Assembly (NCBI GenBank): GCA_946411695.1
Contig: CAMKEX010000001.1
Location: 1-64,000 of the forward strand
Direction: 5' to 3'
From: an uncultured Lachnospiraceae bacterium
Lineage (GTDB): Bacteria > Bacillota > Clostridia > Lachnospirales > Lachnospiraceae
Length of the DNA: 64,000 nucleotides
Position numbers and translations under genes: made by a program. Below, piece by piece: positions 1 through 64,000 of this stretch. The notes below the pieces were generated by a model that worked only from the letters and a program-made list of their open reading frames with translations, searched no databases and had not been told where the DNA came from. Position 1 is the first letter of the stretch; every line of letters begins with the position of its first letter.

Positions 1-93
1 ACAACCGAAGGTTTTCGTTGTATATAGTCTAACTGGTTGGGAAAGTACTAATTAACTGCAAACAGATATTTTTTAACAAAATTGCGTTAGCGT

Positions 94-1224
94 TTAATTC
101 CGGCAGAGACCGCAGAAATTAGTTTTCAGGTCTGCCAGGGCTTTGAATCCGTATGCGGACTCTGCGCTGCGCACACCGCACAGGACGGCCTCGGAGGCAG
201 CCCATGCCGCCAGTGTGCCGACCGTGTCAATTCCCGCCATGAATGCTCCCCCGGTCTCCCCCTCAGGTGAGGCAGAGGGAACAGAAAGTGCTATGATACT
301 GTCCCCGTCTCCAGATGTATGGACAGGGAAAATGGATCTGGCAAAACCGTCATGGGCCATTGCTGCGATTTTGCAAAGCTGGGGTTTGCGGAAGGGGGCA
401 TTGGTAAATACAATTCCGATGGTCGTATTGAGCGCCGCTCTGGCGCCCTCGATCCGAAGCAGATGAGAGATCGTTTCCGTCCGGTCCAGAAGCCTGCCGT
501 CCTCTGCGTGGGCACCGGCAATCTTCCGTCCGTTCTTCCAGTCATAGATATCTCCGAAGGCATTGACTGCCACGATCGCGCCGACCATCAGATCTCCCCG
601 GCGAAGGACGCAGGAACCGATTCCGGATTTCATGGCATGTCCCTCTCCGGCATACTTGCCGATCGTCGCGCCGCAGCCGGCTCCGAAACAGCCGTCCCTG
701 TAATTGCCGCCATCCTCTTCCGCCTTCCTGCAGGCCGCATAGGCCATAGCCTGGTCGGGACGCACAGAGGGGTCTCCCACAGGCAGGTCGAAAATATCCA
801 CCTGTGCGACAAGGGGCACATGGATGCCGCGCACTTCTACACCGATCCCTTTTTCCTCAAGATAACGCATGACGCCGCCCGCGGCGTCAAGTCCGAAGGC
901 ACTGCCTCCCCCGAGAACAGCCGCATGGATACTCTGGGCTGTTGTGACCGGGTCCAGCAGTCCGGTCTCGCGGCAGGCCGGCCCGCCTCCTCCTATATGC
1001 AGTCCCGCTGCCATTCCGGCAGGATCCTCACACAAAAGGACCGTAATACCGGTCCCTCCCTGTGTATCCTCCATCTGCCCTACCCGGATCCCCGGGAAAG
1101 CAGAAAGCGGCACCTGTGTGATCTCGTAATCTCTCCCAGCTTCCGTTTCTGTCAAAATCTTTCTCCTGTTCTGATCAATCCTGATCGTTCTTCCACAGTT
1201 CCCGAAAACCGCCTGTACAGCCAT
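94..1224 (-). CDS. P1 family peptidase (DmpA/NylC-like N-terminal-nucleophile hydrolase)
   Basis: ORF with GGGSAFGLDAAGGVMRYLEE and ALNTTIGIVFTNA (putative autoprocessing Thr) motifs typical of the S58/P1 family. Confidence 0.85.
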   Translation of the reverse strand: MAVQAVFGNCGRTIRIDQNRRKILTETEAGRDYEITQVPLSAFPGIRVGQMEDTQGGTGITVLLCEDPAGMAAGLHIGGGGPACRETGLLDPVTTAQSIHAAVLGGGSAFGLDAAGGVMRYLEEKGIGVEVRGIHVPLVAQVDIFDLPVGDPSVRPDQAMAYAACRKAEEDGGNYRDGCFGAGCGATIGKYAGEGHAMKSGIGSCVLRRGDLMVGAIVAVNAFGDIYDWKNGRKIAGAHAEDGRLLDRTETISHLLRIEGARAALNTTIGIVFTNAPFRKPQLCKIAAMAHDGFARSIFPVHTSGDGDSIIALSVPSASPEGETGGAFMAGIDTVGTLAAWAASEAVLCGVRSAESAYGFKALADLKTNFCGLCRN

Positions 1225-1291
1225 GCACCCCCGCAGGGGCAGTGCAGTTGGTTCACAGGAACTGTCTGTTTTCCGTTTTCTGCGGTATATA

Positions 1292-2149
1292 TCAGTTCCC
1301 GGACCTTTTTTTCAGTTCTCGGAGCGCGATTACCGCTGCGCCCCTGGAAGCAAGGCAGGGTTCACTGACGAAGGACCGCCTGATCCAGGGAGTCACAAAA
1401 CGTGCGTTGCCGCCGGTCACAATGAGTGTCACCGGCCTTCCCAGCTGCTGCTCCACCCTGTCGGCCAGCCCTTCGATCATGGCTGCTGTCCCGACAATAG
1501 CCGAGGACATCATACAGCCGTCCGTATCGATCCCTATGAGACTTTCCTTCGGAACGGCGTGCGGTAACAGTTCAGGCAGCTGCGCGGTCCCGGTCCTGAG
1601 CGCGTGCAGAGATGTGCTCACGCCTGCTCCGATCATCCCTCCGAGGAAAACCGCAGATCCGTTCCCGTCTTCGGCCGGCCCGATCACATTGATGGTCGTC
1701 GCAGTCCCCAGATCCACTGTCATGGCAGGAAGCGGATGGCGGGCAGCCGCCCAGGCGGCATCGGCTATACGGTCCGTCCCGACCCTTTCCGGTGCCGGAA
1801 GCCGGTCAAAAGACAGGCCGCTGTCGCTTTTGCAGCTGATGACCACCGGGGTCAGCGCACAGATCTTCTCCGCGAGACAGACTGCTGCCGGAGTGGCTGC
1901 AGGCACCACGCTGGAGATCGCAACAGCCTCTGCGGCACTGCCGGACAAAAACGAGATGCCGTGTTGTCCCAGCAGCTGCTCTGCGGCACATAGAAACTTC
2001 TGCAGATCCTTCCCTGTTTCCGTGGACAGCCTGTCCTCAAACAGGACGGAAAAATCCGCTTTCTCCATGGCAGGATCTCCGCGCAGGGAGCAGCCTGCCA
2101 GACCGGTGAATTTGATGTTTGTATTTCCAATATCGATCACGAGAATCAA
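1292..2149 (-). CDS. coaX: Type III pantothenate kinase
   Basis: MILVIDIGNTNIKF N-terminus, GTDRIADA and VDLGTATTINVI motifs; adjacent to coaBC. Confidence 0.93.
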   Translation of the reverse strand: MILVIDIGNTNIKFTGLAGCSLRGDPAMEKADFSVLFEDRLSTETGKDLQKFLCAAEQLLGQHGISFLSGSAAEAVAISSVVPAATPAAVCLAEKICALTPVVISCKSDSGLSFDRLPAPERVGTDRIADAAWAAARHPLPAMTVDLGTATTINVIGPAEDGNGSAVFLGGMIGAGVSTSLHALRTGTAQLPELLPHAVPKESLIGIDTDGCMMSSAIVGTAAMIEGLADRVEQQLGRPVTLIVTGGNARFVTPWIRRSFVSEPCLASRGAAVIALRELKKRSGN

Positions 2150-2177
2150 GGTTCGTCCTCCCGTTCAGACCGGCCTC

Positions 2178-3419
2178 CTATTTTTCCTGCATGAAGCTGA
2201 TCTGATCCAAAATCCTAGCTGCGACATCCTCTTTGCTCATCAGGGGCAGTTCCTGAGCACCGTCCTTTGTGATCAGGGTAACGACATTGGTGTCGACGCC
2301 GAATCCGGCCCCCGCCGTGCGCAGGCTGTTGGCGACGATCATGTCAAGTTTCTTTTTGGTCAGCTTTTTGGAGGAATTTGCCAGAAGGTTCTCTGTCTCC
2401 ATGGAGAATCCGCATACAAAGAGGCCCGGATGGTGGTTTTCAGCCACCCAGCCCAGGATATCCTGCGTGCGTGCGAGAGGAATGGACATTCCGGTCTCCT
2501 CCGTGCCGGAAATGGGATTTCCTTCGCCGGAGATTCCCTTTTTGATCTTCTGATCCGCGACCTGTGCAGGTCTGTAATCGGCAACTGCAGCGGCCTTGAT
2601 CAGGATATCCGTGTCGGCGATCTCCTCGCGGATGGCTTCAAACATGTCTGCCGCCGAGGTAATATTCCTCTGCTTCACGAAGGGTGCTGCAGGAAGAGCG
2701 ACGGGGCCGGAGATCAGTGTGACATCCGCGCCGCGGAGCATGGCCTCGTGGGCGATGGCATATCCCATCTTGCCGCTGGAATGATTGGTGAGATAGCGGA
2801 CGGGGTCCAGGGCCTCCTGTGTGGGGCCCGCCGTGACCACGACTTTTTTGCCCTTCATGGGCTTGTCCAAAAAGGCAGTCTCGCGCTCGATCCACTGACA
2901 CAGCACTTCGGGCTCCGGCAGCTTTCCGCTGCCTGTATCTCCGCAGGCCAGGTAGCCGCTGGCGGAATCGATAATGGTGAAGCCGTATTTGCGCAGCAGG
3001 GCAATATTGTCCTGTGTGACGGGGTTCTCCAGCATGGCCGTATTCATGGAAGGCGCAACCAGCTTCCTGCACTTTGCTGCCAGGATGACCGTCGTGAGCA
3101 TGTCATCGGCGATGCCATGGGCCATCTTGGCAATGATATCCGCCGTGGCAGGAGCAACAAGAATGACATCTGCCTCTTTGGCGACAGAAATGTGGCGCAC
3201 ATCAAACTCAAACTCCCGGTCAAAAGTATCGACCATGCACTTGGAATTGGTCAGCGTCTCAAAGGTCAGGGGCGTGATGAATTTTGTCGCGTTTTCTGTC
3301 ATGATCACATGCACCTTTGCGCCCGCCTTGTGAAGGGCACTGGCAACATTGGCCATTTTATAAGCAGCAATCCCTCCCGTAATACCGAGCAGGACACATT
3401 TCCCTGTCAGATTTTTCAT
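2178..3419 (-). CDS. coaBC: Bifunctional phosphopantothenoylcysteine decarboxylase/phosphopantothenate-cysteine ligase
   Basis: MKNLTGKCVLLGITGGIAAYK start, PSMNTAM, VTAGPTQEALDPVRYLTNHSSGKMG motif; start trimmed from ORF 3470. Confidence 0.93.
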   Translation of the reverse strand: MKNLTGKCVLLGITGGIAAYKMANVASALHKAGAKVHVIMTENATKFITPLTFETLTNSKCMVDTFDREFEFDVRHISVAKEADVILVAPATADIIAKMAHGIADDMLTTVILAAKCRKLVAPSMNTAMLENPVTQDNIALLRKYGFTIIDSASGYLACGDTGSGKLPEPEVLCQWIERETAFLDKPMKGKKVVVTAGPTQEALDPVRYLTNHSSGKMGYAIAHEAMLRGADVTLISGPVALPAAPFVKQRNITSAADMFEAIREEIADTDILIKAAAVADYRPAQVADQKIKKGISGEGNPISGTEETGMSIPLARTQDILGWVAENHHPGLFVCGFSMETENLLANSSKKLTKKKLDMIVANSLRTAGAGFGVDTNVVTLITKDGAQELPLMSKEDVAARILDQISFMQEK

Positions 3420-3524
3420 AATGTGTTTTCTCCTGATTGAATACCTGGTCAGATACCGTCTCTCATCCATGTGCTGCCTGAACCCGGGAACCGTGTGTTC
3501 CGGAACGGCAGCACAGATATTGTA

Positions 3525-4985
3525 TCAGTAATGACGGACAACTTCAAACCGCTCGAGTTCGTAGTTCTCCTCGTCCGTGTCAAGGCCGGCTTTCTGCAGG
3601 GCGATCCCGATCTGCTCCTCCACGGTATCCACTCCGTCGAGATTGGGCAGCAAAAGACCTCTGCGGCGTCCCTTTGAGACAATGACACCATAGCGCTTTA
3701 CATCCAATTGGTCGGGAGAAGAGATTTTTTCCGTCTCTCCAAGGACATCCACCGTGATCTCCAGCTCGTCCAGTTCCGAGGGGCGGATGGCGGAAAAGCG
3801 GGGGTCTTTGGTCGAGGCGCTCACGGCGTTCTGGGCGATCTCCCGGGCTATGCTGCTGCAGGTGGGCGAGATCGTGCCGATGCAGCCGCGAAGACTGCCG
3901 TTCTTGTGGATGGATACAAAGACGCCTGCCCGTCGGTAGAGAAGCTCGCGCTGAGCGGCCATGATCCCGGCAGGGTCCATGTCCATGTCTGCCCCCTCGG
4001 TCCTGATCAGCTCCGCGATATCCTTGTCGGGGAGTCTTCTTCCAGAGCGGACAGCGGATTCAACGCCCGCACGCGCCAGGCGCACATACAAATCTTCCTT
4101 ACTCCGCGCCTGAGCCAGTTTCATTTTCCTTTTTTCCGACCAGTTATGCAAAAAATGCCGCATTTCATCCTGTCCTGTGACCTGATAGATACAAACTCCG
4201 TAACCGACGCCGAAGGTTCCCTGGTGTGAAAGCCTGCTGACTCGGAGGGATTTTCCGTCCAGGGCTCCCGCCATCATGACAAAACTGCGGTGACCGCACT
4301 CGGCGGCCCGGTCGCAGAAAGATTCGTCAAAATCGAGAAGCTCGTCAAACTGCGCCCTGCCCATGACATCCATGATGCGCTCGTCATAGACCGGCCCGCT
4401 GGGATCAAAGCCGTAGGGGCCGTCCTCCCTGAGTTTATGCGAGAGATCTCCGCTGGCAATAAACACGACCCGTCTGTCAAGGCGTTCCGCGGCTTCCCGG
4501 ATCTTGAGCCCCATCCTGTAATGATCTGCCAGGGGAAGTCCGGACAGGCCGATGCGTACGACCCTGCAGCCCGGCCGCTCCAGGTACTGGTTGAGGAAAT
4601 ACAGGGGGATCATGGTTCCATGGTCCAGCTGCGGATCCCTCTCTCCCATGGTGCCGCCCGGGAATTCGTCGCGGTCGCACAGTCCGCACAGAGTGTGGAC
4701 AAATTCATAGTCGTAATCCGCATGAATATACACATTGCGGGCACGGAAGCGGCGGAAATCGCCCTCCGCCTCGACGCCGGGGGAAATATGGAAATAATCA
4801 CCGTACATTACACTGTGGGGAGAAGCGATCACAACTGTCTCCGGCTTTAAAGAGGCGGTAAAAGCCATGGCCGTCCTGTATGCATCTGCTGTCTCCTGAA
4901 TCTTTTTCTCCTCGCCGCGTCCGATCTCCGGAAGGATGATCGGAGGATGCGGCACCATCACGGCACCGATCACTGCCATTTTCAT
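3525..4985 (-). CDS. AmmeMemoRadiSam system fusion protein: N-terminal Memo/LigB-like domain plus C-terminal AMMECR1 domain
   Basis: VPHPPIILPEIGRGEE (Memo-like) and GVFVSIHKNGSLRGCIGTISPT (AMMECR1 signature) in one ORF, next to the rSAM partner. Confidence 0.88.
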   Translation of the reverse strand: MKMAVIGAVMVPHPPIILPEIGRGEEKKIQETADAYRTAMAFTASLKPETVVIASPHSVMYGDYFHISPGVEAEGDFRRFRARNVYIHADYDYEFVHTLCGLCDRDEFPGGTMGERDPQLDHGTMIPLYFLNQYLERPGCRVVRIGLSGLPLADHYRMGLKIREAAERLDRRVVFIASGDLSHKLREDGPYGFDPSGPVYDERIMDVMGRAQFDELLDFDESFCDRAAECGHRSFVMMAGALDGKSLRVSRLSHQGTFGVGYGVCIYQVTGQDEMRHFLHNWSEKRKMKLAQARSKEDLYVRLARAGVESAVRSGRRLPDKDIAELIRTEGADMDMDPAGIMAAQRELLYRRAGVFVSIHKNGSLRGCIGTISPTCSSIAREIAQNAVSASTKDPRFSAIRPSELDELEITVDVLGETEKISSPDQLDVKRYGVIVSKGRRRGLLLPNLDGVDTVEEQIGIALQKAGLDTDEENYELERFEVVRHY

Positions 4986-5003
4986 TTCCTCCTCTGGTCC
5001 ATA

Positions 5004-5115
5004 TATTGATTAGGTCCCTTTATTGATCCGTCCTGTTATTGATATGTTCTGTTATTGATCCGTCCTGTTATTGATCTGTCCCGTTATTGTTCCATCCTGT
5101 CATTGCTGTTTTTGA
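5004..5115. repeat. Imperfect 16-bp tandem repeat, consensus TTATTGATCCGTCCTG, about 6-7 units
   Basis: Units read at 5004, 5020, 5036, 5052, 5068, 5084, 5100; the 5020 and 5052 copies are identical. Confidence 0.9.
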
Positions 5116-5137
5116 TCCACAAACCCGTATCCGCCTG

Positions 5138-6001
5138 TCAGCAGTTCCCGGTGTAGACATAGTCCAGCTTCTCCCGTGCCGCCTGCGCAAGCCGGTAGAC
5201 TGTCTTCACCGGTGTTGCGGGGGCCGTCCACCTGTATCTGGGAAAATAGCGGGATACATGAAGCGGGATGCTCCGGCCCTCTCCGCCCCGCAGAGAAGCG
5301 ATCCACTCTGCCATCCGCCTTATCTCCTCTTCACTGTCGTTTTTTTCCGGTATGATGAGTTTGGTCAGTTCAAGATGACATCCGTCCGCGGCGGTCCTGA
5401 TAAAATCCATGACCATCTCCAGATCTCCGCCGACAAAATCCCGGTAAAATTCCGGTGTGAATCCCTTGAGGTCAATGTTCATGGCATCGATGTGGGGCAG
5501 GATTTCCTGCAGGATTTCCTGTGAAGCCATCCCGTTGGAGACCAGGACCGTCTTCATACCATAGCGGTGGAAGAGCTGCGCTGTGTCACGGACAAACTCC
5601 CACCCCACAAGCGGTTCATTGTAGGTAAAGGCGATCCCTATATTGCCCCGCTCCCGCAGGTCCAGTGCCAGGTCGCAGAGTTCCTGAGGTGTATACTCTG
5701 CCGTTTCGAGTACCTGTTTTTTCTTCCCGTCACGATAGGACAGGGAGATCTCATGGTTCTGACAGAAGGGACAGCGCAGACTGCAGCCGTAACTGCCGAC
5801 GGACAGGATCATGCTGCCGGGATAAAACCGTGAGAGGGGCTTTTTCTCGATCGGATCCAGAGCAAGGGCAGTCAGCTTCCCGTAATTGGAGGCGTATATG
5901 ACCCCCTTTATATTTTGCCGTGCGCCGCAGGCACCGGTTTTACCTTCCTCCAGGCTGCAGTGATGGCAGCAGACATTACATGTGGTTTTCATGGTGGTCA
6001 C
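5138..6001 (-). CDS. AmmeMemoRadiSam system radical SAM enzyme
   Basis: SYGCSLRCPFCQNHEIS (CxxxCxxC variant), AFTYNEPLVGWEF, VSNGMAS; N-terminal CNVCCHHCSLEEGKTGACGAR. Confidence 0.9.
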   Translation of the reverse strand: MTTMKTTCNVCCHHCSLEEGKTGACGARQNIKGVIYASNYGKLTALALDPIEKKPLSRFYPGSMILSVGSYGCSLRCPFCQNHEISLSYRDGKKKQVLETAEYTPQELCDLALDLRERGNIGIAFTYNEPLVGWEFVRDTAQLFHRYGMKTVLVSNGMASQEILQEILPHIDAMNIDLKGFTPEFYRDFVGGDLEMVMDFIRTAADGCHLELTKLIIPEKNDSEEEIRRMAEWIASLRGGEGRSIPLHVSRYFPRYRWTAPATPVKTVYRLAQAAREKLDYVYTGNC

Positions 6002-6096
6002 TCCGCCTCTCCTTTGTTATTTGATAGAATTATAGCAGAAAAAGCGGGCGCTGTGCTGATTGCTGCACAGGCCCGCTCTCATTTTGATAAACTCCT

Positions 6097-6729
6097 TTAG
6101 TGCCAGAAGCTGTCCTCGCCGACCTGCTTCTTGCTGCTGCTCTTCTTGCTGCTCTTTTTCTTGCTGCTGCTCTTTTTCTTGCTGCTTGAACTCCCCGAAC
6201 TCTTTTTCTGGACAACAGCGTGGGCTGTAAATTGTCCGGCACGTTCAAAGACAGGATCTGTTTTTGCTTCTACTTCAGCAGATGCGGCTGTTTCATCCGC
6301 GTCAGAGGCTTTTTCATTGTCACCGGCGGCGGCAGCTGCAGTATTTCCTGCCGCGGAGGCGGCTTCCCCGGTCCCGCCGGCGTCAGCGGCAGCAGCCGCA
6401 GTATCTCCGGCTGCGGCAGTTTCTCCGGTCCCCCCGGCTGCGGCGGCAGCAGCTGCAGTATCTCCGGCTGCGGAAGTCCTTGCCTCCGTCTCCTGAACTG
6501 CTGCTGCGGATGCGCCCGAATCGGATCCTTCCTGTCCAGCCGCATACTGTTCAGACCGGACAGATGTTCCGTCCGCCGCAGAATCGCCGGAGACATCCGC
6601 GCTTTTACCGTTACAGGCAGTAAGCGTCAGTACCAGCGCCATGCAGATGCCCAGGATCCCCGTCATCCCCGCAATTTGAGGTTTATCGGACGATTTACCC
6701 ATAGTTCCTCCGTCTATTTCACTGTGCAT
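6097..6729 (-). CDS. Putative lipoprotein with Ala/Gly-rich repeats and a poly-Ser/Lys C-terminal tail
   Basis: ALVLTLTACNGK lipobox-like motif; repeats of GGTGEAAAAGDTAAAAA; tail SSSSKKKSSSKKKSSKKSSSKKQ. Confidence 0.65.
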   Translation of the reverse strand: MHSEIDGGTMGKSSDKPQIAGMTGILGICMALVLTLTACNGKSADVSGDSAADGTSVRSEQYAAGQEGSDSGASAAAVQETEARTSAAGDTAAAAAAAGGTGETAAAGDTAAAAADAGGTGEAASAAGNTAAAAAGDNEKASDADETAASAEVEAKTDPVFERAGQFTAHAVVQKKSSGSSSSKKKSSSKKKSSKKSSSKKQVGEDSFWH

Positions 6730-6916
6730 TCAAAAACAAAAAATGTTACAATTGCAGTGCCGGTCCGCACAAGCCCGGTTTTATCTTCAGCAGCTGAGCA
6801 GTGCCGGAAATACGTTCTATTCAAAACCAAATTCAATTAATACTATACACCAGCAGGAGTTTTCTGTAATCCCTTTTTTCTATTATTCCGTTTTTTTCCA
6901 AGAGGTCACATGATCT

Positions 6917-8320
6917 ATGTCCGATAACGATCACAGCAGGAAAAATGACCGCAGTATGGCAGTCTTTGAATCCGCCCCCATCCCTGCGGCGGTCATGACA
7001 CTGGCAGTCCCCACGATCATCACCCAGCTCATCAATATTGTCTATAATTTTGCGGACACATGGTATGTCGGCAGGACCGGGAGCGCCGCCATGGTCGCAG
7101 CCCTCTCCGTCTCCATGCCGGTCTTTGTACTGATGGCTGCCATCGCGAATCTGTTCGGCATCGGCGGTGCAAGCGTCATTTCCCGCGCTCTCGGACGCAT
7201 GGATATCCGCTACGCGAGAAAAGCCTTTTCCTTCTGTTTCTATGGGGGGATCGCCGCCGCTGTCCTGTTCGGACTGCTGATCGCAGTCTTCCGAAGCAGG
7301 CTGATCCCTGTCATCGGCGGAGATCAGGCTTCCGGCCCGTATATTTATGACTACATGTTCTGGACCATGATCGCAGGATCGATCCCGACCGTCGGCAATG
7401 TCCTGTGCGGTCATCTGGTCCGGTCGGTCGGCGCGGCAAAGGAAGCCGGAGTCGGAATGTCCATGGGAGGTGTCCTCAACATTATCCTGGATCCGCTCTT
7501 TATGTTCGTCATCCTTCCGCCGGGCAATGAAGTCACAGGCGCAGCCATCGCCACCTGCCTGTCCAACACATCGGCGCTCCTCTATTTCCTTGTCTATCTG
7601 TATAGGCACAGGAGACATCCCGTGCTCTCCCTCTCTCCGTCCGACTTTACTTTAGGGGAAGAGATTCCGGCAAATGTCATCTCCATCGGCGTTCCTGCAG
7701 CCCTCGCCACCAGCATGGCCATGCTCTCCAACATGGCTGCCAATTCCCTGGTGAGCGAATATGGAAGCGCAGCCGTCGCAGGAATGGGCGTCGCCAAAAA
7801 GATCAACATGCTGGCCTTCAATACTACCATGGGCCTCACCCAGGGTGTCCTGCCTCTTCTTGGATACAGTTTCGGCGCCCGCAATTATGACCGTCTGAAA
7901 AAATCCATTCTCTTTACGGGGGCAGCGGCACTTATCTTCAACCTGCTGTGCACGGTCGCTTTCCGAACATTCGCCGCCGGCCTGGTCTCCTTTTTTATCG
8001 CAGAAGAAGCCTCTGTCAATTTCGGCAGCGCCTTTCTGCGTGTCATCGCGCTGGCAACGCCGTTGGCATCCATCGTCTATCTGACAAATACAGTCTTCCA
8101 GGCAGCAGGCCGGAGATTCAGTTCCTTCCTCCTGTCCATCCTGCGCAAAGGCTGCATGGACATCCCTCTCATGTTTCTGTTCAAGTCCCTGATGGGAATG
8201 TACGGTATTGTATGGGCCACCCCCACGGCGGAGATCGGCTCCATCCTGGTCGCAGTCTTTCTCATCCGGCTCATGGTAGGCGACATCCGGCGCGAAGAGA
8301 ATACGGCTTACAGCAGATAG
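6917..8320 (+). CDS. MATE family efflux transporter
   Basis: 12-TM type protein with VPTIITQLINIVYNFADTWYVGR and GIGGASVISRALGR. Confidence 0.92.
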   Translation: MSDNDHSRKNDRSMAVFESAPIPAAVMTLAVPTIITQLINIVYNFADTWYVGRTGSAAMVAALSVSMPVFVLMAAIANLFGIGGASVISRALGRMDIRYARKAFSFCFYGGIAAAVLFGLLIAVFRSRLIPVIGGDQASGPYIYDYMFWTMIAGSIPTVGNVLCGHLVRSVGAAKEAGVGMSMGGVLNIILDPLFMFVILPPGNEVTGAAIATCLSNTSALLYFLVYLYRHRRHPVLSLSPSDFTLGEEIPANVISIGVPAALATSMAMLSNMAANSLVSEYGSAAVAGMGVAKKINMLAFNTTMGLTQGVLPLLGYSFGARNYDRLKKSILFTGAAALIFNLLCTVAFRTFAAGLVSFFIAEEASVNFGSAFLRVIALATPLASIVYLTNTVFQAAGRRFSSFLLSILRKGCMDIPLMFLFKSLMGMYGIVWATPTAEIGSILVAVFLIRLMVGDIRREENTAYSR

Positions 8321-9567
8321 TCCGACATCACATAATTACTGACATCGGTTCCTTTTTCCGTGAGACAGAAACCTTCTTCTGTTTCCTCCAGGAGTCCCTG
8401 TGCGATGTGTCTGCGGATCAGACTTCCGTAGACTTCCTCCAATGTCCTGCCGAAGCGCTCCTGAAATACCGCCGCGCTGACACCGGCTGTCATCCGCAGC
8501 CCCAGGAACATGAATTCCTCCATCTTCTCTTCTTCAGTCAGCGTGCGGACGTCGGTGCGGACCGGCTGGGACAAAGCTTCCGTATAGGAATTGATATCCG
8601 CGATATTGGAAAAGCGGGTGCCGTTTACGTAAGAGGCAGCACCGGCTCCCAGCCCCAGATAGGGATGTCCCGTCCAATAGCCGCTGTTATGGCGGCATTC
8701 CCGTCCGGGCAGGGCGTAATTGGAGATTTCATAACGGGCATAGCCGTGCCGCGCCAGAAATTCCCGGGTATAGTGATACATTTTCCGGTCGGTCTCCTCG
8801 TCCGGCAGGGGCGCCAGCTTTCCCGCCTCATAGAGGTCGCAAAACGGCGTTCCGGGCTCAATGATCAGACTGTAGGCGGAGATATGTTCCGGCTTCCATT
8901 CAGCTGCCAGGCGCAGTGACTCCGCCCAGCTCTCAAAGCTCTGTCCCGGCAGGGCGCTCATCAGGTCGATGTTGATATTGTCAAAACCTGCCGCCCTCGC
9001 GGCATCAAATGCTTCTTTTGCCTCCCTGACCGTATGGATCCTTCCCAGAAGACGGAGTTCCTCGTCATGCATGGACTGAACACCCATCGAAAGCCGGTTG
9101 ATCCCGGCTTTTTTGAATTCCAGGATCTTTTCGGCATCCGCTGTTCTGGGATTCATCTCCAGGCTGATCTCCGCATGCGGAAGGATGTCAAATCTCTCCC
9201 TGAGTGCCTCCATAATGCGGCCGATCTGTTCCCCTGACAGAATAGAGGGCGTTCCGCCGCCGAAAAAAACAGTGTCCGCAGGTGTACCCGAGGGACATTC
9301 CAGCTGCGACTGTATTTCCCTGATCAGAGCACGGACATATTTCTCCTGCTCCTCCCGGGGCCGGGCAGCAGACAGAAAATCGCAGTAACGGCACTTGCGC
9401 AGGCAGAAGGGTATATGGATATACAGGGAAATCGAATTAGTGCCGGAGAGATCTTCTCTCCGGCACTTTCTGTTCACAATCTGATTCCCTGTCTGATGGA
9501 TCCGTGTCATTGCATCTCCCATCTTCATATCAGGACGAATATTACTGTGTATCCAGCTTGAGGACAT
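8308..9567 (-). CDS. hemW: Radical SAM family heme chaperone HemW
   Basis: [36 protein letters not shown]; start codon uncertain (the ORF overlaps the lepA 3' end). Confidence 0.88.
9440..9466. other. Perfect 12-bp inverted repeat with 3-nt loop inside the hemW 5' region
   Basis: GTGCCGGAGAGA-TCT-TCTCTCCGGCAC read directly. Confidence 0.9.
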
Positions 9568-11374
9568 TCATGAAGGCTTCCTTGGGAATCTCTACGCTGC
9601 CGACAGTCTGCATGCGCTTCTTTCCTTCCTTCTGCTTTTCCAGGAGCTTTTTCTTCCGCGAAATATCGCCGCCGTAGCACTTGGCGAGGACATCCTTGCG
9701 AAGCTGCCGGACCGTCTCGCGGGCAATGACGCGTCCGCCTACCGCCGCCTGGATGGGCACGTCGAAGAGCTGACGCGGGATCTCATCCTTGAGCTTCTCG
9801 CACATCTTGCGGCCCCGGTCATAGGCGCCGTCCGCATGCACGATGAAGGAGAGGGCGTCGACGGGTTCCTTATTGACCAGGATATCCATCTTGACCAGTT
9901 TGGATTCCTCGTAGCCCTTCAGTTCATAGTCGAAGGAGGCATAGCCCCTGGACCTGGACTTGAGGGCGTCAAAAAAGTCATAAATGATCTCATTGAGCGG
10001 CAGCTCATATTTGAGGACCGCGCGTGTGGTCTCAATGTAGTCAGTGCCCAGGTAGCGGCCCCGGCGTTCCTGGCAGAGCTGCATGATCGGACCAATGAAC
10101 TCTGTGGTGACCATGATCTCCGCGCTCACGATGGGCTCCTCCATCTTGAGGATGGCAGTGGGCTCAGGGAGATTGGAGGGATTGGTCAGTTCCATCATTG
10201 TGCCGTCGGTCTTGTAGACCTTATAGACAACACCGGGTGCTGTGGAGATGAGGTCAAGGTCATACTCGCGCTCAAGGCGCTCGAGGATGACTTCCATGTG
10301 CAGAAGTCCCAGGAAACCGCAGCGGAAGCCGAATCCCAGGGCCAGAGATGTCTCGGGTTCAAAAAAGAGTGAGGCGTCATTGAGCTGCAGCTTCTCCAGC
10401 GCATCGCGGAGATCGGGATAGCGGGGAGTCTCCGAAGGATACAGGCCGCAGTAGACCATGGGCTGGGCGCCCTTGTAGCCCGGAAGCGCTTCATCGCAGG
10501 GACGGGCGCTCTCTGTCACCGTATCACCTACGCGGGCATCCCGGATGTTCTTGATGGAGGCTGTAAAATAACCGACCATGCCCGCCGAAAGTTCCTCACA
10601 GGGAATAAACTGGCCGGGACCGAAATAGCCGACTTCGACGACTTCAACGACTGCTCCGGTCGCCATCATCCTGACCTTCATGCCCCGGTGGAGCCTTCCG
10701 TCGCGCAGACGGCAGAAAACAATGACACCCCTGTAGGAATCATACAGGGAGTCAAAGATCAGCGCCTTGAGAGGTGCCTCCGGGTCCCCGTCCGGCGCAG
10801 GAATGTTTTTGATCACTGCCTCCAGGACATCCTCTATGCCCAGTCCCTGTTTTGCGGAGATCAGGGGCGCTTCAGAGGCGTCGAGTCCGATGACATCCTC
10901 GATCTCCTCCCGCACCTGTTCCGGCATCGCGGAAGGAAGGTCGATCTTGTTGATCACGGGAAAGACATCCAGATTGTGCTCCAGCGCCAGATAGACATTG
11001 GCAAGTGTCTGCGCCTGGATTCCCTGTGTGGCGTCCACAACCAGGATCGCGCCGTCGCAGGCAGCCAGGGAGCGGCTCACTTCGTAGTTAAAATCCACGT
11101 GTCCGGGTGTGTCGATCAGATTGAAGATATATTCCTGTCCGTCCCTGGCATTGTAGACCAGACGGACGGCCTGGGATTTGATCGTAATTCCGCGCTCGCG
11201 CTCCAGTTCCATGTTATCAAGGACCTGGTCCTGCATCTCACGGCTGGTCAGAAGACCTGTCTTTTCGATCATACGATCCGCAAGTGTGGACTTTCCATGA
11301 TCAATATGTGCGACAATACAGAAATTTCTGATTTTGTCCTGAGTGATTTCTTTTTGCATATATTTACCTTTCAA
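9542..11374 (-). CDS. lepA: Translation elongation factor 4 (LepA)
   Basis: [40 protein letters not shown]; LepA-specific C-terminus. Confidence 0.96.
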
Positions 11375-11414
11375 TCCGTCGGGACAGGCCGGTCAGCCTT
11401 AAACCTGCGCCAAA

Positions 11415-11450
11415 CCTCCGGCAGACATACCATCATATGTCTGCCGGAGG
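11415..11450. terminator. 15-bp perfect inverted repeat between the solute-binding protein gene and lepA (terminator or processing hairpin)
   Basis: CCTCCGGCAGACATA-CCATCA-TATGTCTGCCGGAGG; only a weak T-run follows. Confidence 0.6.
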
Positions 11451-11507
11451 CTGCTATAGGGTCTAATGTGAATCCGGCTGCACATCCGTCTGTATGTGTG
11501 CCATGAC

Positions 11508-14210
11508 TTATTCGTTTTCTTTGAGGTAAACCTGAATACGGCTCTGGATGATATCCGAAACCTCGTCCGTGGACTTCTGGCCTGCAAAGTATGCGCCGGC
11601 CTCTTCCATGATGATATTGAGGACTTCACTCTCACTGTTGACGGAGAAACTCAGGCCTTCAAGGATCTTCTCCAGGGCAGCAATATCGTCCTTTCCGAAT
11701 TCGGGCAGGCTGTCGAGGCCGTAGTCCTGTTTCTCTGTATCTCCCATATCGATCTCATCGGGAGCAATGAGGACCTCTTCTTCTGTCGAAGCGGCTTCGG
11801 CATTGAATTCTTCCACATACTTTTCGTATTCTTCGTGAGTACCGTCGAAATCCTCCTCAGGCACAGGCTTTCCGGACATATCTTCCGATTCGCTCTCGGT
11901 GTCGGAGAGGTCAACTCCATCTGTGACCACCGTCATCTGATCGCCTGTGAGACCTTCGCTCGCGTCTTCGGACTCATCCTCTTCGGAAATGATCACATCC
12001 TGCTCTTTCAGGTACTGCTCATATTCCATCTCCTGCTCTTTAAAGCTGGCAATGACATCGTCTCCCTGCTTTCTGACCGCTGTTTTGCTGATCGGAAGGC
12101 TGCTCTCCATAGCGGACTGGTAATCCGGCATCATGAAGCGGCGGATAAATTTCCAGCATCCGTCGGGATCGGAACAGCTGCTGCTGATTCCAAGCTCAAT
12201 ACTGGGAGCAACCGCAGGTCCCTTGTTATCTTCAGACGGGAAGCCGGTGACAGTCACGTTGACATCGCCGTAGAGCTGTCTGGTCATGTAATAGTAGTCA
12301 AAGGGAGTGTTGATAAACTGGATTCCCAGCAGGGCCTTGTCCGCAAGATACTGTGTGCTGTAATCATAGGCCTCTTCATCGCCGATCTGGGCGGGGAACT
12401 TGTTTGCGAACTCCAGAAGTTCCTGGAACCGTGCATTGTGGAAATCACAGGTATGCTGATCCATATCGATAAACTGGTCTCCGGAAAACTCAATGGCATA
12501 GGCCAGTACGGACTCACGGTCGATCAGTCCCAGGACGCCGGTCTCACTAAGGCCCAATCCGGCAGCAATCTCTTTTGCCCTGGCAATGGTCAGATCTTTT
12601 CCGTCGCCGATATATTTCTCCTTGCCCGCAACACCTGTAACAGTAAATCCGGGAACAAGGAAATACATTTTGCCGTCTGTCTTGAAGGCATCCACTACAT
12701 TCTGGAAGAAATCAGACTTGTTGATCTCCTTGTCGGACTCATAGCGGTCTGTCAGATCCATCATCATGCCCTTGGAGATGTAGCTGTTGACGGGCATATA
12801 GTCACTCAGAACCAGAATGTCCGGGACATTGCCGGAGACAATATCTGTATTCATCTTGGACAGGCCGGTCGAATCGGCATACTCATCCTCCGCCAGATCG
12901 TACTGGCTGTAATCCTGGATGGTGATTCTGAAATCACTGTTCTCCTTATTGAACTTAATGACCTCGCTGCGCACGTCGTAGGAAATGTAATAACCGCCCA
13001 GAGTGATCTCCTTGCGTTCCTTGACATCCTCAGGTGCCACCGGTTCCAGGATATAGGTATCAAGTTTGACTTCCGATCCATAGCCCTGGATCACAAATCT
13101 GCCGTCATCAAGTTCGATCAGGCGGCTTACTCCTTCGATATCCAGATCAGAGTTGACATAGTTGACGATCGCGCTGATCTTGTCAGATCCCAGAGCCGCC
13201 TTGTAGATGCCTGTTTCGGAGGCAATGTAGAGATTGTCCTGCTTTCCGGGATAAATACTTGCTCCCACAAGGGCAGAAGGCAGTGTGATGCTGTCCTCGA
13301 ATTTTTTGTTTCCGCTGTTGTAACGGAGGATCTTTGTGGCAGCACCGGTGTCGTCCGACATCAGGACAGTGCCGTCGCTCATTGCATAGAGAATACCTGT
13401 CAGATCATCCTCTGAGGCAACTTCGCACACAGCTTCCTTAAAGGAGCCGTCTTCTGCGGAATAGAGGTCAACACCCTCGGAAGAAACAATGAGGAGACCG
13501 TCGTCCGAAGGGACAATATTTTCAATGTAAAAATACAGTTCATTCTTGGGTGTTTTGACGTCCTTGATCCACTTTTGCTTACCGTCCGGTGTGACACAGG
13601 CGATCTGATAGGAGGTCACGGCGTCTTCACTCATGCCTTCCGGAATTTCGGCGTCCGCATCCAGATTGTTGTCCAGCATGTAATCCAGTGCTTCGGAGTT
13701 GGAGGTATTTGCGATGCCCAGGTAGAAATTCCCGTCCTTGAAAGCGGAGGCTGTGACCTCTCCGGACTCGGAATTGTCCAGCTTATAGTCCACCCGCTCA
13801 AATCCGGAGCCGTCCTCCTTGAAATGGACGAGTTCATAGCTCTCGTAGCCTTCGCCCTCATAGTTGTAATTGAATCCGTAGAGGACGCCGTTCTCCATTG
13901 CCAGAAGCTGGAGGCCTTCTGTGGCGAAATCTTCTCCCAGGGAGATCATCTCAGACTTTGCCACGCCGTCCTTACTGGTGATCTCTGGCATGGTACCTGT
14001 CGCGGAAGCTGAACCGCCCCCGCTTCCGCCGCCGGCCTGTTCTCCTTTTCCGCCGCCTCCGCAGCCCGCTGCGGAAAGAACCAGAACGGCACACAGGGCA
14101 GCTGCCGCAAAACGTCTGAATCCTTTTTTAAATCTGCTCATAGAAATATCCTTCTTTTCATAATATGCGGCAATGCCTTCCCCGTGACACTTCCGAATAC
14201 TGTTTTTCAT
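11508..14210 (-). CDS. Large extracellular solute-binding lipoprotein with an N-terminal beta-propeller-like region
   Basis: AALCAVLVLSAAGCGGGG lipobox; C-terminal half has SBP-like features (VIKFNKENSDFRITIQDYSQY, DILVLSDYMPVNSYISKGMMMDL); next to MalF/MalG-like permeases. Actual start probably MSRFKKGF. Confidence 0.75.
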   Translation of the reverse strand: MKNSIRKCHGEGIAAYYEKKDISMSRFKKGFRRFAAAALCAVLVLSAAGCGGGGKGEQAGGGSGGGSASATGTMPEITSKDGVAKSEMISLGEDFATEGLQLLAMENGVLYGFNYNYEGEGYESYELVHFKEDGSGFERVDYKLDNSESGEVTASAFKDGNFYLGIANTSNSEALDYMLDNNLDADAEIPEGMSEDAVTSYQIACVTPDGKQKWIKDVKTPKNELYFYIENIVPSDDGLLIVSSEGVDLYSAEDGSFKEAVCEVASEDDLTGILYAMSDGTVLMSDDTGAATKILRYNSGNKKFEDSITLPSALVGASIYPGKQDNLYIASETGIYKAALGSDKISAIVNYVNSDLDIEGVSRLIELDDGRFVIQGYGSEVKLDTYILEPVAPEDVKERKEITLGGYYISYDVRSEVIKFNKENSDFRITIQDYSQYDLAEDEYADSTGLSKMNTDIVSGNVPDILVLSDYMPVNSYISKGMMMDLTDRYESDKEINKSDFFQNVVDAFKTDGKMYFLVPGFTVTGVAGKEKYIGDGKDLTIARAKEIAAGLGLSETGVLGLIDRESVLAYAIEFSGDQFIDMDQHTCDFHNARFQELLEFANKFPAQIGDEEAYDYSTQYLADKALLGIQFINTPFDYYYMTRQLYGDVNVTVTGFPSEDNKGPAVAPSIELGISSSCSDPDGCWKFIRRFMMPDYQSAMESSLPISKTAVRKQGDDVIASFKEQEMEYEQYLKEQDVIISEEDESEDASEGLTGDQMTVVTDGVDLSDTESESEDMSGKPVPEEDFDGTHEEYEKYVEEFNAEAASTEEEVLIAPDEIDMGDTEKQDYGLDSLPEFGKDDIAALEKILEGLSFSVNSESEVLNIIMEEAGAYFAGQKSTDEVSDIIQSRIQVYLKENE

Positions 14211-14410
14211 CCGTCAGAAACCGCACTTGGTCAGTGCCGTCAATGACCTGATCTATTCAACTCTCCTTTTAAAATTCTACTTTGAAAAGTCTCCTTTTAA
14301 GAGCAGCCGGCAGGCAGATACTCTGCGCAGGCGCAGAAAGCGTCCGGATCCTCCGGACCGGATCCTTGCTCCTGAAGCAGCCGGCTGTCAGAGGTCTCAG
14401 CGTCCTCTTC

Positions 14411-16297
14411 CTATCTGTCTTCAGGCTCAGGAAGAGGCTCATCCTCATTCTCAGATATGTCCTCAGGCTCAGGCAGAGCCTCATCTCCATTCTCAGATGC
14501 GTCCTCAGGCTCAGGCAGAGCCTCATTCCCATTCTCAGATGCGTCCTCAGGCTCAGGCAGAGCCTCATCCTCATTCTCGGATGTGTCTGCAGGCCCGGGC
14601 AGGGTCACTGCGGCATTCTCATCGGAATCTGCTTCTGCCTTTTCTGTCAGGGCTGTTTCGGGATCATCTTCCGCCCGGCTTTTATCAGAATCCTCCACGG
14701 GCAGTCCCGTCCCGGAGCGCCTGCCGTAGATGCGCTCGGACTGACGGTCATAGATCCTGTCCTGAATATCGCGGACGACACCGCCGACTGTCCAGCTCTT
14801 GTGGGTGGCATACCAGATCACAAGCCACAGCAGGAACAGGATCGGTGAAAACCGCAGTATCAGCCACAGCAGGGCGTAAGGGATCAGGACGTCCTCCCAT
14901 GCAAGGGCCACATTTTCCCAATAGGGATAGCGGATCGGAGCGACCTGCATGCTGCGCACGCCGGGCTGCGCCAGAAGTGTCACAAGACGAAATATCTCGA
15001 AGCGGCTGGTATTGTCCACAATTGTTGCAAGTTCCATGGGAAACGGAACCTGTTCCAGACGGCTCCTGACTTTCCGGACGGCATAGTTCTGAACAGGATT
15101 CGGGATCACCACCTCATAGCAGGTCACCCTGTTTCGATTTACAACTTCTTTCTGTCCCTCTTCCTCACCGTCTCCGGCACTTCCGGAACTTCCTTTTGAA
15201 GAGCCGGAATGATTCTGACCCAGGTCCTCTCCGCCGGGGTCATCATTGAGATCTGATTCCTCCTCTTTCAGAGGTTCTGCTGTGTCTTCTCCTCCTGTGT
15301 CACCGGATCCATCGGAACCGGAATCTGATTCCAGTCCTCCGAGCGTACCGGACATAGTTCCCTTTTTTCCGGGAAGGTCTTCTGTATCCACAGACATGTA
15401 GGCGGCAGTGTGCGGCACTGCCGGATCCGCTGCAGCCTTCTCGCGGCGGACAGGCTCTGCATCAGGTGCAAAGGCATCGCCGCCGGAGCTGTCCAGGTTT
15501 TCACTGTCCTGGGTTCCGCTGCTCTCCGATGCCGCGGCAGAGGCATCCGTATACTTGCAGAGAGAGTCATAGGACATGTATACAAGATAACTTCCGATGC
15601 CGGAATCCTTGTAAAAACGTTCCCGGGGCTGACGGAAAACACCTGCGATGATATGAGGGGTTCCCCCGATCGTCACAGTCATTCCCACAATGTTAGGCGA
15701 TCCGAACAGGCGCCAGGCCGTCTGGTCATCCAGAAGGACCCTGTCCTTCATCAGGTCGTCATCGGCAAAATAATAGCCGTCGATCATTTCCAGCGGATGG
15801 AAATTGAAAAAATCTCCGCCCACACCAATCGCATTGACAGTGACTGTTTCAGTGCCGACAGTTAAGTCCGCACTGCCCATTCCGCAGTAGCTCTCCTCGA
15901 TCAGCCTTGCGCCGTTCTCAGTCTGCGTCTCGGACAGGGCAATCGCATCCGTCTGCAGATCAAGCATCAGCCCGGTGTACATTGCCTTGACCGTCTCCTC
16001 CGACGCACCGCTTCCCTCCGCGAGGAAAGCGCTGACCTGGGCATAGTTCCCGTCCTCTGACCACCGCTCCGCAGCGTTCTGATCGAGCAGCTTATCTGTC
16101 GTCCTTCTGCACACAGCGCCCAGGATCACCGAGGAGATCCAGAAAACTATGCAGAGCACAAGTCCGGCTTTCTGCCACATATGCATTTTTTTCAGTGAGC
16201 TGCGGATGATGCGGGCTGTGCCGCGGCTTCCTTTCCGGACAGCGTCACGAATTTTCTTATTCAGTTTGCTGTCAGACATCGCCGCCCCTTTTTTCAT
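14411..16297 (-). CDS. MacB periplasmic-core-domain-like membrane protein with a PEPE-repeat C-terminal tail
   Basis: VGGDFFNFHPLEMIDGYYFADDD...VLLDDQTAWRLFGSPNIVGMTVTIGG resembles the MacB_PCD fold; no ATPase motifs and no complete FtsX 3-TM block seen. Confidence 0.65.
   Translation of the reverse strand: MKKGAAMSDSKLNKKIRDAVRKGSRGTARIIRSSLKKMHMWQKAGLVLCIVFWISSVILGAVCRRTTDKLLDQNAAERWSEDGNYAQVSAFLAEGSGASEETVKAMYTGLMLDLQTDAIALSETQTENGARLIEESYCGMGSADLTVGTETVTVNAIGVGGDFFNFHPLEMIDGYYFADDDLMKDRVLLDDQTAWRLFGSPNIVGMTVTIGGTPHIIAGVFRQPRERFYKDSGIGSYLVYMSYDSLCKYTDASAAASESSGTQDSENLDSSGGDAFAPDAEPVRREKAAADPAVPHTAAYMSVDTEDLPGKKGTMSGTLGGLESDSGSDGSGDTGGEDTAEPLKEEESDLNDDPGGEDLGQNHSGSSKGSSGSAGDGEEEGQKEVVNRNRVTCYEVVIPNPVQNYAVRKVRSRLEQVPFPMELATIVDNTSRFEIFRLVTLLAQPGVRSMQVAPIRYPYWENVALAWEDVLIPYALLWLILRFSPILFLLWLVIWYATHKSWTVGGVVRDIQDRIYDRQSERIYGRRSGTGLPVEDSDKSRAEDDPETALTEKAEADSDENAAVTLPGPADTSENEDEALPEPEDASENGNEALPEPEDASENGDEALPEPEDISENEDEPLPEPEDR
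14414..14600 (-). repeat. 42-bp coding repeat (14-aa unit DASENGDEALPEPE, about 4 copies)
   Basis: SENEDEALPEPEDASENGNEALPEPEDASENGDEALPEPEDISENEDEPLPEPEDR. Confidence 0.9.
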
Positions 16298-16316
16298 GCA
16301 TCGGTATTATTCGAGT

Positions 16317-17822
16317 CTATTCCTCGGCTTCCTCTTCATCAGCCAAGCGAACCTGGTCGCCGGAGGAAACCGCCCTTGTAGATGTAGTGATTACATAAGT
16401 ATAGGCACCGATCGCTCCGCTGATCGCAGAGTTGGTATCATCCTTTGCCAGAACCTTGACGCTTTCGCGGGAAACAATATATCTGTTTCCGAGAGGGCTC
16501 TGCCTGGTCTTGAGGACCAGCACAAATGTGCCGTTCGAGTCGTTGCGGACAGCAGAATTGGGTACGACAAGATCATAGGTCTTGGAGCTCTCCGCAATCT
16601 GCAGCTGCACGTTGTCACCGGCCGACACTGCGGCGCTGTCGATCTCAAATTTCAGAAGTCTTGAATTCTGGGGGTCGCTGCTGTCTGCCGTAATCTGCCG
16701 GAGGACCGCCTTGAAATCATCGTCATATTCCCAGTAGTTCTGTGGCTGCGCCTCGTCACCTACCTGAAGCTTCTGGGCCTGCTCCTTGGTGACGGAGAAA
16801 CTGACAGTCAGCTTTTTGCCGTCGATCCGGATGATCGCAGCAGAAGAATCCGCGGCCGCTGTCTCACCGGAACTATAGGAGAGATTGATGACCGTGCCGT
16901 CCACCGGCGAGACGATGGAAGCACCGATGTTCTCATCCTCCAGCTTGGTGACCTTGGCCTGGGCTAAGGTGATCTGATTCTGAAGGCTCTTCAGCTCAAG
17001 CTCGGAACTGATGCTGTTGACCACCTTCTCCTGCAGTGACTTGGCAATTTCCAGTTCTGCCTCCGCATCGATGTTGCGTTTAGTGGCCTTCTCCAGATCT
17101 CTTTCGGCCTTGCTCTTCTTCTTTGAAGAACCGCCGTCATCACTGGACGGAGAGGGATCGACATCCTCGTCCTCTTCATCCTCTTCGTCGCCGCCCTTGA
17201 GGGTCCCTGTACTGGCCACAGTGGCGTTCCCCCCGCCGGAGGTATCCGTACTGGCCGCCAGCTTGTCCAGCGCAGCTTTGGCCGCCGAAGCCTCTTTGGT
17301 CGCGGATTCCAGCCTGCGGTTTGCGGTTCCGAGTTCTGCCTGCATCTGATCGTCAGAACGGTAGTTGCCCGCGCGCAGCCTGGTGATATCGTAGTCGCTC
17401 AGAGAACCGTCAAACAGCTTTTTGGTGTAATCCGACTGCAGGCTGGCCAGTTCCTGCCTTGCGGTCCTGAGATCCTCGGACTCATTGTCTTCCAGATAAT
17501 AAAGGACATCGCCGCGCTTGACCTTCTGGTCCACACGGACGGCAACCCTCTTGATCTGTCTGGACTGAGCCATCATGACATTGTAGGGATCGTCGACTTC
17601 CGCCGTTCCCTGTCCGCGGATCCTGGGCGAGACCTCACCCTGGGCAACCACGTGAGTCGCCACCTGCGGCAGCGTGTAGTTCATGATCGTCCTGGAAAAG
17701 AAAGTCAATGCCAGAAGAATCAGCAGAAAGACGATCGTGATATTTTTGATAATATCTTTCCGTCTCTGGGATTTTCGGAACTGCTCCAGTTCTTTGTCTT
17801 CGATTTTCAAACTTTCGGCCAT
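16317..17822 (-). CDS. HlyD/MacA-type membrane-fusion (adaptor) protein
   Basis: Single N-terminal TM, VSPRIRGQGTAEV barrel/lipoyl-like region, coiled coil, SPVDGTVINL, RNDSNGTFVLVLKTRQSPLGNRYIVSRESVKVL. Confidence 0.8.
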   Translation of the reverse strand: MAESLKIEDKELEQFRKSQRRKDIIKNITIVFLLILLALTFFSRTIMNYTLPQVATHVVAQGEVSPRIRGQGTAEVDDPYNVMMAQSRQIKRVAVRVDQKVKRGDVLYYLEDNESEDLRTARQELASLQSDYTKKLFDGSLSDYDITRLRAGNYRSDDQMQAELGTANRRLESATKEASAAKAALDKLAASTDTSGGGNATVASTGTLKGGDEEDEEDEDVDPSPSSDDGGSSKKKSKAERDLEKATKRNIDAEAELEIAKSLQEKVVNSISSELELKSLQNQITLAQAKVTKLEDENIGASIVSPVDGTVINLSYSSGETAAADSSAAIIRIDGKKLTVSFSVTKEQAQKLQVGDEAQPQNYWEYDDDFKAVLRQITADSSDPQNSRLLKFEIDSAAVSAGDNVQLQIAESSKTYDLVVPNSAVRNDSNGTFVLVLKTRQSPLGNRYIVSRESVKVLAKDDTNSAISGAIGAYTYVITTSTRAVSSGDQVRLADEEEAEE

Positions 17823-17859
17823 GATTTCCTGTTCACTCCTGCAATAAATTGATGTAAGT

Positions 17860-19218
17860 TTATTCCTTTATGCCGCCCTGATAGACGATTCCCTCCACCA
17901 GATATTCTTCTCCGTACAGGAAGACCATCATGGGAAGGACCATATAAATGACTGCGACTGCAAATGCCAGCGAGATCTCCCCCGAATTGATCTTGGAGAG
18001 AAATACGGAGAGAGGATGCAGCTGATCGTCTGAAAGAAGGATCAGCGGCTGTTCAACCATGTTCCAGTAGTCGATGAAAAGCAGGATCGCGATCGAGGCA
18101 ATGCCTCCGCGGCAGTTGGGCAGACAGATTTTCGTAAAAATCTGCCACTCTCCCGCGCCGTCGATCTCCGCAGCCTCATAAATGGACTTGGGGATCCTGC
18201 GCATATATTTGGTGAGCATGTAGACAGCGAAAGGCGAGAAGAAACCGGGAAGCCAGATCGCCCACCTCGTGTCCAGAATGTTCAGCCATTTTGATACCAG
18301 ATAGTTGGGCACCAGCGTGACCTGATAGGGCATGAGCATCAGGATGATATAGGCAAAAAAGATGATTTCCCTCACACGTCCCCTGTACCTGGCAAAGCCG
18401 TAGGAAGTCAGCGAGGCAATGGCCAGCTGAAAGACAACGATCGGAACTACATATAAAAAGGAGTTCCAGAACTTCAGCAGATATTCCGGACTGAGAATGA
18501 GGACCTTGAAATACTGTCCGAAGGACACGATGTCCGGAATAAATTTCAGGTTCACCGTACTGCTGATAAAGACGCGCACACCGTTTCTTTTCGCAAAGAT
18601 CACACCGTAATTGGCATTGATCTCGGACCTGGTCATCAGCGAATTCGTGATCGTGAGCACGATCGGCATCAGGAAGATCACCGCAAAAAAACCGATGACC
18701 GCGGTGCGGATGACCATGCGCAGGATCTCGATCCTGTTCTTTGTCCAGAATCTGCGTGCGCGGACACGGAGGTCCTTTCCGGACTCCCCTGCCTTCACTG
18801 TCAGTTTCGTCAATACGCTCGAGGCCGCACGGGAATCTTCCTCCCCGTCCCCATGGTCTTCGGCGGAAATCGTCTCTGCCTCCGCCCCGGCATCCTCTTC
18901 CGCGGAAAAAGCTTCTTCCGGTATATTGTCTGCAGCAGACTCTGCTGCCGGTCCGGCGGGATCGTCCTCTCCTGAAGACTCTGCTGCCGGCTCAGCGGAT
19001 GCGTCCTCTCCTGCCGGCTCAGCCTCCGCGTATTCATCGAAGGCATCCGTTTCAAACATATCCCCGGATTCCTCCGGGCTCAACTCTTCTTCTCTTGACA
19101 GAGGATACAGCTCCGATGAATCCGTATCATATTTTAACCGGTCTTTCACCCAGCCGGCAGCGCGTATCTTTTTAGAACGCTTCCTCTTGTCTCCGGGCAA
19201 TTTAGTCTCCCCCCTCAC
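17860..19218 (-). CDS. Carbohydrate ABC transporter permease (MalG-like) with about 150-aa acidic N-terminal extension
   Basis: EIDGAGEWQIFTKICLPNCRGGIASIAILLFIDYWN is an EAA-loop motif of type I importers. Confidence 0.88.
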   Translation of the reverse strand: MRGETKLPGDKRKRSKKIRAAGWVKDRLKYDTDSSELYPLSREEELSPEESGDMFETDAFDEYAEAEPAGEDASAEPAAESSGEDDPAGPAAESAADNIPEEAFSAEEDAGAEAETISAEDHGDGEEDSRAASSVLTKLTVKAGESGKDLRVRARRFWTKNRIEILRMVIRTAVIGFFAVIFLMPIVLTITNSLMTRSEINANYGVIFAKRNGVRVFISSTVNLKFIPDIVSFGQYFKVLILSPEYLLKFWNSFLYVVPIVVFQLAIASLTSYGFARYRGRVREIIFFAYIILMLMPYQVTLVPNYLVSKWLNILDTRWAIWLPGFFSPFAVYMLTKYMRRIPKSIYEAAEIDGAGEWQIFTKICLPNCRGGIASIAILLFIDYWNMVEQPLILLSDDQLHPLSVFLSKINSGEISLAFAVAVIYMVLPMMVFLYGEEYLVEGIVYQGGIKE

Positions 19219-20312
19219 TCAAGATCCCTAGCGAACCAGTCCTCTGTAAGGAAGAGGCTGCCGATCACGATGACCATAAAGATCGCCATCAGAACGGCCG
19301 CAGCACTGAGCTTCTGGTAATCCAGTGATTTAAAGGTGTTATTCATGAAATGCTGGAGCATATACAGTGCATCATAGGGATAATCTCCCGCCATCAGGTA
19401 GACCTCCCGGAATACCTTGAAGGAATTGATCAGGGACATAATCGTAACGAACATGATCGTAGACGAGAGATATCTGATTTTGATCAGCCAGAAAATCTGG
19501 AACTCCGAAGCACTTTCGAGACGCGCGACTTCAAGCTGATCCCTGGGGATGTTCGCCAGTCCCGACATAAACAGTATCATATTATATCCGAGGTTCTTCC
19601 ACAAAAACAGAAGAACAATGGGCACCTGGGCGTAGGCGGATTTGAGCCAGTCGATCTTGGCCCCCGACAGATGTCCCAGAAATACATTGACCAGTCCGTT
19701 GTAGTGGAAGAGGATCTGCCAGATCATGATGACCGAAGCAGTGGGCACCATCATAGGGCTGAGGAAAAAGGAACGGAAACGGCTCTTCCAGGGGAGCTTC
19801 TGTTCCATAATGACGGCCAGCAGAAGTGACAGTCCGACAGCCAGGGGCACGGCAACGATGGAAAACTTCAGGGTGTTGGCAACCGCGACACGGAATGCCT
19901 CATTTCTGAAAACCCTGCCGTAATTGGCCAGTCCGACAAATCTGTGGCGGATCGGATTGTCGATCATCGAATAATAGATGACCACAATAAAGGGCAGGAC
20001 AAAAAACAGACCGACACCGATGAGGCTGGGCGTCAGGAACATCCAGCTCACCCGGTTTTCTCGCCGCATTTTCGCGGAACGGTTGGTTCCCATAGAGGGC
20101 TTGTGAACGGGTTTCTCAGCCCGGCTTTTTCCGAGTCCGGGATGTCTGTCTTTTATGGAAGGACCTGTAGCGCTGCGAAGGCCTCTCTTTTCGGAAGGCC
20201 GGCCCGGTGACGGATCCAGTCCGTCCGCGTTTCTGCGCAGGTATCTGTTCAGTTTATCACCGATGTTCCGCAATCTGTGATCCGGACCATCTTTTCTGTT
20301 CAACATCTTCAT
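19215..20312 (-). CDS. Sugar ABC transporter permease (MalF/UgpA-like) with a basic N-terminal extension
   Basis: WMFLTPSLIGVGLFFVLPFIVVIYYSM, MMVPTASVIMIWQILF, QLEVARLESASEFQIFWLIKIRYL (EAA-like). Confidence 0.88.
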   Translation of the reverse strand: MKMLNRKDGPDHRLRNIGDKLNRYLRRNADGLDPSPGRPSEKRGLRSATGPSIKDRHPGLGKSRAEKPVHKPSMGTNRSAKMRRENRVSWMFLTPSLIGVGLFFVLPFIVVIYYSMIDNPIRHRFVGLANYGRVFRNEAFRVAVANTLKFSIVAVPLAVGLSLLLAVIMEQKLPWKSRFRSFFLSPMMVPTASVIMIWQILFHYNGLVNVFLGHLSGAKIDWLKSAYAQVPIVLLFLWKNLGYNMILFMSGLANIPRDQLEVARLESASEFQIFWLIKIRYLSSTIMFVTIMSLINSFKVFREVYLMAGDYPYDALYMLQHFMNNTFKSLDYQKLSAAAVLMAIFMVIVIGSLFLTEDWFARDLE

Positions 20313-20517
20313 GATCAGTAAACATTCCGCAGTTTTTGCTGGAACAGGACAGGTTTCTCAAGTGCACATAGTTCCGCACATATAAAACTATAATAATTCA
20401 TTTTTTCATTTTTGAATATACCTGAGCCCATCTTTTCACACAAAAAACGTAAAAAAATGGAGAAAATTCACATACAAAACACAATATGTACGCTAATTCG
20501 TACAATAAAAGACTACA

Positions 20518-20628
20518 TCTGCCCTTCAGAAAGGGCAGGCAGCTGCACCCCCGCATAGACGCGGCTGCAGAATACGGGCCCGTAACCTGCCGGGCACGAG
20601 CCTTTGGCCGCCGTCTCCCCTTCCCTTT
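20518..20628 (-). other. Compact GC-rich structured intergenic element; possible structured RNA in the leader of the permease operon
   Basis: Nested complementary segments: CTGCA..CCGC-GTCTAT-GCGG..TGCAG, TGCCCTT-TCTG-AAGGGCA, GCCCG..CGGGC; no ORF; lies between the gpmI terminator and the permease start. Confidence 0.35.
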
Positions 20629-20699
20629 ATAACTAAACCGACGCAGCGTTTTGTGTCCGTGTTACCCTCCGCAGACATTGTTCACACACCTTTCACACG

Positions 20700-20744
20700 A
20701 AAAAAACAGGCTCCGTCGGATCATCAGATCCGTTCGGGAGCCTG
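20700..20744 (-). terminator. Rho-independent terminator of gpmI
   Basis: Minus strand: CAGGCTCCCGAACGGATC-TGAT-GATCCGACGGAGCCTG followed by TTTTTTT. Confidence 0.85.
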
Positions 20745-20800
20745 TCTCTGTACAGCTTATTATTTCATCTTATCTGATCCCAGGCGGGTGAAAGGGGGCA

Positions 20801-22348
20801 TCAGGCCTTTTTCACCAGGAGAGATCTGCCGGTCATTTCTTTGGGCTGTTCCTTGCCCATCACTTCGATCAGAGTGGGGACGATATCCGCCAGGACGCCG
20901 TCCTCGGCAATGGTGTAATCCTTGTCATAATTGACGAGAATGAAGGGAACCGGATTGGTGGTGTGCGCAGTGTGGGGAGCGCCGGTCTCATAGTTGACCA
21001 TCTGCTCGCAGTTGCCGTGGTCAGCGCAGATGAAGAGGACGCCGCCCTTGGCGATGATCGCATCCACTGCCTTGCCGACACATTCGTCGACAACTTCGAC
21101 TGCCTTGATGGCTGCCGGCAGAACACCGGTGTGGCCGACCATGTCGGGGTTGGCGAAATTGATGACGATGGCATCATACTGATCGGAATCGATCGCCGCG
21201 AGGAGTTTGTCAAGCACACCGTAGGCGCTCATCTCGGGCTTCAGGTCATAGGTCGGGACATCCTTGGGGGAACGGACCAGGATCCTGTCCTCACCCTCAT
21301 TGGGATCCTCGACGCCGCCGTTGAAGAAGAAAGTGACGTGCGCGTATTTCTCGGTCTCGGCGATCCTCGCCTGCTTCATGCCCTGGGCTGCCAGCCACTC
21401 ACCGAAGGTGTTGGTGACATCGACCTTCTTGAAGGCGATCTCCTTGTTGGGGATCTCGGGATCATAGTCCTTGAAGCATACGAAGAAAACTTTCTTCCTG
21501 GGGCCTCTGTCAAAGAAATTGAAATCATTGTCGCAGAAGCAGTGTGTGATCTCACGCGCACGGTCAGGGCGGAAGTTGAAGAAGACCACGGAGTCGCCGT
21601 CCTTGATCATGGAGACGGGCTTGTCACCGTCCATGATGACAGTGGGCTTCACGAACTCATCGGACTCGTCGCGGTCATAGGAAGCCTGAATGGCCTCTGC
21701 GGAACTGTTGGCCTTGACGCCTTCGCCCTTTGTCAGCGCATCGTATGCGATCTGGACGCGGTCATAGTTGTTGTCACGGTCCATCGCGTAGTAACGGCCG
21801 CTGATCATGGCGATCTTACCGACGCCGATCTCTTTCATCTTCTCCTCGAGCTGAGCGAGGAAATCGATACCGCTTCTGGGAGGTGTGTCGCGGCCGTCCA
21901 GGAAGCAGTCTACATAGACTCTGTCGAGACCGTTGCGCTTGGCCATTTCAAGGAGAGCGTACAGATGCGTGTTGTGGCTGTGAACACCGCCGTCGGACAG
22001 AAGACCGAAGAGATGCAGATCCGAATTGCGGATCTTGCAGTTATTGATTGCCGCGAGAATCTCAGGATTCTCAAAGAACTCACCGTCCTGGATTTCCTTT
22101 GTGATCCTTGTCAGTTCCTGATAGACGATACGGCCTGCGCCCATATTCATATGGCCGACTTCCGAGTTGCCCATCTGACCGTCCGGAAGACCTACCGACA
22201 TGCCGCTGGCATAGCCCTTCTGAAAGGGATATTCAGCCATCAGTCTGTCCATTACAGGCGTTTTCGCCATTGCAATCGCATTTGCCTCGGGGTTGTCATT
22301 TAATCCATAGCCGTCCAGGATCATTAAAACTACAGGTCTGTGACTCAT
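20801..22348 (-). CDS. gpmI: 2,3-bisphosphoglycerate-independent phosphoglycerate mutase
   Basis: RPVVLMILDGYGLN, PFQKGYASGMSVGLPDGQMGNSEVGHMNMGAGR. Confidence 0.96.
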   Translation of the reverse strand: MSHRPVVLMILDGYGLNDNPEANAIAMAKTPVMDRLMAEYPFQKGYASGMSVGLPDGQMGNSEVGHMNMGAGRIVYQELTRITKEIQDGEFFENPEILAAINNCKIRNSDLHLFGLLSDGGVHSHNTHLYALLEMAKRNGLDRVYVDCFLDGRDTPPRSGIDFLAQLEEKMKEIGVGKIAMISGRYYAMDRDNNYDRVQIAYDALTKGEGVKANSSAEAIQASYDRDESDEFVKPTVIMDGDKPVSMIKDGDSVVFFNFRPDRAREITHCFCDNDFNFFDRGPRKKVFFVCFKDYDPEIPNKEIAFKKVDVTNTFGEWLAAQGMKQARIAETEKYAHVTFFFNGGVEDPNEGEDRILVRSPKDVPTYDLKPEMSAYGVLDKLLAAIDSDQYDAIVINFANPDMVGHTGVLPAAIKAVEVVDECVGKAVDAIIAKGGVLFICADHGNCEQMVNYETGAPHTAHTTNPVPFILVNYDKDYTIAEDGVLADIVPTLIEVMGKEQPKEMTGRSLLVKKA

Positions 22349-22647
22349 ACACATCTCTCCTTTTCTACACGGTTCCTTTTTGTTTCCGAAACAGGTAAGG
22401 CCTCACAAAATACACAGGGAACTTCCTGTCCGGACCCAATCGTACACTGCAGGCTTTCCCAGCCCTGTGCCTTACCCCCGGCACAGCTTTGCATACATCT
22501 TTCGTCAAATTATTTTACTACGAAAAGACGCACAGTTCAACAAAAACAGCTTTCGACTCTGTACTTGAAGACAGGAATCGTGCCCGATCAGGCAAATCCG
22601 CACCATTCCGGTCCCGGCAGCTGCAGAGAAGTTGTAAAAACGATTTG

Positions 22648-22676
22648 TTGCGCTGAACACTGCTTTTGAGTATAAT
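22648..22676 (+). promoter_or_regulatory. Candidate sigma-A promoter for glnN
   Basis: TTGCGC, 17-nt spacer, TATAAT, about 60 nt upstream of the glnN ATG. Confidence 0.5.
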
Positions 22677-22736
22677 GCGACTATCTGTAAAAAATAAAAG
22701 ACTCTCTAATATGAACATCAACGGAGGTTTCTGCAT

Positions 22737-24830
22737 ATGAGCAAAGAATCCCGGCGTCTTCCCGATCTGTTCGGAAGCATGGTCTTTGACGAAGAGACCA
22801 TGAAGGACCGGCTCTCCCCTTCCTGTTACAAGGCATGGAAGAAATCGGTCTCCGACTCCATTCCCCTTGACATCTCAACAGCCAACGAAATCGCGGAGGC
22901 GATGAAACAGTGGGCAGTCGAAAAAGGCGCGACCCACTATACACACTGGTTCCAGCCCATGACAGGCGTCACCGCCGAAAAACACGACAGCTTTATCCAG
23001 CCTGCCGGCGGCGGCAGAGTCGTCATGGAATTTTCCGGCAAGGAGCTGGTCCGCGGCGAATCCGATGCCTCCTCTTTCCCTTCCGGCGGCCTTCGGGCAA
23101 CCTTCGAGGCCCGCGGCTACACAGCATGGGATCCCACATCCTTCGCTTTTATTAAGGAAAAGTCTCTGTGCATTCCCACAATCTTCTGTTCCTATTCGGG
23201 ACATGCACTGGACAAAAAGATGCCCCTTCTGCGCTCCATGGACGCAGTCAGCAAAGAGGCTGTCCGCATCCTGCGTCTGTTCGGAAACAACACTGCCAAG
23301 CGTGTCATCGCCCAGGTGGGTTCCGAGCAGGAATATTTCCTGATCGACAAAGAACTGTACAAGCAGAGGGAAGACCTGATCATGACCGGCCGGACCCTCA
23401 TCGGCGCCAAACCGCCCCGCGGCCAGGAACTGGAGGACCACTACTACGGCGCGATCCGCCCCCGCGTGCAGTCCTATATGCAGGACCTGGACAATGAACT
23501 CTGGAAACTCGGCGTCCTGTCCAAGACCAAGCACAATGAAGTGGCTCCCTCCCAGCATGAGATGGCGCCTATTTTCACCGACGCCAACATGGCATGCGAC
23601 CAGAACCAGATCACCATGGAGATGATGAAAAAGGTGGCCGACCGCCACGGTCTGGTCTGCCTGCTGCACGAGAAGCCCTTCGCAGGCGTGAACGGCTCCG
23701 GCAAGCATGACAACTGGTCCCTCGGCACAGACACCGGCGAAAATCTCTTCAAGCCCGGATCCACTCCCCGTGAAAACGCCCAGTTCCTGCTGTTTCTGAC
23801 CGCCTTCATCAAGGGCGTCGACGAATACCAGGATATGCTCCGCGCCACAGTCGCCACCCCCGGCAATGACCACCGCCTGGGTGCTCAGGAGGCTCCGCCC
23901 GCTGTTGTTTCCATTTTCATGGGCGAGGAACTGAGCGCCGTCATCGAATCCATCATCGACGACACCGCCTACACCAATGCAGGCAAGCGCACCCTGGCCA
24001 TCGGCGTCGACACCATGCCGCCCATTCCCATGGACAATACCGACCGCAACCGCACCTCGCCCATGGCTTTCACCGGCAACAAGTTTGAGTTCCGCATGGT
24101 AGGTTCCTCTCTCTCCATTTCCGGTCCCAACATCGTCCTCAACACCATGATGGCCGAGGAACTGGGCCGGTTCGCCGACGAGCTGGAAAAGTCCGATGAC
24201 TTCCACCACGATCTCAATGCCCTGATCCGCCGGGAACTGACTGCCCACAAACGCATTATTTTTGACGGCAACGGCTATGACGAGGCATGGATCGAGGAAG
24301 CCAAACGCCGCGGTCTCTGCAACAACATCTCCACTGTGGATGCTCTGCCGGCCTATATCACCGACAAGAATATCGAACTCTTTACCAGCCACTCGATCTA
24401 CACGCGCGATGAGGTCTATGCCCGCTACAACATCCACGTGGAGAACTATACCGCCACCATCTCCATGGAGGCCAGGACCCTGATCGACATGCTGCGCAAA
24501 GAGATCCTTCCCGCCGTCTCACGATACGGCTCCACGCTCTGCCGCGGTGTCGAGAAGCGCAAAGCACTGGGCTTCCCCGCCAAATATGAAGAGATGAACG
24601 CCCTCAACAACTGCATGCTGACCGACTGTCTGAGCGATGCCTGCGACAAACTTGAAAAAGACCTCCGCATTGTTCCCTCGGATCCGGAAGAAGCCATGCG
24701 CTACTGCCACACCGTCATTGTACCGGACATGAACGAGTGCCGCAGCTTCGCCGATGAGCTTGAGTCCATCACCGCCCGCGATGCATGGCCGATCCCCGTC
24801 TACTCCGATCTCCTCTTCAGCGAGATCTGA
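22737..24830 (+). CDS. glnN: Type III glutamine synthetase
   Basis: 697 aa; THYTHWFQPMTGVTAEKHDSF, QNQITMEMM, LHEKPFAGVNGSGKHDNWSL. Confidence 0.96.
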   Translation: MSKESRRLPDLFGSMVFDEETMKDRLSPSCYKAWKKSVSDSIPLDISTANEIAEAMKQWAVEKGATHYTHWFQPMTGVTAEKHDSFIQPAGGGRVVMEFSGKELVRGESDASSFPSGGLRATFEARGYTAWDPTSFAFIKEKSLCIPTIFCSYSGHALDKKMPLLRSMDAVSKEAVRILRLFGNNTAKRVIAQVGSEQEYFLIDKELYKQREDLIMTGRTLIGAKPPRGQELEDHYYGAIRPRVQSYMQDLDNELWKLGVLSKTKHNEVAPSQHEMAPIFTDANMACDQNQITMEMMKKVADRHGLVCLLHEKPFAGVNGSGKHDNWSLGTDTGENLFKPGSTPRENAQFLLFLTAFIKGVDEYQDMLRATVATPGNDHRLGAQEAPPAVVSIFMGEELSAVIESIIDDTAYTNAGKRTLAIGVDTMPPIPMDNTDRNRTSPMAFTGNKFEFRMVGSSLSISGPNIVLNTMMAEELGRFADELEKSDDFHHDLNALIRRELTAHKRIIFDGNGYDEAWIEEAKRRGLCNNISTVDALPAYITDKNIELFTSHSIYTRDEVYARYNIHVENYTATISMEARTLIDMLRKEILPAVSRYGSTLCRGVEKRKALGFPAKYEEMNALNNCMLTDCLSDACDKLEKDLRIVPSDPEEAMRYCHTVIVPDMNECRSFADELESITARDAWPIPVYSDLLFSEI

Positions 24831-24872
24831 CGGATCCCTAAAGGGATCAGCCCTTTCAATCAGATCATATTC

Positions 24873-24917
24873 AAAAATCCCTGCTGCACCAGTCCGGCGC
24901 CGCAGGGATTTTTTTGA
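24873..24917 (+). terminator. Terminator after glnN
   Basis: AAAATCCCTGC...GCAGGGATTTTTTT. Confidence 0.85.
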
Positions 24918-25197
24918 TATTGTTTTTAAAAAAACAGGCATTTTATGCTGATTTTAGTGATATTAGTGTGGATCCGGAGCTCTCCCCTGAGTTCCCCTAA
25001 GTTTCCCCTGAGTTTCGCCCGAGCCCTGCGCCATGAAGGATAAACACATGCAGGGGGATTACAAATTGTATGGGGCCTGCAGAAGGCAAAGAAATGCAGG
25101 CGCAGGATTGATTATAGATGACGCAGGAATGCAAGACAGTACAGGATTCCGACATGCGATGGAATACAGAAGGCGCGGGAATGCAGGCAGTGCAGGA

Positions 25198-26058
25198 TCA
25201 CTGAGGGATCCTTTCAAGCTCAGAGGGGTCCGGCATCCCCGGAGCTGCCGCGCCCTGCACCGGGACGCTTTCTGCGTTTTCGCCCGGCAGGGACCCCTTC
25301 TCTCCGGCTCTTCTCTTTTCCCGTCTGATGATCTCGGATTCGCTTTTCTCCAGGATCATCAGGGCAAGGCCCTCCCGGACCGTCACTGACGCGCGGCCGG
25401 AAGCCGTGCCGCGCACCGTGTCCGCGTTCACTTCATTGCTCACGCCCACCGGGAATGTATTGGTAACAGTAACCTCCGAGAGAGGATATTTCATTCCCTT
25501 CAGAGTGACGCCAGTCACCTCCCTGTCCAGGGCAAAGAAGGAAAAAGTTCCTTCATAATCCGCCGGCAGCAGCACTGTCTCGCCGCCGATGACCGCAGCC
25601 AGCGTCGTTTTTCCGATCAGGTATCCTTCCGCGCCCTCTTCCTTCAGCCAGGAAAGGGTCTGCAGATTGGCGACAGTGTGATCGAGCCGCCCGCCCAGAG
25701 CGCCGTAGAACAGGATCTCTCTGCAGCCCCGCTCCAGACACATCCGCGCCGCGTAGATCGTGTCCGTATCGTCCTTCTCACAGGGAAGCCTGAGCAGACA
25801 GCCCGGATGCACGGCTTCGAATTCATCCAGATAGGGTCGGAACCTGTCTTCCAGTGAATCAAAATCCCCCAGGACAAGATCGGGCATGATCCCCTGGGCC
25901 AGGAGTCTGGGCAGGCCGCCGTCCACGGCAACGACAAGGGGATCCTCCCTGCAATATTCAAAAGCCTTCGCAGAACGAAGGCTTTTGTGTTTTTCCCCGA
26001 CCGGAATCGGGATCGGTTCATATTCACCGGCGCACATCAGGATTGCACGTCTCATCAT
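25198..26058 (-). CDS. thiN: Thiamine diphosphokinase
   Basis: MMRRAILMCAGE start (trimmed), DGGLPRLLAQGIMPDLVLGDFDSL, KDDTDTIYAAR, ALGGRLDHTVANLQTL; ATGA overlap with the pgsA stop. Confidence 0.9.
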   Translation of the reverse strand: MMRRAILMCAGEYEPIPIPVGEKHKSLRSAKAFEYCREDPLVVAVDGGLPRLLAQGIMPDLVLGDFDSLEDRFRPYLDEFEAVHPGCLLRLPCEKDDTDTIYAARMCLERGCREILFYGALGGRLDHTVANLQTLSWLKEEGAEGYLIGKTTLAAVIGGETVLLPADYEGTFSFFALDREVTGVTLKGMKYPLSEVTVTNTFPVGVSNEVNADTVRGTASGRASVTVREGLALMILEKSESEIIRREKRRAGEKGSLPGENAESVPVQGAAAPGMPDPSELERIPQ

Positions 26059-26597
26059 TTTGTCTCCATGGTACGGACTACATCCATATTCTGAGCGATA
26101 TAGGTCACAAGGGAAACGATGGTCAGCACCAGAGCAACCCACATCACGATCGTGGTCACCATCTGCAGCGCAGGGATATTCATGATCATGAGGATGATCA
26201 TGATCATCTGGAAGGTTGTCTTCCATTTGCCCCAGTAATTTGCCGCAATGACGATCCCATGCTCGGTAGCGATCAGCCTGAAGCCGCTGATGATAAATTC
26301 TCTCGCCACAATGATCACAACGATCCAGGAGGGAATCCTGCCCAGTTCGATCAGGCAGATCATACCGGAAATGGTCAGGATCTTGTCGGCCAGAGGATCC
26401 ATAAACTTTCCGAAGGTAGTCACCAGATTGCGGCTGCGGGCAATATAGCCGTCCAGCAGGTCTGTCAGCGACGCAACGATGAAAAGCACCAGAGCGATCC
26501 ATTTCATTGTTTCCGTTGTCTTGGAAAGAAGCAGGAAGACGACAAAAAACGGAACCAGAATAACTCGAAGCACAGTCAGTTTATTCGGCAGATTCAT
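26055..26597 (-). CDS. pgsA: CDP-diacylglycerol--glycerol-3-phosphate 3-phosphatidyltransferase
   Basis: MNLPNKLTVLRVILVP; CDP-alcohol phosphatidyltransferase motif DLLDGYIARSRNLVTTFGKFMDPLADK. Confidence 0.95.
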   Translation of the reverse strand: MNLPNKLTVLRVILVPFFVVFLLLSKTTETMKWIALVLFIVASLTDLLDGYIARSRNLVTTFGKFMDPLADKILTISGMICLIELGRIPSWIVVIIVAREFIISGFRLIATEHGIVIAANYWGKWKTTFQMIMIILMIMNIPALQMVTTIVMWVALVLTIVSLVTYIAQNMDVVRTMETK

Positions 26598-26711
26598 AAT
26601 ACCCTCCCATCGGTCCGGTGGATTCCCGGCCGTTTTGCTTTACAAAAAACATGAACTACAGGGCGCATATCCGTACGATTACGACCAGATCCGGTTCTGC
26701 CTGCGGGAAAG

Positions 26712-28070
26712 TCATTCCGCAATGACGCCGATCAGATCATATTCGTCGGATCCCGTGATCTTCACACGGACAAAGTCACCCGACATCAGTTCCCGCCTGG
26801 TCTCTATGAAAAGAGTTCCGTCTACACCCGGTGCATCCATATAGGTACGCGCCGTATAGACATCCTCTCCCACGATCCTGCCCTCTACGATGGCCTCCAC
26901 TGTCCTGCCCTTCATGCGGCGGGCCTTTTTGAAGGCGATCTCCTGCTGCAGGAGCATCAGTTCTTTCCGGCGCTTTTTCTTGACCGGTGCCGGGATCTGG
27001 GCAGGCATTTTGGCGGCGGGTGTCCCCTCTTCACGGGAATAGGCAAAAACGCCCAGCCGCTCAAATTTCATTCTGCGGACAAAAGACAGCAGCGTCTTGT
27101 GGTCCTTGTCCACTTCACCGGGAAAACCCGTGATCAGAGTCGTCCGGATGCAGATGTCCGGAATCTCTTTTCTCAGAAGAGAGATGATTTCCTCCAGCTC
27201 TTTTCTGTCGGTGCGCCGTCCCATCCTCTTCAGGATGCTGTCGGAGGCATGCTGGATCGGCATATCAATATAATGAAGGACTTTTGCCTCCTCCTTCATG
27301 GTCTGCACCAGTTCCGGAGTGATCTCTTCCGGATAGCAGTACAGAAGGCGGATCCAGCGGATCTGCTCAATCTGTGCCAGTTTATGAAGCAATTCCGGAA
27401 GCATTTTCCTGCCGTACAGGTCTGTGCCGTAAAGAGTAGTCTCCTGGGCAACCAGGATCAGTTCGCGGACTCCCTGTCCGGCGAGCTGCTTCGCTGTCTC
27501 AAGAACGCTCTCCATCGGAATGCTCCTGTAGGAGCCGCGGATGGACGGGATCACGCAATAGGTGCAGTGCTTGTTACAGCCCTCCGCAATGCGCAGATAT
27601 CCATAGCCGTTCGCCGTGGTCAAAACACGCTTTGCGTCAGTCCTGGGGAGCCTGCGGAGATCATTTAAGCGCACCAGCGCCCGGTCCTTTTCCTGCCGGC
27701 CGCCGTCCGCCTCATCACGTCCGAGTACCTCCTCCAGCGTCTGCAGGAGTGTGTCCTGGGCAGTTGTACCGATGACCGCATCGACCTCAGGAATCTCGCG
27801 GAGGATATCCTGGCTGTAGCGCTGAGCGAGACATCCGGTCACGATCAGGGCACGGAGCTGTCCGTCTGTCCTTCGCCGGGCAAGTTCCAGAATGCTCTCA
27901 ATGCTCTCCTTTTTGGCGTCATTGATAAAGCAGCAGGTATTGATGACGGCAGCCTCTGCCGCTTCCTCGTCATCGGTGATCTCATATCCCGCCTGCGTCA
28001 GGTCTCCCAGCATTTCCTCGGAATCAACGAGATTCTTGTCACATCCGAGGGATACAAACAGGATTTTCAT
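26712..28070 (-). CDS. rimO: Ribosomal protein S12 methylthiotransferase
   Basis: FVSLGCDKNLVDSEEMLG, EGCNKHCTYCVIPSIRG, AQETTLYGTDLYG. Confidence 0.95.
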   Translation of the reverse strand: MKILFVSLGCDKNLVDSEEMLGDLTQAGYEITDDEEAAEAAVINTCCFINDAKKESIESILELARRRTDGQLRALIVTGCLAQRYSQDILREIPEVDAVIGTTAQDTLLQTLEEVLGRDEADGGRQEKDRALVRLNDLRRLPRTDAKRVLTTANGYGYLRIAEGCNKHCTYCVIPSIRGSYRSIPMESVLETAKQLAGQGVRELILVAQETTLYGTDLYGRKMLPELLHKLAQIEQIRWIRLLYCYPEEITPELVQTMKEEAKVLHYIDMPIQHASDSILKRMGRRTDRKELEEIISLLRKEIPDICIRTTLITGFPGEVDKDHKTLLSFVRRMKFERLGVFAYSREEGTPAAKMPAQIPAPVKKKRRKELMLLQQEIAFKKARRMKGRTVEAIVEGRIVGEDVYTARTYMDAPGVDGTLFIETRRELMSGDFVRVKITGSDEYDLIGVIAE

Positions 28071-28480
28071 TCCTCAGCTTCCTCATCTGCGATCAGTTCT
28101 TCGCCGTCAGCGGCCTCATCTTCCTCTTCCGCGTCTTCAGCATCGGCTTCCTCTGCAGATGCCTCCTCAGTATCCCCGGATTCTTCTGCGGAGATCATAT
28201 CAGCGGAACCTGTTTCCAGGACGGGCTCAGGGAACTCTTCCTCTGCCTCATCCTCAGCCAGGATCCGGATCTCTCCCTGGTTGAGCTCATCGACTGCGGT
28301 CGAGAGGGGCTTTTCGCCTCTGGAAACCTTGACAAGAGGCTCGTCGCCGTCCACGATCTGGCGCGCGCGCTTGGCAGTCGCCATAACGATGGAATAGCGG
28401 CTGTTGATGACGGGAGTCTCTCCCTCCTCAACTCCTTTATTGACAACTTTCATAAGATCCACATAAGACGGATGAATCAT
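28067..28480 (-). CDS. rpoZ: RNA polymerase omega subunit with extended acidic C-terminal tail
   Basis: MIHPSYVDLMKVVNKGVEEGETPVINSRYSIVMATAKRARQIVDG; located between gmk and rimO; start trimmed from ORF 28561. Confidence 0.88.
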   Translation of the reverse strand: MIHPSYVDLMKVVNKGVEEGETPVINSRYSIVMATAKRARQIVDGDEPLVKVSRGEKPLSTAVDELNQGEIRILAEDEAEEEFPEPVLETGSADMISAEESGDTEEASAEEADAEDAEEEDEAADGEELIADEEAEE

Positions 28481-28593
28481 GTAGGTAAACCTTTCCTTTC
28501 TATTTAGATATATATCATTCCAAACCAGCTCTCTCCCGCCGGAGCCTGTTTGCTGCGGCATGTATCCGGAAAGGGCTGTTCTGTTTTTTTCTG

Positions 28594-29256
28594 TTACAGG
28601 ATTTTCTCCAGTCCCGCACTGAAAGCAGCGGCGAAGGCCTCTTTTGCAGCCCGGTCGGTGATGATCTGACCGCCTGAATGATCGCCGTCAGCTGCCTCAG
28701 GTGTCCATGTGCCGCTGATCACGGAATGCAGGGACTCTGCGCAGGCTTCTACGTCGTCATTGATGATCAGATAAGGATACTCCCCAATGGAGTGTACTTC
28801 CGCGGCAGCTCTGCGAAGCCGCTTCATTGCCTTCTCCTCCGATTCTGTCTGACGGCCGAAAAGTCTGTTTCTGAGTTCCTCCGCGGTCGGGGGTGCAATA
28901 AAAACAAGCAGCGTCTCCGGGAACTTTTCCCTGATCTGCATGGCGCCCTGCACCTCGATCTCCAGAAGTACATCGCGTCCGGCGCGCCTGTTTTCCTCTA
29001 CAAAAGCGCTCGGTGTTCCGTAATAGTTGTCCACAAACCCCGCATGCTCGAGCAGTCCGTCTCTTCTGACCAGATCTTCAAAGACTTCATTTGTGACAAA
29101 GTGATATTCGACACCGTCGGTCTCTCCCTCACGGGGCTTGCGCGTAGTCATGGATACCGAGAGCGCATATCCGTCATGCTCCTGCATCATACGGCGGATG
29201 ACGGTCCCTTTTCCCGCTCCGCTGAAGCCGGAGATCACGATCAACTTTCCTTCCAT
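28594..29256 (-). CDS. gmk: Guanylate kinase
   Basis: LIVISGFSGAGKGTVIRRM, SMTTRKPREGETDGVEYHFV. Confidence 0.95.
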   Translation of the reverse strand: MEGKLIVISGFSGAGKGTVIRRMMQEHDGYALSVSMTTRKPREGETDGVEYHFVTNEVFEDLVRRDGLLEHAGFVDNYYGTPSAFVEENRRAGRDVLLEIEVQGAMQIREKFPETLLVFIAPPTAEELRNRLFGRQTESEEKAMKRLRRAAAEVHSIGEYPYLIINDDVEACAESLHSVISGTWTPEAADGDHSGGQIITDRAAKEAFAAAFSAGLEKIL

Positions 29257-29317
29257 TTATCTGCCCCCTTTCCACATATCCGGTAAAACGGAAATCTCTG
29301 TAAAATGAGTTCAGTTC

Positions 29318-29593
29318 CTATTCTTCCTGGTCGTTTTCGGACTCCGAGAGGGCGCGCCCCCGGATCGTTTCCGGAAGCAGAGCCGACAGGACGATCCTGT
29401 CGTTTTCCATGACGATCACTGACTTTGTCTTCCTGCCCTGGGTCGCATCGATTGTGCGGCCGTCGTTTTTGGCCTGGGAGACCAGCCTCCTTACCGGGGC
29501 CGAATCGGGGCTCACGATCGCTATGATTTTTCCCGCATTGACAATATTGCCGAATCCGACATGTATCAGTTTATTAACTGCCATATACTGCAC
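29318..29593 (-). CDS. remA: RemA family (DUF370) regulatory protein
   Basis: LIHVGFGNIVNAGKIIAIVSPDSAPVRRLV, DATQGRKTKSVIVM. Confidence 0.92.
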   Translation of the reverse strand: MQYMAVNKLIHVGFGNIVNAGKIIAIVSPDSAPVRRLVSQAKNDGRTIDATQGRKTKSVIVMENDRIVLSALLPETIRGRALSESENDQEE

Positions 29594-29617
29594 CGCAAAT
29601 CTGATCGGATCTACAGA

Positions 29618-30496
29618 TCATTCGATATTCTGCACCTGCTCGCGAATCTTCTCTACAGAGGTCTTGAGTTCGATCGCATGGTCGGAAATTTCACGGTCAT
29701 CCGACTTTGAGAGGATCGTGTTGGATTCTCTGTTCATCTCCTGCGCGATAAAGTCGAGCTTGCGGCCGATACTTCCTCCCCGGGAGAGCTCCTGCCTGGT
29801 CGCCTCGATGTGGCTGTGCAGACGGACAAGTTCCTCGTCCACACAGACCTTGTCCGCGTAGATGGTCACTTCCTGGGCAATCCTGGACTCGTCGATGGAA
29901 GACGATTCCAGAAGCTCCGTCACCTTGTCCTGCAGATTCTTTCTGTAGGACTCGATCAGCCCGGGCGCGCGCAAAGAGATAAATTCCACATGGCCCAGCA
30001 TCTCCTCAAGCTTGCCGTCCAGGTCATTTTTGAGGAACTCGCCCTCCCGGACCCTGGCTTCGTCGAACATCACGGCAGCGTCCCTGAGGACCTCCTGGAG
30101 ATTCTCCCAGATTCCTTCGGGATCGACCGGCTCTTCCTCCATGGACAGGACGTCCGGAAAACGGGCCAGAGAAGAGACACGGACATCATTCTCGATTCCG
30201 AACTCCTCAGCCATCTGCTTCAGATACTTCCAGTACTCCCCGGCTATACGGGCGTTATATTTGACCTCCATGTTGGATTCGGTAAGATCCTGGTAGGAGA
30301 TAAAGACATCCACCTTGCCGCGCTGCATATATTTCTTCAGCTCCTTGCGGATCTGTGCCTCAAGAGGATTGAGAATCCTGGGCATTTTGATATTAATGTC
30401 AAGATACCGGTTGTTGACAGATTTGATCTCCACCGCGATCCTGAAAGAATCGTTCTGTAATTCACTTCTGCCGTATCCTGTCATGCTTCTGATCAT
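29618..30496 (-). CDS. YicC family endoribonuclease-type protein
   Basis: MIRSMTGYGRSE, VNNRYLDINIKMPR, LDFIAQEMNRESNTI; start trimmed. Confidence 0.93.
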   Translation of the reverse strand: MIRSMTGYGRSELQNDSFRIAVEIKSVNNRYLDINIKMPRILNPLEAQIRKELKKYMQRGKVDVFISYQDLTESNMEVKYNARIAGEYWKYLKQMAEEFGIENDVRVSSLARFPDVLSMEEEPVDPEGIWENLQEVLRDAAVMFDEARVREGEFLKNDLDGKLEEMLGHVEFISLRAPGLIESYRKNLQDKVTELLESSSIDESRIAQEVTIYADKVCVDEELVRLHSHIEATRQELSRGGSIGRKLDFIAQEMNRESNTILSKSDDREISDHAIELKTSVEKIREQVQNIE

Positions 30497-30703
30497 GAGC
30501 TGTCCTCCTGAGGGGCGCTGCGTGTTCACGCCCTGGTCAGTATGTGGCTGTGTAACGAAGAGCATATAAAATCAGTATCCATTATAACATTATACTTTCA
30601 CCCGTCAAGAAAGAAGTGTATACTAAATTGACGTGAGCCCATGCAGAATATGGGCTCAGGACTTTTGTACAGGTCCCGAATAAAGATAAGGAGACTTTTT
30701 TTC

Positions 30704-32515
30704 ATGGCTTTTGACGGCATCACCGTCGCCGGTCTGTGCAGTGAGCTGCAGGAAACGGCCGCCGGCGGACGCATCTATAAAATCGCGCAGACTGATAAAA
30801 ACGAACTGGTGATCACCATACGCCCTGCCGCCGAACGCGGCAAAGGGCAGATCCGCCTCTACCTTTGTGCCGATCCCTCTCTTCCCCTGGTCTACCTGAC
30901 CCGCACCAGCCGCCAGGCTCCCCTGCAGGCACCGGCTTTCTGCATGCTTCTGAGAAAGCACCTGCAGAACGGGCGGATCGTCTCGATCACCCAGCCCGGC
31001 CTCGAGAGGATCCTGCGCTTCGAAGTCGAGCACCGCAATGAAATGGGCGACCTCTGCACACACTGTCTGGTCGTCGAGATCATGGGCAAACACAGCAACA
31101 TCATCTTCCTCGATGACAGCGATACGATCGTCGACAGCATCCGGCACGTCTCCTCCCTGGTCAGTTCCGTGCGCGAGGTCCTGCCCGGCAGGCCCTATTT
31201 CATCCCCGACACACAGTCCAAAAAAGACCCCCTGAGCGAGACCCGCGAGGGCTTTATGTCAGTTCTGGACAATGGCCACATGGATGTCGCAAAGCTCCTC
31301 CTCAGGAGTTACACGGGCTTTTCCACCGTTGCGGCACAGGAACTTGCCCACAGGGCACAGCTCACCCAGGACCGCAGCGCGGCACTGCTTGCCCCCGCGG
31401 AAAAAGAGGCGCTCTGGGAGCAGTTCCGGGACCTGATCCTCCAGATCAGAGAAAAAAGATTCACCCCGGTCATGTACTGCCGCCGGGGCGAAGGACAGGC
31501 AGCCGGGGCCCCCGCGGAATTCTCCCTTGTCAGGCTCGGCCACTATGCGGACTGCATTGAGGTTCCTTATGAATCTCCCTCCGCTCTGCTGGAGGATTTC
31601 TATGCCCGTAAAAATCTCTACACCCGTATCCGTCAGCGCTCCGCGGACCTCCGCCACATCGTGCAGACTATCCTTGAGCGCGATGTGCACAAGTACGACC
31701 TCCAGTGCCGCCAGATCCGGGATACGGAAAAGAGGGAAAAATACAAAATTTACGGAGAACTCCTCAATGCCTACGGTTATTCCGTTCCCGCCGGCGCAGA
31801 GAGCTGCCAGGTCCTGAACTACTACACCGGCGAAAACATCCGGATCCCGCTGGATCCCACTCTCACGCCCCAGCAGAATGCCCAGAAATACTTTGACCGC
31901 TATGCACGCATGAAGCGCACCAACGAAGCGCTCACCCGCCTCACCGCAGAAGTAAGCGCCGAGATCGACCATTTGCGGAGCATCCAGAATGCCCTCGAAT
32001 TCTCCACGACTGACGGCGATCTCTCCCAGATCCGCCGCGAAATGGAGGAGAGCGGCTTCCTTCGCCGCAAATACACCGGCCGCAGGGACTCCCGCTCAGA
32101 CAGCAGAAAAGGCCGCTCCCGCACACCTCAGAGCAAGCCTCTTCACTATATCAGCAGCGACGGATACGATATCTTTGTCGGCAAAAACAACACGCAGAAC
32201 GACGAGATCACCTTCCATATGGCTGACAGCCGCGACATCTGGTTCCATGCCAATGATATGCCCGGTTCCCATGTCCTGCTCAAAAGCGGCGGACGTTCCA
32301 TGGACGAACTGCCGGACCGCGTTTTTGAAGAAGCCGCTGCCCTTGCCGCCTACTACTCAAGCGGCCGTGAGCAGGGCAAGGTTGAGATCGATTACCTCGA
32401 GCGCCGCAATGTCAAAAAGCCCTCCGGCGCAGCTCCCGGCTTCGTTGTGTACTATACCAATTACTCCATACTCGCCAGGACGGATATCAGTGCCCTGCGC
32501 GAAGTAGAGGATTAA
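30704..32515 (+). CDS. rqcH: Rqc2/RqcH-like NFACT family protein
   Basis: MAFDGITVAGLCSELQE, HSNIIFLDD, NTQNDEITFHMADSRDIWFHANDMPGSHVLL (NFACT-R). Confidence 0.93.
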   Translation: MAFDGITVAGLCSELQETAAGGRIYKIAQTDKNELVITIRPAAERGKGQIRLYLCADPSLPLVYLTRTSRQAPLQAPAFCMLLRKHLQNGRIVSITQPGLERILRFEVEHRNEMGDLCTHCLVVEIMGKHSNIIFLDDSDTIVDSIRHVSSLVSSVREVLPGRPYFIPDTQSKKDPLSETREGFMSVLDNGHMDVAKLLLRSYTGFSTVAAQELAHRAQLTQDRSAALLAPAEKEALWEQFRDLILQIREKRFTPVMYCRRGEGQAAGAPAEFSLVRLGHYADCIEVPYESPSALLEDFYARKNLYTRIRQRSADLRHIVQTILERDVHKYDLQCRQIRDTEKREKYKIYGELLNAYGYSVPAGAESCQVLNYYTGENIRIPLDPTLTPQQNAQKYFDRYARMKRTNEALTRLTAEVSAEIDHLRSIQNALEFSTTDGDLSQIRREMEESGFLRRKYTGRRDSRSDSRKGRSRTPQSKPLHYISSDGYDIFVGKNNTQNDEITFHMADSRDIWFHANDMPGSHVLLKSGGRSMDELPDRVFEEAAALAAYYSSGREQGKVEIDYLERRNVKKPSGAAPGFVVYYTNYSILARTDISALREVED

Positions 32516-32553
32516 AGGCCGTCTCCCCAGATCTGCAGCTGAAAGCGCCCTGA

Positions 32554-34245
32554 TCACATCCAGCGCAGCTTTTTCAGCAGACGCGCAATGGCCGCCCCCT
32601 TGGGAAGACCCAGGATATCCTCTTCGGTAAAGCTCCCCATCCTGATCAGAATGAAGAAGTAGACCGGTATGGCCGCCAGAATGGCCGGCACCAGAGCGAC
32701 GAAGTTCGCGAAATATTCACCCCGCACATGGGAGGCGAGCGCGAAGATCACCCGGTAAACCGCAAAAGCGGCGGCTCCCATGACGAGGGCGCTGAAGACA
32801 GGCTTCCAGTAGACCTTGACCGCATCAAAGCGCAGTCCCAGATAGTGCCGCAGGAACATTTCATTGAGGGCAAAAATGATCGCCGCGTACAGGACGCTGA
32901 CAAATACCATGGCATAAATGCCCCAGTCGGTAAACCGCAGGAAAAAGATCAGCGCAGCCGTCTGGATGATCAGGGAAATACCGGCGCTGACGATGGGCAT
33001 ATTCATCTTTCCGATCGCCTGCAGGACCGCGTTCGTGATGGTGCCCACAGACAAAAAGATGACAGTGACGGACTGCAGGGCCAAAAGGACCGAGGCCAGT
33101 TCCAGCGTCTCCCACTGGGGGAACATCAGCATGGTGACCGGACGGGCCAGCACCAGCAGACCCACTGCACAGGGAATGGAAATGATCAGTGCCATCCTGG
33201 AGGCGTTGAGGGAACGGCGCCTTGTCTCCAGAAGGTCCCCTGAGGCATAGGCCGTAGCAATATTGGGAATGATCGCCGCAGACACTGCCGTCGCGACCGA
33301 GATCGGGATATTGGTGATAACTACAGCCTTGTTGGAAAACAGACCGAAAACCGTTGTGACCGCGGCCTCGGGAAGGCCTCTTCCGTCGATCAGCATATTC
33401 AGATAGATCATCTGGTCCAGTGTTGTCGTCAGATTCAGAATAAAACTGCTCACAATAAAGGGCGTGACCACCAGGATCGTGCTCTTCATGATCCTGGCAT
33501 AGGATTCCGTGCGCCCCGTGTCCAGAGCGATCCTGCCAAAGAATCCCTTCCTGTGTCTCAGATAAGCGATCACCATGAAAATGAGGGCTGTAGCAACACC
33601 GATGCCGGTACCCATTGCGCTTCCCATGGCGCCGCGGACAGCCTTTTCTGTCGGGTCTGCATGGATCGAAGCCGTGCGGATCAGGATCGAGGCCGCTCCG
33701 ATACTGACCGCCGCATTGGCGATCTGCTCCAGGATCTGCGACACGGAAGTCTGCACCATGGACTGGTTGGCCTGGAAATAGCCTCGCACCGCACCCAGAA
33801 TGCCGAACAGAAAGACCGTCGGCGCGAAGACCCGCAGGACCGGGACCGCATTGTGTTTTACCAGGACTCCCGCCCCGAGATACAGGAGCAGGCTTCCGGC
33901 TGTTCCTACGATGAGTGAATAGATCAGGGCACAATGAAATGTCCTCTGGGCGTTCCTGTACTCTCCCACTGCGATCTTGGTCGACATCTGCCTTGAAATG
34001 GCCGCCGGGAGAGAGTTGGAGGAGAGGATCAGAATGATCATATAAATATTATAGGCCGCACCGTAATAGCCGTTTCCCTCGTCTCCGATGATCGCAGTCA
34101 GCGGGGCGCGGTATAAAAGACCGATAATACGGACCACAATGGTCGCGATCGCCAGGATACCTGCCTGCACGGCGATACTGCTGCCCGCAGACTTTCCTTT
34201 TCCGCTGTCCGCTTCCTCAATCTCTCGTCTCGCATTCTCACCCAT
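32554..34245 (-). CDS. Polysaccharide biosynthesis/lipid II flippase-like protein (SpoVB/MurJ-type MOP superfamily)
   Basis: LYRAPLTAIIGDEGNGYYGAAYNIYMIILILSSNSLPAAISRQMS; about 14 TM. Confidence 0.88.
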   Translation of the reverse strand: MGENARREIEEADSGKGKSAGSSIAVQAGILAIATIVVRIIGLLYRAPLTAIIGDEGNGYYGAAYNIYMIILILSSNSLPAAISRQMSTKIAVGEYRNAQRTFHCALIYSLIVGTAGSLLLYLGAGVLVKHNAVPVLRVFAPTVFLFGILGAVRGYFQANQSMVQTSVSQILEQIANAAVSIGAASILIRTASIHADPTEKAVRGAMGSAMGTGIGVATALIFMVIAYLRHRKGFFGRIALDTGRTESYARIMKSTILVVTPFIVSSFILNLTTTLDQMIYLNMLIDGRGLPEAAVTTVFGLFSNKAVVITNIPISVATAVSAAIIPNIATAYASGDLLETRRRSLNASRMALIISIPCAVGLLVLARPVTMLMFPQWETLELASVLLALQSVTVIFLSVGTITNAVLQAIGKMNMPIVSAGISLIIQTAALIFFLRFTDWGIYAMVFVSVLYAAIIFALNEMFLRHYLGLRFDAVKVYWKPVFSALVMGAAAFAVYRVIFALASHVRGEYFANFVALVPAILAAIPVYFFILIRMGSFTEEDILGLPKGAAIARLLKKLRWM

Positions 34246-34360
34246 GATGTCCTCTTTCTTTACCTGATTCTTCTCATTTGCGCCTCCTGCAGAAGGCACA
34301 GGTCATCTTCCCTGGATTCTTCTATCCGTAAATCTCTACCACTATATCATAAGTCTGCAG

Positions 34361-34394
34361 AAAAACCAATCGAGCAGGATGCTCCTGCTCGATT
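34361..34394 (-). terminator. Terminator downstream of glgA
   Basis: AATCGAGCAGGA-GCA-TCCTGCTCGATTGGTTTTT on the minus strand, perfect 12-bp stem. Confidence 0.8.
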
Positions 34395-34535
34395 GACCGT
34401 TGGCCGCCAAATGCATCTTCGTGCAAGCACGAGATGCGCCCGGCGGCTTATCGCACAAAAAACTGCGGCAGGACAGCATATATGCCCTGCCGCAGTTTTC
34501 AAATTCAGATCATCAGATCATTTTGCAAATAATCC

Positions 34536-35984
34536 TCAGCCGATGAGCCAGTCATACATCTCCTGATACTTGGCAGCGGACTGTGCCCAGGAGAAGTCTG
34601 CGCGCATAGCACGTTCAACCATCTTGTTCCACTCGAGGCGCTTGTCATAGTAGACCTGCTCGGCATAGCGGATGGAGTGCATCATCTCATGCGCATTGTA
34701 ATTTGCAAATGTGAAGCCTGTACCGGTTCCCTCATATTCATTGTAAGGCTCAACGGTATCTTTCAGGCCGCCGGTCTCGCGTACGATCGGAAGTGTGCCG
34801 TAGCGCAGGGACATCAGCTGGCTGAGTCCGCAGGGCTCAAACAGGGAAGGCATCAGGAAGGCATCGGAGGAAGCATAGATCTTGTGGGACAGTTCATCCG
34901 AATAGTAGATGTTCGCAGAGATCTTGTCATTGTACTTCCAGTCGAAGTAGCGGAACATGTTCTCATAGCGCTCTTCGCCGGTACCCAGAACGACCATCTG
35001 GATGGCGTCGAGGGAGAGGATCTCCTCGAGCACATAGGCGATCAGATCGAAGCCCTTCTGGTCTGTCAGACGGGAGACGATACCGATCATGAAGCACTTC
35101 TCGTCAACCTTGAGTCCCAGTTCCTTCTGAAGCGCAAGTTTATTCTTGACTTTCATCTTGCGGAAGTTGTCAACTGTATAAGGCTGCGGAATCTTCTTGT
35201 CATTGTCCGGTGAGAAATCAGTGTAGTCGATGCCGTTGATGATACCGCGCAGGTCGTTGCTCCTGGCATTCATCAGACCGTCAAGACCCTCGCCGTAGAA
35301 CTGTGTCTTGATCTCTTCCGCATAGGTCGGAGAAACGGTAGTAATGGCATCTGCGTAGACCAGACCGCCCTTGAGGAGGTTGGCATCCTTGTAAGCCTCG
35401 AGCTTATCCGGTGTGAAATAGTAGCCGGAAAGACCGGTGATATCTTCAACATCGCGGACATTCCACTTGCCCTGGAACTTCAGGTTGTGGATGGTCATGA
35501 CGGACTTGATGCCCTGGAAGAACTCATTGCCGGCAAAACGCTCTTTGAGATAAACAGGGACAAGACCTGTCTGCCAGTCATGGCAGTGGATCAGGTCGGG
35601 ACGGAAATCGATTGCAGGAAGCGCGGACAGCACTGCCTTGGAGAAGAATGCGAAACGAGTGATCTCAAACAGAGGATCATCCGTATAAGGCTTGTCACTG
35701 GTAAAGAATCCTTCATTATCAATGAAGTAGAAGGTGATTCCCTCAACCTCTGCTTTCAGCACGCCTACATACTCGCTCTTCCAGTGGAAGTCCATGTAGA
35801 AGTGTGTGACATACTCCATCTTGTCCTTCATATCCTGCTTCATGCAGGAATACTTGGGCATGATCACTCTGACGTCATAATACTCTTTGTCAAGTTCCTT
35901 CGGAAGAGAACCGACAACATCCGCCAGTCCGCCGGTCTTAATAAAAGGAACGCCCTCAGATGCCACAAAAAGAATCTTCTTCAT
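34536..35984 (-). CDS. glgA: Glycogen synthase
   Basis: MKKILFVASEGVPFIKTGGLADVVGSLPKEL, HDWQTGLVP, SLFEPCGLSQLMSLRYGTLPIVRETGGLKDTV. Confidence 0.96.
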   Translation of the reverse strand: MKKILFVASEGVPFIKTGGLADVVGSLPKELDKEYYDVRVIMPKYSCMKQDMKDKMEYVTHFYMDFHWKSEYVGVLKAEVEGITFYFIDNEGFFTSDKPYTDDPLFEITRFAFFSKAVLSALPAIDFRPDLIHCHDWQTGLVPVYLKERFAGNEFFQGIKSVMTIHNLKFQGKWNVRDVEDITGLSGYYFTPDKLEAYKDANLLKGGLVYADAITTVSPTYAEEIKTQFYGEGLDGLMNARSNDLRGIINGIDYTDFSPDNDKKIPQPYTVDNFRKMKVKNKLALQKELGLKVDEKCFMIGIVSRLTDQKGFDLIAYVLEEILSLDAIQMVVLGTGEERYENMFRYFDWKYNDKISANIYYSDELSHKIYASSDAFLMPSLFEPCGLSQLMSLRYGTLPIVRETGGLKDTVEPYNEYEGTGTGFTFANYNAHEMMHSIRYAEQVYYDKRLEWNKMVERAMRADFSWAQSAAKYQEMYDWLIG

Positions 35985-36161
35985 ATTCAATGACCCCCTG
36001 TTACAATAATGAAAATTGGGTATGCAGTCTATAGGTATTCTGATGATTGTTCCGGCAAAGAAGCGAAAATTCCCGAAATAATCAATCTTCCATCATTATA
36101 CCTTATTCTCTGGCATTTTGCTTAATATTTTTGGAAAATATGAGCTTTTTTTGTCACAAAT

Positions 36162-36704
36162 TTAATCTCTGCAGCCCGCAATGTCATAATATTTCTGCAT
36201 GGACGCCCTGCGTATACCCAGAAGTGACTGGACAGCTGCCGGGTCGGTCCCTCCTCTGAGCAAAGAAACCGCCAGTGAAGTCCTCAGGTCCTCAGGTGAC
36301 ACTCCCCTGTCGATCCCGGCAGACAGCGCATATTTTCTGACGATCTTCCACACAGCCTGCCTGGTCAGCTGCTCTCCTCCTCTGCCGGGAAAGAGTAAAG
36401 ACCCGGGTCCCTGCACATCCCCGCGCACATCAAAGAGATACTTCATCAGGCTCTCCCTGGTCCGGCTTCCGAACGGGATCATCCTCTGAGCCCCTCCCGA
36501 GAGCAGGATACAGGAAATCTGCAGATCAACATTCTCAATCCGAAGCGCCGCAAGTTCACGGACCTTCAGTCCGGCACCTCCCAGAAGCTCCAGGATCGCT
36601 CTGTCCCTGATCCCTGCATGGCTCTGCCGGTCCGGTGCATCCAAAATGCGCAGTCGTTCTTCTTTCGTCAGGATCATCTCCGATCCTCTTTGGCTTTCAT
36701 TCAT
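36162..36704 (-). CDS. Stand-alone tyrosine recombinase-like catalytic domain with a degenerate active site
   Basis: RDRAILELLGGAGLKVRELAALRIENVDL, LTRQAVWKIVRKYALSAGI, SPEDLRTSLAVSLLRGGTDPAAVQSLLGIRRASMQKYYDI; no core-binding N-terminal domain; start 36704 or 36677. Confidence 0.75.
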   Translation of the reverse strand: MNESQRGSEMILTKEERLRILDAPDRQSHAGIRDRAILELLGGAGLKVRELAALRIENVDLQISCILLSGGAQRMIPFGSRTRESLMKYLFDVRGDVQGPGSLLFPGRGGEQLTRQAVWKIVRKYALSAGIDRGVSPEDLRTSLAVSLLRGGTDPAAVQSLLGIRRASMQKYYDIAGCRD

Positions 36705-36732
36705 ACTAACCTCTGATGGCGGAAGGCTTTTG

Positions 36733-36837
36733 TCCGGCGGCAGCACTTGCTGCGTAAGCGGGCCAAGTGTTTTGCACGCACGAAGGTAAAAAATGGTAAA
36801 GGATCATGCAATTTGGGCCGCTCCGGCGGCACAAATG
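36733..36837. repeat. Two-part palindromic intergenic repeat, copy A
   Basis: Hairpin CACTTG..CAAGTG then GGTAAAGGATCATGCAATTTGGGCCGCTCCGGCGGCACAAATG; matches copy B at 63802-63914. Confidence 0.7.
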
Positions 36838-36875
36838 AAAAGTGCTGCGGATTCCTTCCGGCCTTCCGCAGCACT
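36837..36875 (-). terminator. Terminator after rny
   Basis: AGTGCTGCGG...CCGCAGCACT followed by TTTCATTT on the minus strand. Confidence 0.7.
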
Positions 36876-36917
36876 AACAATCATTTTCTCAATAAATAAA
36901 AATATTAATATATGGTA

Positions 36918-38468
36918 TTATTTCGCATAATCCGTAACTCTGGACTCACGGATTAAGTTTACTTTGATCTGACCGGGATATTCCATATCTGCTTCGATCT
37001 TCTTGGAAATATCTCTTGCCAGAATTACCATATCAGCATCACTGATCTGCTCAGGAACTACCATTACGCGAACTTCTCTGCCTGCCTGTATGGCATAAGA
37101 ATTACTGACCCCTTTAAAACTGTTGGTGATTTCTTCTAATTGTTTCAGTCTTGTCGTATATGCTTCAAGAGTTTCTCTCCTTGCACCCGGACGGGCTGCG
37201 GAGATCGTATCTGCCGCCTGTATGATACATGCGATCAGACTTGCCGGCTCTACGTCACCGTGGTGCGCTTCCACGGAATTAATGACTGTCTGTGATTCTT
37301 TATATTTCCTGCAGAGTTCGGCACCCAGCTGTACATGAGAACCTTCCATCTCATGATCGACCGCCTTGCCGATATCATGCAGAAGTCCGGCGCGTTTAGC
37401 AAGACGGACATCAAGCCCGAGCTCACTCGCCAGAAGACCGGATAACTGTGCAACTTCGATGGAATGCTTGAGTGCATTCTGTCCGTAACTTGTGCGGAAA
37501 CGCATCTTGCCCAGGAGACGAACGAGTTCGGGATGAATCCCGTGTACGCCGACTTCCAATGTGGCGGCTTCTCCTTCTTCTTTGATCCTGGCTTCCACTT
37601 CACGCTGTGCCTTGCCGACCATTTCCTCGATCCTGGCAGGATGGATTCTGCCATCGACGATCAGCTTCTCCAGCGCTACACGTGCAACCTCGCGGCGAAT
37701 CGGGTCAAATGCCGATATTACAACCGCTTCCGGTGTATCATCGATAATCAAGTCGACGCCTGTCATCGTCTCAAGAGTACGAATATTGCGTCCTTCACGT
37801 CCGATGATTCTGCCCTTCATTTCATCACCGGGCAGCTGGACAACAGAAATTGTAGCTTCGGAAACATGATCTGCCGCACAGCGCTGTATGGCATTGACCA
37901 CATATTCCTTGGCCCGCTTATCTGCTTCTTCCTTGGCTTCCGCCTCGATCTCCTTGATCATTCTGGCGGAATCCAGTTTCACTTCATCTTCAACAATCTT
38001 TAAAAGGTGTTCTTTTGCCTGTTCGGAGGTCAGGCCCGAAATACGCTCGAGTTCCTGTATGCGCTGCTCATTAAGCATTGAAACTTCTTTCTGAAGTTTC
38101 TGCAGGTTTTCTTCCTTGGCTGCAAGACTCTGTTCCCTGCGCTCCAGCTGTTCGACTTTATTATCGATCTGCTCTTCCTTCTGCTGAATCCTTCGCTCAT
38201 TTTTCTGAACTTCATTGCGCCTGTTCTGGATCTCTTTCTCGAGTTCGTTCTTGGATTTGAACGTCTCCTCGCGGATCTCCAGCATAGCTTCGCGCTTCTT
38301 GGATTCGGCTTCGCGAAGGGCTTCGTCGATGATCGTTCTTGCCCTTGCATCTGCGCTGTCCACCTTGATCTCATCCTGCTTTCTGTGATTGCTGGATGTG
38401 ATATACCAGGTGACGGGAACTGCCACTGCCATTGTAAGAATCACTGCAATAATGATTCCTATATTCAT
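36918..38468 (-). CDS. rny: Ribonuclease Y
   Basis: N-terminal TM, coiled coil, KH domain [36 protein letters not shown] domain [15 protein letters not shown]. Confidence 0.96.
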
Positions 38469-38713
38469 ACAGGAGCACCTCCATATTCAATTGAACTGTT
38501 TGCTTTATTGTATAGAACACAAATTCCTGCAAATTCTGTTTCCCAGACAACAACAGAATATTCATTGTATTCTATCGAACAAACTCACAACATATTGATT
38601 CTAAACTTAATATGTTCGCATGTCAAGTCATTCCTGAGTATGGGGTCCTGCCCGTAACGCCGTCCCCGGACCTCTTCAAATCCTGTCGGGACCGCTCCGG
38701 CAGGGTTTTGGTC

Positions 38714-39382
38714 TCAACTATAATCTCCTTCTGCCGAGCGCCGGATCAGGTCTGCCGGATAACCTTTTCTGTGCAGAAAAGCCATGGTCTTCTGCCTCTC
38801 CTCGTAGGTCGCCCTGTCAGGATCAAATCCGCGCTTTCTCAGAAGACGGAGCACCTGTTCCTTCTGCGCCTCCTCAATGTCTTCCTCCAGGCCGACTTCC
38901 GCGAAAGCCTCTTCAATATCTGTCCCGGAGATCCCTCTTTCAGTCAGGTCCCGCGTGATCCGAAGTCTGCTTCTGTCCTGCAGATGACTTCTCACATAGC
39001 TGCGGGCATAGCGGCGGTCATCCAGGTAACCTGCCCTGTGCAGTTTATCGACCGCATCCTCCACAAGGGAGGCGGGAAAGCCGGCATCGCACAGTTTCTC
39101 CCGGAGCCGCTGCTCGGAATAATCCCTGCTTCCCAGAAGTGTGCCGCAGCGCTGCATGCATGCCGCGCGCAGAGATCTCATGATCTCTTCAAACGTCTCC
39201 TCTGCGATTTCTCCGCCTTCCTCAAGTCCCAGCCGGGACACCTTTGAAGAGGACAGGACAAAACTCTCCCCGTCCTCCAAAGTCACCCGCACACGGCCCC
39301 GCGCCGGACGGGAAGCTGTGTCCCCGCCGCACCCCTGCCGGGTCCTGTTCCCAATCTGTTCGATCGAAAGAATTTCGTGCAA
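38714..39382 (-). CDS. recX: Regulatory protein RecX
   Basis: ARSYVRSHLQDRSRLRITRDLTERGIS, next to recA. Confidence 0.9.
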   Translation of the reverse strand: MHEILSIEQIGNRTRQGCGGDTASRPARGRVRVTLEDGESFVLSSSKVSRLGLEEGGEIAEETFEEIMRSLRAACMQRCGTLLGSRDYSEQRLREKLCDAGFPASLVEDAVDKLHRAGYLDDRRYARSYVRSHLQDRSRLRITRDLTERGISGTDIEEAFAEVGLEEDIEEAQKEQVLRLLRKRGFDPDRATYEERQKTMAFLHRKGYPADLIRRSAEGDYS

Positions 39383-39423
39383 AGCCTGTCCCTCACTGCC
39401 TTTCTGTCACATCATTCGCAGGA

Positions 39424-40485
39424 TCATTCGCCGTCAGTTCCTTCCTCCCGGGCAGGAGCCGGCATCTTGGCTCCGTCCGGATCAAGATTGTAGTACTCCC
39501 GCACTTTGCGGTCGATCTCTGCGAGAAGGTCCGGATGATCCAGCAGGAACTGCTTGGAATTTTCACGTCCCTGCCCCACGCGGCTGCCCTCGTAGTTGTA
39601 CCAGGCGCCGCTCTTATTGACAATATCACACGCTGCGGCAAGGTCCAGAACATCGCCTACATAGGAAATGCCTTTGCCGTACATGATATCAAACTCCGCC
39701 TCTTTGAAAGGAGGTGCGATCTTGTTCTTCACGATCCTGACTCTTGTGCGGTTACCGATGCTCTCTCCGCTCTGCTTGAGGGTCTCGATCCTGCGAACGT
39801 CCATGCGGACAGAGGCATAGAATTTCAGCGCGCGTCCGCCGGTGGTCACCTCGGGATTGCCGAACATAACACCGACCTTCTCACGCAGCTGGTTGATAAA
39901 GACCACCGAGCAGTTGGATTTGCTGATCACTGCCGTGAGCTTGCGGAGCGCCTGTGACATCAGGCGCGCATGAAGGCCGACATGGGAATCTCCCATATCG
40001 CCGTCGATCTCCGCCTTGGGCACCAGCGCCGCCACAGAGTCAACGACGACGATATCGATCGCGCCGGAGCGGACCATGGTCTCGGTGATCTCCAGCGCCT
40101 GCTCGCCGCTGTCGGGCTGGGAGATATACAGATTGTCGATATCCACGCCGATATTCTTGGCATAAACCGGGTCAAGTGCGTGCTCGGCATCAATGAATCC
40201 CGCAATGCCGCCGCGCCGCTGGACTTCCGCGATCATATGCAGTGTGACGGTCGTCTTACCGGAGGATTCAGGTCCGTAGATCTCAATGATCCTGCCCTTG
40301 GGAATTCCGCCCAGTCCCAGAGCGATATCCAGGCTGAGGGAACCCGTGGGGATCGTCTCCACACTCAGCTGCGCTGCGGGATCGCCCAGTTTCATCACGG
40401 CGCCCTTGCCGAACTGTTTCTCTATCTGTGAGAGCGCTGCATCCAGCGCCTTCTGTCTGTCATCTTTTGCAATAGCCATTTTCAC
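39424..40485 (-). CDS. recA: Recombinase RecA
   Basis: [58 protein letters not shown]. Confidence 0.97.
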
Positions 40486-40791
40486 GTCTCCTTTAGATTC
40501 AGAACATCTGTTCGCTTTCTCAGTATAGCATTCCGTATTCCGGCCTGCAAGTGTTTTTTCCGGTGTTTTTTATGACCCAAAAAGAGCCGCACGCAAAAAA
40601 CCATCGATTTTCCGCGTCCGACTCCGTAAATAACAATTCTATATATGCAGACTGTTCCGCCCTGCTTTTGTACTGTCAGAATAGGTTTTCAGTATAATCC
40701 AAAGTCCGATGTCAGTCAATCCTGCGCCGCCCCCGCAAACAGTCGGCGGATGCACACAGGCCCCCGTCCGGGTCCTGTCGGGGAATGACAG

Positions 40792-41544
40792 TTACTGCGG
40801 AATATCCAGGTCCTCGATCCTGCCGCCTGTGAGACGGACAGCTTCCGCGATCTGTTCCGCGGACACATCTCCCTCTCCCGCAAGTTCCATGGGAGTCACC
40901 TTTCTGCCCAGTTCCTCAGCCAGTTCGTGCGCCTTGTCCGCGACCAGATTGACCATATCCTCCATCTGTCTGTCCATGGCGTGGTCATCCAGCATGGCAG
41001 AGATGAGGTCCTCCATACTGTCCATCACTCTTCTGCCCAGCTCTCCGTCCACCTCCTGCGGGCTGTCTAGGTGCCCCAGGAGTTTGACGCCTGTCACCAG
41101 CGCCTCATTGCCCGCACCGATCAGTTCCTCAATGCTGACGCCCTGACCGGAATAGAGTTTTGCGATATCCACAACAGAGGCCAGCATCTGCTCGGAGAGT
41201 TCCTTCTGGGCGGAGTGCTCTCCCGCCATGGCCGAGATCTTCACCGCCTCCAGAACTGGGTCGGAGAGCCGGGGAATCTCTTCGAGCATCTCCATATAGG
41301 ATGCAAGGAAATTCTTCTCCTCATCCGGAAGGGCATCCGGATCGCCGGCCTGAGCGCCCACGACGATCCTGTTGGCCTTCAGATAGTCCTCGACCTGCTG
41401 CAGCTGCTTATCCTCCAGTGACAGACCGCTGAAGATCTCCGAGATCTCTTCTCTGGAAATCCTTCCTCCGTCACGCCTGGCCTGCTTCAGAGTGTCCTGC
41501 AGCAGGGCCATAAATTTCTGTTCTCTCTGAACACTGTTGTCCAT
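40792..41544 (-). CDS. Sigma-A-like protein: regions 1.1, 2 and 3 recognisable, region 4 absent, regions 2.3/2.4 degenerate
   Basis: [33 protein letters not shown] ~ [70 protein letters not shown] ~ [36 protein letters not shown] (recalled B. subtilis SigA). Confidence 0.8.
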   Translation of the reverse strand: [250 protein letters not shown]

Positions 41545-41635
41545 AAACAGTCATCCTCCCTGTCCGTCACACCCTTTCCGATCATGCCGGAACATGTCTG
41601 CTCCATGGCATCACCTGTAAAAAAATGCAGCGGCC

Positions 41636-42538
41636 CTACTTTTCGATCTTCATCATGTGCGGGGTCTCTCCCGCTTTTACATGCACATGGGAAAAGAGAT
41701 GGTCCTGACAGTATTCAAGACCTCCCTCGCATTTACTGCAGTAGCGGAATTCCAGCTGATCCGAATCTTTTTCCGTTCGTCCGCAGATGGCGCAGCGGTG
41801 AATGGCATCAGACCCCGGCGAGCTCTTTCTGCCCTCGGCGACCGAGCGCCGGAACTGCTGCCTGCGGCGCACCTGCCGGGGAGTATAGCTCATCCAGCTG
41901 CGGGAACGCATATACAGAAGGACCACATTCAGCAGGGCAGCCGCGATCACAAAGCGCTCCGCACTGTTGCCGCCGATCATGCTCATGACCAGGAAGCCCG
42001 CATCGATCCAGCCCAGATACTTGACCTTGATGGGAAGGACAAAAAACAGGTAGACCTGTGCCTCCGGGAATGTCAGCGCAAACGCCAGAAATATGGACAT
42101 ATTGATGTAATAAGTACTGAAGCAGCTGGCGTAATATCTGGTCTGCCCCGCCAGATCGATGCCGCTCAGACCGCTGACCCGCAGAGAGACATACCACAGA
42201 AGGGCACTCAGGATAGTCAGGAGTATTCCCAGGAATATATAAACATTGTACTTGTAATCACCCCAGACCCGCTCCAGCGCGGTGCCGATACTGTAGTAAA
42301 AATACAGCATGATAGCGACAAAGAAGAGATTTCCTCCTGCCGACGGGGGTACCAGGAGCCAGGAAATAATACGCCAGAACTGGCCGTGAAGCAGAGCCGT
42401 CACATCCAGGACAAGATAGGAAAAAACCCTGCCCGGCCAGGCAAAATAGAGCACATAGCCTAAAATATATAGAACCACGAGCTTCAGAGACAGATTGCTC
42501 AGGGCATATTTGCCGAATTTCTTTTCACAATTACTCAT
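41636..42538 (-). CDS. Rhomboid-fold membrane protein without catalytic residues, plus C-terminal Cys/His putative zinc-binding region
   Basis: LLHGQFWRIISWLLVPPS..., no GxSG in the TM segments; tail HRCAICGRTEKDSDQLEFRYCSKCEGGLEYCQDHLFSHVH. Confidence 0.65.
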   Translation of the reverse strand: MSNCEKKFGKYALSNLSLKLVVLYILGYVLYFAWPGRVFSYLVLDVTALLHGQFWRIISWLLVPPSAGGNLFFVAIMLYFYYSIGTALERVWGDYKYNVYIFLGILLTILSALLWYVSLRVSGLSGIDLAGQTRYYASCFSTYYINMSIFLAFALTFPEAQVYLFFVLPIKVKYLGWIDAGFLVMSMIGGNSAERFVIAAALLNVVLLYMRSRSWMSYTPRQVRRRQQFRRSVAEGRKSSPGSDAIHRCAICGRTEKDSDQLEFRYCSKCEGGLEYCQDHLFSHVHVKAGETPHMMKIEK

Positions 42539-42731
42539 CAGTTTCCTCCGGGAACGATTGATCACCGCCGTGCTTTTCGGACAGCTTTCTTTACTGCATT
42601 TTAACATCGGCCATTGCGATTGTAAATCCCGCTCTGCATCGTTGATTTTTGCCCTTCCTTCTATTATAATCATAGTTTCAGAATCGCATTACAGATACTT
42701 CTTAATTTTAATCTGAAAGGAATTATCACCC

Positions 42732-45700
42732 TTGATTTCAAAAGACTATACGCTGGGAATAGATATCGGATCCACGACCGTCAAAATCGCCATCCTGGAC
42801 CCGTCCTGTAATATCATGTTTGCCGACTACCGCAGACACCACGCAGACATCCAGGGAACACTCCGCGCCCTTGTTCAGGATGCCCACAAACAGCTGGGAG
42901 ACATCACTGTGCACCCTGTCATCACGGGTTCCGGAGGCCTGACGCTTGCGACCCATCTTCAGGTCCCTTTTGTCCAGGAAGTTGTCTCCGTCTCCACTGC
43001 CCTTGAGAGGATCGCACCCAAGACTGACGTCGCGATCGAACTGGGCGGAGAGGATGCCAAGATCATCTACTTCGAAAACGGCAGTATCGAACAGCGGATG
43101 AACGGCATCTGCGCCGGCGGCACCGGTTCCTTTATCGATCAGATGGCCAGCCTTCTGCAGACTGATGCGGCAGGCCTGAACCGCTATGCCCGCGGATACC
43201 GCTCTCTTTATACCATCGCCGCCCGCTGCGGCGTTTTCGCCAAATCCGACATTCAGCCCCTGATCAATGAGGGCGCGACCAAGGAAGACCTGGCAGCTTC
43301 GATCTTCCAGGCGGTCGTCAACCAGACCATCAGCGGTCTGGCCTGCGGAAAGCCCATTCGGGGACATGTTGCCTTCCTGGGCGGTCCTCTGCATTTCCTT
43401 CCGGAGCTGAAGGCAGCCTTTGTGCGCACATTAAATCTCGATGACGAGCACACCATCGATGTGGACAACTCCCACCTGTTCGCAGCCATGGGCAGTGCAA
43501 TGAACGCACAGGAGGACAATTCCGCCCTCCTCTCCGAAATGGCAGACCGCCTGTCCGGAAAACTGCACATGGAATTTGAGATCGGCAGGATGGATCCGCT
43601 CTTCTCGTCACAGGAGGAATACGACGAGTTCTGCCACCGCCACGAAAAGGCCCGTGTGCAGCGCGCTGACCTGACCGAATACCGCGGAAACTGCTTCCTC
43701 GGTATCGATGCCGGTTCCACGACTACCAAGCTGGCCCTGGTCGGCGAGGACGGCTCTCTTCTCTACTCTTTTTACAGCAACAATAACGGCAGCCCTGTCA
43801 GGACTGCCATTTCGTCGATCGCGGAAATCCACCGCCTGCTTCCCGAAGGGGCAAAGATCGTGCGCAGCTGCTCCACCGGTTACGGCGAGGCCCTGCTCAA
43901 GGCGGCCTTCCTTCTGGATGAAGGTGAGGTGGAGACCATCGCCCATTACTATGCGGCGGCTTTCTTCGATCCCGAAGTCGACTGCATCCTCGATATCGGC
44001 GGACAGGACATGAAATGCATCCGCATCAAGAACCATGCGGTGGACAATGTCCTGCTCAACGAGGCCTGCTCCTCGGGCTGCGGCTCCTTTATCGAGACAT
44101 TTGCCAAATCGCTTGATTTTTCCGTACAGGATTTCGCAAAAGCCGCCCTGTTTGCAAAGCATCCCATCGATCTGGGAACGCGCTGCACCGTATTTATGAA
44201 TTCCCGCGTCAAACAGGCGCAGAAGGAAGGAGCGGATGTCTCCGACATCTCCGCAGGCCTTGCATACTCGGTCATCAAAAATGCCCTCTTCAAGGTCATC
44301 AAGGTCTCCGATGCCTCCCAGCTGGGCAGAAATATCGTCGTCCAGGGCGGCACCTTCTATAATGACGCCGTTCTGCGCAGTGTGGAGACCATCTCCGGCG
44401 GGCAGGTCACACGCCCTGACATCGCCGGCATTATGGGCGCCTTCGGCGCGGCTCTGATCGCCCGCGAGCGCTATACCGGCAGACAGAAGACGACCATGCT
44501 CTCCTTCGACGAAATCGAAAACCTCCGGTTTGAGACAACTCTGACCACCTGCGGGCGCTGCACCAACAACTGCCGCCTGACCATCAATCATTTCCTGCGC
44601 GGCGAGAGTGAGAATATGACGGACAATGCCTCTGTGTTTGAGGAATCCGTTCCCGTGAGCGGCGAAGGCAGTCACCGCAGAAAGGAATCCGGCCTTGCCG
44701 CCCGCGCCCTGGAGACAGGACGTGAAGTGGCGGACCGTGCCGCAAAAGCCATTGAGGAAAGCGCCATCGGAGAAGCCGCCGGACGCGCCAGAGATTCCGC
44801 CTTCGAGACCGCCGGGCGCGCGGCCAAAGCCATCGAGGAAAGCGCCATCGGCGGTGCCGCCGGACGCGCCAGAGATTCCGCTTTCGAGACCGCCGGACGC
44901 GCGGCCAAAGCCATCGAGGAAAGCGCCATCGGAGAGGCCGCTTCCAGAGCTCTTGAATCTGCAGGAAAGGCAAAGGACTCCGCCCTTGAGACTGCCGGAC
45001 GCGCCAAAGATACCGCCCTCGACAGGGGGAACAAAAAGTCCAGGACCGGTAAAGAGGAGAAGGAAGACAGGAAACTCAGAGAGGACAAGAAGGATAAGGC
45101 CGCCTCCGCGAAACGCGGCCATGCCGCGCCGGCTCAGGAGCGCCTGTTTATCTCCGGCAACCGCTGCGAGCGGGGTCTGGGCAAGGAAGCGGCACAGAAC
45201 AATATGCCCAACCTCTATAAATATAAGCTGGGAAGGATATTCGGCTATCGTCCCCTCTCTGCCAGTGAGGCACACCGCGGAACGGTCGGAATCCCCCGTG
45301 TACTGAATATGTACGAGGACTACCCCTTCTGGGCGACCTTCTTCACAAAGCTCGGTTACCGCGTGGTCCTCTCGCCTCTGTCCACACACAGGATCTACGA
45401 GATGGGAATTGAATCCATCCCCAGCGAGTCCGCGTGCTACCCTGCCAAGATTGCTCACGGTCATGTGATGTGGCTCATTGAAAAGGGCGTGGACTTCATC
45501 TTCTACCCCTCCCTGTTCTATGAGCGCCCGGAGTTTGCCTCCTCGGACAACCACTACAACTGCCCGATCGTCACCTCCTATCCGGAGAACATCCGCAATA
45601 ACGTCGAGGAGATCACGGAAGGAAAGATCAGGTTCCGCAACCCCTTCATGGCTTTCACCAGCGTGCGCACCATCACCGACGCCATGGAAAAGGAATTCGC

Positions 45701-47738
45701 CGGAGAGATTCCCGCCGAGGAAATCCGCCAGGCCTGCATCGCCGGCTGGCAGGAACTCGAACAGTCCCGCAGAGATATCCGCAAAAAGGGAGAGGAAGTC
45801 CTGAAATTCATGGAGGAAAACCATGTCAAGGGCATTGTCCTTGCAGGCCGTCCCTATCATATTGACCCGGAGATCAACCACGGCATCCCGGAGATGATCA
45901 CCTCCTACGGTATAGCTGTACTCTCCGAGGACTCCATCTCCCACCTGTCCACACCGGATCGTCCGATCACCGTCCTGGACCAGTGGATGTATCACTCCCG
46001 CCTGTATGCAGCCGCCAACTACGTGCGCCTGCGCGACGATCTGGAAATGATCCAGCTCAACTCCTTCGGCTGCGGTATTGACGCCGTCACGACAGATCAG
46101 GTCAATGACATCCTGGCAGGCTCTGACAAGATCTACACCTGCCTCAAGATCGATGAGGTCAACAACCTGGGCAGCGCCCGCATCCGCGTCCGCTCCCTGA
46201 TCGCCGCCATCCGCATCCGCGACCAGAAAAACACCAGGCGCAATATCCGGTCCACGGCGATCAAGAAGGTGCCGTTTACTGTGGAGATGCGCAAAAACTA
46301 CACCATCCTGTGTCCGCAGATGTCGCCGATCCATTTCGACCTTCTCGAACCTGCTGTGCGCGCCTGCGGCTACAATCTCGTGATCCTGCCCAACGACAAC
46401 CGCAGGGCAGTCGATTTCGGCCTCAAGTACGTCAATAACGACGCCTGCTATCCGTCCCTCTTCGTCGTGGGACAGATCATGGAGGCTCTTGACTCCGGCA
46501 AATACGATCTGGACAGGACAGCGGTCCTGATGACCCAGACCGGCGGCGGCTGCCGCGCCTCCAACTACGTCGGCTTTATCCGCCGGGCACTGACAAAGGC
46601 AGGCATGGGCCAGATCCCTGTTGTCTCGGTCAATATGTCCGGCCTTGAAGAGAATCCTGGCTTCAAGCTCGATCTCAGACTCATCACCCGCGCGGCATAT
46701 GCCGTTGTCTTCGGCGATGTCATGATGCGCTGCGTCTACCGCATACGCCCCTATGAACTCAAAAAGGGCAATGTAGAGGCCAAGCATCAGAAGTGGATCC
46801 GGATCTGCACCGACTTCCTGACAAAGACCAACGGCCTGAATCTTCCCAAGGTCCAGCGTCTTGCCATACAGATGATCCGGGATTTCGATTCCATCCCGAT
46901 CCGCGAGGAGAGAAAGCCCCGCGTCGGTATCGTCGGCGAAATCCTTGTCAAATACGCTCCTGCAGCCAACAACTACCTGGTCGACCTCCTCGAACAGGAG
47001 GGCGCGGAGGCCACTGTCCCCGACCTGATGGGCTTTATGCTCTACTGCTTCTACAACCAGGTCTACAAGGCTGAACACCTGGGCACGAGCAAAAAGACCG
47101 CCAGAAAGAGCACACTCGGCATCCGTGCCATCGAAGCCGCGCTCAAGCCCATTTACAGGGCATACGAAAAGAGTGTCCACTTCGAGGCACCCGCCAGCAT
47201 TTATGATCTCGTCAAATTCGCCGAGCCCATCGTTTCCATCGGCAACGAGACAGGCGAAGGATGGTTCCTCACCGGGGAGATGATCGAACTGATCAATGAC
47301 GGAGTTGAAAATATCGTCTGTATCCAGCCTTTCGGCTGCCTGCCCAACCACGTAGTCGGCAAGGGCGTCATCAAGGCTATCCGCAGGGAATACCCTCTGG
47401 CCAATATTGCCGCCATCGACTATGATCCCGGCGCCAGCGAAGTCAATCAGCTCAACCGGATCAAGCTGATGCTGGCTACTGCCCAGAAAAATCTGGAGAA
47501 GAAAAAGGCAGGCCTGATCCCCGGCACCGCTGCAGCCGCGGAAAATACTGCTGATGAGCGTGCTGCCATGGAGACCGCCCCCGAGATCGACAGTGAAAAT
47601 GCTTCCATCGGCTGTGTCCCCGACACCACTTCCTCAGAGGAAAAGGCAGGTCATGCAGCCCGCAGCGGCAAAGCTTCCGGTCCTCTCGATTCCGGCCGCA
47701 GAGGCCGCGGGCTTTCCCGCCTCTTCCGCAGAAAATAA
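42732..47738 (+). CDS. Acyl-CoA dehydratase activase-family protein (2-hydroxyacyl-CoA dehydratase activator domains fused to DUF2229-like region), 1668 aa, TTG start
   Basis: Two activator-type ASKHA domains (LGIDIGSTTVKIAILD; LGIDAGSTTTKLALVG), ELGGEDAKI / DIGGQDMK, TTCGRCTNNCRL, GNRCERG, GRPYHIDPEINHGIPEMI. Confidence 0.9.
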   Translation: MISKDYTLGIDIGSTTVKIAILDPSCNIMFADYRRHHADIQGTLRALVQDAHKQLGDITVHPVITGSGGLTLATHLQVPFVQEVVSVSTALERIAPKTDVAIELGGEDAKIIYFENGSIEQRMNGICAGGTGSFIDQMASLLQTDAAGLNRYARGYRSLYTIAARCGVFAKSDIQPLINEGATKEDLAASIFQAVVNQTISGLACGKPIRGHVAFLGGPLHFLPELKAAFVRTLNLDDEHTIDVDNSHLFAAMGSAMNAQEDNSALLSEMADRLSGKLHMEFEIGRMDPLFSSQEEYDEFCHRHEKARVQRADLTEYRGNCFLGIDAGSTTTKLALVGEDGSLLYSFYSNNNGSPVRTAISSIAEIHRLLPEGAKIVRSCSTGYGEALLKAAFLLDEGEVETIAHYYAAAFFDPEVDCILDIGGQDMKCIRIKNHAVDNVLLNEACSSGCGSFIETFAKSLDFSVQDFAKAALFAKHPIDLGTRCTVFMNSRVKQAQKEGADVSDISAGLAYSVIKNALFKVIKVSDASQLGRNIVVQGGTFYNDAVLRSVETISGGQVTRPDIAGIMGAFGAALIARERYTGRQKTTMLSFDEIENLRFETTLTTCGRCTNNCRLTINHFLRGESENMTDNASVFEESVPVSGEGSHRRKESGLAARALETGREVADRAAKAIEESAIGEAAGRARDSAFETAGRAAKAIEESAIGGAAGRARDSAFETAGRAAKAIEESAIGEAASRALESAGKAKDSALETAGRAKDTALDRGNKKSRTGKEEKEDRKLREDKKDKAASAKRGHAAPAQERLFISGNRCERGLGKEAAQNNMPNLYKYKLGRIFGYRPLSASEAHRGTVGIPRVLNMYEDYPFWATFFTKLGYRVVLSPLSTHRIYEMGIESIPSESACYPAKIAHGHVMWLIEKGVDFIFYPSLFYERPEFASSDNHYNCPIVTSYPENIRNNVEEITEGKIRFRNPFMAFTSVRTITDAMEKEFAGEIPAEEIRQACIAGWQELEQSRRDIRKKGEEVLKFMEENHVKGIVLAGRPYHIDPEINHGIPEMITSYGIAVLSEDSISHLSTPDRPITVLDQWMYHSRLYAAANYVRLRDDLEMIQLNSFGCGIDAVTTDQVNDILAGSDKIYTCLKIDEVNNLGSARIRVRSLIAAIRIRDQKNTRRNIRSTAIKKVPFTVEMRKNYTILCPQMSPIHFDLLEPAVRACGYNLVILPNDNRRAVDFGLKYVNNDACYPSLFVVGQIMEALDSGKYDLDRTAVLMTQTGGGCRASNYVGFIRRALTKAGMGQIPVVSVNMSGLEENPGFKLDLRLITRAAYAVVFGDVMMRCVYRIRPYELKKGNVEAKHQKWIRICTDFLTKTNGLNLPKVQRLAIQMIRDFDSIPIREERKPRVGIVGEILVKYAPAANNYLVDLLEQEGAEATVPDLMGFMLYCFYNQVYKAEHLGTSKKTARKSTLGIRAIEAALKPIYRAYEKSVHFEAPASIYDLVKFAEPIVSIGNETGEGWFLTGEMIELINDGVENIVCIQPFGCLPNHVVGKGVIKAIRREYPLANIAAIDYDPGASEVNQLNRIKLMLATAQKNLEKKKAGLIPGTAAAAENTADERAAMETAPEIDSENASIGCVPDTTSSEEKAGHAARSGKASGPLDSGRRGRGLSRLFRRK
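44736..44941 (+). repeat. 81-bp coding tandem repeat (27 aa: RAAKAIEESAIGEAAGRARDSAFETAG), two full copies plus a diverged third
   Basis: Units start at 44736, 44817, 44898; in frame with the 42732 ORF. Confidence 0.92.
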
Positions 47739-47864
47739 AGATCTGAAAGGAAAACCCCTTAATGAAAACCGTTAACGCAACCAGATAATGAAATTCGATC
47801 ATCATTCCAGATCATCAGGTCTTCATCCATCAGATCTTCATGCCACGTAAACAATAATCACGCA

Positions 47865-47907
47865 CAAAAACTCCGGAATCAGTCATCTGAATCCGGAGTT
47901 TTTTATA
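47865..47907 (+). terminator. Terminator after the activase-family gene
   Basis: AAAACTCCGGA...TCCGGAGTTTTTTA. Confidence 0.85.
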
Positions 47908-47967
47908 TCATCTATATACAGATCTACGGCAAATATGGGATGTCCGGACTGTATTTTGCGCAGAAAA

Positions 47968-48028
47968 AAGGAAGAGTATTCATCTGCCGTCTTTTCCAAC
48001 GGTCTTACTGCGACGAATACTCTTCCTT
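47968..48028. other. 14-bp perfect inverted repeat separated by 33 nt
   Basis: AAGGAAGAGTATTC (47968-47981) ... GAATACTCTTCCTT (48015-48028). Confidence 0.85.
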
Positions 48029-48893
48029 AGAAAACACCATCCAATGGACTTATCCTCCTTTTTGTCTGGCTTTCCGCTCTCTTTCCTCTTCATCTTTTGT
48101 ACTGATTGTACTGTGATGTCCGCACTCAGATCTCCGCTGCACTCTCTGGTGCTTTCTCCGGATCTACAATCTGTTTCCTGAATTACTGGTCCCTTCGAAA
48201 CTTACCTCTCAATCCCTTTCCTCTACTATCTGATCGATGCGATAATCCGAAAGAGGACTGTTCCATCCTGATTCCCATCCTGCATCTTTCCGGTTTCCGA
48301 TTCCAGTTCCTGTCGGGTTTTTATTCGTCAGGTGAATTCATTCATCAGAGCTGTGATCTTTCAAAATATCCGATGCTGTGATTCATCACTTCTCTTTGTG
48401 TACTCAATTGCGGAACATATTCAATTGTAACTGATTGATGGAGCTTAGATTAAATGTTTCCGGTGGCATGTACCTACCTTTCTTCTTCTTTTTGTCCGTC
48501 CTCTGACTGCCTGTCGGGATGTCCGAAAAATATGGGAGAGACCGGCGGCTGTCTGCCTTCCTGATCTGATCCTGCGAAACTGCTCTTTGAAGCAGCCTCC
48601 TTACGGAAAGTCCTTTGAGACTGTCCGATCATTCGAAACTGTCTCCGCTGGCATCTGAACTTATATAAAAGAAGATTGATCGGTGAGCTTCTCGTCACCT
48701 TTTCTTGAAGTACTTTATGTGATTATTATAGCGACTAACCTTTATTTTGTCAATTAATTAGCGTGAAAAATCTATTATTATCGGAATATTCAGTCATTTG
48801 TCTACAATTTCGATCCAATTCTCTGTAGGCGCGGAATCTCACAGACTGACATTCCCTGACTCCACGATCCCTCTTTCAGAGGCTTAAACCAGT

Positions 48894-48927
48894 CAAAAAA
48901 ACGGCACCGCCGTAAAGACGGTGCCGC
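48894..48927 (-). terminator. Terminator of glyA
   Basis: Minus strand GGCACCGTCTTTACGGCGGTGCCGTTTTTTT. Confidence 0.85.
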
Positions 48928-48962
48928 TGTCGCTGCGGATTCTTTTGTTCTGATCTCTGTGA

Positions 48963-50201
48963 TCAGTCCAGGGGATACTTTGCCGTAATTCCGGCGATGA
49001 TCGCCTTTGCGGGCTCGATGCCTGCTTCCCTGTCCCTGATGACAAGGGCAATGGCCTCTGCGACCTGGTCCATATCCTCTTCCTTGAGGCCGCGGGTTGT
49101 CGCAGCGGGAGATCCGAGACGGATACCGCTGGTAACAAAAGGAGAACGCTGCTCATTGGGGATGGTATTCTTGTTGGCTGTGATATGTGCCTCATCAAGC
49201 CACTTCTCGACTTCCTTACCGGTGAGATCCTGTTTTGTGAGGTCGATCAGCATCAGGTGGTTGTCTGTGCCGCCGGATACAATATCAACGCCTCTCTTCT
49301 TGAGGCCTTCGCAGAGTGCAGCCGCATTGTTGATGACCTGCTGCTGGTAAACCTTGAAGGAAGGATCGAGAGCTTCTTTGAAGCAGACAGCCTTGGCTGC
49401 GATCACATGTTCAAGAGGGCCGCCCTGGGTTCCGGGGAACACACACTTGTTGAAGTTGTACTTCTTCGCTGTCTCTTCCATAGCCAGGATCAGTCCGCCT
49501 CTGGGGCCGCGCAGAGTCTTGTGGGTCGTAGTTGTCACAACATCTGCATAGGGGAAGGGACTGGGATGAAGGCCGGCCACGACGAGACCTGCAATGTGGG
49601 CGATGTCAGCCATCAGGACTGCACCGCAGGCATCGGCTGCTTCGCGGAACTTCTTGAAATCGATGGTTCTGCAGTAAGCGGAAGCGCCGGCGATGATCAT
49701 CTTGGGCTTTGCTTCGATCGCGATCCGTTTGAGTTCGTCGTAATCGATAAAGCCGTTCTCATCTACGCCGTAAGGAACGATATTATAATAAGTACCGGAG
49801 ATATTGGCAGCACTGCCGTGGGTAAGATGTCCGCCCTGATTGAGGTTCATGCCCATCAGAGTGTCGCCGGGCTTGAGAATGGCAAACTCTACCGCGAGAT
49901 TGGCGGAAGCGCCGGAGTGAGGCTGTACGTTTGCATATGTGCACCCGAAAAGCTCTTTTGCGCGCTCGACTGCGATGGTCTCGACGACGTCGATCACCTG
50001 GCATCCGCCATAATAGCGCTTGCCGGAATAGCCTTCCGCATACTTGTTGGTAAGGGGACTGCCCATGGCTGCCATAACGGCCTTGCTGGTCCAGTTTTCG
50101 GAGGCAATCAATTCTATATGATCGTTCTGGCGCTGAACTTCCTGCTCAATAGCTGCCGCAATATCGGGATCAACCTTTCTGACTTCCTCAATTGAATACA
50201 T
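48963..50201 (-). CDS. glyA: Serine hydroxymethyltransferase
   Basis: [52 protein letters not shown]. Confidence 0.97.
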
Positions 50202-50553
50202 CTAATTCTCCCTTCTGGTACGTTTGTAAGATGCTTATGTATAAAGATGCCGGCAAATAACGCCGCAGTCATTACTTTAAGCTGTCACAGAATCAAAGTA
50301 TAGCAAGAAGCTTCTCGTTGTGCAAGCGAAAAATAATTCATAATCTATTCCGCAAAATGGTCATCTTTTATATGTTTTTACCAATATAAGTCTGTATATT
50401 CCCCTTTTCCGCCCCCTGTACGGCATGATTTTATGAACAATTCATAAATGATTGAAAAAAAATATTGCCAAGAAAACCATAAAGTTGTAACATGCCTGTA
50501 GCCAATGGAAAAAACAATTTTTTAACAATCAGTCACCAAAGAGGGTATTTTTC

Positions 50554-51306
50554 ATGAATAAAAGAAAGGAATCTTTCGCAGGAGGTCGTTTTAGCGGAGC
50601 CTTTCCTTTAGAAAAGCTCAGGACAGTGAGGCCGATGATCGGCTATACGATCGCATATCTGTTGTCTTTCATGCTGATCGAGCATTGGAACCGCCTGCAC
50701 TATACAGTAATCCATACCAATGTAGATGACATGATCCCCTTCTCACCGGTTTTTGTCATCCCTTACTTGATCTGGTTTCCTTATGTAACCGTCTTCTGTG
50801 TTTTTCTCCTGATCAAAAATGAGGAGTTCTACCACAGGCTCTGCACGACACTGGTGATCGGAATGACAATCTTCATTGTTGTCTCCGTCATCTTTCCCAA
50901 CATTCATCTGCTCAGACCCGAGACCATGCCGGTTGACAATGTGTTCACGCATATGATCTCAATGCTCTATCTCGCTGACACGCCGACAAATCTGACACCC
51001 AGCATTCATGTGTTCAACAGTCTCGCGATCATCGCAGCCGCGTGGGAGTGGAACTGGCAGACCGATGACGGTCATGTCTACGGGAATCAGGTGCGCGGAA
51101 TCTGGCGCGCAGTCATCACTGTAATCGGCATTTTGATCTCACTCTCCACCATGCTGATCAAACAGCATTCTTTCTCCGATGTTGTGATCGCCGCAGGCCT
51201 CTTCCTGTTTACACACCTGCTTGTGTACCGCTTCGATTTTATGTTTATCGGCGGCAGGAGGCGCGTACGCCGTCCGGTCCTCCAGCCCAGATCGGCTCGT
51301 TCCTGA
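50554..51306 (+). CDS. PAP2-family phosphatase (membrane)
   Basis: TPSIHVFNSLAIIAAA and KQHSFSDVVIAAGLF resemble PAP2 motifs 2 and 3. Confidence 0.82.
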   Translation: MNKRKESFAGGRFSGAFPLEKLRTVRPMIGYTIAYLLSFMLIEHWNRLHYTVIHTNVDDMIPFSPVFVIPYLIWFPYVTVFCVFLLIKNEEFYHRLCTTLVIGMTIFIVVSVIFPNIHLLRPETMPVDNVFTHMISMLYLADTPTNLTPSIHVFNSLAIIAAAWEWNWQTDDGHVYGNQVRGIWRAVITVIGILISLSTMLIKQHSFSDVVIAAGLFLFTHLLVYRFDFMFIGGRRRVRRPVLQPRSARS

Positions 51307-51326
51307 GCATATACAAACCGAAACTG

Positions 51327-51361
51327 AAAAGCCCCCCGGCAAATCTGCCGGGGGGCTTTTT
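51327..51361 (+). terminator. Terminator after the PAP2 gene
   Basis: AAAAGCCCCCCGGCA-AATC-TGCCGGGGGGCTTTTT. Confidence 0.9.
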
Positions 51362-51409
51362 GACTGTCTCTTCAGTTCTTACTTCTGTATCACGCCCTCT
51401 CCCGGGGCA

Positions 51410-51528
51410 AAACATCCGGAGTAAAACAAAGATTGCATCGGCAGGATTATTTTACTCTTCCGCAGCATACCGGAGCACAAACATCCGGAGTGAAAAATCC
51501 TGCATCGGCAGTATTTTTTACTCTGCGG
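51410..51528. repeat. 69-bp-period direct duplication covering the LCP gene stop region and 3' UTR
   Basis: AAACATCCGGAGTaAAA..TGCATCGGCAG.ATT.TTTTACTCT at 51410 and 51479. Confidence 0.8.
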
Positions 51529-53041
51529 GTCTCTCATCCAGGACGATCCTCATGCGGGCGGTGTTCTTCTTGACACTGTACTCATCAGGCCATGTGACAG
51601 ATGCGACGCCTCCGGAGTAGGTGTTTTCCATGCCTCCGCCGCCGCTCTCGGCTGCCTGGCGGAGAATGACCCAGTCAGTTCCCTCAGAGAGCTGCTGGTT
51701 GATGAGCTCCGCGATCTTGGTCTCGGGGAGGTCTGTCTGGAAAGAGCCGCTCATGCTGTCGAGCAGGGCACTCGCGTTGACGATCAGCGAGGGGGAAGTG
51801 ACCTTCTCAATGATCGCCTTGAGCACTGCCTCCTGGTCCTTGCCTCGCTGGTTATCACCGTCCGGGAAGCTGTAGCGCTCACGGCAGAAAGCCAGGGCCT
51901 CGCGGCCGTTGAGGTGATTCCAGCCCTGGTTGATGTGGACCTTGTCGTCTGTGAAGCAGTCGAAGTCATAGTCGGACCAGACATCAACGCCGTCAATGGC
52001 ATCGACGATGTCGATCAGGGTCGTGAAGTTGACGCGGACATAATAGCTGATATCAATTCCGTAGAGGTTTTCCAGGGTACGGATCGATGCGTCCTCGCCG
52101 TAGATTCCCGCATGGGTGAGCTTATCGCGCTGCCCGTAGGACACTTCGGGGATCTCCACGTAGTAATCTCTGGGCGTCGTGGTCATGAGGATCTTCTTGG
52201 TCTTGGGATTGATCGTGACAATAATGTTGACATCACTTCGGCTGGCCTGTGAGATATCACCCTTGACATCGATTCCGCTGATCAGCAGGTGGAAGGGCTC
52301 TCCGGGTTCGACCGACTCATATTCCATTTCCGTGCGAACCTCGTAATTCCAGACTGAGCGCACCTTGTCCTCATAAGAATCTATGACCTCTTCCAGGACA
52401 GAGCCGTAAGCCTCTCTGTAGACTGCGGCATCCACTTCCCCGTCCAGCAGAGCCTGCGCTGCTTCGAGGGCGGAGCTGTAGGTTTTGTACTCAATATCTT
52501 CTGTGCTTTTTTTCTTCGTTTCTCTGCGCAGGGTCTCCAGAAGCGCAGCCTTTTCATCCTTGCTGAGGTCGTCTACAATGCCGAGTTGATATCCTGCCGT
52601 GTCTGCAATCTCCTGGGCAGAATCATCGCTGCGCACAACAAGGTCCAGATAATCTGTCTTGTAGGAGCTTTCCGAATTCTTGAGAAGATTCATGGTCCGG
52701 TACAGGTAATTGCATCCGACCAGCTGGACAATGATCATGAGAATACTCAGGACGATACCTGCGATCCTGGCCCTGCGGTTTCGTATATTGATCAGCAGGA
52801 TCACTGCCAGTACCATACACGCAAGTATGGCAAAAGCCGTCATGATGTATTTCCAGGGAATCATCCCTGTTCCGTTGAGCAGATAGATCAGCAGAGCCGC
52901 AATGACTGCATGCAGCAGGGATAAGATCGCACCGGCTGAGCGGAGCTTTTTCATGGAAACGGGCTTTTTCTCATTCGTACCGTAAGACCCTCTTCCCTTT
53001 TCTTTCTGCATTCTGGAGTTCTTTTTTTCGTTCGTGGACAT
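51518..53041 (-). CDS. LytR-CpsA-Psr (LCP) family protein
   Basis: ISGIDVKGDISQASRSDVNIIVTINPKTKKILMTTTPRDYYVEI, HLNGREALAFCRERYSFPDGDNQRGKDQEAVLKAII; start trimmed to MSTNEKKN. Confidence 0.93.
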   Translation of the reverse strand: MSTNEKKNSRMQKEKGRGSYGTNEKKPVSMKKLRSAGAILSLLHAVIAALLIYLLNGTGMIPWKYIMTAFAILACMVLAVILLINIRNRRARIAGIVLSILMIIVQLVGCNYLYRTMNLLKNSESSYKTDYLDLVVRSDDSAQEIADTAGYQLGIVDDLSKDEKAALLETLRRETKKKSTEDIEYKTYSSALEAAQALLDGEVDAAVYREAYGSVLEEVIDSYEDKVRSVWNYEVRTEMEYESVEPGEPFHLLISGIDVKGDISQASRSDVNIIVTINPKTKKILMTTTPRDYYVEIPEVSYGQRDKLTHAGIYGEDASIRTLENLYGIDISYYVRVNFTTLIDIVDAIDGVDVWSDYDFDCFTDDKVHINQGWNHLNGREALAFCRERYSFPDGDNQRGKDQEAVLKAIIEKVTSPSLIVNASALLDSMSGSFQTDLPETKIAELINQQLSEGTDWVILRQAAESGGGGMENTYSGGVASVTWPDEYSVKKNTARMRIVLDERPAE

Positions 53042-53159
53042 TCTTCCCTCTCTGATGTTCAATACCGAGTGCGTTTTTTTGTTATGACACATAAACAGCA
53101 CCTGCCTCGCCGGGCTTTCCGCAGATTACACGGGAAACAGGTGATGGAATCCTGCTGTA

Positions 53160-53861
53160 TTATTTCTTCACTCCGGACTTGACGGAGGTGATGAAAAAGG
53201 TGCCGTCATCGCGCAGCACCATGCCTGTCAGGCGGTTGCCGTAGACACACCCCGTGTCCAGTGCTATCATACCCGTTTCGGGCAGGACTGTCCATACATC
53301 TTCTTTGATTTTTCCGTACTGTCCGCCCAGAAAATAGAGCGGAGCCTTGTAGGGCGTGTGGCCTGTCATGACTATTTTTCCTGAGTAATCCGTATCGCGG
53401 CCCCAGATCAGGGTCTCGATCGAATTGGCAGCCGGGTCGGGATCCGTCAGGGATGCATGAACACAGTTGAAGGTCTCTGCAGCATAGTAAAAGGGCATGG
53501 CCTCATACCAGTCGAGAAATTCCTGCACCCTGTGTTTATTATGAAGAAAAGAAAACACCGTTTTCTCGCCGCTGTTATAATACCACAGGTCCCTGCTTCT
53601 TCCGCCCTCCGCACATGCGTCGAGCATCATCTGTTCGTGGTTGCCCCGGATCAGGACAAGGCGTTCGCCCATCCTCTCCTTGAGATCCCGCAGGAACACA
53701 AAAGTCTCAAAGATTTTCGGTCCCCTGTCAATGGTATCTCCGAGATTGATCAGTGTGTCATTTTCTTCGTCAAAGGCCATTTTGTCCAGGAGTTCTCTGC
53801 ATTCATCATAGCAGCCATGCAGATCAGTAATGATAAGTGTCCTGTTTTCTCCCACTGACAT
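53160..53861 (-). CDS. Metallophosphoesterase (serine/threonine phosphatase-like)
   Basis: TLIITDLHGCYDECRELLDKM, LINLGDTIDRGP, LIRGNHEQMMLD, MTGHTPYK. Confidence 0.92.
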   Translation of the reverse strand: MSVGENRTLIITDLHGCYDECRELLDKMAFDEENDTLINLGDTIDRGPKIFETFVFLRDLKERMGERLVLIRGNHEQMMLDACAEGGRSRDLWYYNSGEKTVFSFLHNKHRVQEFLDWYEAMPFYYAAETFNCVHASLTDPDPAANSIETLIWGRDTDYSGKIVMTGHTPYKAPLYFLGGQYGKIKEDVWTVLPETGMIALDTGCVYGNRLTGMVLRDDGTFFITSVKSGVKK

Positions 53862-53902
53862 CTCCTTTCGGGTAATCGCCGGTGACTTTTCAGGCGGCAG
53901 TT

Positions 53903-54370
53903 TCAGTCCTCCCCGGAATGCGGCCCGTAAGGGCCGGTATCCTCCGGAACAAAAATCTCCTCCGGAACAAAAAGCTCCTCCGCAGGAATGTCCCCCTCCG
54001 TGCTGTCCTGTTCAGCAAAAATATTCCCGGATTCGTAATCATCTTCCGGCGAAGCGGTTTTCTCCGCGGCATAAAAGTCTTCAGGTCTCTGTGCAAAGGC
54101 AAAGGTGCTTTCAGGAAGCACAGATTCCACATCCCGGAGGACACGGCAGAAGCGCTCAAAATAATCCGGCTCCGCCTCCTGCAGTTCCTCCCAGGAAGTA
54201 AAAAAGATCTTAAGGGGAGCCGGTTCGTCTGTCAGAACATCGTACAGAGCATCCAGATTTCTGCCGTACCATGAAGGCAGACCGAGCGAATCCTGAAGTC
54301 TTGCGTGAAGTGATGCCCGGTCACAGACACCGGACAGGTCAACCGTGTGATCTTGCGTTTTTCTATCCAT
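53903..54370 (-). CDS. Barstar-family ribonuclease inhibitor with acidic C-terminal tail
   Basis: RASLHARLQDSLGLPSWYGRNLDALYDVLTD; start codon overlaps the barnase stop (TAATG). Confidence 0.88.
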   Translation of the reverse strand: MDRKTQDHTVDLSGVCDRASLHARLQDSLGLPSWYGRNLDALYDVLTDEPAPLKIFFTSWEELQEAEPDYFERFCRVLRDVESVLPESTFAFAQRPEDFYAAEKTASPEDDYESGNIFAEQDSTEGDIPAEELFVPEEIFVPEDTGPYGPHSGED

Positions 54371-54993
54371 TATTCGCTGCTCCTGTACAGAAGTGTGAAT
54401 GTCTCATAGTGGTCGTCCGTATAATAGATCCGGCCGTCATCAGAATAGATCAGACGTTCCGCACCTCTGCGCTTTGCGCCGAGTGTGTTGATATCACACT
54501 CGTGATATTTTCCTTCCGGAAGAATCCCCTCATAGTTTCCGAAGTAGTCGCCGCCTATGCACATGCCGGGAGCGTAATCTTCCAGGGAGCCTCCCGACCA
54601 GCCAAGAGCCCTCGCTTCTTTTTTGGTCATGAAGTTGAGCGGCAGTTTCCCGTAAGTGTGGAGATAGAGGGCAACATCATCCCTGGTGGTGTATACACCG
54701 TTCTCCACGATCTCTCCGCTTCCGGAATCCCGGCTGTCAGTCTCCTCTCCTCCGTAATCGGATTCCGGGTCGTAGGAATCTCCGCCCTCGTCCGCGTCGG
54801 TTTCCTGCAGGTCGTCAAATTCTCCCGATGCGAGGTTTTCTGCAGCGGCCTCAATTCTCTGCAGTTCCTGCCCGTCCTGTCTGTCCCCGCTGTCTGACGA
54901 ACCGGTCCCGCCGCATCCTCCGGCCAGCGCCAGCAGGATACACAGGAAAGGAATCAGGAACCATCTTTTCCAGTTATTGAATCGGGTTGTCAT
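54370..54993 (-). CDS. Barnase-type guanyl-specific ribonuclease, predicted lipoprotein
   Basis: LLALAGGCGG lipobox; GVYTTRDDVALYLHTYGKLPLNFMTKKEARALGWSGGSLEDYAPGMCIGGDYFGNYEGILP...HECDINT...AERLIYSDDGRIYYTDDHYETFTLLY aligns with barnase. Confidence 0.92.
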   Translation of the reverse strand: MTTRFNNWKRWFLIPFLCILLALAGGCGGTGSSDSGDRQDGQELQRIEAAAENLASGEFDDLQETDADEGGDSYDPESDYGGEETDSRDSGSGEIVENGVYTTRDDVALYLHTYGKLPLNFMTKKEARALGWSGGSLEDYAPGMCIGGDYFGNYEGILPEGKYHECDINTLGAKRRGAERLIYSDDGRIYYTDDHYETFTLLYRSSE

Positions 54994-55002
54994 ATCTTCC
55001 AG

Positions 55003-57735
55003 CTACTCCTTTCCCGGGGGGCGTCCGGCAGCGTCCGGAACATAGGTCTTCTTATTCCTGGGTGCGATCCTGCCGTGTGCGTGCAGAACCGGCGTGAGCG
55101 TGCGGATCACCTTCTCCGACTCGATCGGTTTTGCAATAAAGGCATCCATCCCCGCCTCAAGGCATTTGCGCATGTCTTCCTCGAACACATTGGCAGTCAT
55201 AGCCACAATGGGAATGCCGGCGTGATCGAGGTCCTGCATACTCCTGATCCTGGAGGTCGCCTCATAGCCGTCCATGACCGGCATCTGGACATCCATCAGG
55301 ATCGCGTCATAATATTCCTTCTCGGAGACCGCCACCATACGGACTGCCTCCCGGCCGTTGCAGGCTTTCTCAACCTCGAATCCGGCCTCCCGGAGCAGTT
55401 CACAGGCAATCTCCATATTGAGTTCATTGTCCTCTACAATAAGGATCCTCTTCCCGTGGGGGTCAAGTTCCACAAAGAGCTCACTGGAGGAAAAGTCTCT
55501 GTCTGCGGCGGGACGTCCGGCCTGTCCGTCGGATCCTCCTTCGCCGGAGATACTCTGTCTGTTCTCCTGTGCCGCCCTCCTGTCGCGGGATTTGTCTTCC
55601 ACAAGATTTCTCTGGGCGCTGTCCTCCGGATCTCTGTCCTTGTCCTGGAGGCGCAGAGAGAGATGGATGACAACTTCTGTTCCGACGCCCTGCTCGGTGT
55701 GGACATCAATGGTGCCGCCCATTGATTCGACAATTCCCTTGCAGATTGCCATACCCAGCCCGTTTCCGGGCACTTTGCTCAGAGTTGAGTTATATTCCCT
55801 CTCAAAGGGTTCAAAAATCCGATCTACGAACTCCTCGCTCATTCCGATCCCGTTATCGCGGACACTGATCCTGAGTGCCGCATATCCCCGGGGCGAGGGT
55901 TCTTCTTTTTCGATCGACAGGTGGATCCTGCCTCCGATGCCGGTAAACTTCACGGCATTATTCAGAAGATTGAGCAGGAGCTGCCGCATGACCAGGGGGT
56001 CGTAGCGGAACTGGGCACCGGCGCCCGATCCCAACTCCACCGTTAAATTCTGCTGTTTATTCCTGATCTGGGGGAGCAGGGCATCCTGTACATAATTGAC
56101 TGTGTCCTCCAGGGCACAATCGGTCTCATGCAGTTCCATGCGTCCGCTCTCGATCCGGCTCATATCCAGGACATTGTTGATGAGTTCCAGCAGATGATCT
56201 CCGGAATCCAGAATCTTGTCGAGGCAGTCCTGCACCCGTTCTTCATCGCCGATATTTTTGAGTGCGATCCGCGTGAATCCCAGAATCGCGTTCATGGGTG
56301 TCCGGATATCGTGGGACATATTAGTCAGGAACAGGCTCTTGGCCCGGTCCGCGTTCCTGGCCCTCTCCAGAGCGTTTTCCAGAAGACGCCTCTGCTGCTG
56401 TTCTGCCTGCCGCTCGTCCTCGATACAGGCAAATCCGACAACCACTTCATTGAGGACATCCGCGCTCTCGCCCACCCGAACGACCTTTGCCCTGTAATAC
56501 ATGGGCGCGCGCGTCCTGCCCGCGCGGAAAGTAAAGGTAAAGAGATCCTTATCCGTCATATTTCTGCGGAGTGTATCAGTTTCCAGAAAATAGACGAATT
56601 TTTCTCTGTCCTGTTCATAGATCACCTGTTCCGAGAAAAGCCTGGCCGTCTCCTGGAAAGAAGACACAAAGCAATCCGAATACGAGGTCATGATATGCTC
56701 ATCGCGGCGGTAGATCTCATAGGAATCGTTATCAAGATTTACCAGATAGACTGTCGAATAATCCAGGGAGAGCGCCGCGATCAGGTTCATACGCCTGCGG
56801 CTCTCCCTCTCTACGGTCTTCTGTTCTGTAATATCCCGCATTACAGCCAGTCCGGTCACATCTCCCGTGTGGACATCCTTTGTCATCAGAATGGTCTCAC
56901 GCAGATAGATCTCCCTGCCCCGTCTGTCCCTGACCTGGTAGGTGAAGTCAATTTTCCCGTGCCCGTTCCCATAGGCCTCCAGCAATGCATCCCGGTTGAA
57001 GATCCGGTCATAGACCTCTCTTTCCTCAGGAATGACCAGCCTTTCCCGCCAGGATTCCGCGAGCTGTCTGAAAGGTCCCGGAACATCCACTCCCGGAACA
57101 TAATAGAACAGATCCGGGTTGTCCATTTCTACAGAAAGCACAATTCCCTTGGTGATGTTGAGTTCAAAGACGGCCTCTGCTTCCTCCAGCATGGTGACCT
57201 TGTACCTCTGCTCCTGCTCCAGGCGGCGCCGAAGAACATCCAGATAATCCTCCAGCTCCTGCGAGTATGCAATATCATTGGACACTGCAATGGGAGAGCC
57301 GGCAGGGCCTCGCCCCGGCAAAGGCTGCCCGATCATGACAAGTTTAGGAAGGCCGTTCTTTTTTTCGAGCAGACGCACATCAATCCGCATCCATTTGCTG
57401 CGGTTGCGGAGGGGGAAAACAAAGCTGAAAAAATCCTTTTTCTCCAGCACTTTGCATATATTCTCCCTGCTTCCCGCGACTTCCCGCCAGGCAGTAAAAG
57501 AGGTGTCCGGCAGCAGCTGGCTGTTCAGCCGGTTAAAGACCGAGTAGGTTGAAGCATTGCGAACCAGTTCCGCAAGAACAGGATCCTCCTCTTTCTCATA
57601 CAGCAGCCGATAACTGTCTGTTTCGAGATCGACCAGGAACATCCTGATATAATCAGACATAAAGGACCGCAGAAGCATACCTTCCGAGACCGGAAGCGCC
57701 ATATTCTCTTTCTGTTTTCCAATCCCGTTTTCCAT
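55003..57735 (-). CDS. PAS-containing hybrid sensor histidine kinase/response regulator
   Basis: TNMSHDIRTPMNAILGFTRIAL (HisKA), NGLGMAICKGIVESMGG (HATPase), ILIVEDNELNMEIACELL...DAILMDVQMPVMDGYEA (REC). Confidence 0.95.
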   Translation of the reverse strand: MENGIGKQKENMALPVSEGMLLRSFMSDYIRMFLVDLETDSYRLLYEKEEDPVLAELVRNASTYSVFNRLNSQLLPDTSFTAWREVAGSRENICKVLEKKDFFSFVFPLRNRSKWMRIDVRLLEKKNGLPKLVMIGQPLPGRGPAGSPIAVSNDIAYSQELEDYLDVLRRRLEQEQRYKVTMLEEAEAVFELNITKGIVLSVEMDNPDLFYYVPGVDVPGPFRQLAESWRERLVIPEEREVYDRIFNRDALLEAYGNGHGKIDFTYQVRDRRGREIYLRETILMTKDVHTGDVTGLAVMRDITEQKTVERESRRRMNLIAALSLDYSTVYLVNLDNDSYEIYRRDEHIMTSYSDCFVSSFQETARLFSEQVIYEQDREKFVYFLETDTLRRNMTDKDLFTFTFRAGRTRAPMYYRAKVVRVGESADVLNEVVVGFACIEDERQAEQQQRRLLENALERARNADRAKSLFLTNMSHDIRTPMNAILGFTRIALKNIGDEERVQDCLDKILDSGDHLLELINNVLDMSRIESGRMELHETDCALEDTVNYVQDALLPQIRNKQQNLTVELGSGAGAQFRYDPLVMRQLLLNLLNNAVKFTGIGGRIHLSIEKEEPSPRGYAALRISVRDNGIGMSEEFVDRIFEPFEREYNSTLSKVPGNGLGMAICKGIVESMGGTIDVHTEQGVGTEVVIHLSLRLQDKDRDPEDSAQRNLVEDKSRDRRAAQENRQSISGEGGSDGQAGRPAADRDFSSSELFVELDPHGKRILIVEDNELNMEIACELLREAGFEVEKACNGREAVRMVAVSEKEYYDAILMDVQMPVMDGYEATSRIRSMQDLDHAGIPIVAMTANVFEEDMRKCLEAGMDAFIAKPIESEKVIRTLTPVLHAHGRIAPRNKKTYVPDAAGRPPGKE

Positions 57736-57926
57736 AAACCGCCAGCCTCCTGATCAAATCACCCGCAGAGCGGGGCATCCGTCATATCCGGGGTAATAAT
57801 GTACCGGTTCAGACACTCTTTTTCTTGACATCCGGCATTTCAGGCGATTATCTTAAATAGTGATCTACTTAGAAACACTGTATACCCGGACACAATCCGG
57901 CTCATGGCCGTACAACAGGACAAAAT

Positions 57927-58370
57927 ATGAATAAAATCACTATCGAAGGAACCTATACAACCCCCAACGCTGTTTTCCAGGACTCCTGCGTCAAAATCGG
58001 ACGAAAGAAATATGCCTATGAAGACATCACCGATGTCCGTTCTGTCTCAGCGCCTGCACGTCTCGTGAACGGACTGGTACAGCTCTCCATGCGCGACGGT
58101 GAAGTCCTTCATGTAACCTATTTCCTCAAAGATACTGAAAAAATGCGTCAGGCCATGCAGCTCATCATGCCTTATGTCCGTAAAAACAGAGCGTCTGACG
58201 CGGAATCCGCTTTTCTTGAGGGAGACGTATTCGGCAGTCACGAAGCTCCCGAACCCGTGAAGACCAGCATTGCCGACGAGATCCTCAAACTCTCACGCCT
58301 TCGTGACAAGGGAGATATCTCTCAGGAGGAGTATGACCTCCTCAAGGCCCGCCTGATCGAAAAAGCATAA
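57927..58370 (+). CDS. SHOCT-domain protein with a PH-like N-terminal region
   Basis: C-terminal ADEILKLSRLRDKGDISQEEYDLLKARLIEKA is a SHOCT signature. Confidence 0.8.
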   Translation: MNKITIEGTYTTPNAVFQDSCVKIGRKKYAYEDITDVRSVSAPARLVNGLVQLSMRDGEVLHVTYFLKDTEKMRQAMQLIMPYVRKNRASDAESAFLEGDVFGSHEAPEPVKTSIADEILKLSRLRDKGDISQEEYDLLKARLIEKA

Positions 58371-58397
58371 AGGAACAGGATCTCTCCTGTGAATCCG

Positions 58398-58431
58398 GCC
58401 GCAGCAGGGCACAGCCCGGCTGCGGTTTTTT
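58398..58431. terminator. Terminator-like hairpin between the convergent SHOCT and carrier-protein genes
   Basis: CCGCAGC-agGGGCacaGCCCg-GCTGCGG then TTTTTT. Confidence 0.75.
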
Positions 58432-58451
58432 GCAGGCTGCAGTACACAAAA

Positions 58452-58531
58452 CATTGCACTGTAAACCGCACAATGCGCCGTATACTGCACAGTGCGCATA
58501 TACCGCACAATGCGCTGTAAACTGCACAATG
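58452..58531. repeat. Short imperfect 18-19-bp tandem repeats, consensus GCACAATGCGC(C/T)GTA(T/A)AC(T/C)
   Basis: GCACAATGCGCCGTATACT / GCACAGTGCGCATATACC / GCACAATGCGCTGTAAACT / GCACAATG. Confidence 0.75.
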
Positions 58532-58563
58532 GCGGCGGGGCAAAACATCCTGCTGTGTCCTCC

Positions 58564-58803
58564 TTATTCCTCCTGAAGCTTTTTGATCAGGGCAAGGATG
58601 GCATCCACGGAGTTAAAGTTCTCCGGCAGAAGGTCGTTTACATTGATACTGATATCAAACGTATCGTTGATCTCACTGACGATGGAAATAATATCAAAGG
58701 AATCCAGAAGCTGATCGTCGATCAGTGCTGTCTCATTTTCAAAATCAAGTTCAGGTCTGGTATCTTCCAGAATCTCCATAAGTTCTTCTCTGTTTTCTTC
58801 CAT
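58564..58803 (-). CDS. Acyl/D-alanyl carrier protein-like (DltC-like)
   Basis: 79 aa; LIDDQLLDSFDIISIVSEINDTFDISI contains the DSxD/phosphopantetheine-site pattern. Confidence 0.85.
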   Translation of the reverse strand: MEENREELMEILEDTRPELDFENETALIDDQLLDSFDIISIVSEINDTFDISINVNDLLPENFNSVDAILALIKKLQEE

Positions 58804-58873
58804 TTTTGCTGATTACCTCTTTTGCTGTATTTTGTGTTTATTAAATCTGTTAGTTTTTATCCGACTTCCTGCC

Positions 58874-58917
58874 GGACATGCCGCTCCTGCGGGCTTCAGC
58901 ACATGCCCGGCATGTGC
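58874..58917. repeat. Partial relative of the intergenic palindromic repeat (hairpin half only)
   Basis: GGACATGCCGC...TCAGCACATGCCCGGCATGTGC resembles GAACATGCCGC...TCAACACATGCTCCGCATGTGT at 63802. Confidence 0.5.
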
Positions 58918-58997
58918 AAGGAGCTTTATGCATGGAGTTTTTTGCAGGAAACTCTTCTGCAGGGATCCGCAGCGCATGGGCGCAATGCGGGAAGGGG

Positions 58998-60530
58998 TTA
59001 CATGGCGGCCAGTTTCTTCCGGTCGATCTTGCCGTTCGCGTTGTGGGGCAGGGCATCGAGCAGGATATATTTTGAGGGAAACATGTATTTGGGGAGTTTC
59101 TCCCGGACCTGCTTTCCGATCTCCTTTTTCAGATCCCTCTCTGCCTGATAGTAGAAAAAGATCTTTTTCTTCTCTTCGTCGTAGACACAGCAGCACTCCC
59201 CGATCTCCGGGATCGCGCCCAGGGTGATCTCGATCTCACTCAGCTCGATCCTGTAGCCCATATGTTTGATCTGGAAGTCTTTGCGTGAAGCCCAGACAAT
59301 ATTGCCGTCCTCGTCATAAGTCGCAAGGTCTCCGGTTTTGTACATGATCTCCCGATACGCCGAGAAGGGATTCTGCACGAAGACCTCTCCCGTCATCTCC
59401 GGCTTGCCGTAATAGCCCAGGGAGAGCGTATTGCTGACCACACAGATCTCGCCCATCTCCCCTGTATTCTGCACCAGGGTCCCGTCCTCTTTGAGGAGGA
59501 AGACCTTTGTGTCCGGGAAAGGGATGCCGGTGGGAAGGCGCCTGTCGTCCGGTAATATTTTATCATAAATGTAGTATAAAAAGTTGCCTGCAGTCTCGGT
59601 TGCGCCGTAAATATTGATAAATTCAACCTGCGGCATCAGATTTTTCCAGTAATTGAGCTGCTTGACCGGCATCTGCTCCCCGACGAAAAAGACCTTGGTG
59701 AGGGTCTCCGGAATCCCGAAATTCCGCAGGCTGTCCGTATTTGCCACCAGTGACAGCGCAGAGGGGACCCAGATGATCTTTGTGATCTTCTGGTCGATCA
59801 GATAATTGATCAGATACTGGGGGAAGGAAAAATACTTCTTGGGGATAATGTGGACCGTCAGTCCGCACTTGAGGCAGCAGAAGAGATCCTTGGTCGACGC
59901 ATCGAAATAGAAGGGGAACTGATTTCCCAGAACATCTGATTCCTCAAAGCCGAACATCTCCGTAAACATGTCAATGAAGCCCGCAAGTGAGGAATGGCTC
60001 TTGACTACCAGCTTGGGATCGCCGGTCGTCCCGGAAGTAAAAATGCCGTAGAGGGGATCAAAGGAACAGCTTTTTGCAAGACGGTCGGCGACAAATCTGT
60101 CCACTTCCTCCTGTGTGCAGGCAACAGCCGCAGAGGAGCCCGCATCAGTCTCATAGACATCCGAAAACAGAAGTCTGTCATTCTCATACCGCTCTTTGCT
60201 GCAGCTGACGGCGCCTATAAAATCGACCACTTCCAGCATCTTCTCAATGCGCGCCCTGGGGAGTGAAGAATCCACGAGCACATAAAAATTGCCGCTGTAG
60301 ACACAGGCCAGCATGCAGACCAGGGCATTGATATCCCTCTCTCCGATCACACAGACGGGACGTCTTGTCTGAAAGCCCGCATCCTTTGCGATCTGCATGC
60401 CGTAGGACGCCGCCCTCCGGCGCAGTTGGGAAAATGTGATCCTGTCCTCCTCGCAGACAAAAGCCACCTTGTCGGGGAGTCTGCGGGCAGTTTTTTCCAG
60501 GTATTCCAGAATATTTCTCGTATTACTCAT
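58998..60530 (-). CDS. AMP-forming adenylation enzyme (DltA-like/amino-acid adenylation family)
   Basis: LYGIFTSGTTGDPKLVVKSH, INIYGATETAG, YKTGDLATYDEDGNIVWASRKDFQIKHMGYRIELSEIE, NANGKIDRKKL. Confidence 0.88.
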   Translation of the reverse strand: MSNTRNILEYLEKTARRLPDKVAFVCEEDRITFSQLRRRAASYGMQIAKDAGFQTRRPVCVIGERDINALVCMLACVYSGNFYVLVDSSLPRARIEKMLEVVDFIGAVSCSKERYENDRLLFSDVYETDAGSSAAVACTQEEVDRFVADRLAKSCSFDPLYGIFTSGTTGDPKLVVKSHSSLAGFIDMFTEMFGFEESDVLGNQFPFYFDASTKDLFCCLKCGLTVHIIPKKYFSFPQYLINYLIDQKITKIIWVPSALSLVANTDSLRNFGIPETLTKVFFVGEQMPVKQLNYWKNLMPQVEFINIYGATETAGNFLYYIYDKILPDDRRLPTGIPFPDTKVFLLKEDGTLVQNTGEMGEICVVSNTLSLGYYGKPEMTGEVFVQNPFSAYREIMYKTGDLATYDEDGNIVWASRKDFQIKHMGYRIELSEIEITLGAIPEIGECCCVYDEEKKKIFFYYQAERDLKKEIGKQVREKLPKYMFPSKYILLDALPHNANGKIDRKKLAAM

Positions 60531-60596
60531 TTTTTTGCCTCTCTGCTCTGAAAACACATACAGCCCGGCCCCGCATCCGCGGGGCCAGGCATCTGA

Positions 60597-62219
60597 TCAG
60601 AACTGTGCATAAATAAAGGAAGACATATTGAAACCGGGGCCGTACATGCCGAAGACGAGCACAGCCGCAATAGCCGCAAGGTAGACCACCCAGCGGAAAG
60701 GGAACTGCTGTCTGGCAATGATGCCGCGCACTGTCTGTCCCCGCTCGTTGATGACATCCACGGCGGCGATCAGCAGGATCATCAGGATCAGGATCCCGAA
60801 ATTCCGTTCATCCACTCCAAGGGTATAGAGACTTCCGTCAAAGAAAATATACGGATTGAAAGTGGAGAAAGTCGCCTTCAGTGCGCGGATGACTGTGGGC
60901 ATATCCGGCACCACATCGACGTAGCGGCCGATGGAAAGGATGGTCAGGGTGCGGATCATCTGGAACAGCTTCCAGCCCGCAGCCTCCTCCCTGACACGGC
61001 AGATGCGGCGCAGGTCTGCATAGGGCTTCTCAAACAGGGTCTCCGTGGAGACGAAGGTCGCCTGATAGAGACCGTAGTAGACAAACTTCCAGTTGGCTCC
61101 GTGCCAGATACCGACCAGTACAAAGACCATAAAGGACGCCAGAAAAGAGGGAAATACCTTTCCGAAATAGGGATTGACGTTCTTTTTCAGAGTCTTCTGC
61201 ATCTTTGCAAAAGGCTTGGACAGGGCGATGGGATAAAAGACATAGTCTTTCATCCAGTTGCCCAGAGAAATATGCCATCTCTGCCAGAATTCGGAGACGC
61301 TCCGCGCCATGTAGGGCTGACGGAAGTTTTCCCTGAGATGGATACCGAACATCTGGGACGCGCCGAAGACAATGTCCATGCCGCCGGCGAAGTCGCAGTA
61401 GAGCTGAACACTGTACAGAAGGATTCCCACCACCAAGGTAAAACCAGCGTAGCGGCTTGCCTCGAAGTTGCCGAACACCTCGTTGACAATGATAGCGGCG
61501 CGCTCCGCGATGATCATCTTCTTGAAGATACCCCACAGCATGCGCAGAAGGCCTTCCCTGAACTGCAGATCATCAAAGGAGTGCGGCTCGTAGAGCTGCT
61601 TTGCCAGGTCGTCAAAGCGGTTGATCGGTCCCTGCAGGACTGACGGGAAATAGGTCGTGAACAGGCACAGACGCAGAATATTGCGCTCGGCGCTGTATTT
61701 TCCCCGGTAGACGTCGATCAGATAGCCCATGGTCTGGAAGGTATAGAAAGACAGACCCAGGGGGATCAGAAAGCTGACCTCCGGAAGGCGGCCGGAAGTG
61801 TGGAAGCGCTCCAGCAGACCGTTCAGATTGGTGCTGAGGAAAAAGCCGTATTTGAGCACGATCAGGATTCCGAAGTTGATCAGAAGGACCAGGACCAGGA
61901 CTCTTTTCTTTTTCTTCTGTCCCAGAGCCTTGAGCTGCTTTTTCTCCTCGCGGGAAAGCTTGACCGTGCCTGCCTCCGTGGACCTGCCCTTGAGCTGCTC
62001 GTCCACCTTCCTCTGCATATTGTCGATGATGACAGCGCCCAGATAGATCGTGATGACCGTGACCAGCACATAGACGCAGGATTTAAGGCCTCCGCCGACG
62101 ACATAATACCAGGAACTGGAAGCCAGCAGGACCAGCCACCTGAATCTGCCGGGCACAATATAGTAGACAGCGAGTGACACTGTCAGAAACAGAATAAACT
62201 GCCATGAAAAAAATGCCAT
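60597..62219 (-). CDS. MBOAT family O-acyltransferase (DltB/AlgI-like)
   Basis: SVSEFWQRWHISLGNWMKDYVFYPIALSK, LVGIWHGANWKFVYYGLYQ. Confidence 0.93.
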   Translation of the reverse strand: MAFFSWQFILFLTVSLAVYYIVPGRFRWLVLLASSSWYYVVGGGLKSCVYVLVTVITIYLGAVIIDNMQRKVDEQLKGRSTEAGTVKLSREEKKQLKALGQKKKKRVLVLVLLINFGILIVLKYGFFLSTNLNGLLERFHTSGRLPEVSFLIPLGLSFYTFQTMGYLIDVYRGKYSAERNILRLCLFTTYFPSVLQGPINRFDDLAKQLYEPHSFDDLQFREGLLRMLWGIFKKMIIAERAAIIVNEVFGNFEASRYAGFTLVVGILLYSVQLYCDFAGGMDIVFGASQMFGIHLRENFRQPYMARSVSEFWQRWHISLGNWMKDYVFYPIALSKPFAKMQKTLKKNVNPYFGKVFPSFLASFMVFVLVGIWHGANWKFVYYGLYQATFVSTETLFEKPYADLRRICRVREEAAGWKLFQMIRTLTILSIGRYVDVVPDMPTVIRALKATFSTFNPYIFFDGSLYTLGVDERNFGILILMILLIAAVDVINERGQTVRGIIARQQFPFRWVVYLAAIAAVLVFGMYGPGFNMSSFIYAQF

Positions 62220-62237
62220 GAAAACCTCCCGCCGTCG

Positions 62238-63785
62238 TCAGTGATTGTCGTGGTTACAGCTCAGCGCATAGCTGTTGATATCCAGCCAGCAGGCATCCAG
62301 CAATTCCCCTGTGGACTTTTCGAATACTGCAAAGTGAAGACCGCGGTTGTCTGAGGTGTACTCCACATTGTTGACTGTAATGGAGGCATCGCTCCGGATC
62401 GCTCCGGTCTCTTCCTCCACTCTGCCGCTGGTCACCCTGTAATTCAGAAGACCTGCGGTCCCCTCATAGGCGTCGGTGGAATCCTCTTCTCCGGGAACAG
62501 TCTCATACACCAGCTTTCCTCCGTCGATCACTGCAATCCAGGAGTGGGTCTCGAGCTCGCTCAGATCCTGCTGAATGCCGAAGCCCTGGATCACTTTGGC
62601 CTGCTCCTCCGTGAGAATATCGTCGTTGACCATTCCGTTGAGAGTGATCAGTACAAGAGCGTCCTCGACAGGCGCCCCTTCCGCCTCGCTGGCGTCGCTC
62701 CTGAGAGCTGCGGCATAGTCCCGCAGAAACAGGGCTCTGCGCAGGGAATCGCGCATACGGCTGATCGGATATTTCTCCAGATCCGCATCGATCACTTTAT
62801 AGGCGCCGCCGCTTCCTCTTCTGTCCGGCAGATCATAGTGCTCCTTCATGTAGCTGCCCAGGAAATTGGTAAAGCGGGCAGCTCCCCAGCGGTTGAGGTG
62901 CTCACCGTCCATGGCGTCCCTGTCAAGGTCAAATCCCAGTTCCTCCCATCCGGCGAAATACTCGAGATAGGGGACATTGTTCTCCTCCGCGATCTTGCCG
63001 ATCTCCTGCGCCGCAGTCCAGCGCTGGTTAAAGCCGGACTGGTCAAAGAACTTGTTTTTGCCCAGAACCGGAATATTGATCAGCAGCAGTTCTGTGTCAT
63101 TTTCCCTGCACAGATCGATGATCTTCTGCAGATACTTGACAGATGTCTTCGGCACGGTCACGCCTTCCACGTACTTGGGTTCCTTAAAGGGATTGGAGAT
63201 CTCGACACGGCTGGTCACCTTGCACCCGTAAACCATCTCCTTGGCCTGGGGAAGGGCATCCTCATAGGTCAGCTCCTGCCATCTGCTGTGGTAGGCGATC
63301 AGAGGGAACATGATAGGCTTGAGATCCTCTCCCTCCTCGGCAAGATTTCTGATGATCTCAAGGCGGCTCTTGGAGAGATAGGGCATTGTATCCGTAATAT
63401 AGTGGATATACTGGGATTTCATCGTCTCCTGATCGACCCATGCCATGTTGCAGTCCATGACGATCAGAGAGGGATGGTCCTTTTCGATCGATTCTTTTGC
63501 CAGATAATAAGAGGCCTCGATGGACTGATTGCCCGTGGCCAGATTGTAGGAGGCGATCCCGAAATCGCGGTAGAGCTCCATGGGATAAATCCCGTACAGG
63601 GCAAACGAAGACCCGAGGAAGGTCACATCAAAGGTATCGTCCGGATAGTCATAAAACCGGCCGCACAGATTGTCCTCCTGAATCAGCTTCAGCGAGCTGT
63701 CCAGCCGAAGCACCATAACGGCCAGGATCGCGAGAAACAATACCGCGCCCAGAGCACGTTTCAGCCATTTTTTCAGATTCTCCAT
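62238..63785 (-). CDS. SGNH-like O-acyltransferase accessory protein (DltD/AlgX-type) with an ILEI-like C-terminal region
   Basis: N-terminal TM, VTFLGSSFALYGIYP, DAMDGEHLNRWGA (DxxH); C-terminal RGLHFAVFEKSTGELLDACWLDI. Confidence 0.7.
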   Translation of the reverse strand: MENLKKWLKRALGAVLFLAILAVMVLRLDSSLKLIQEDNLCGRFYDYPDDTFDVTFLGSSFALYGIYPMELYRDFGIASYNLATGNQSIEASYYLAKESIEKDHPSLIVMDCNMAWVDQETMKSQYIHYITDTMPYLSKSRLEIIRNLAEEGEDLKPIMFPLIAYHSRWQELTYEDALPQAKEMVYGCKVTSRVEISNPFKEPKYVEGVTVPKTSVKYLQKIIDLCRENDTELLLINIPVLGKNKFFDQSGFNQRWTAAQEIGKIAEENNVPYLEYFAGWEELGFDLDRDAMDGEHLNRWGAARFTNFLGSYMKEHYDLPDRRGSGGAYKVIDADLEKYPISRMRDSLRRALFLRDYAAALRSDASEAEGAPVEDALVLITLNGMVNDDILTEEQAKVIQGFGIQQDLSELETHSWIAVIDGGKLVYETVPGEEDSTDAYEGTAGLLNYRVTSGRVEEETGAIRSDASITVNNVEYTSDNRGLHFAVFEKSTGELLDACWLDINSYALSCNHDNH

Positions 63786-63801
63786 CAATTCTCCTTTTTT
63801 C

Positions 63802-63914
63802 GAACATGCCGCCCGCCGGAGTGTCAACACATGCTCCGCATGTGTATGTGGCATTTTCGCGGAGGCGGAAACGGTGAAGGATCATGCAATTTAAGCCGCC
63901 ATGCGGCACAAATG
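63802..63914. repeat. Two-part palindromic intergenic repeat, copy B
   Basis: ACACATGC-TCC-GCATGTGT hairpin then GGTGAAGGATCATGCAATTTAAGCCGCCATGCGGCACAAATG. Confidence 0.7.
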
Positions 63915-64000
63915 CGTGAGTAAAAAAACATGTAAGCGAACAGGTATGTGCAAAAAAGCGCCCGATATACGGTTGGCATCAGAGCACACAATCACACAAG

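Follow-up and report, generated by a model that had tools for sequence, protein, structure and literature searches.

The window, a 64,000-nucleotide stretch of DNA from an uncultured Lachnospiraceae bacterium, contains five consecutive minus-strand ORFs between gpmI and lepA, all of which were found where the earlier note had placed them. They encode a MalF-like permease from a distinct subfamily (F, 365 aa, 19215..20312), a MalG-like permease with a long acidic N-terminal extension (G, 452 aa, 17860..19218), an HlyD/MacA-like membrane-fusion (adaptor) protein with one N-terminal TM segment (A, 16317..17822), a MacB-periplasmic-core protein (P, 628 aa, 14411..16297) and a propeller-SBP lipoprotein, in which an N-terminal beta-propeller precedes a CbpC-like solute-binding domain (S, 11508..14210). 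F and G overlap by 4 nt, and 37 nt separate G from A and 19 nt A from P; the sole sizeable gap inside the block, of about 200-270 nt, lies between P and S. Long acidic low-complexity stretches occur in the window G, P and S and are absent from shorter relatives, and the tail of the window P carries a ENGDEALPEPED-type repeat.

The limits of the block were examined by eye. An intrinsic-terminator-like hairpin with a T run follows gpmI on the minus strand (about 20705..20750) and forms the upstream boundary. At the downstream boundary, the interval between S and lepA contains a perfect inverted repeat on the minus strand (CCTCCGGCAGACATA...TATGTCTGCCGGAGG, about 11411..11446) with a weak T tail. 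Upstream of F there is a weak minus-strand promoter-like match (9/12 positions, 20387..20416), although the region contains about as many matches of this kind as chance would give. The earlier note had raised the possibility that terminators split the block; in the window sequence, nothing between these genes looks like a convincing terminator.

Both permeases match BPD_transp_1 in a Pfam domain search (E 6.6e-15 for F and 1.3e-13 for G), and the EAA loops claimed for them are present in each (EVARLESASEFQIFWLIKIRYL in F and the canonical EAAEIDGAGEWQIFTKICLPNC in G), giving the pair of permeases that characterizes a type I ABC importer (MalFGK2/CUT1). The loops are conserved among relatives, with the Gly and Pro of the G loop present in 68 of 68 sequences; in the window F, a Ser takes the place of the usual Gly.

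A matches RND_mfp (E 2.5e-19) and also HlyD_3, and its profile matches MacA structures (E 3.1e-17), which identifies it as a MacA-type adaptor. P contains a MacB periplasmic core domain, detected with Pfam as MacB_PCD (PF12704; E 1.6e-10) and by a profile search against PDB sequences, where MacB periplasmic domains were matched (E 3.6e-9). No FtsX domain and no ATPase domain were found in P by the domain search, and no MacB-type ATPase is fused to it or encoded with it, since neither P nor the rest of the block has an ABC_tran match. P begins with a TM segment (residues 45-63) followed by the core domain, a low-complexity insert (about 255-389), a second hydrophobic segment (about 463-500) and an acidic C-terminal tail; a structure prediction (eight sequences) reached a pLDDT of 44 and was taken for secondary structure only. 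By hydropathy, the window P has two hydrophobic segments and not the four-TM topology of FtsX/MacB proteins. Predicted TM segments range from two to six across P proteins, with two for members of the window's clade and, as a rule, four to six for those more distant, and the role of P may thus differ among lineages. Given the missing ATPase and FtsX domains and the two TM segments against mostly four to six, P is likely a MacB-like permease that has been reduced to a tethered core domain, supposing that the change ran in this direction.

S had been described as a 900-aa solute-binding lipoprotein. That it is a solute-binding lipoprotein was borne out, with a lipobox at Cys50 read from the sequence, but it consists of a propeller and a CbpC-like SBP domain, and because AGAAGGA stands 5' of an ATG near 14141, translation probably starts there, giving about 877 aa. 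S alone gives a weak SBP_bac_1 match with Pfam; the S profile has CbpC of Clostridium thermocellum as its best solved structure (E 1.4e-37), along with sugar-type SBPs. In the structural model of S, the beta-propeller (residues about 80-395) is predicted with fair to good confidence and the SBP half poorly, and the Foldseek matches are generic propellers. Several related loci have SBPs of 450-520 aa, which are too short to contain a propeller.

The block is not a one-off oddity. Of 36 other genomes from its genus, which includes uncultured Lachnospiraceae as well as 'Sarcina sp. DSM 11001', 22 have a relative of P; among the genus loci that were read, most have the order gpmI-F-G-A-P-S-lepA and one has S-F-G-A-P. 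Searched with an F profile, 153 of the 392 order genomes give matches at E<=1e-50; at E<=1e-70, the number is about 91 of 392 in the order (counted by hand), 44 of 391 in the class and 9 of 399 in the phylum. Forty order-level and 20 class- or phylum-level loci were read, chosen by F score and hence biased as a sample of MalF genes. Most of these have F-G-A-P-S or S-F-G-A-P, and F-G-A-P with S on either side is kept in most relatives read, within the genus as well as in further genera, families and classes. The genes overlap or almost touch, and the median gaps are -2.5 nt (F-G), 19 nt (G-A), -4 nt (A-P) and -4 nt (P-S). In two rearranged loci, L243 (SSAPFG) and L249 (APSFG), A-P and F-G each remain paired. 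The five genes thus form a conserved operon-like module, and the kept order and the touching genes exclude that unrelated genes became neighbors by chance. The co-occurrence of importer permeases with MacA/MacB parts in one operon, which was the central claim of the earlier note, is therefore genuine, with A and P conserved beside malFG elsewhere.

In a tree of 70 module F proteins and 7 ordinary MalF proteins, a small outgroup with long branches, a 100/99 branch divides the two sets. A lies within 6 kb of F for 65 of these 70 proteins, and two of the five without a neighboring A are truncated by contig ends. Its recurrence across Clostridia suggests that the gene set represents an importer type of wide distribution. 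About a quarter of the order genomes sampled have the module, which has seemingly not been recognized as a system. In L169, L170 and L175, with which L056 is grouped, a gene for a membrane protein of 713-726 aa directly precedes F; the L170 protein has no Pfam match, and in L170 and L175 this gene stands behind an ABC ATPase gene.

No ATPase ORF is present in the block, and none of the 69 ABC_tran matches in the genome falls on the window's contig; a MalK-type ATPase is accordingly absent from both. Importers that share MsmX often have no MalK-type ATPase in their operon. However, the description of the block as 'ATPase-less' does not hold as a defining property, because sister operons carry a MalK-type ATPase directly after P. 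An ABC ATPase occupies this position in eight loci (L180, L201, L237, L238, L239, L240, L241 and L250), and in all seven that were scanned (all but L240), OB_MalK and TOBE domains score above cut-off. An ATPase gene is also found between S and F in L204 and after G in L256. The search for an orphan MsmX-like ATPase that the earlier note had proposed turned up a single OB_MalK ATPase in the window genome (369 aa, contig C138, G000:C138), with no permease adjoining, which is 54-58% identical to the ATPases of relatives' operons. A profile search detected six MalF-like loci in the window genome against this one OB_MalK ATPase, in an assembly that is 90.5% complete and from which additional ATPases could thus be missing. 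In the window genome, powering by a shared MalK/MsmX ATPase is most likely. An ATP-independent transporter is ruled out by the MalK-type ATPases of sister operons and the orphan one in the genome, and no MacB/LolD-type ATPase that might drive P was recognized after P. Further ABC ATPases in the vicinity of A-P, for instance in L249 and L170, of which only part were classified, resemble unrelated exporter ATPases.

Two known classes of ABC system resemble parts of the module. The MsmX systems of Bacillus subtilis and transporter B of C. thermocellum with Clo1313_2554 are CUT1 importers with a shared ATPase; like the window, such systems have a MalF/MalG/SBP operon without its own ATPase and an orphan MalK/MsmX ATPase elsewhere. 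To our knowledge, no adaptor or PCD protein belongs to these importers, which take up known sugars. In the MacAB-TolC and Gram-positive YknWXYZ-type exporters (type VII ABC), the adaptor is MacA/HlyD-like and the partner has a MacB periplasmic core domain, as in the window. However, the window has no MacB-type ATPase and no recognizable FtsX domain, and its A and P are in the constant company of MalF, MalG and an SBP. In the open-access literature, the C. thermocellum work and reviews of MacB were all that was found on an importer combined with HlyD/MacB components. With A and P seen as fixed partners of the importer, the module would join two ABC classes that are normally separate, importers and MacB-type exporters.

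One member of the module has already been studied as a sugar transporter. A protein from locus L253 is identical over 437 residues to CbpC (PDB 7x0o), and the locus has F, G, a split A and P; it corresponds to C. thermocellum transporter C, which comprises CbpC, MsdC1, MsdC2 and their neighbors (Clo1313_2783-2786 / Cthe_2125-2128). Judged by its F subfamily, its CbpC-like SBP, its F-G-A-P order and its MacB_PCD-containing P, transporter C is a member of the module. It differs from the window in that its SBP has no propeller, P is 473 aa long, S and F are separated by an AAA/MoxR-type ORF, and A is represented by two ORFs with an 8-nt overlap (L253 5633-6986), a possible frameshift or split gene. 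A figure legend on the sugar transporters of C. thermocellum lists an acrA gene and hypothetical-protein genes (PMC9601137). In that study, the CbpC ligand pocket was found to be blocked and the protein did not bind the sugars tested, in contradiction to an earlier binding study, and a transporter C mutant grew normally on glucose, cellobiose and Avicel (PMC9601137). A review tabulates affinities from both studies (PMC11212667). Work on a module member as a sugar transporter has thus yielded a crystal structure and a knockout but no function, and given the blocked pocket, the absence of sugar binding and the absence of a growth phenotype, S could be no transport receptor at all. If A and P are fixed partners of the importer, this is a possible reason why sugar tests with the SBP alone may have failed. 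C. thermocellum is an organism with working genetics in which the module can be tested.

These results bear on whether the module might simply be an ordinary sugar importer, in which F, G and S take up oligosaccharides with a shared MsmX ATPase and A and P are functionally separate passengers. S is homologous to sugar-type SBPs, and the sharing of MsmX-type ATPases among sugar importers has been published (PMC7658222). However, this explanation seems very unlikely in view of the retention of A beside 65 of the 70 F proteins, across many families and with the genes touching, and of the dispensability of the C. thermocellum member for growth on the sugars tested. It is also disfavored by the neighborhoods, where a general clustering of neighboring genes, with no dedicated search, found no recurrent carbohydrate-enzyme neighbor.

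Two-component genes adjoin 24 of the 63 modules read outside the genus, with a histidine kinase accompanying an OmpR-type response regulator in the two pairs that were scanned. A sensory or regulatory assembly could therefore be envisaged, in which S and an A-P head measure an extracellular ligand (a peptide antibiotic, an envelope fragment or a glycan) and signal to the two-component system, net transport being slight or absent. Bce-type transporters act in this way for their kinases. The blocked pocket of CbpC and the mutant without a growth phenotype are consistent with such a role, as is the similarity of the S propeller to the BT4663/BT4673 sensor propellers, although these matches are weak and stand among many others. 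However, ordinary transporters too are regulated by two-component systems, and no two-component system is present at the window locus or the genus copies; the conserved EAA loops and the MalK-type ATPases of sister operons favor an active transporter, leaving a sensor rather unlikely.

A few modules lie near peptide-maturation genes. In L136, the module genes continue directly into those for a CcpM radical SAM peptide maturase (TIGR04068), a protein of TIGR04066 and one with a weak BtrH_N match, forming a peptide natural-product cluster that contains an importer-type module, and TIGR04066 genes lie 6-15 kb from the module in G452 and G480. L256, in which S, F, G and a MalK-like ATPase adjoin a C39-peptidase ABC exporter, adds to the impression that A and P might be a MacAB-like exporter, perhaps of modified peptides, with F, G and S serving retrieval or immunity. 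Such an export machine is nonetheless improbable: P has no ATPase and, in the window lineage, no extra MacB-like TM segments, and every scanned operon ATPase after P is MalK-type and not MacB-type. Moreover, peptide-maturation genes were found near three modules while co-occurrence at the genome level is near chance. RiPP transport as a general rule is ruled out by these three co-locations and by the absence of the module from most TIGR04066 genomes. L254 (G452) has an SBP gene on each side of the module and three TIGR04066 genes within about 25 kb.

The best model, and one that we consider reasonably probable, is a type I ABC importer with a shared MalK/MsmX ATPase and an A-P assembly on its outer face. 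Complex formation and import direction are inferred, and uptake would be ATP-driven. The lipid-tethered S would capture the ligand and hand it over to the F-G channel, and a MalK/MsmX-type ATPase, which in the window genome would be the orphan MsmX-like protein on C138, would dock on the F and G EAA loops and drive uptake. A and the ATPase-less, membrane-anchored P may build a MacA-MacB-like assembly above F-G, which could dock S, guide a bulky ligand or report transport to the cell. Coupling of the adaptor and the PCD protein to an import permease, as the earlier note had suggested, is the best remaining explanation for their association. As to the ligand, a cell-envelope or peptide-like compound is slightly favored over ordinary sugars, but this is a guess. 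The chances are about even that the module represents an unnamed class of ABC importer with both importer and exporter ancestry, in which an ATPase-stripped, MacA/MacB-derived extracytoplasmic complex would serve a MalFG-type import channel as its obligate device for docking or gating.

Within the genus, a second S paralogue without permeases was found in 12 of the 23 genomes that have the module and in none of the 14 that lack it (Fisher p 7e-4, not corrected for phylogeny and assembly incompleteness). In the window genome, this propeller-SBP paralogue is encoded at G000:C32:22515-24350 (L121), and its equivalents (L122-L132) are likewise confined to module-bearing genomes of the genus. These paralogues often adjoin two long nuclease-like genes, which by eye are addAB-like, or a uracil-permease-like gene.
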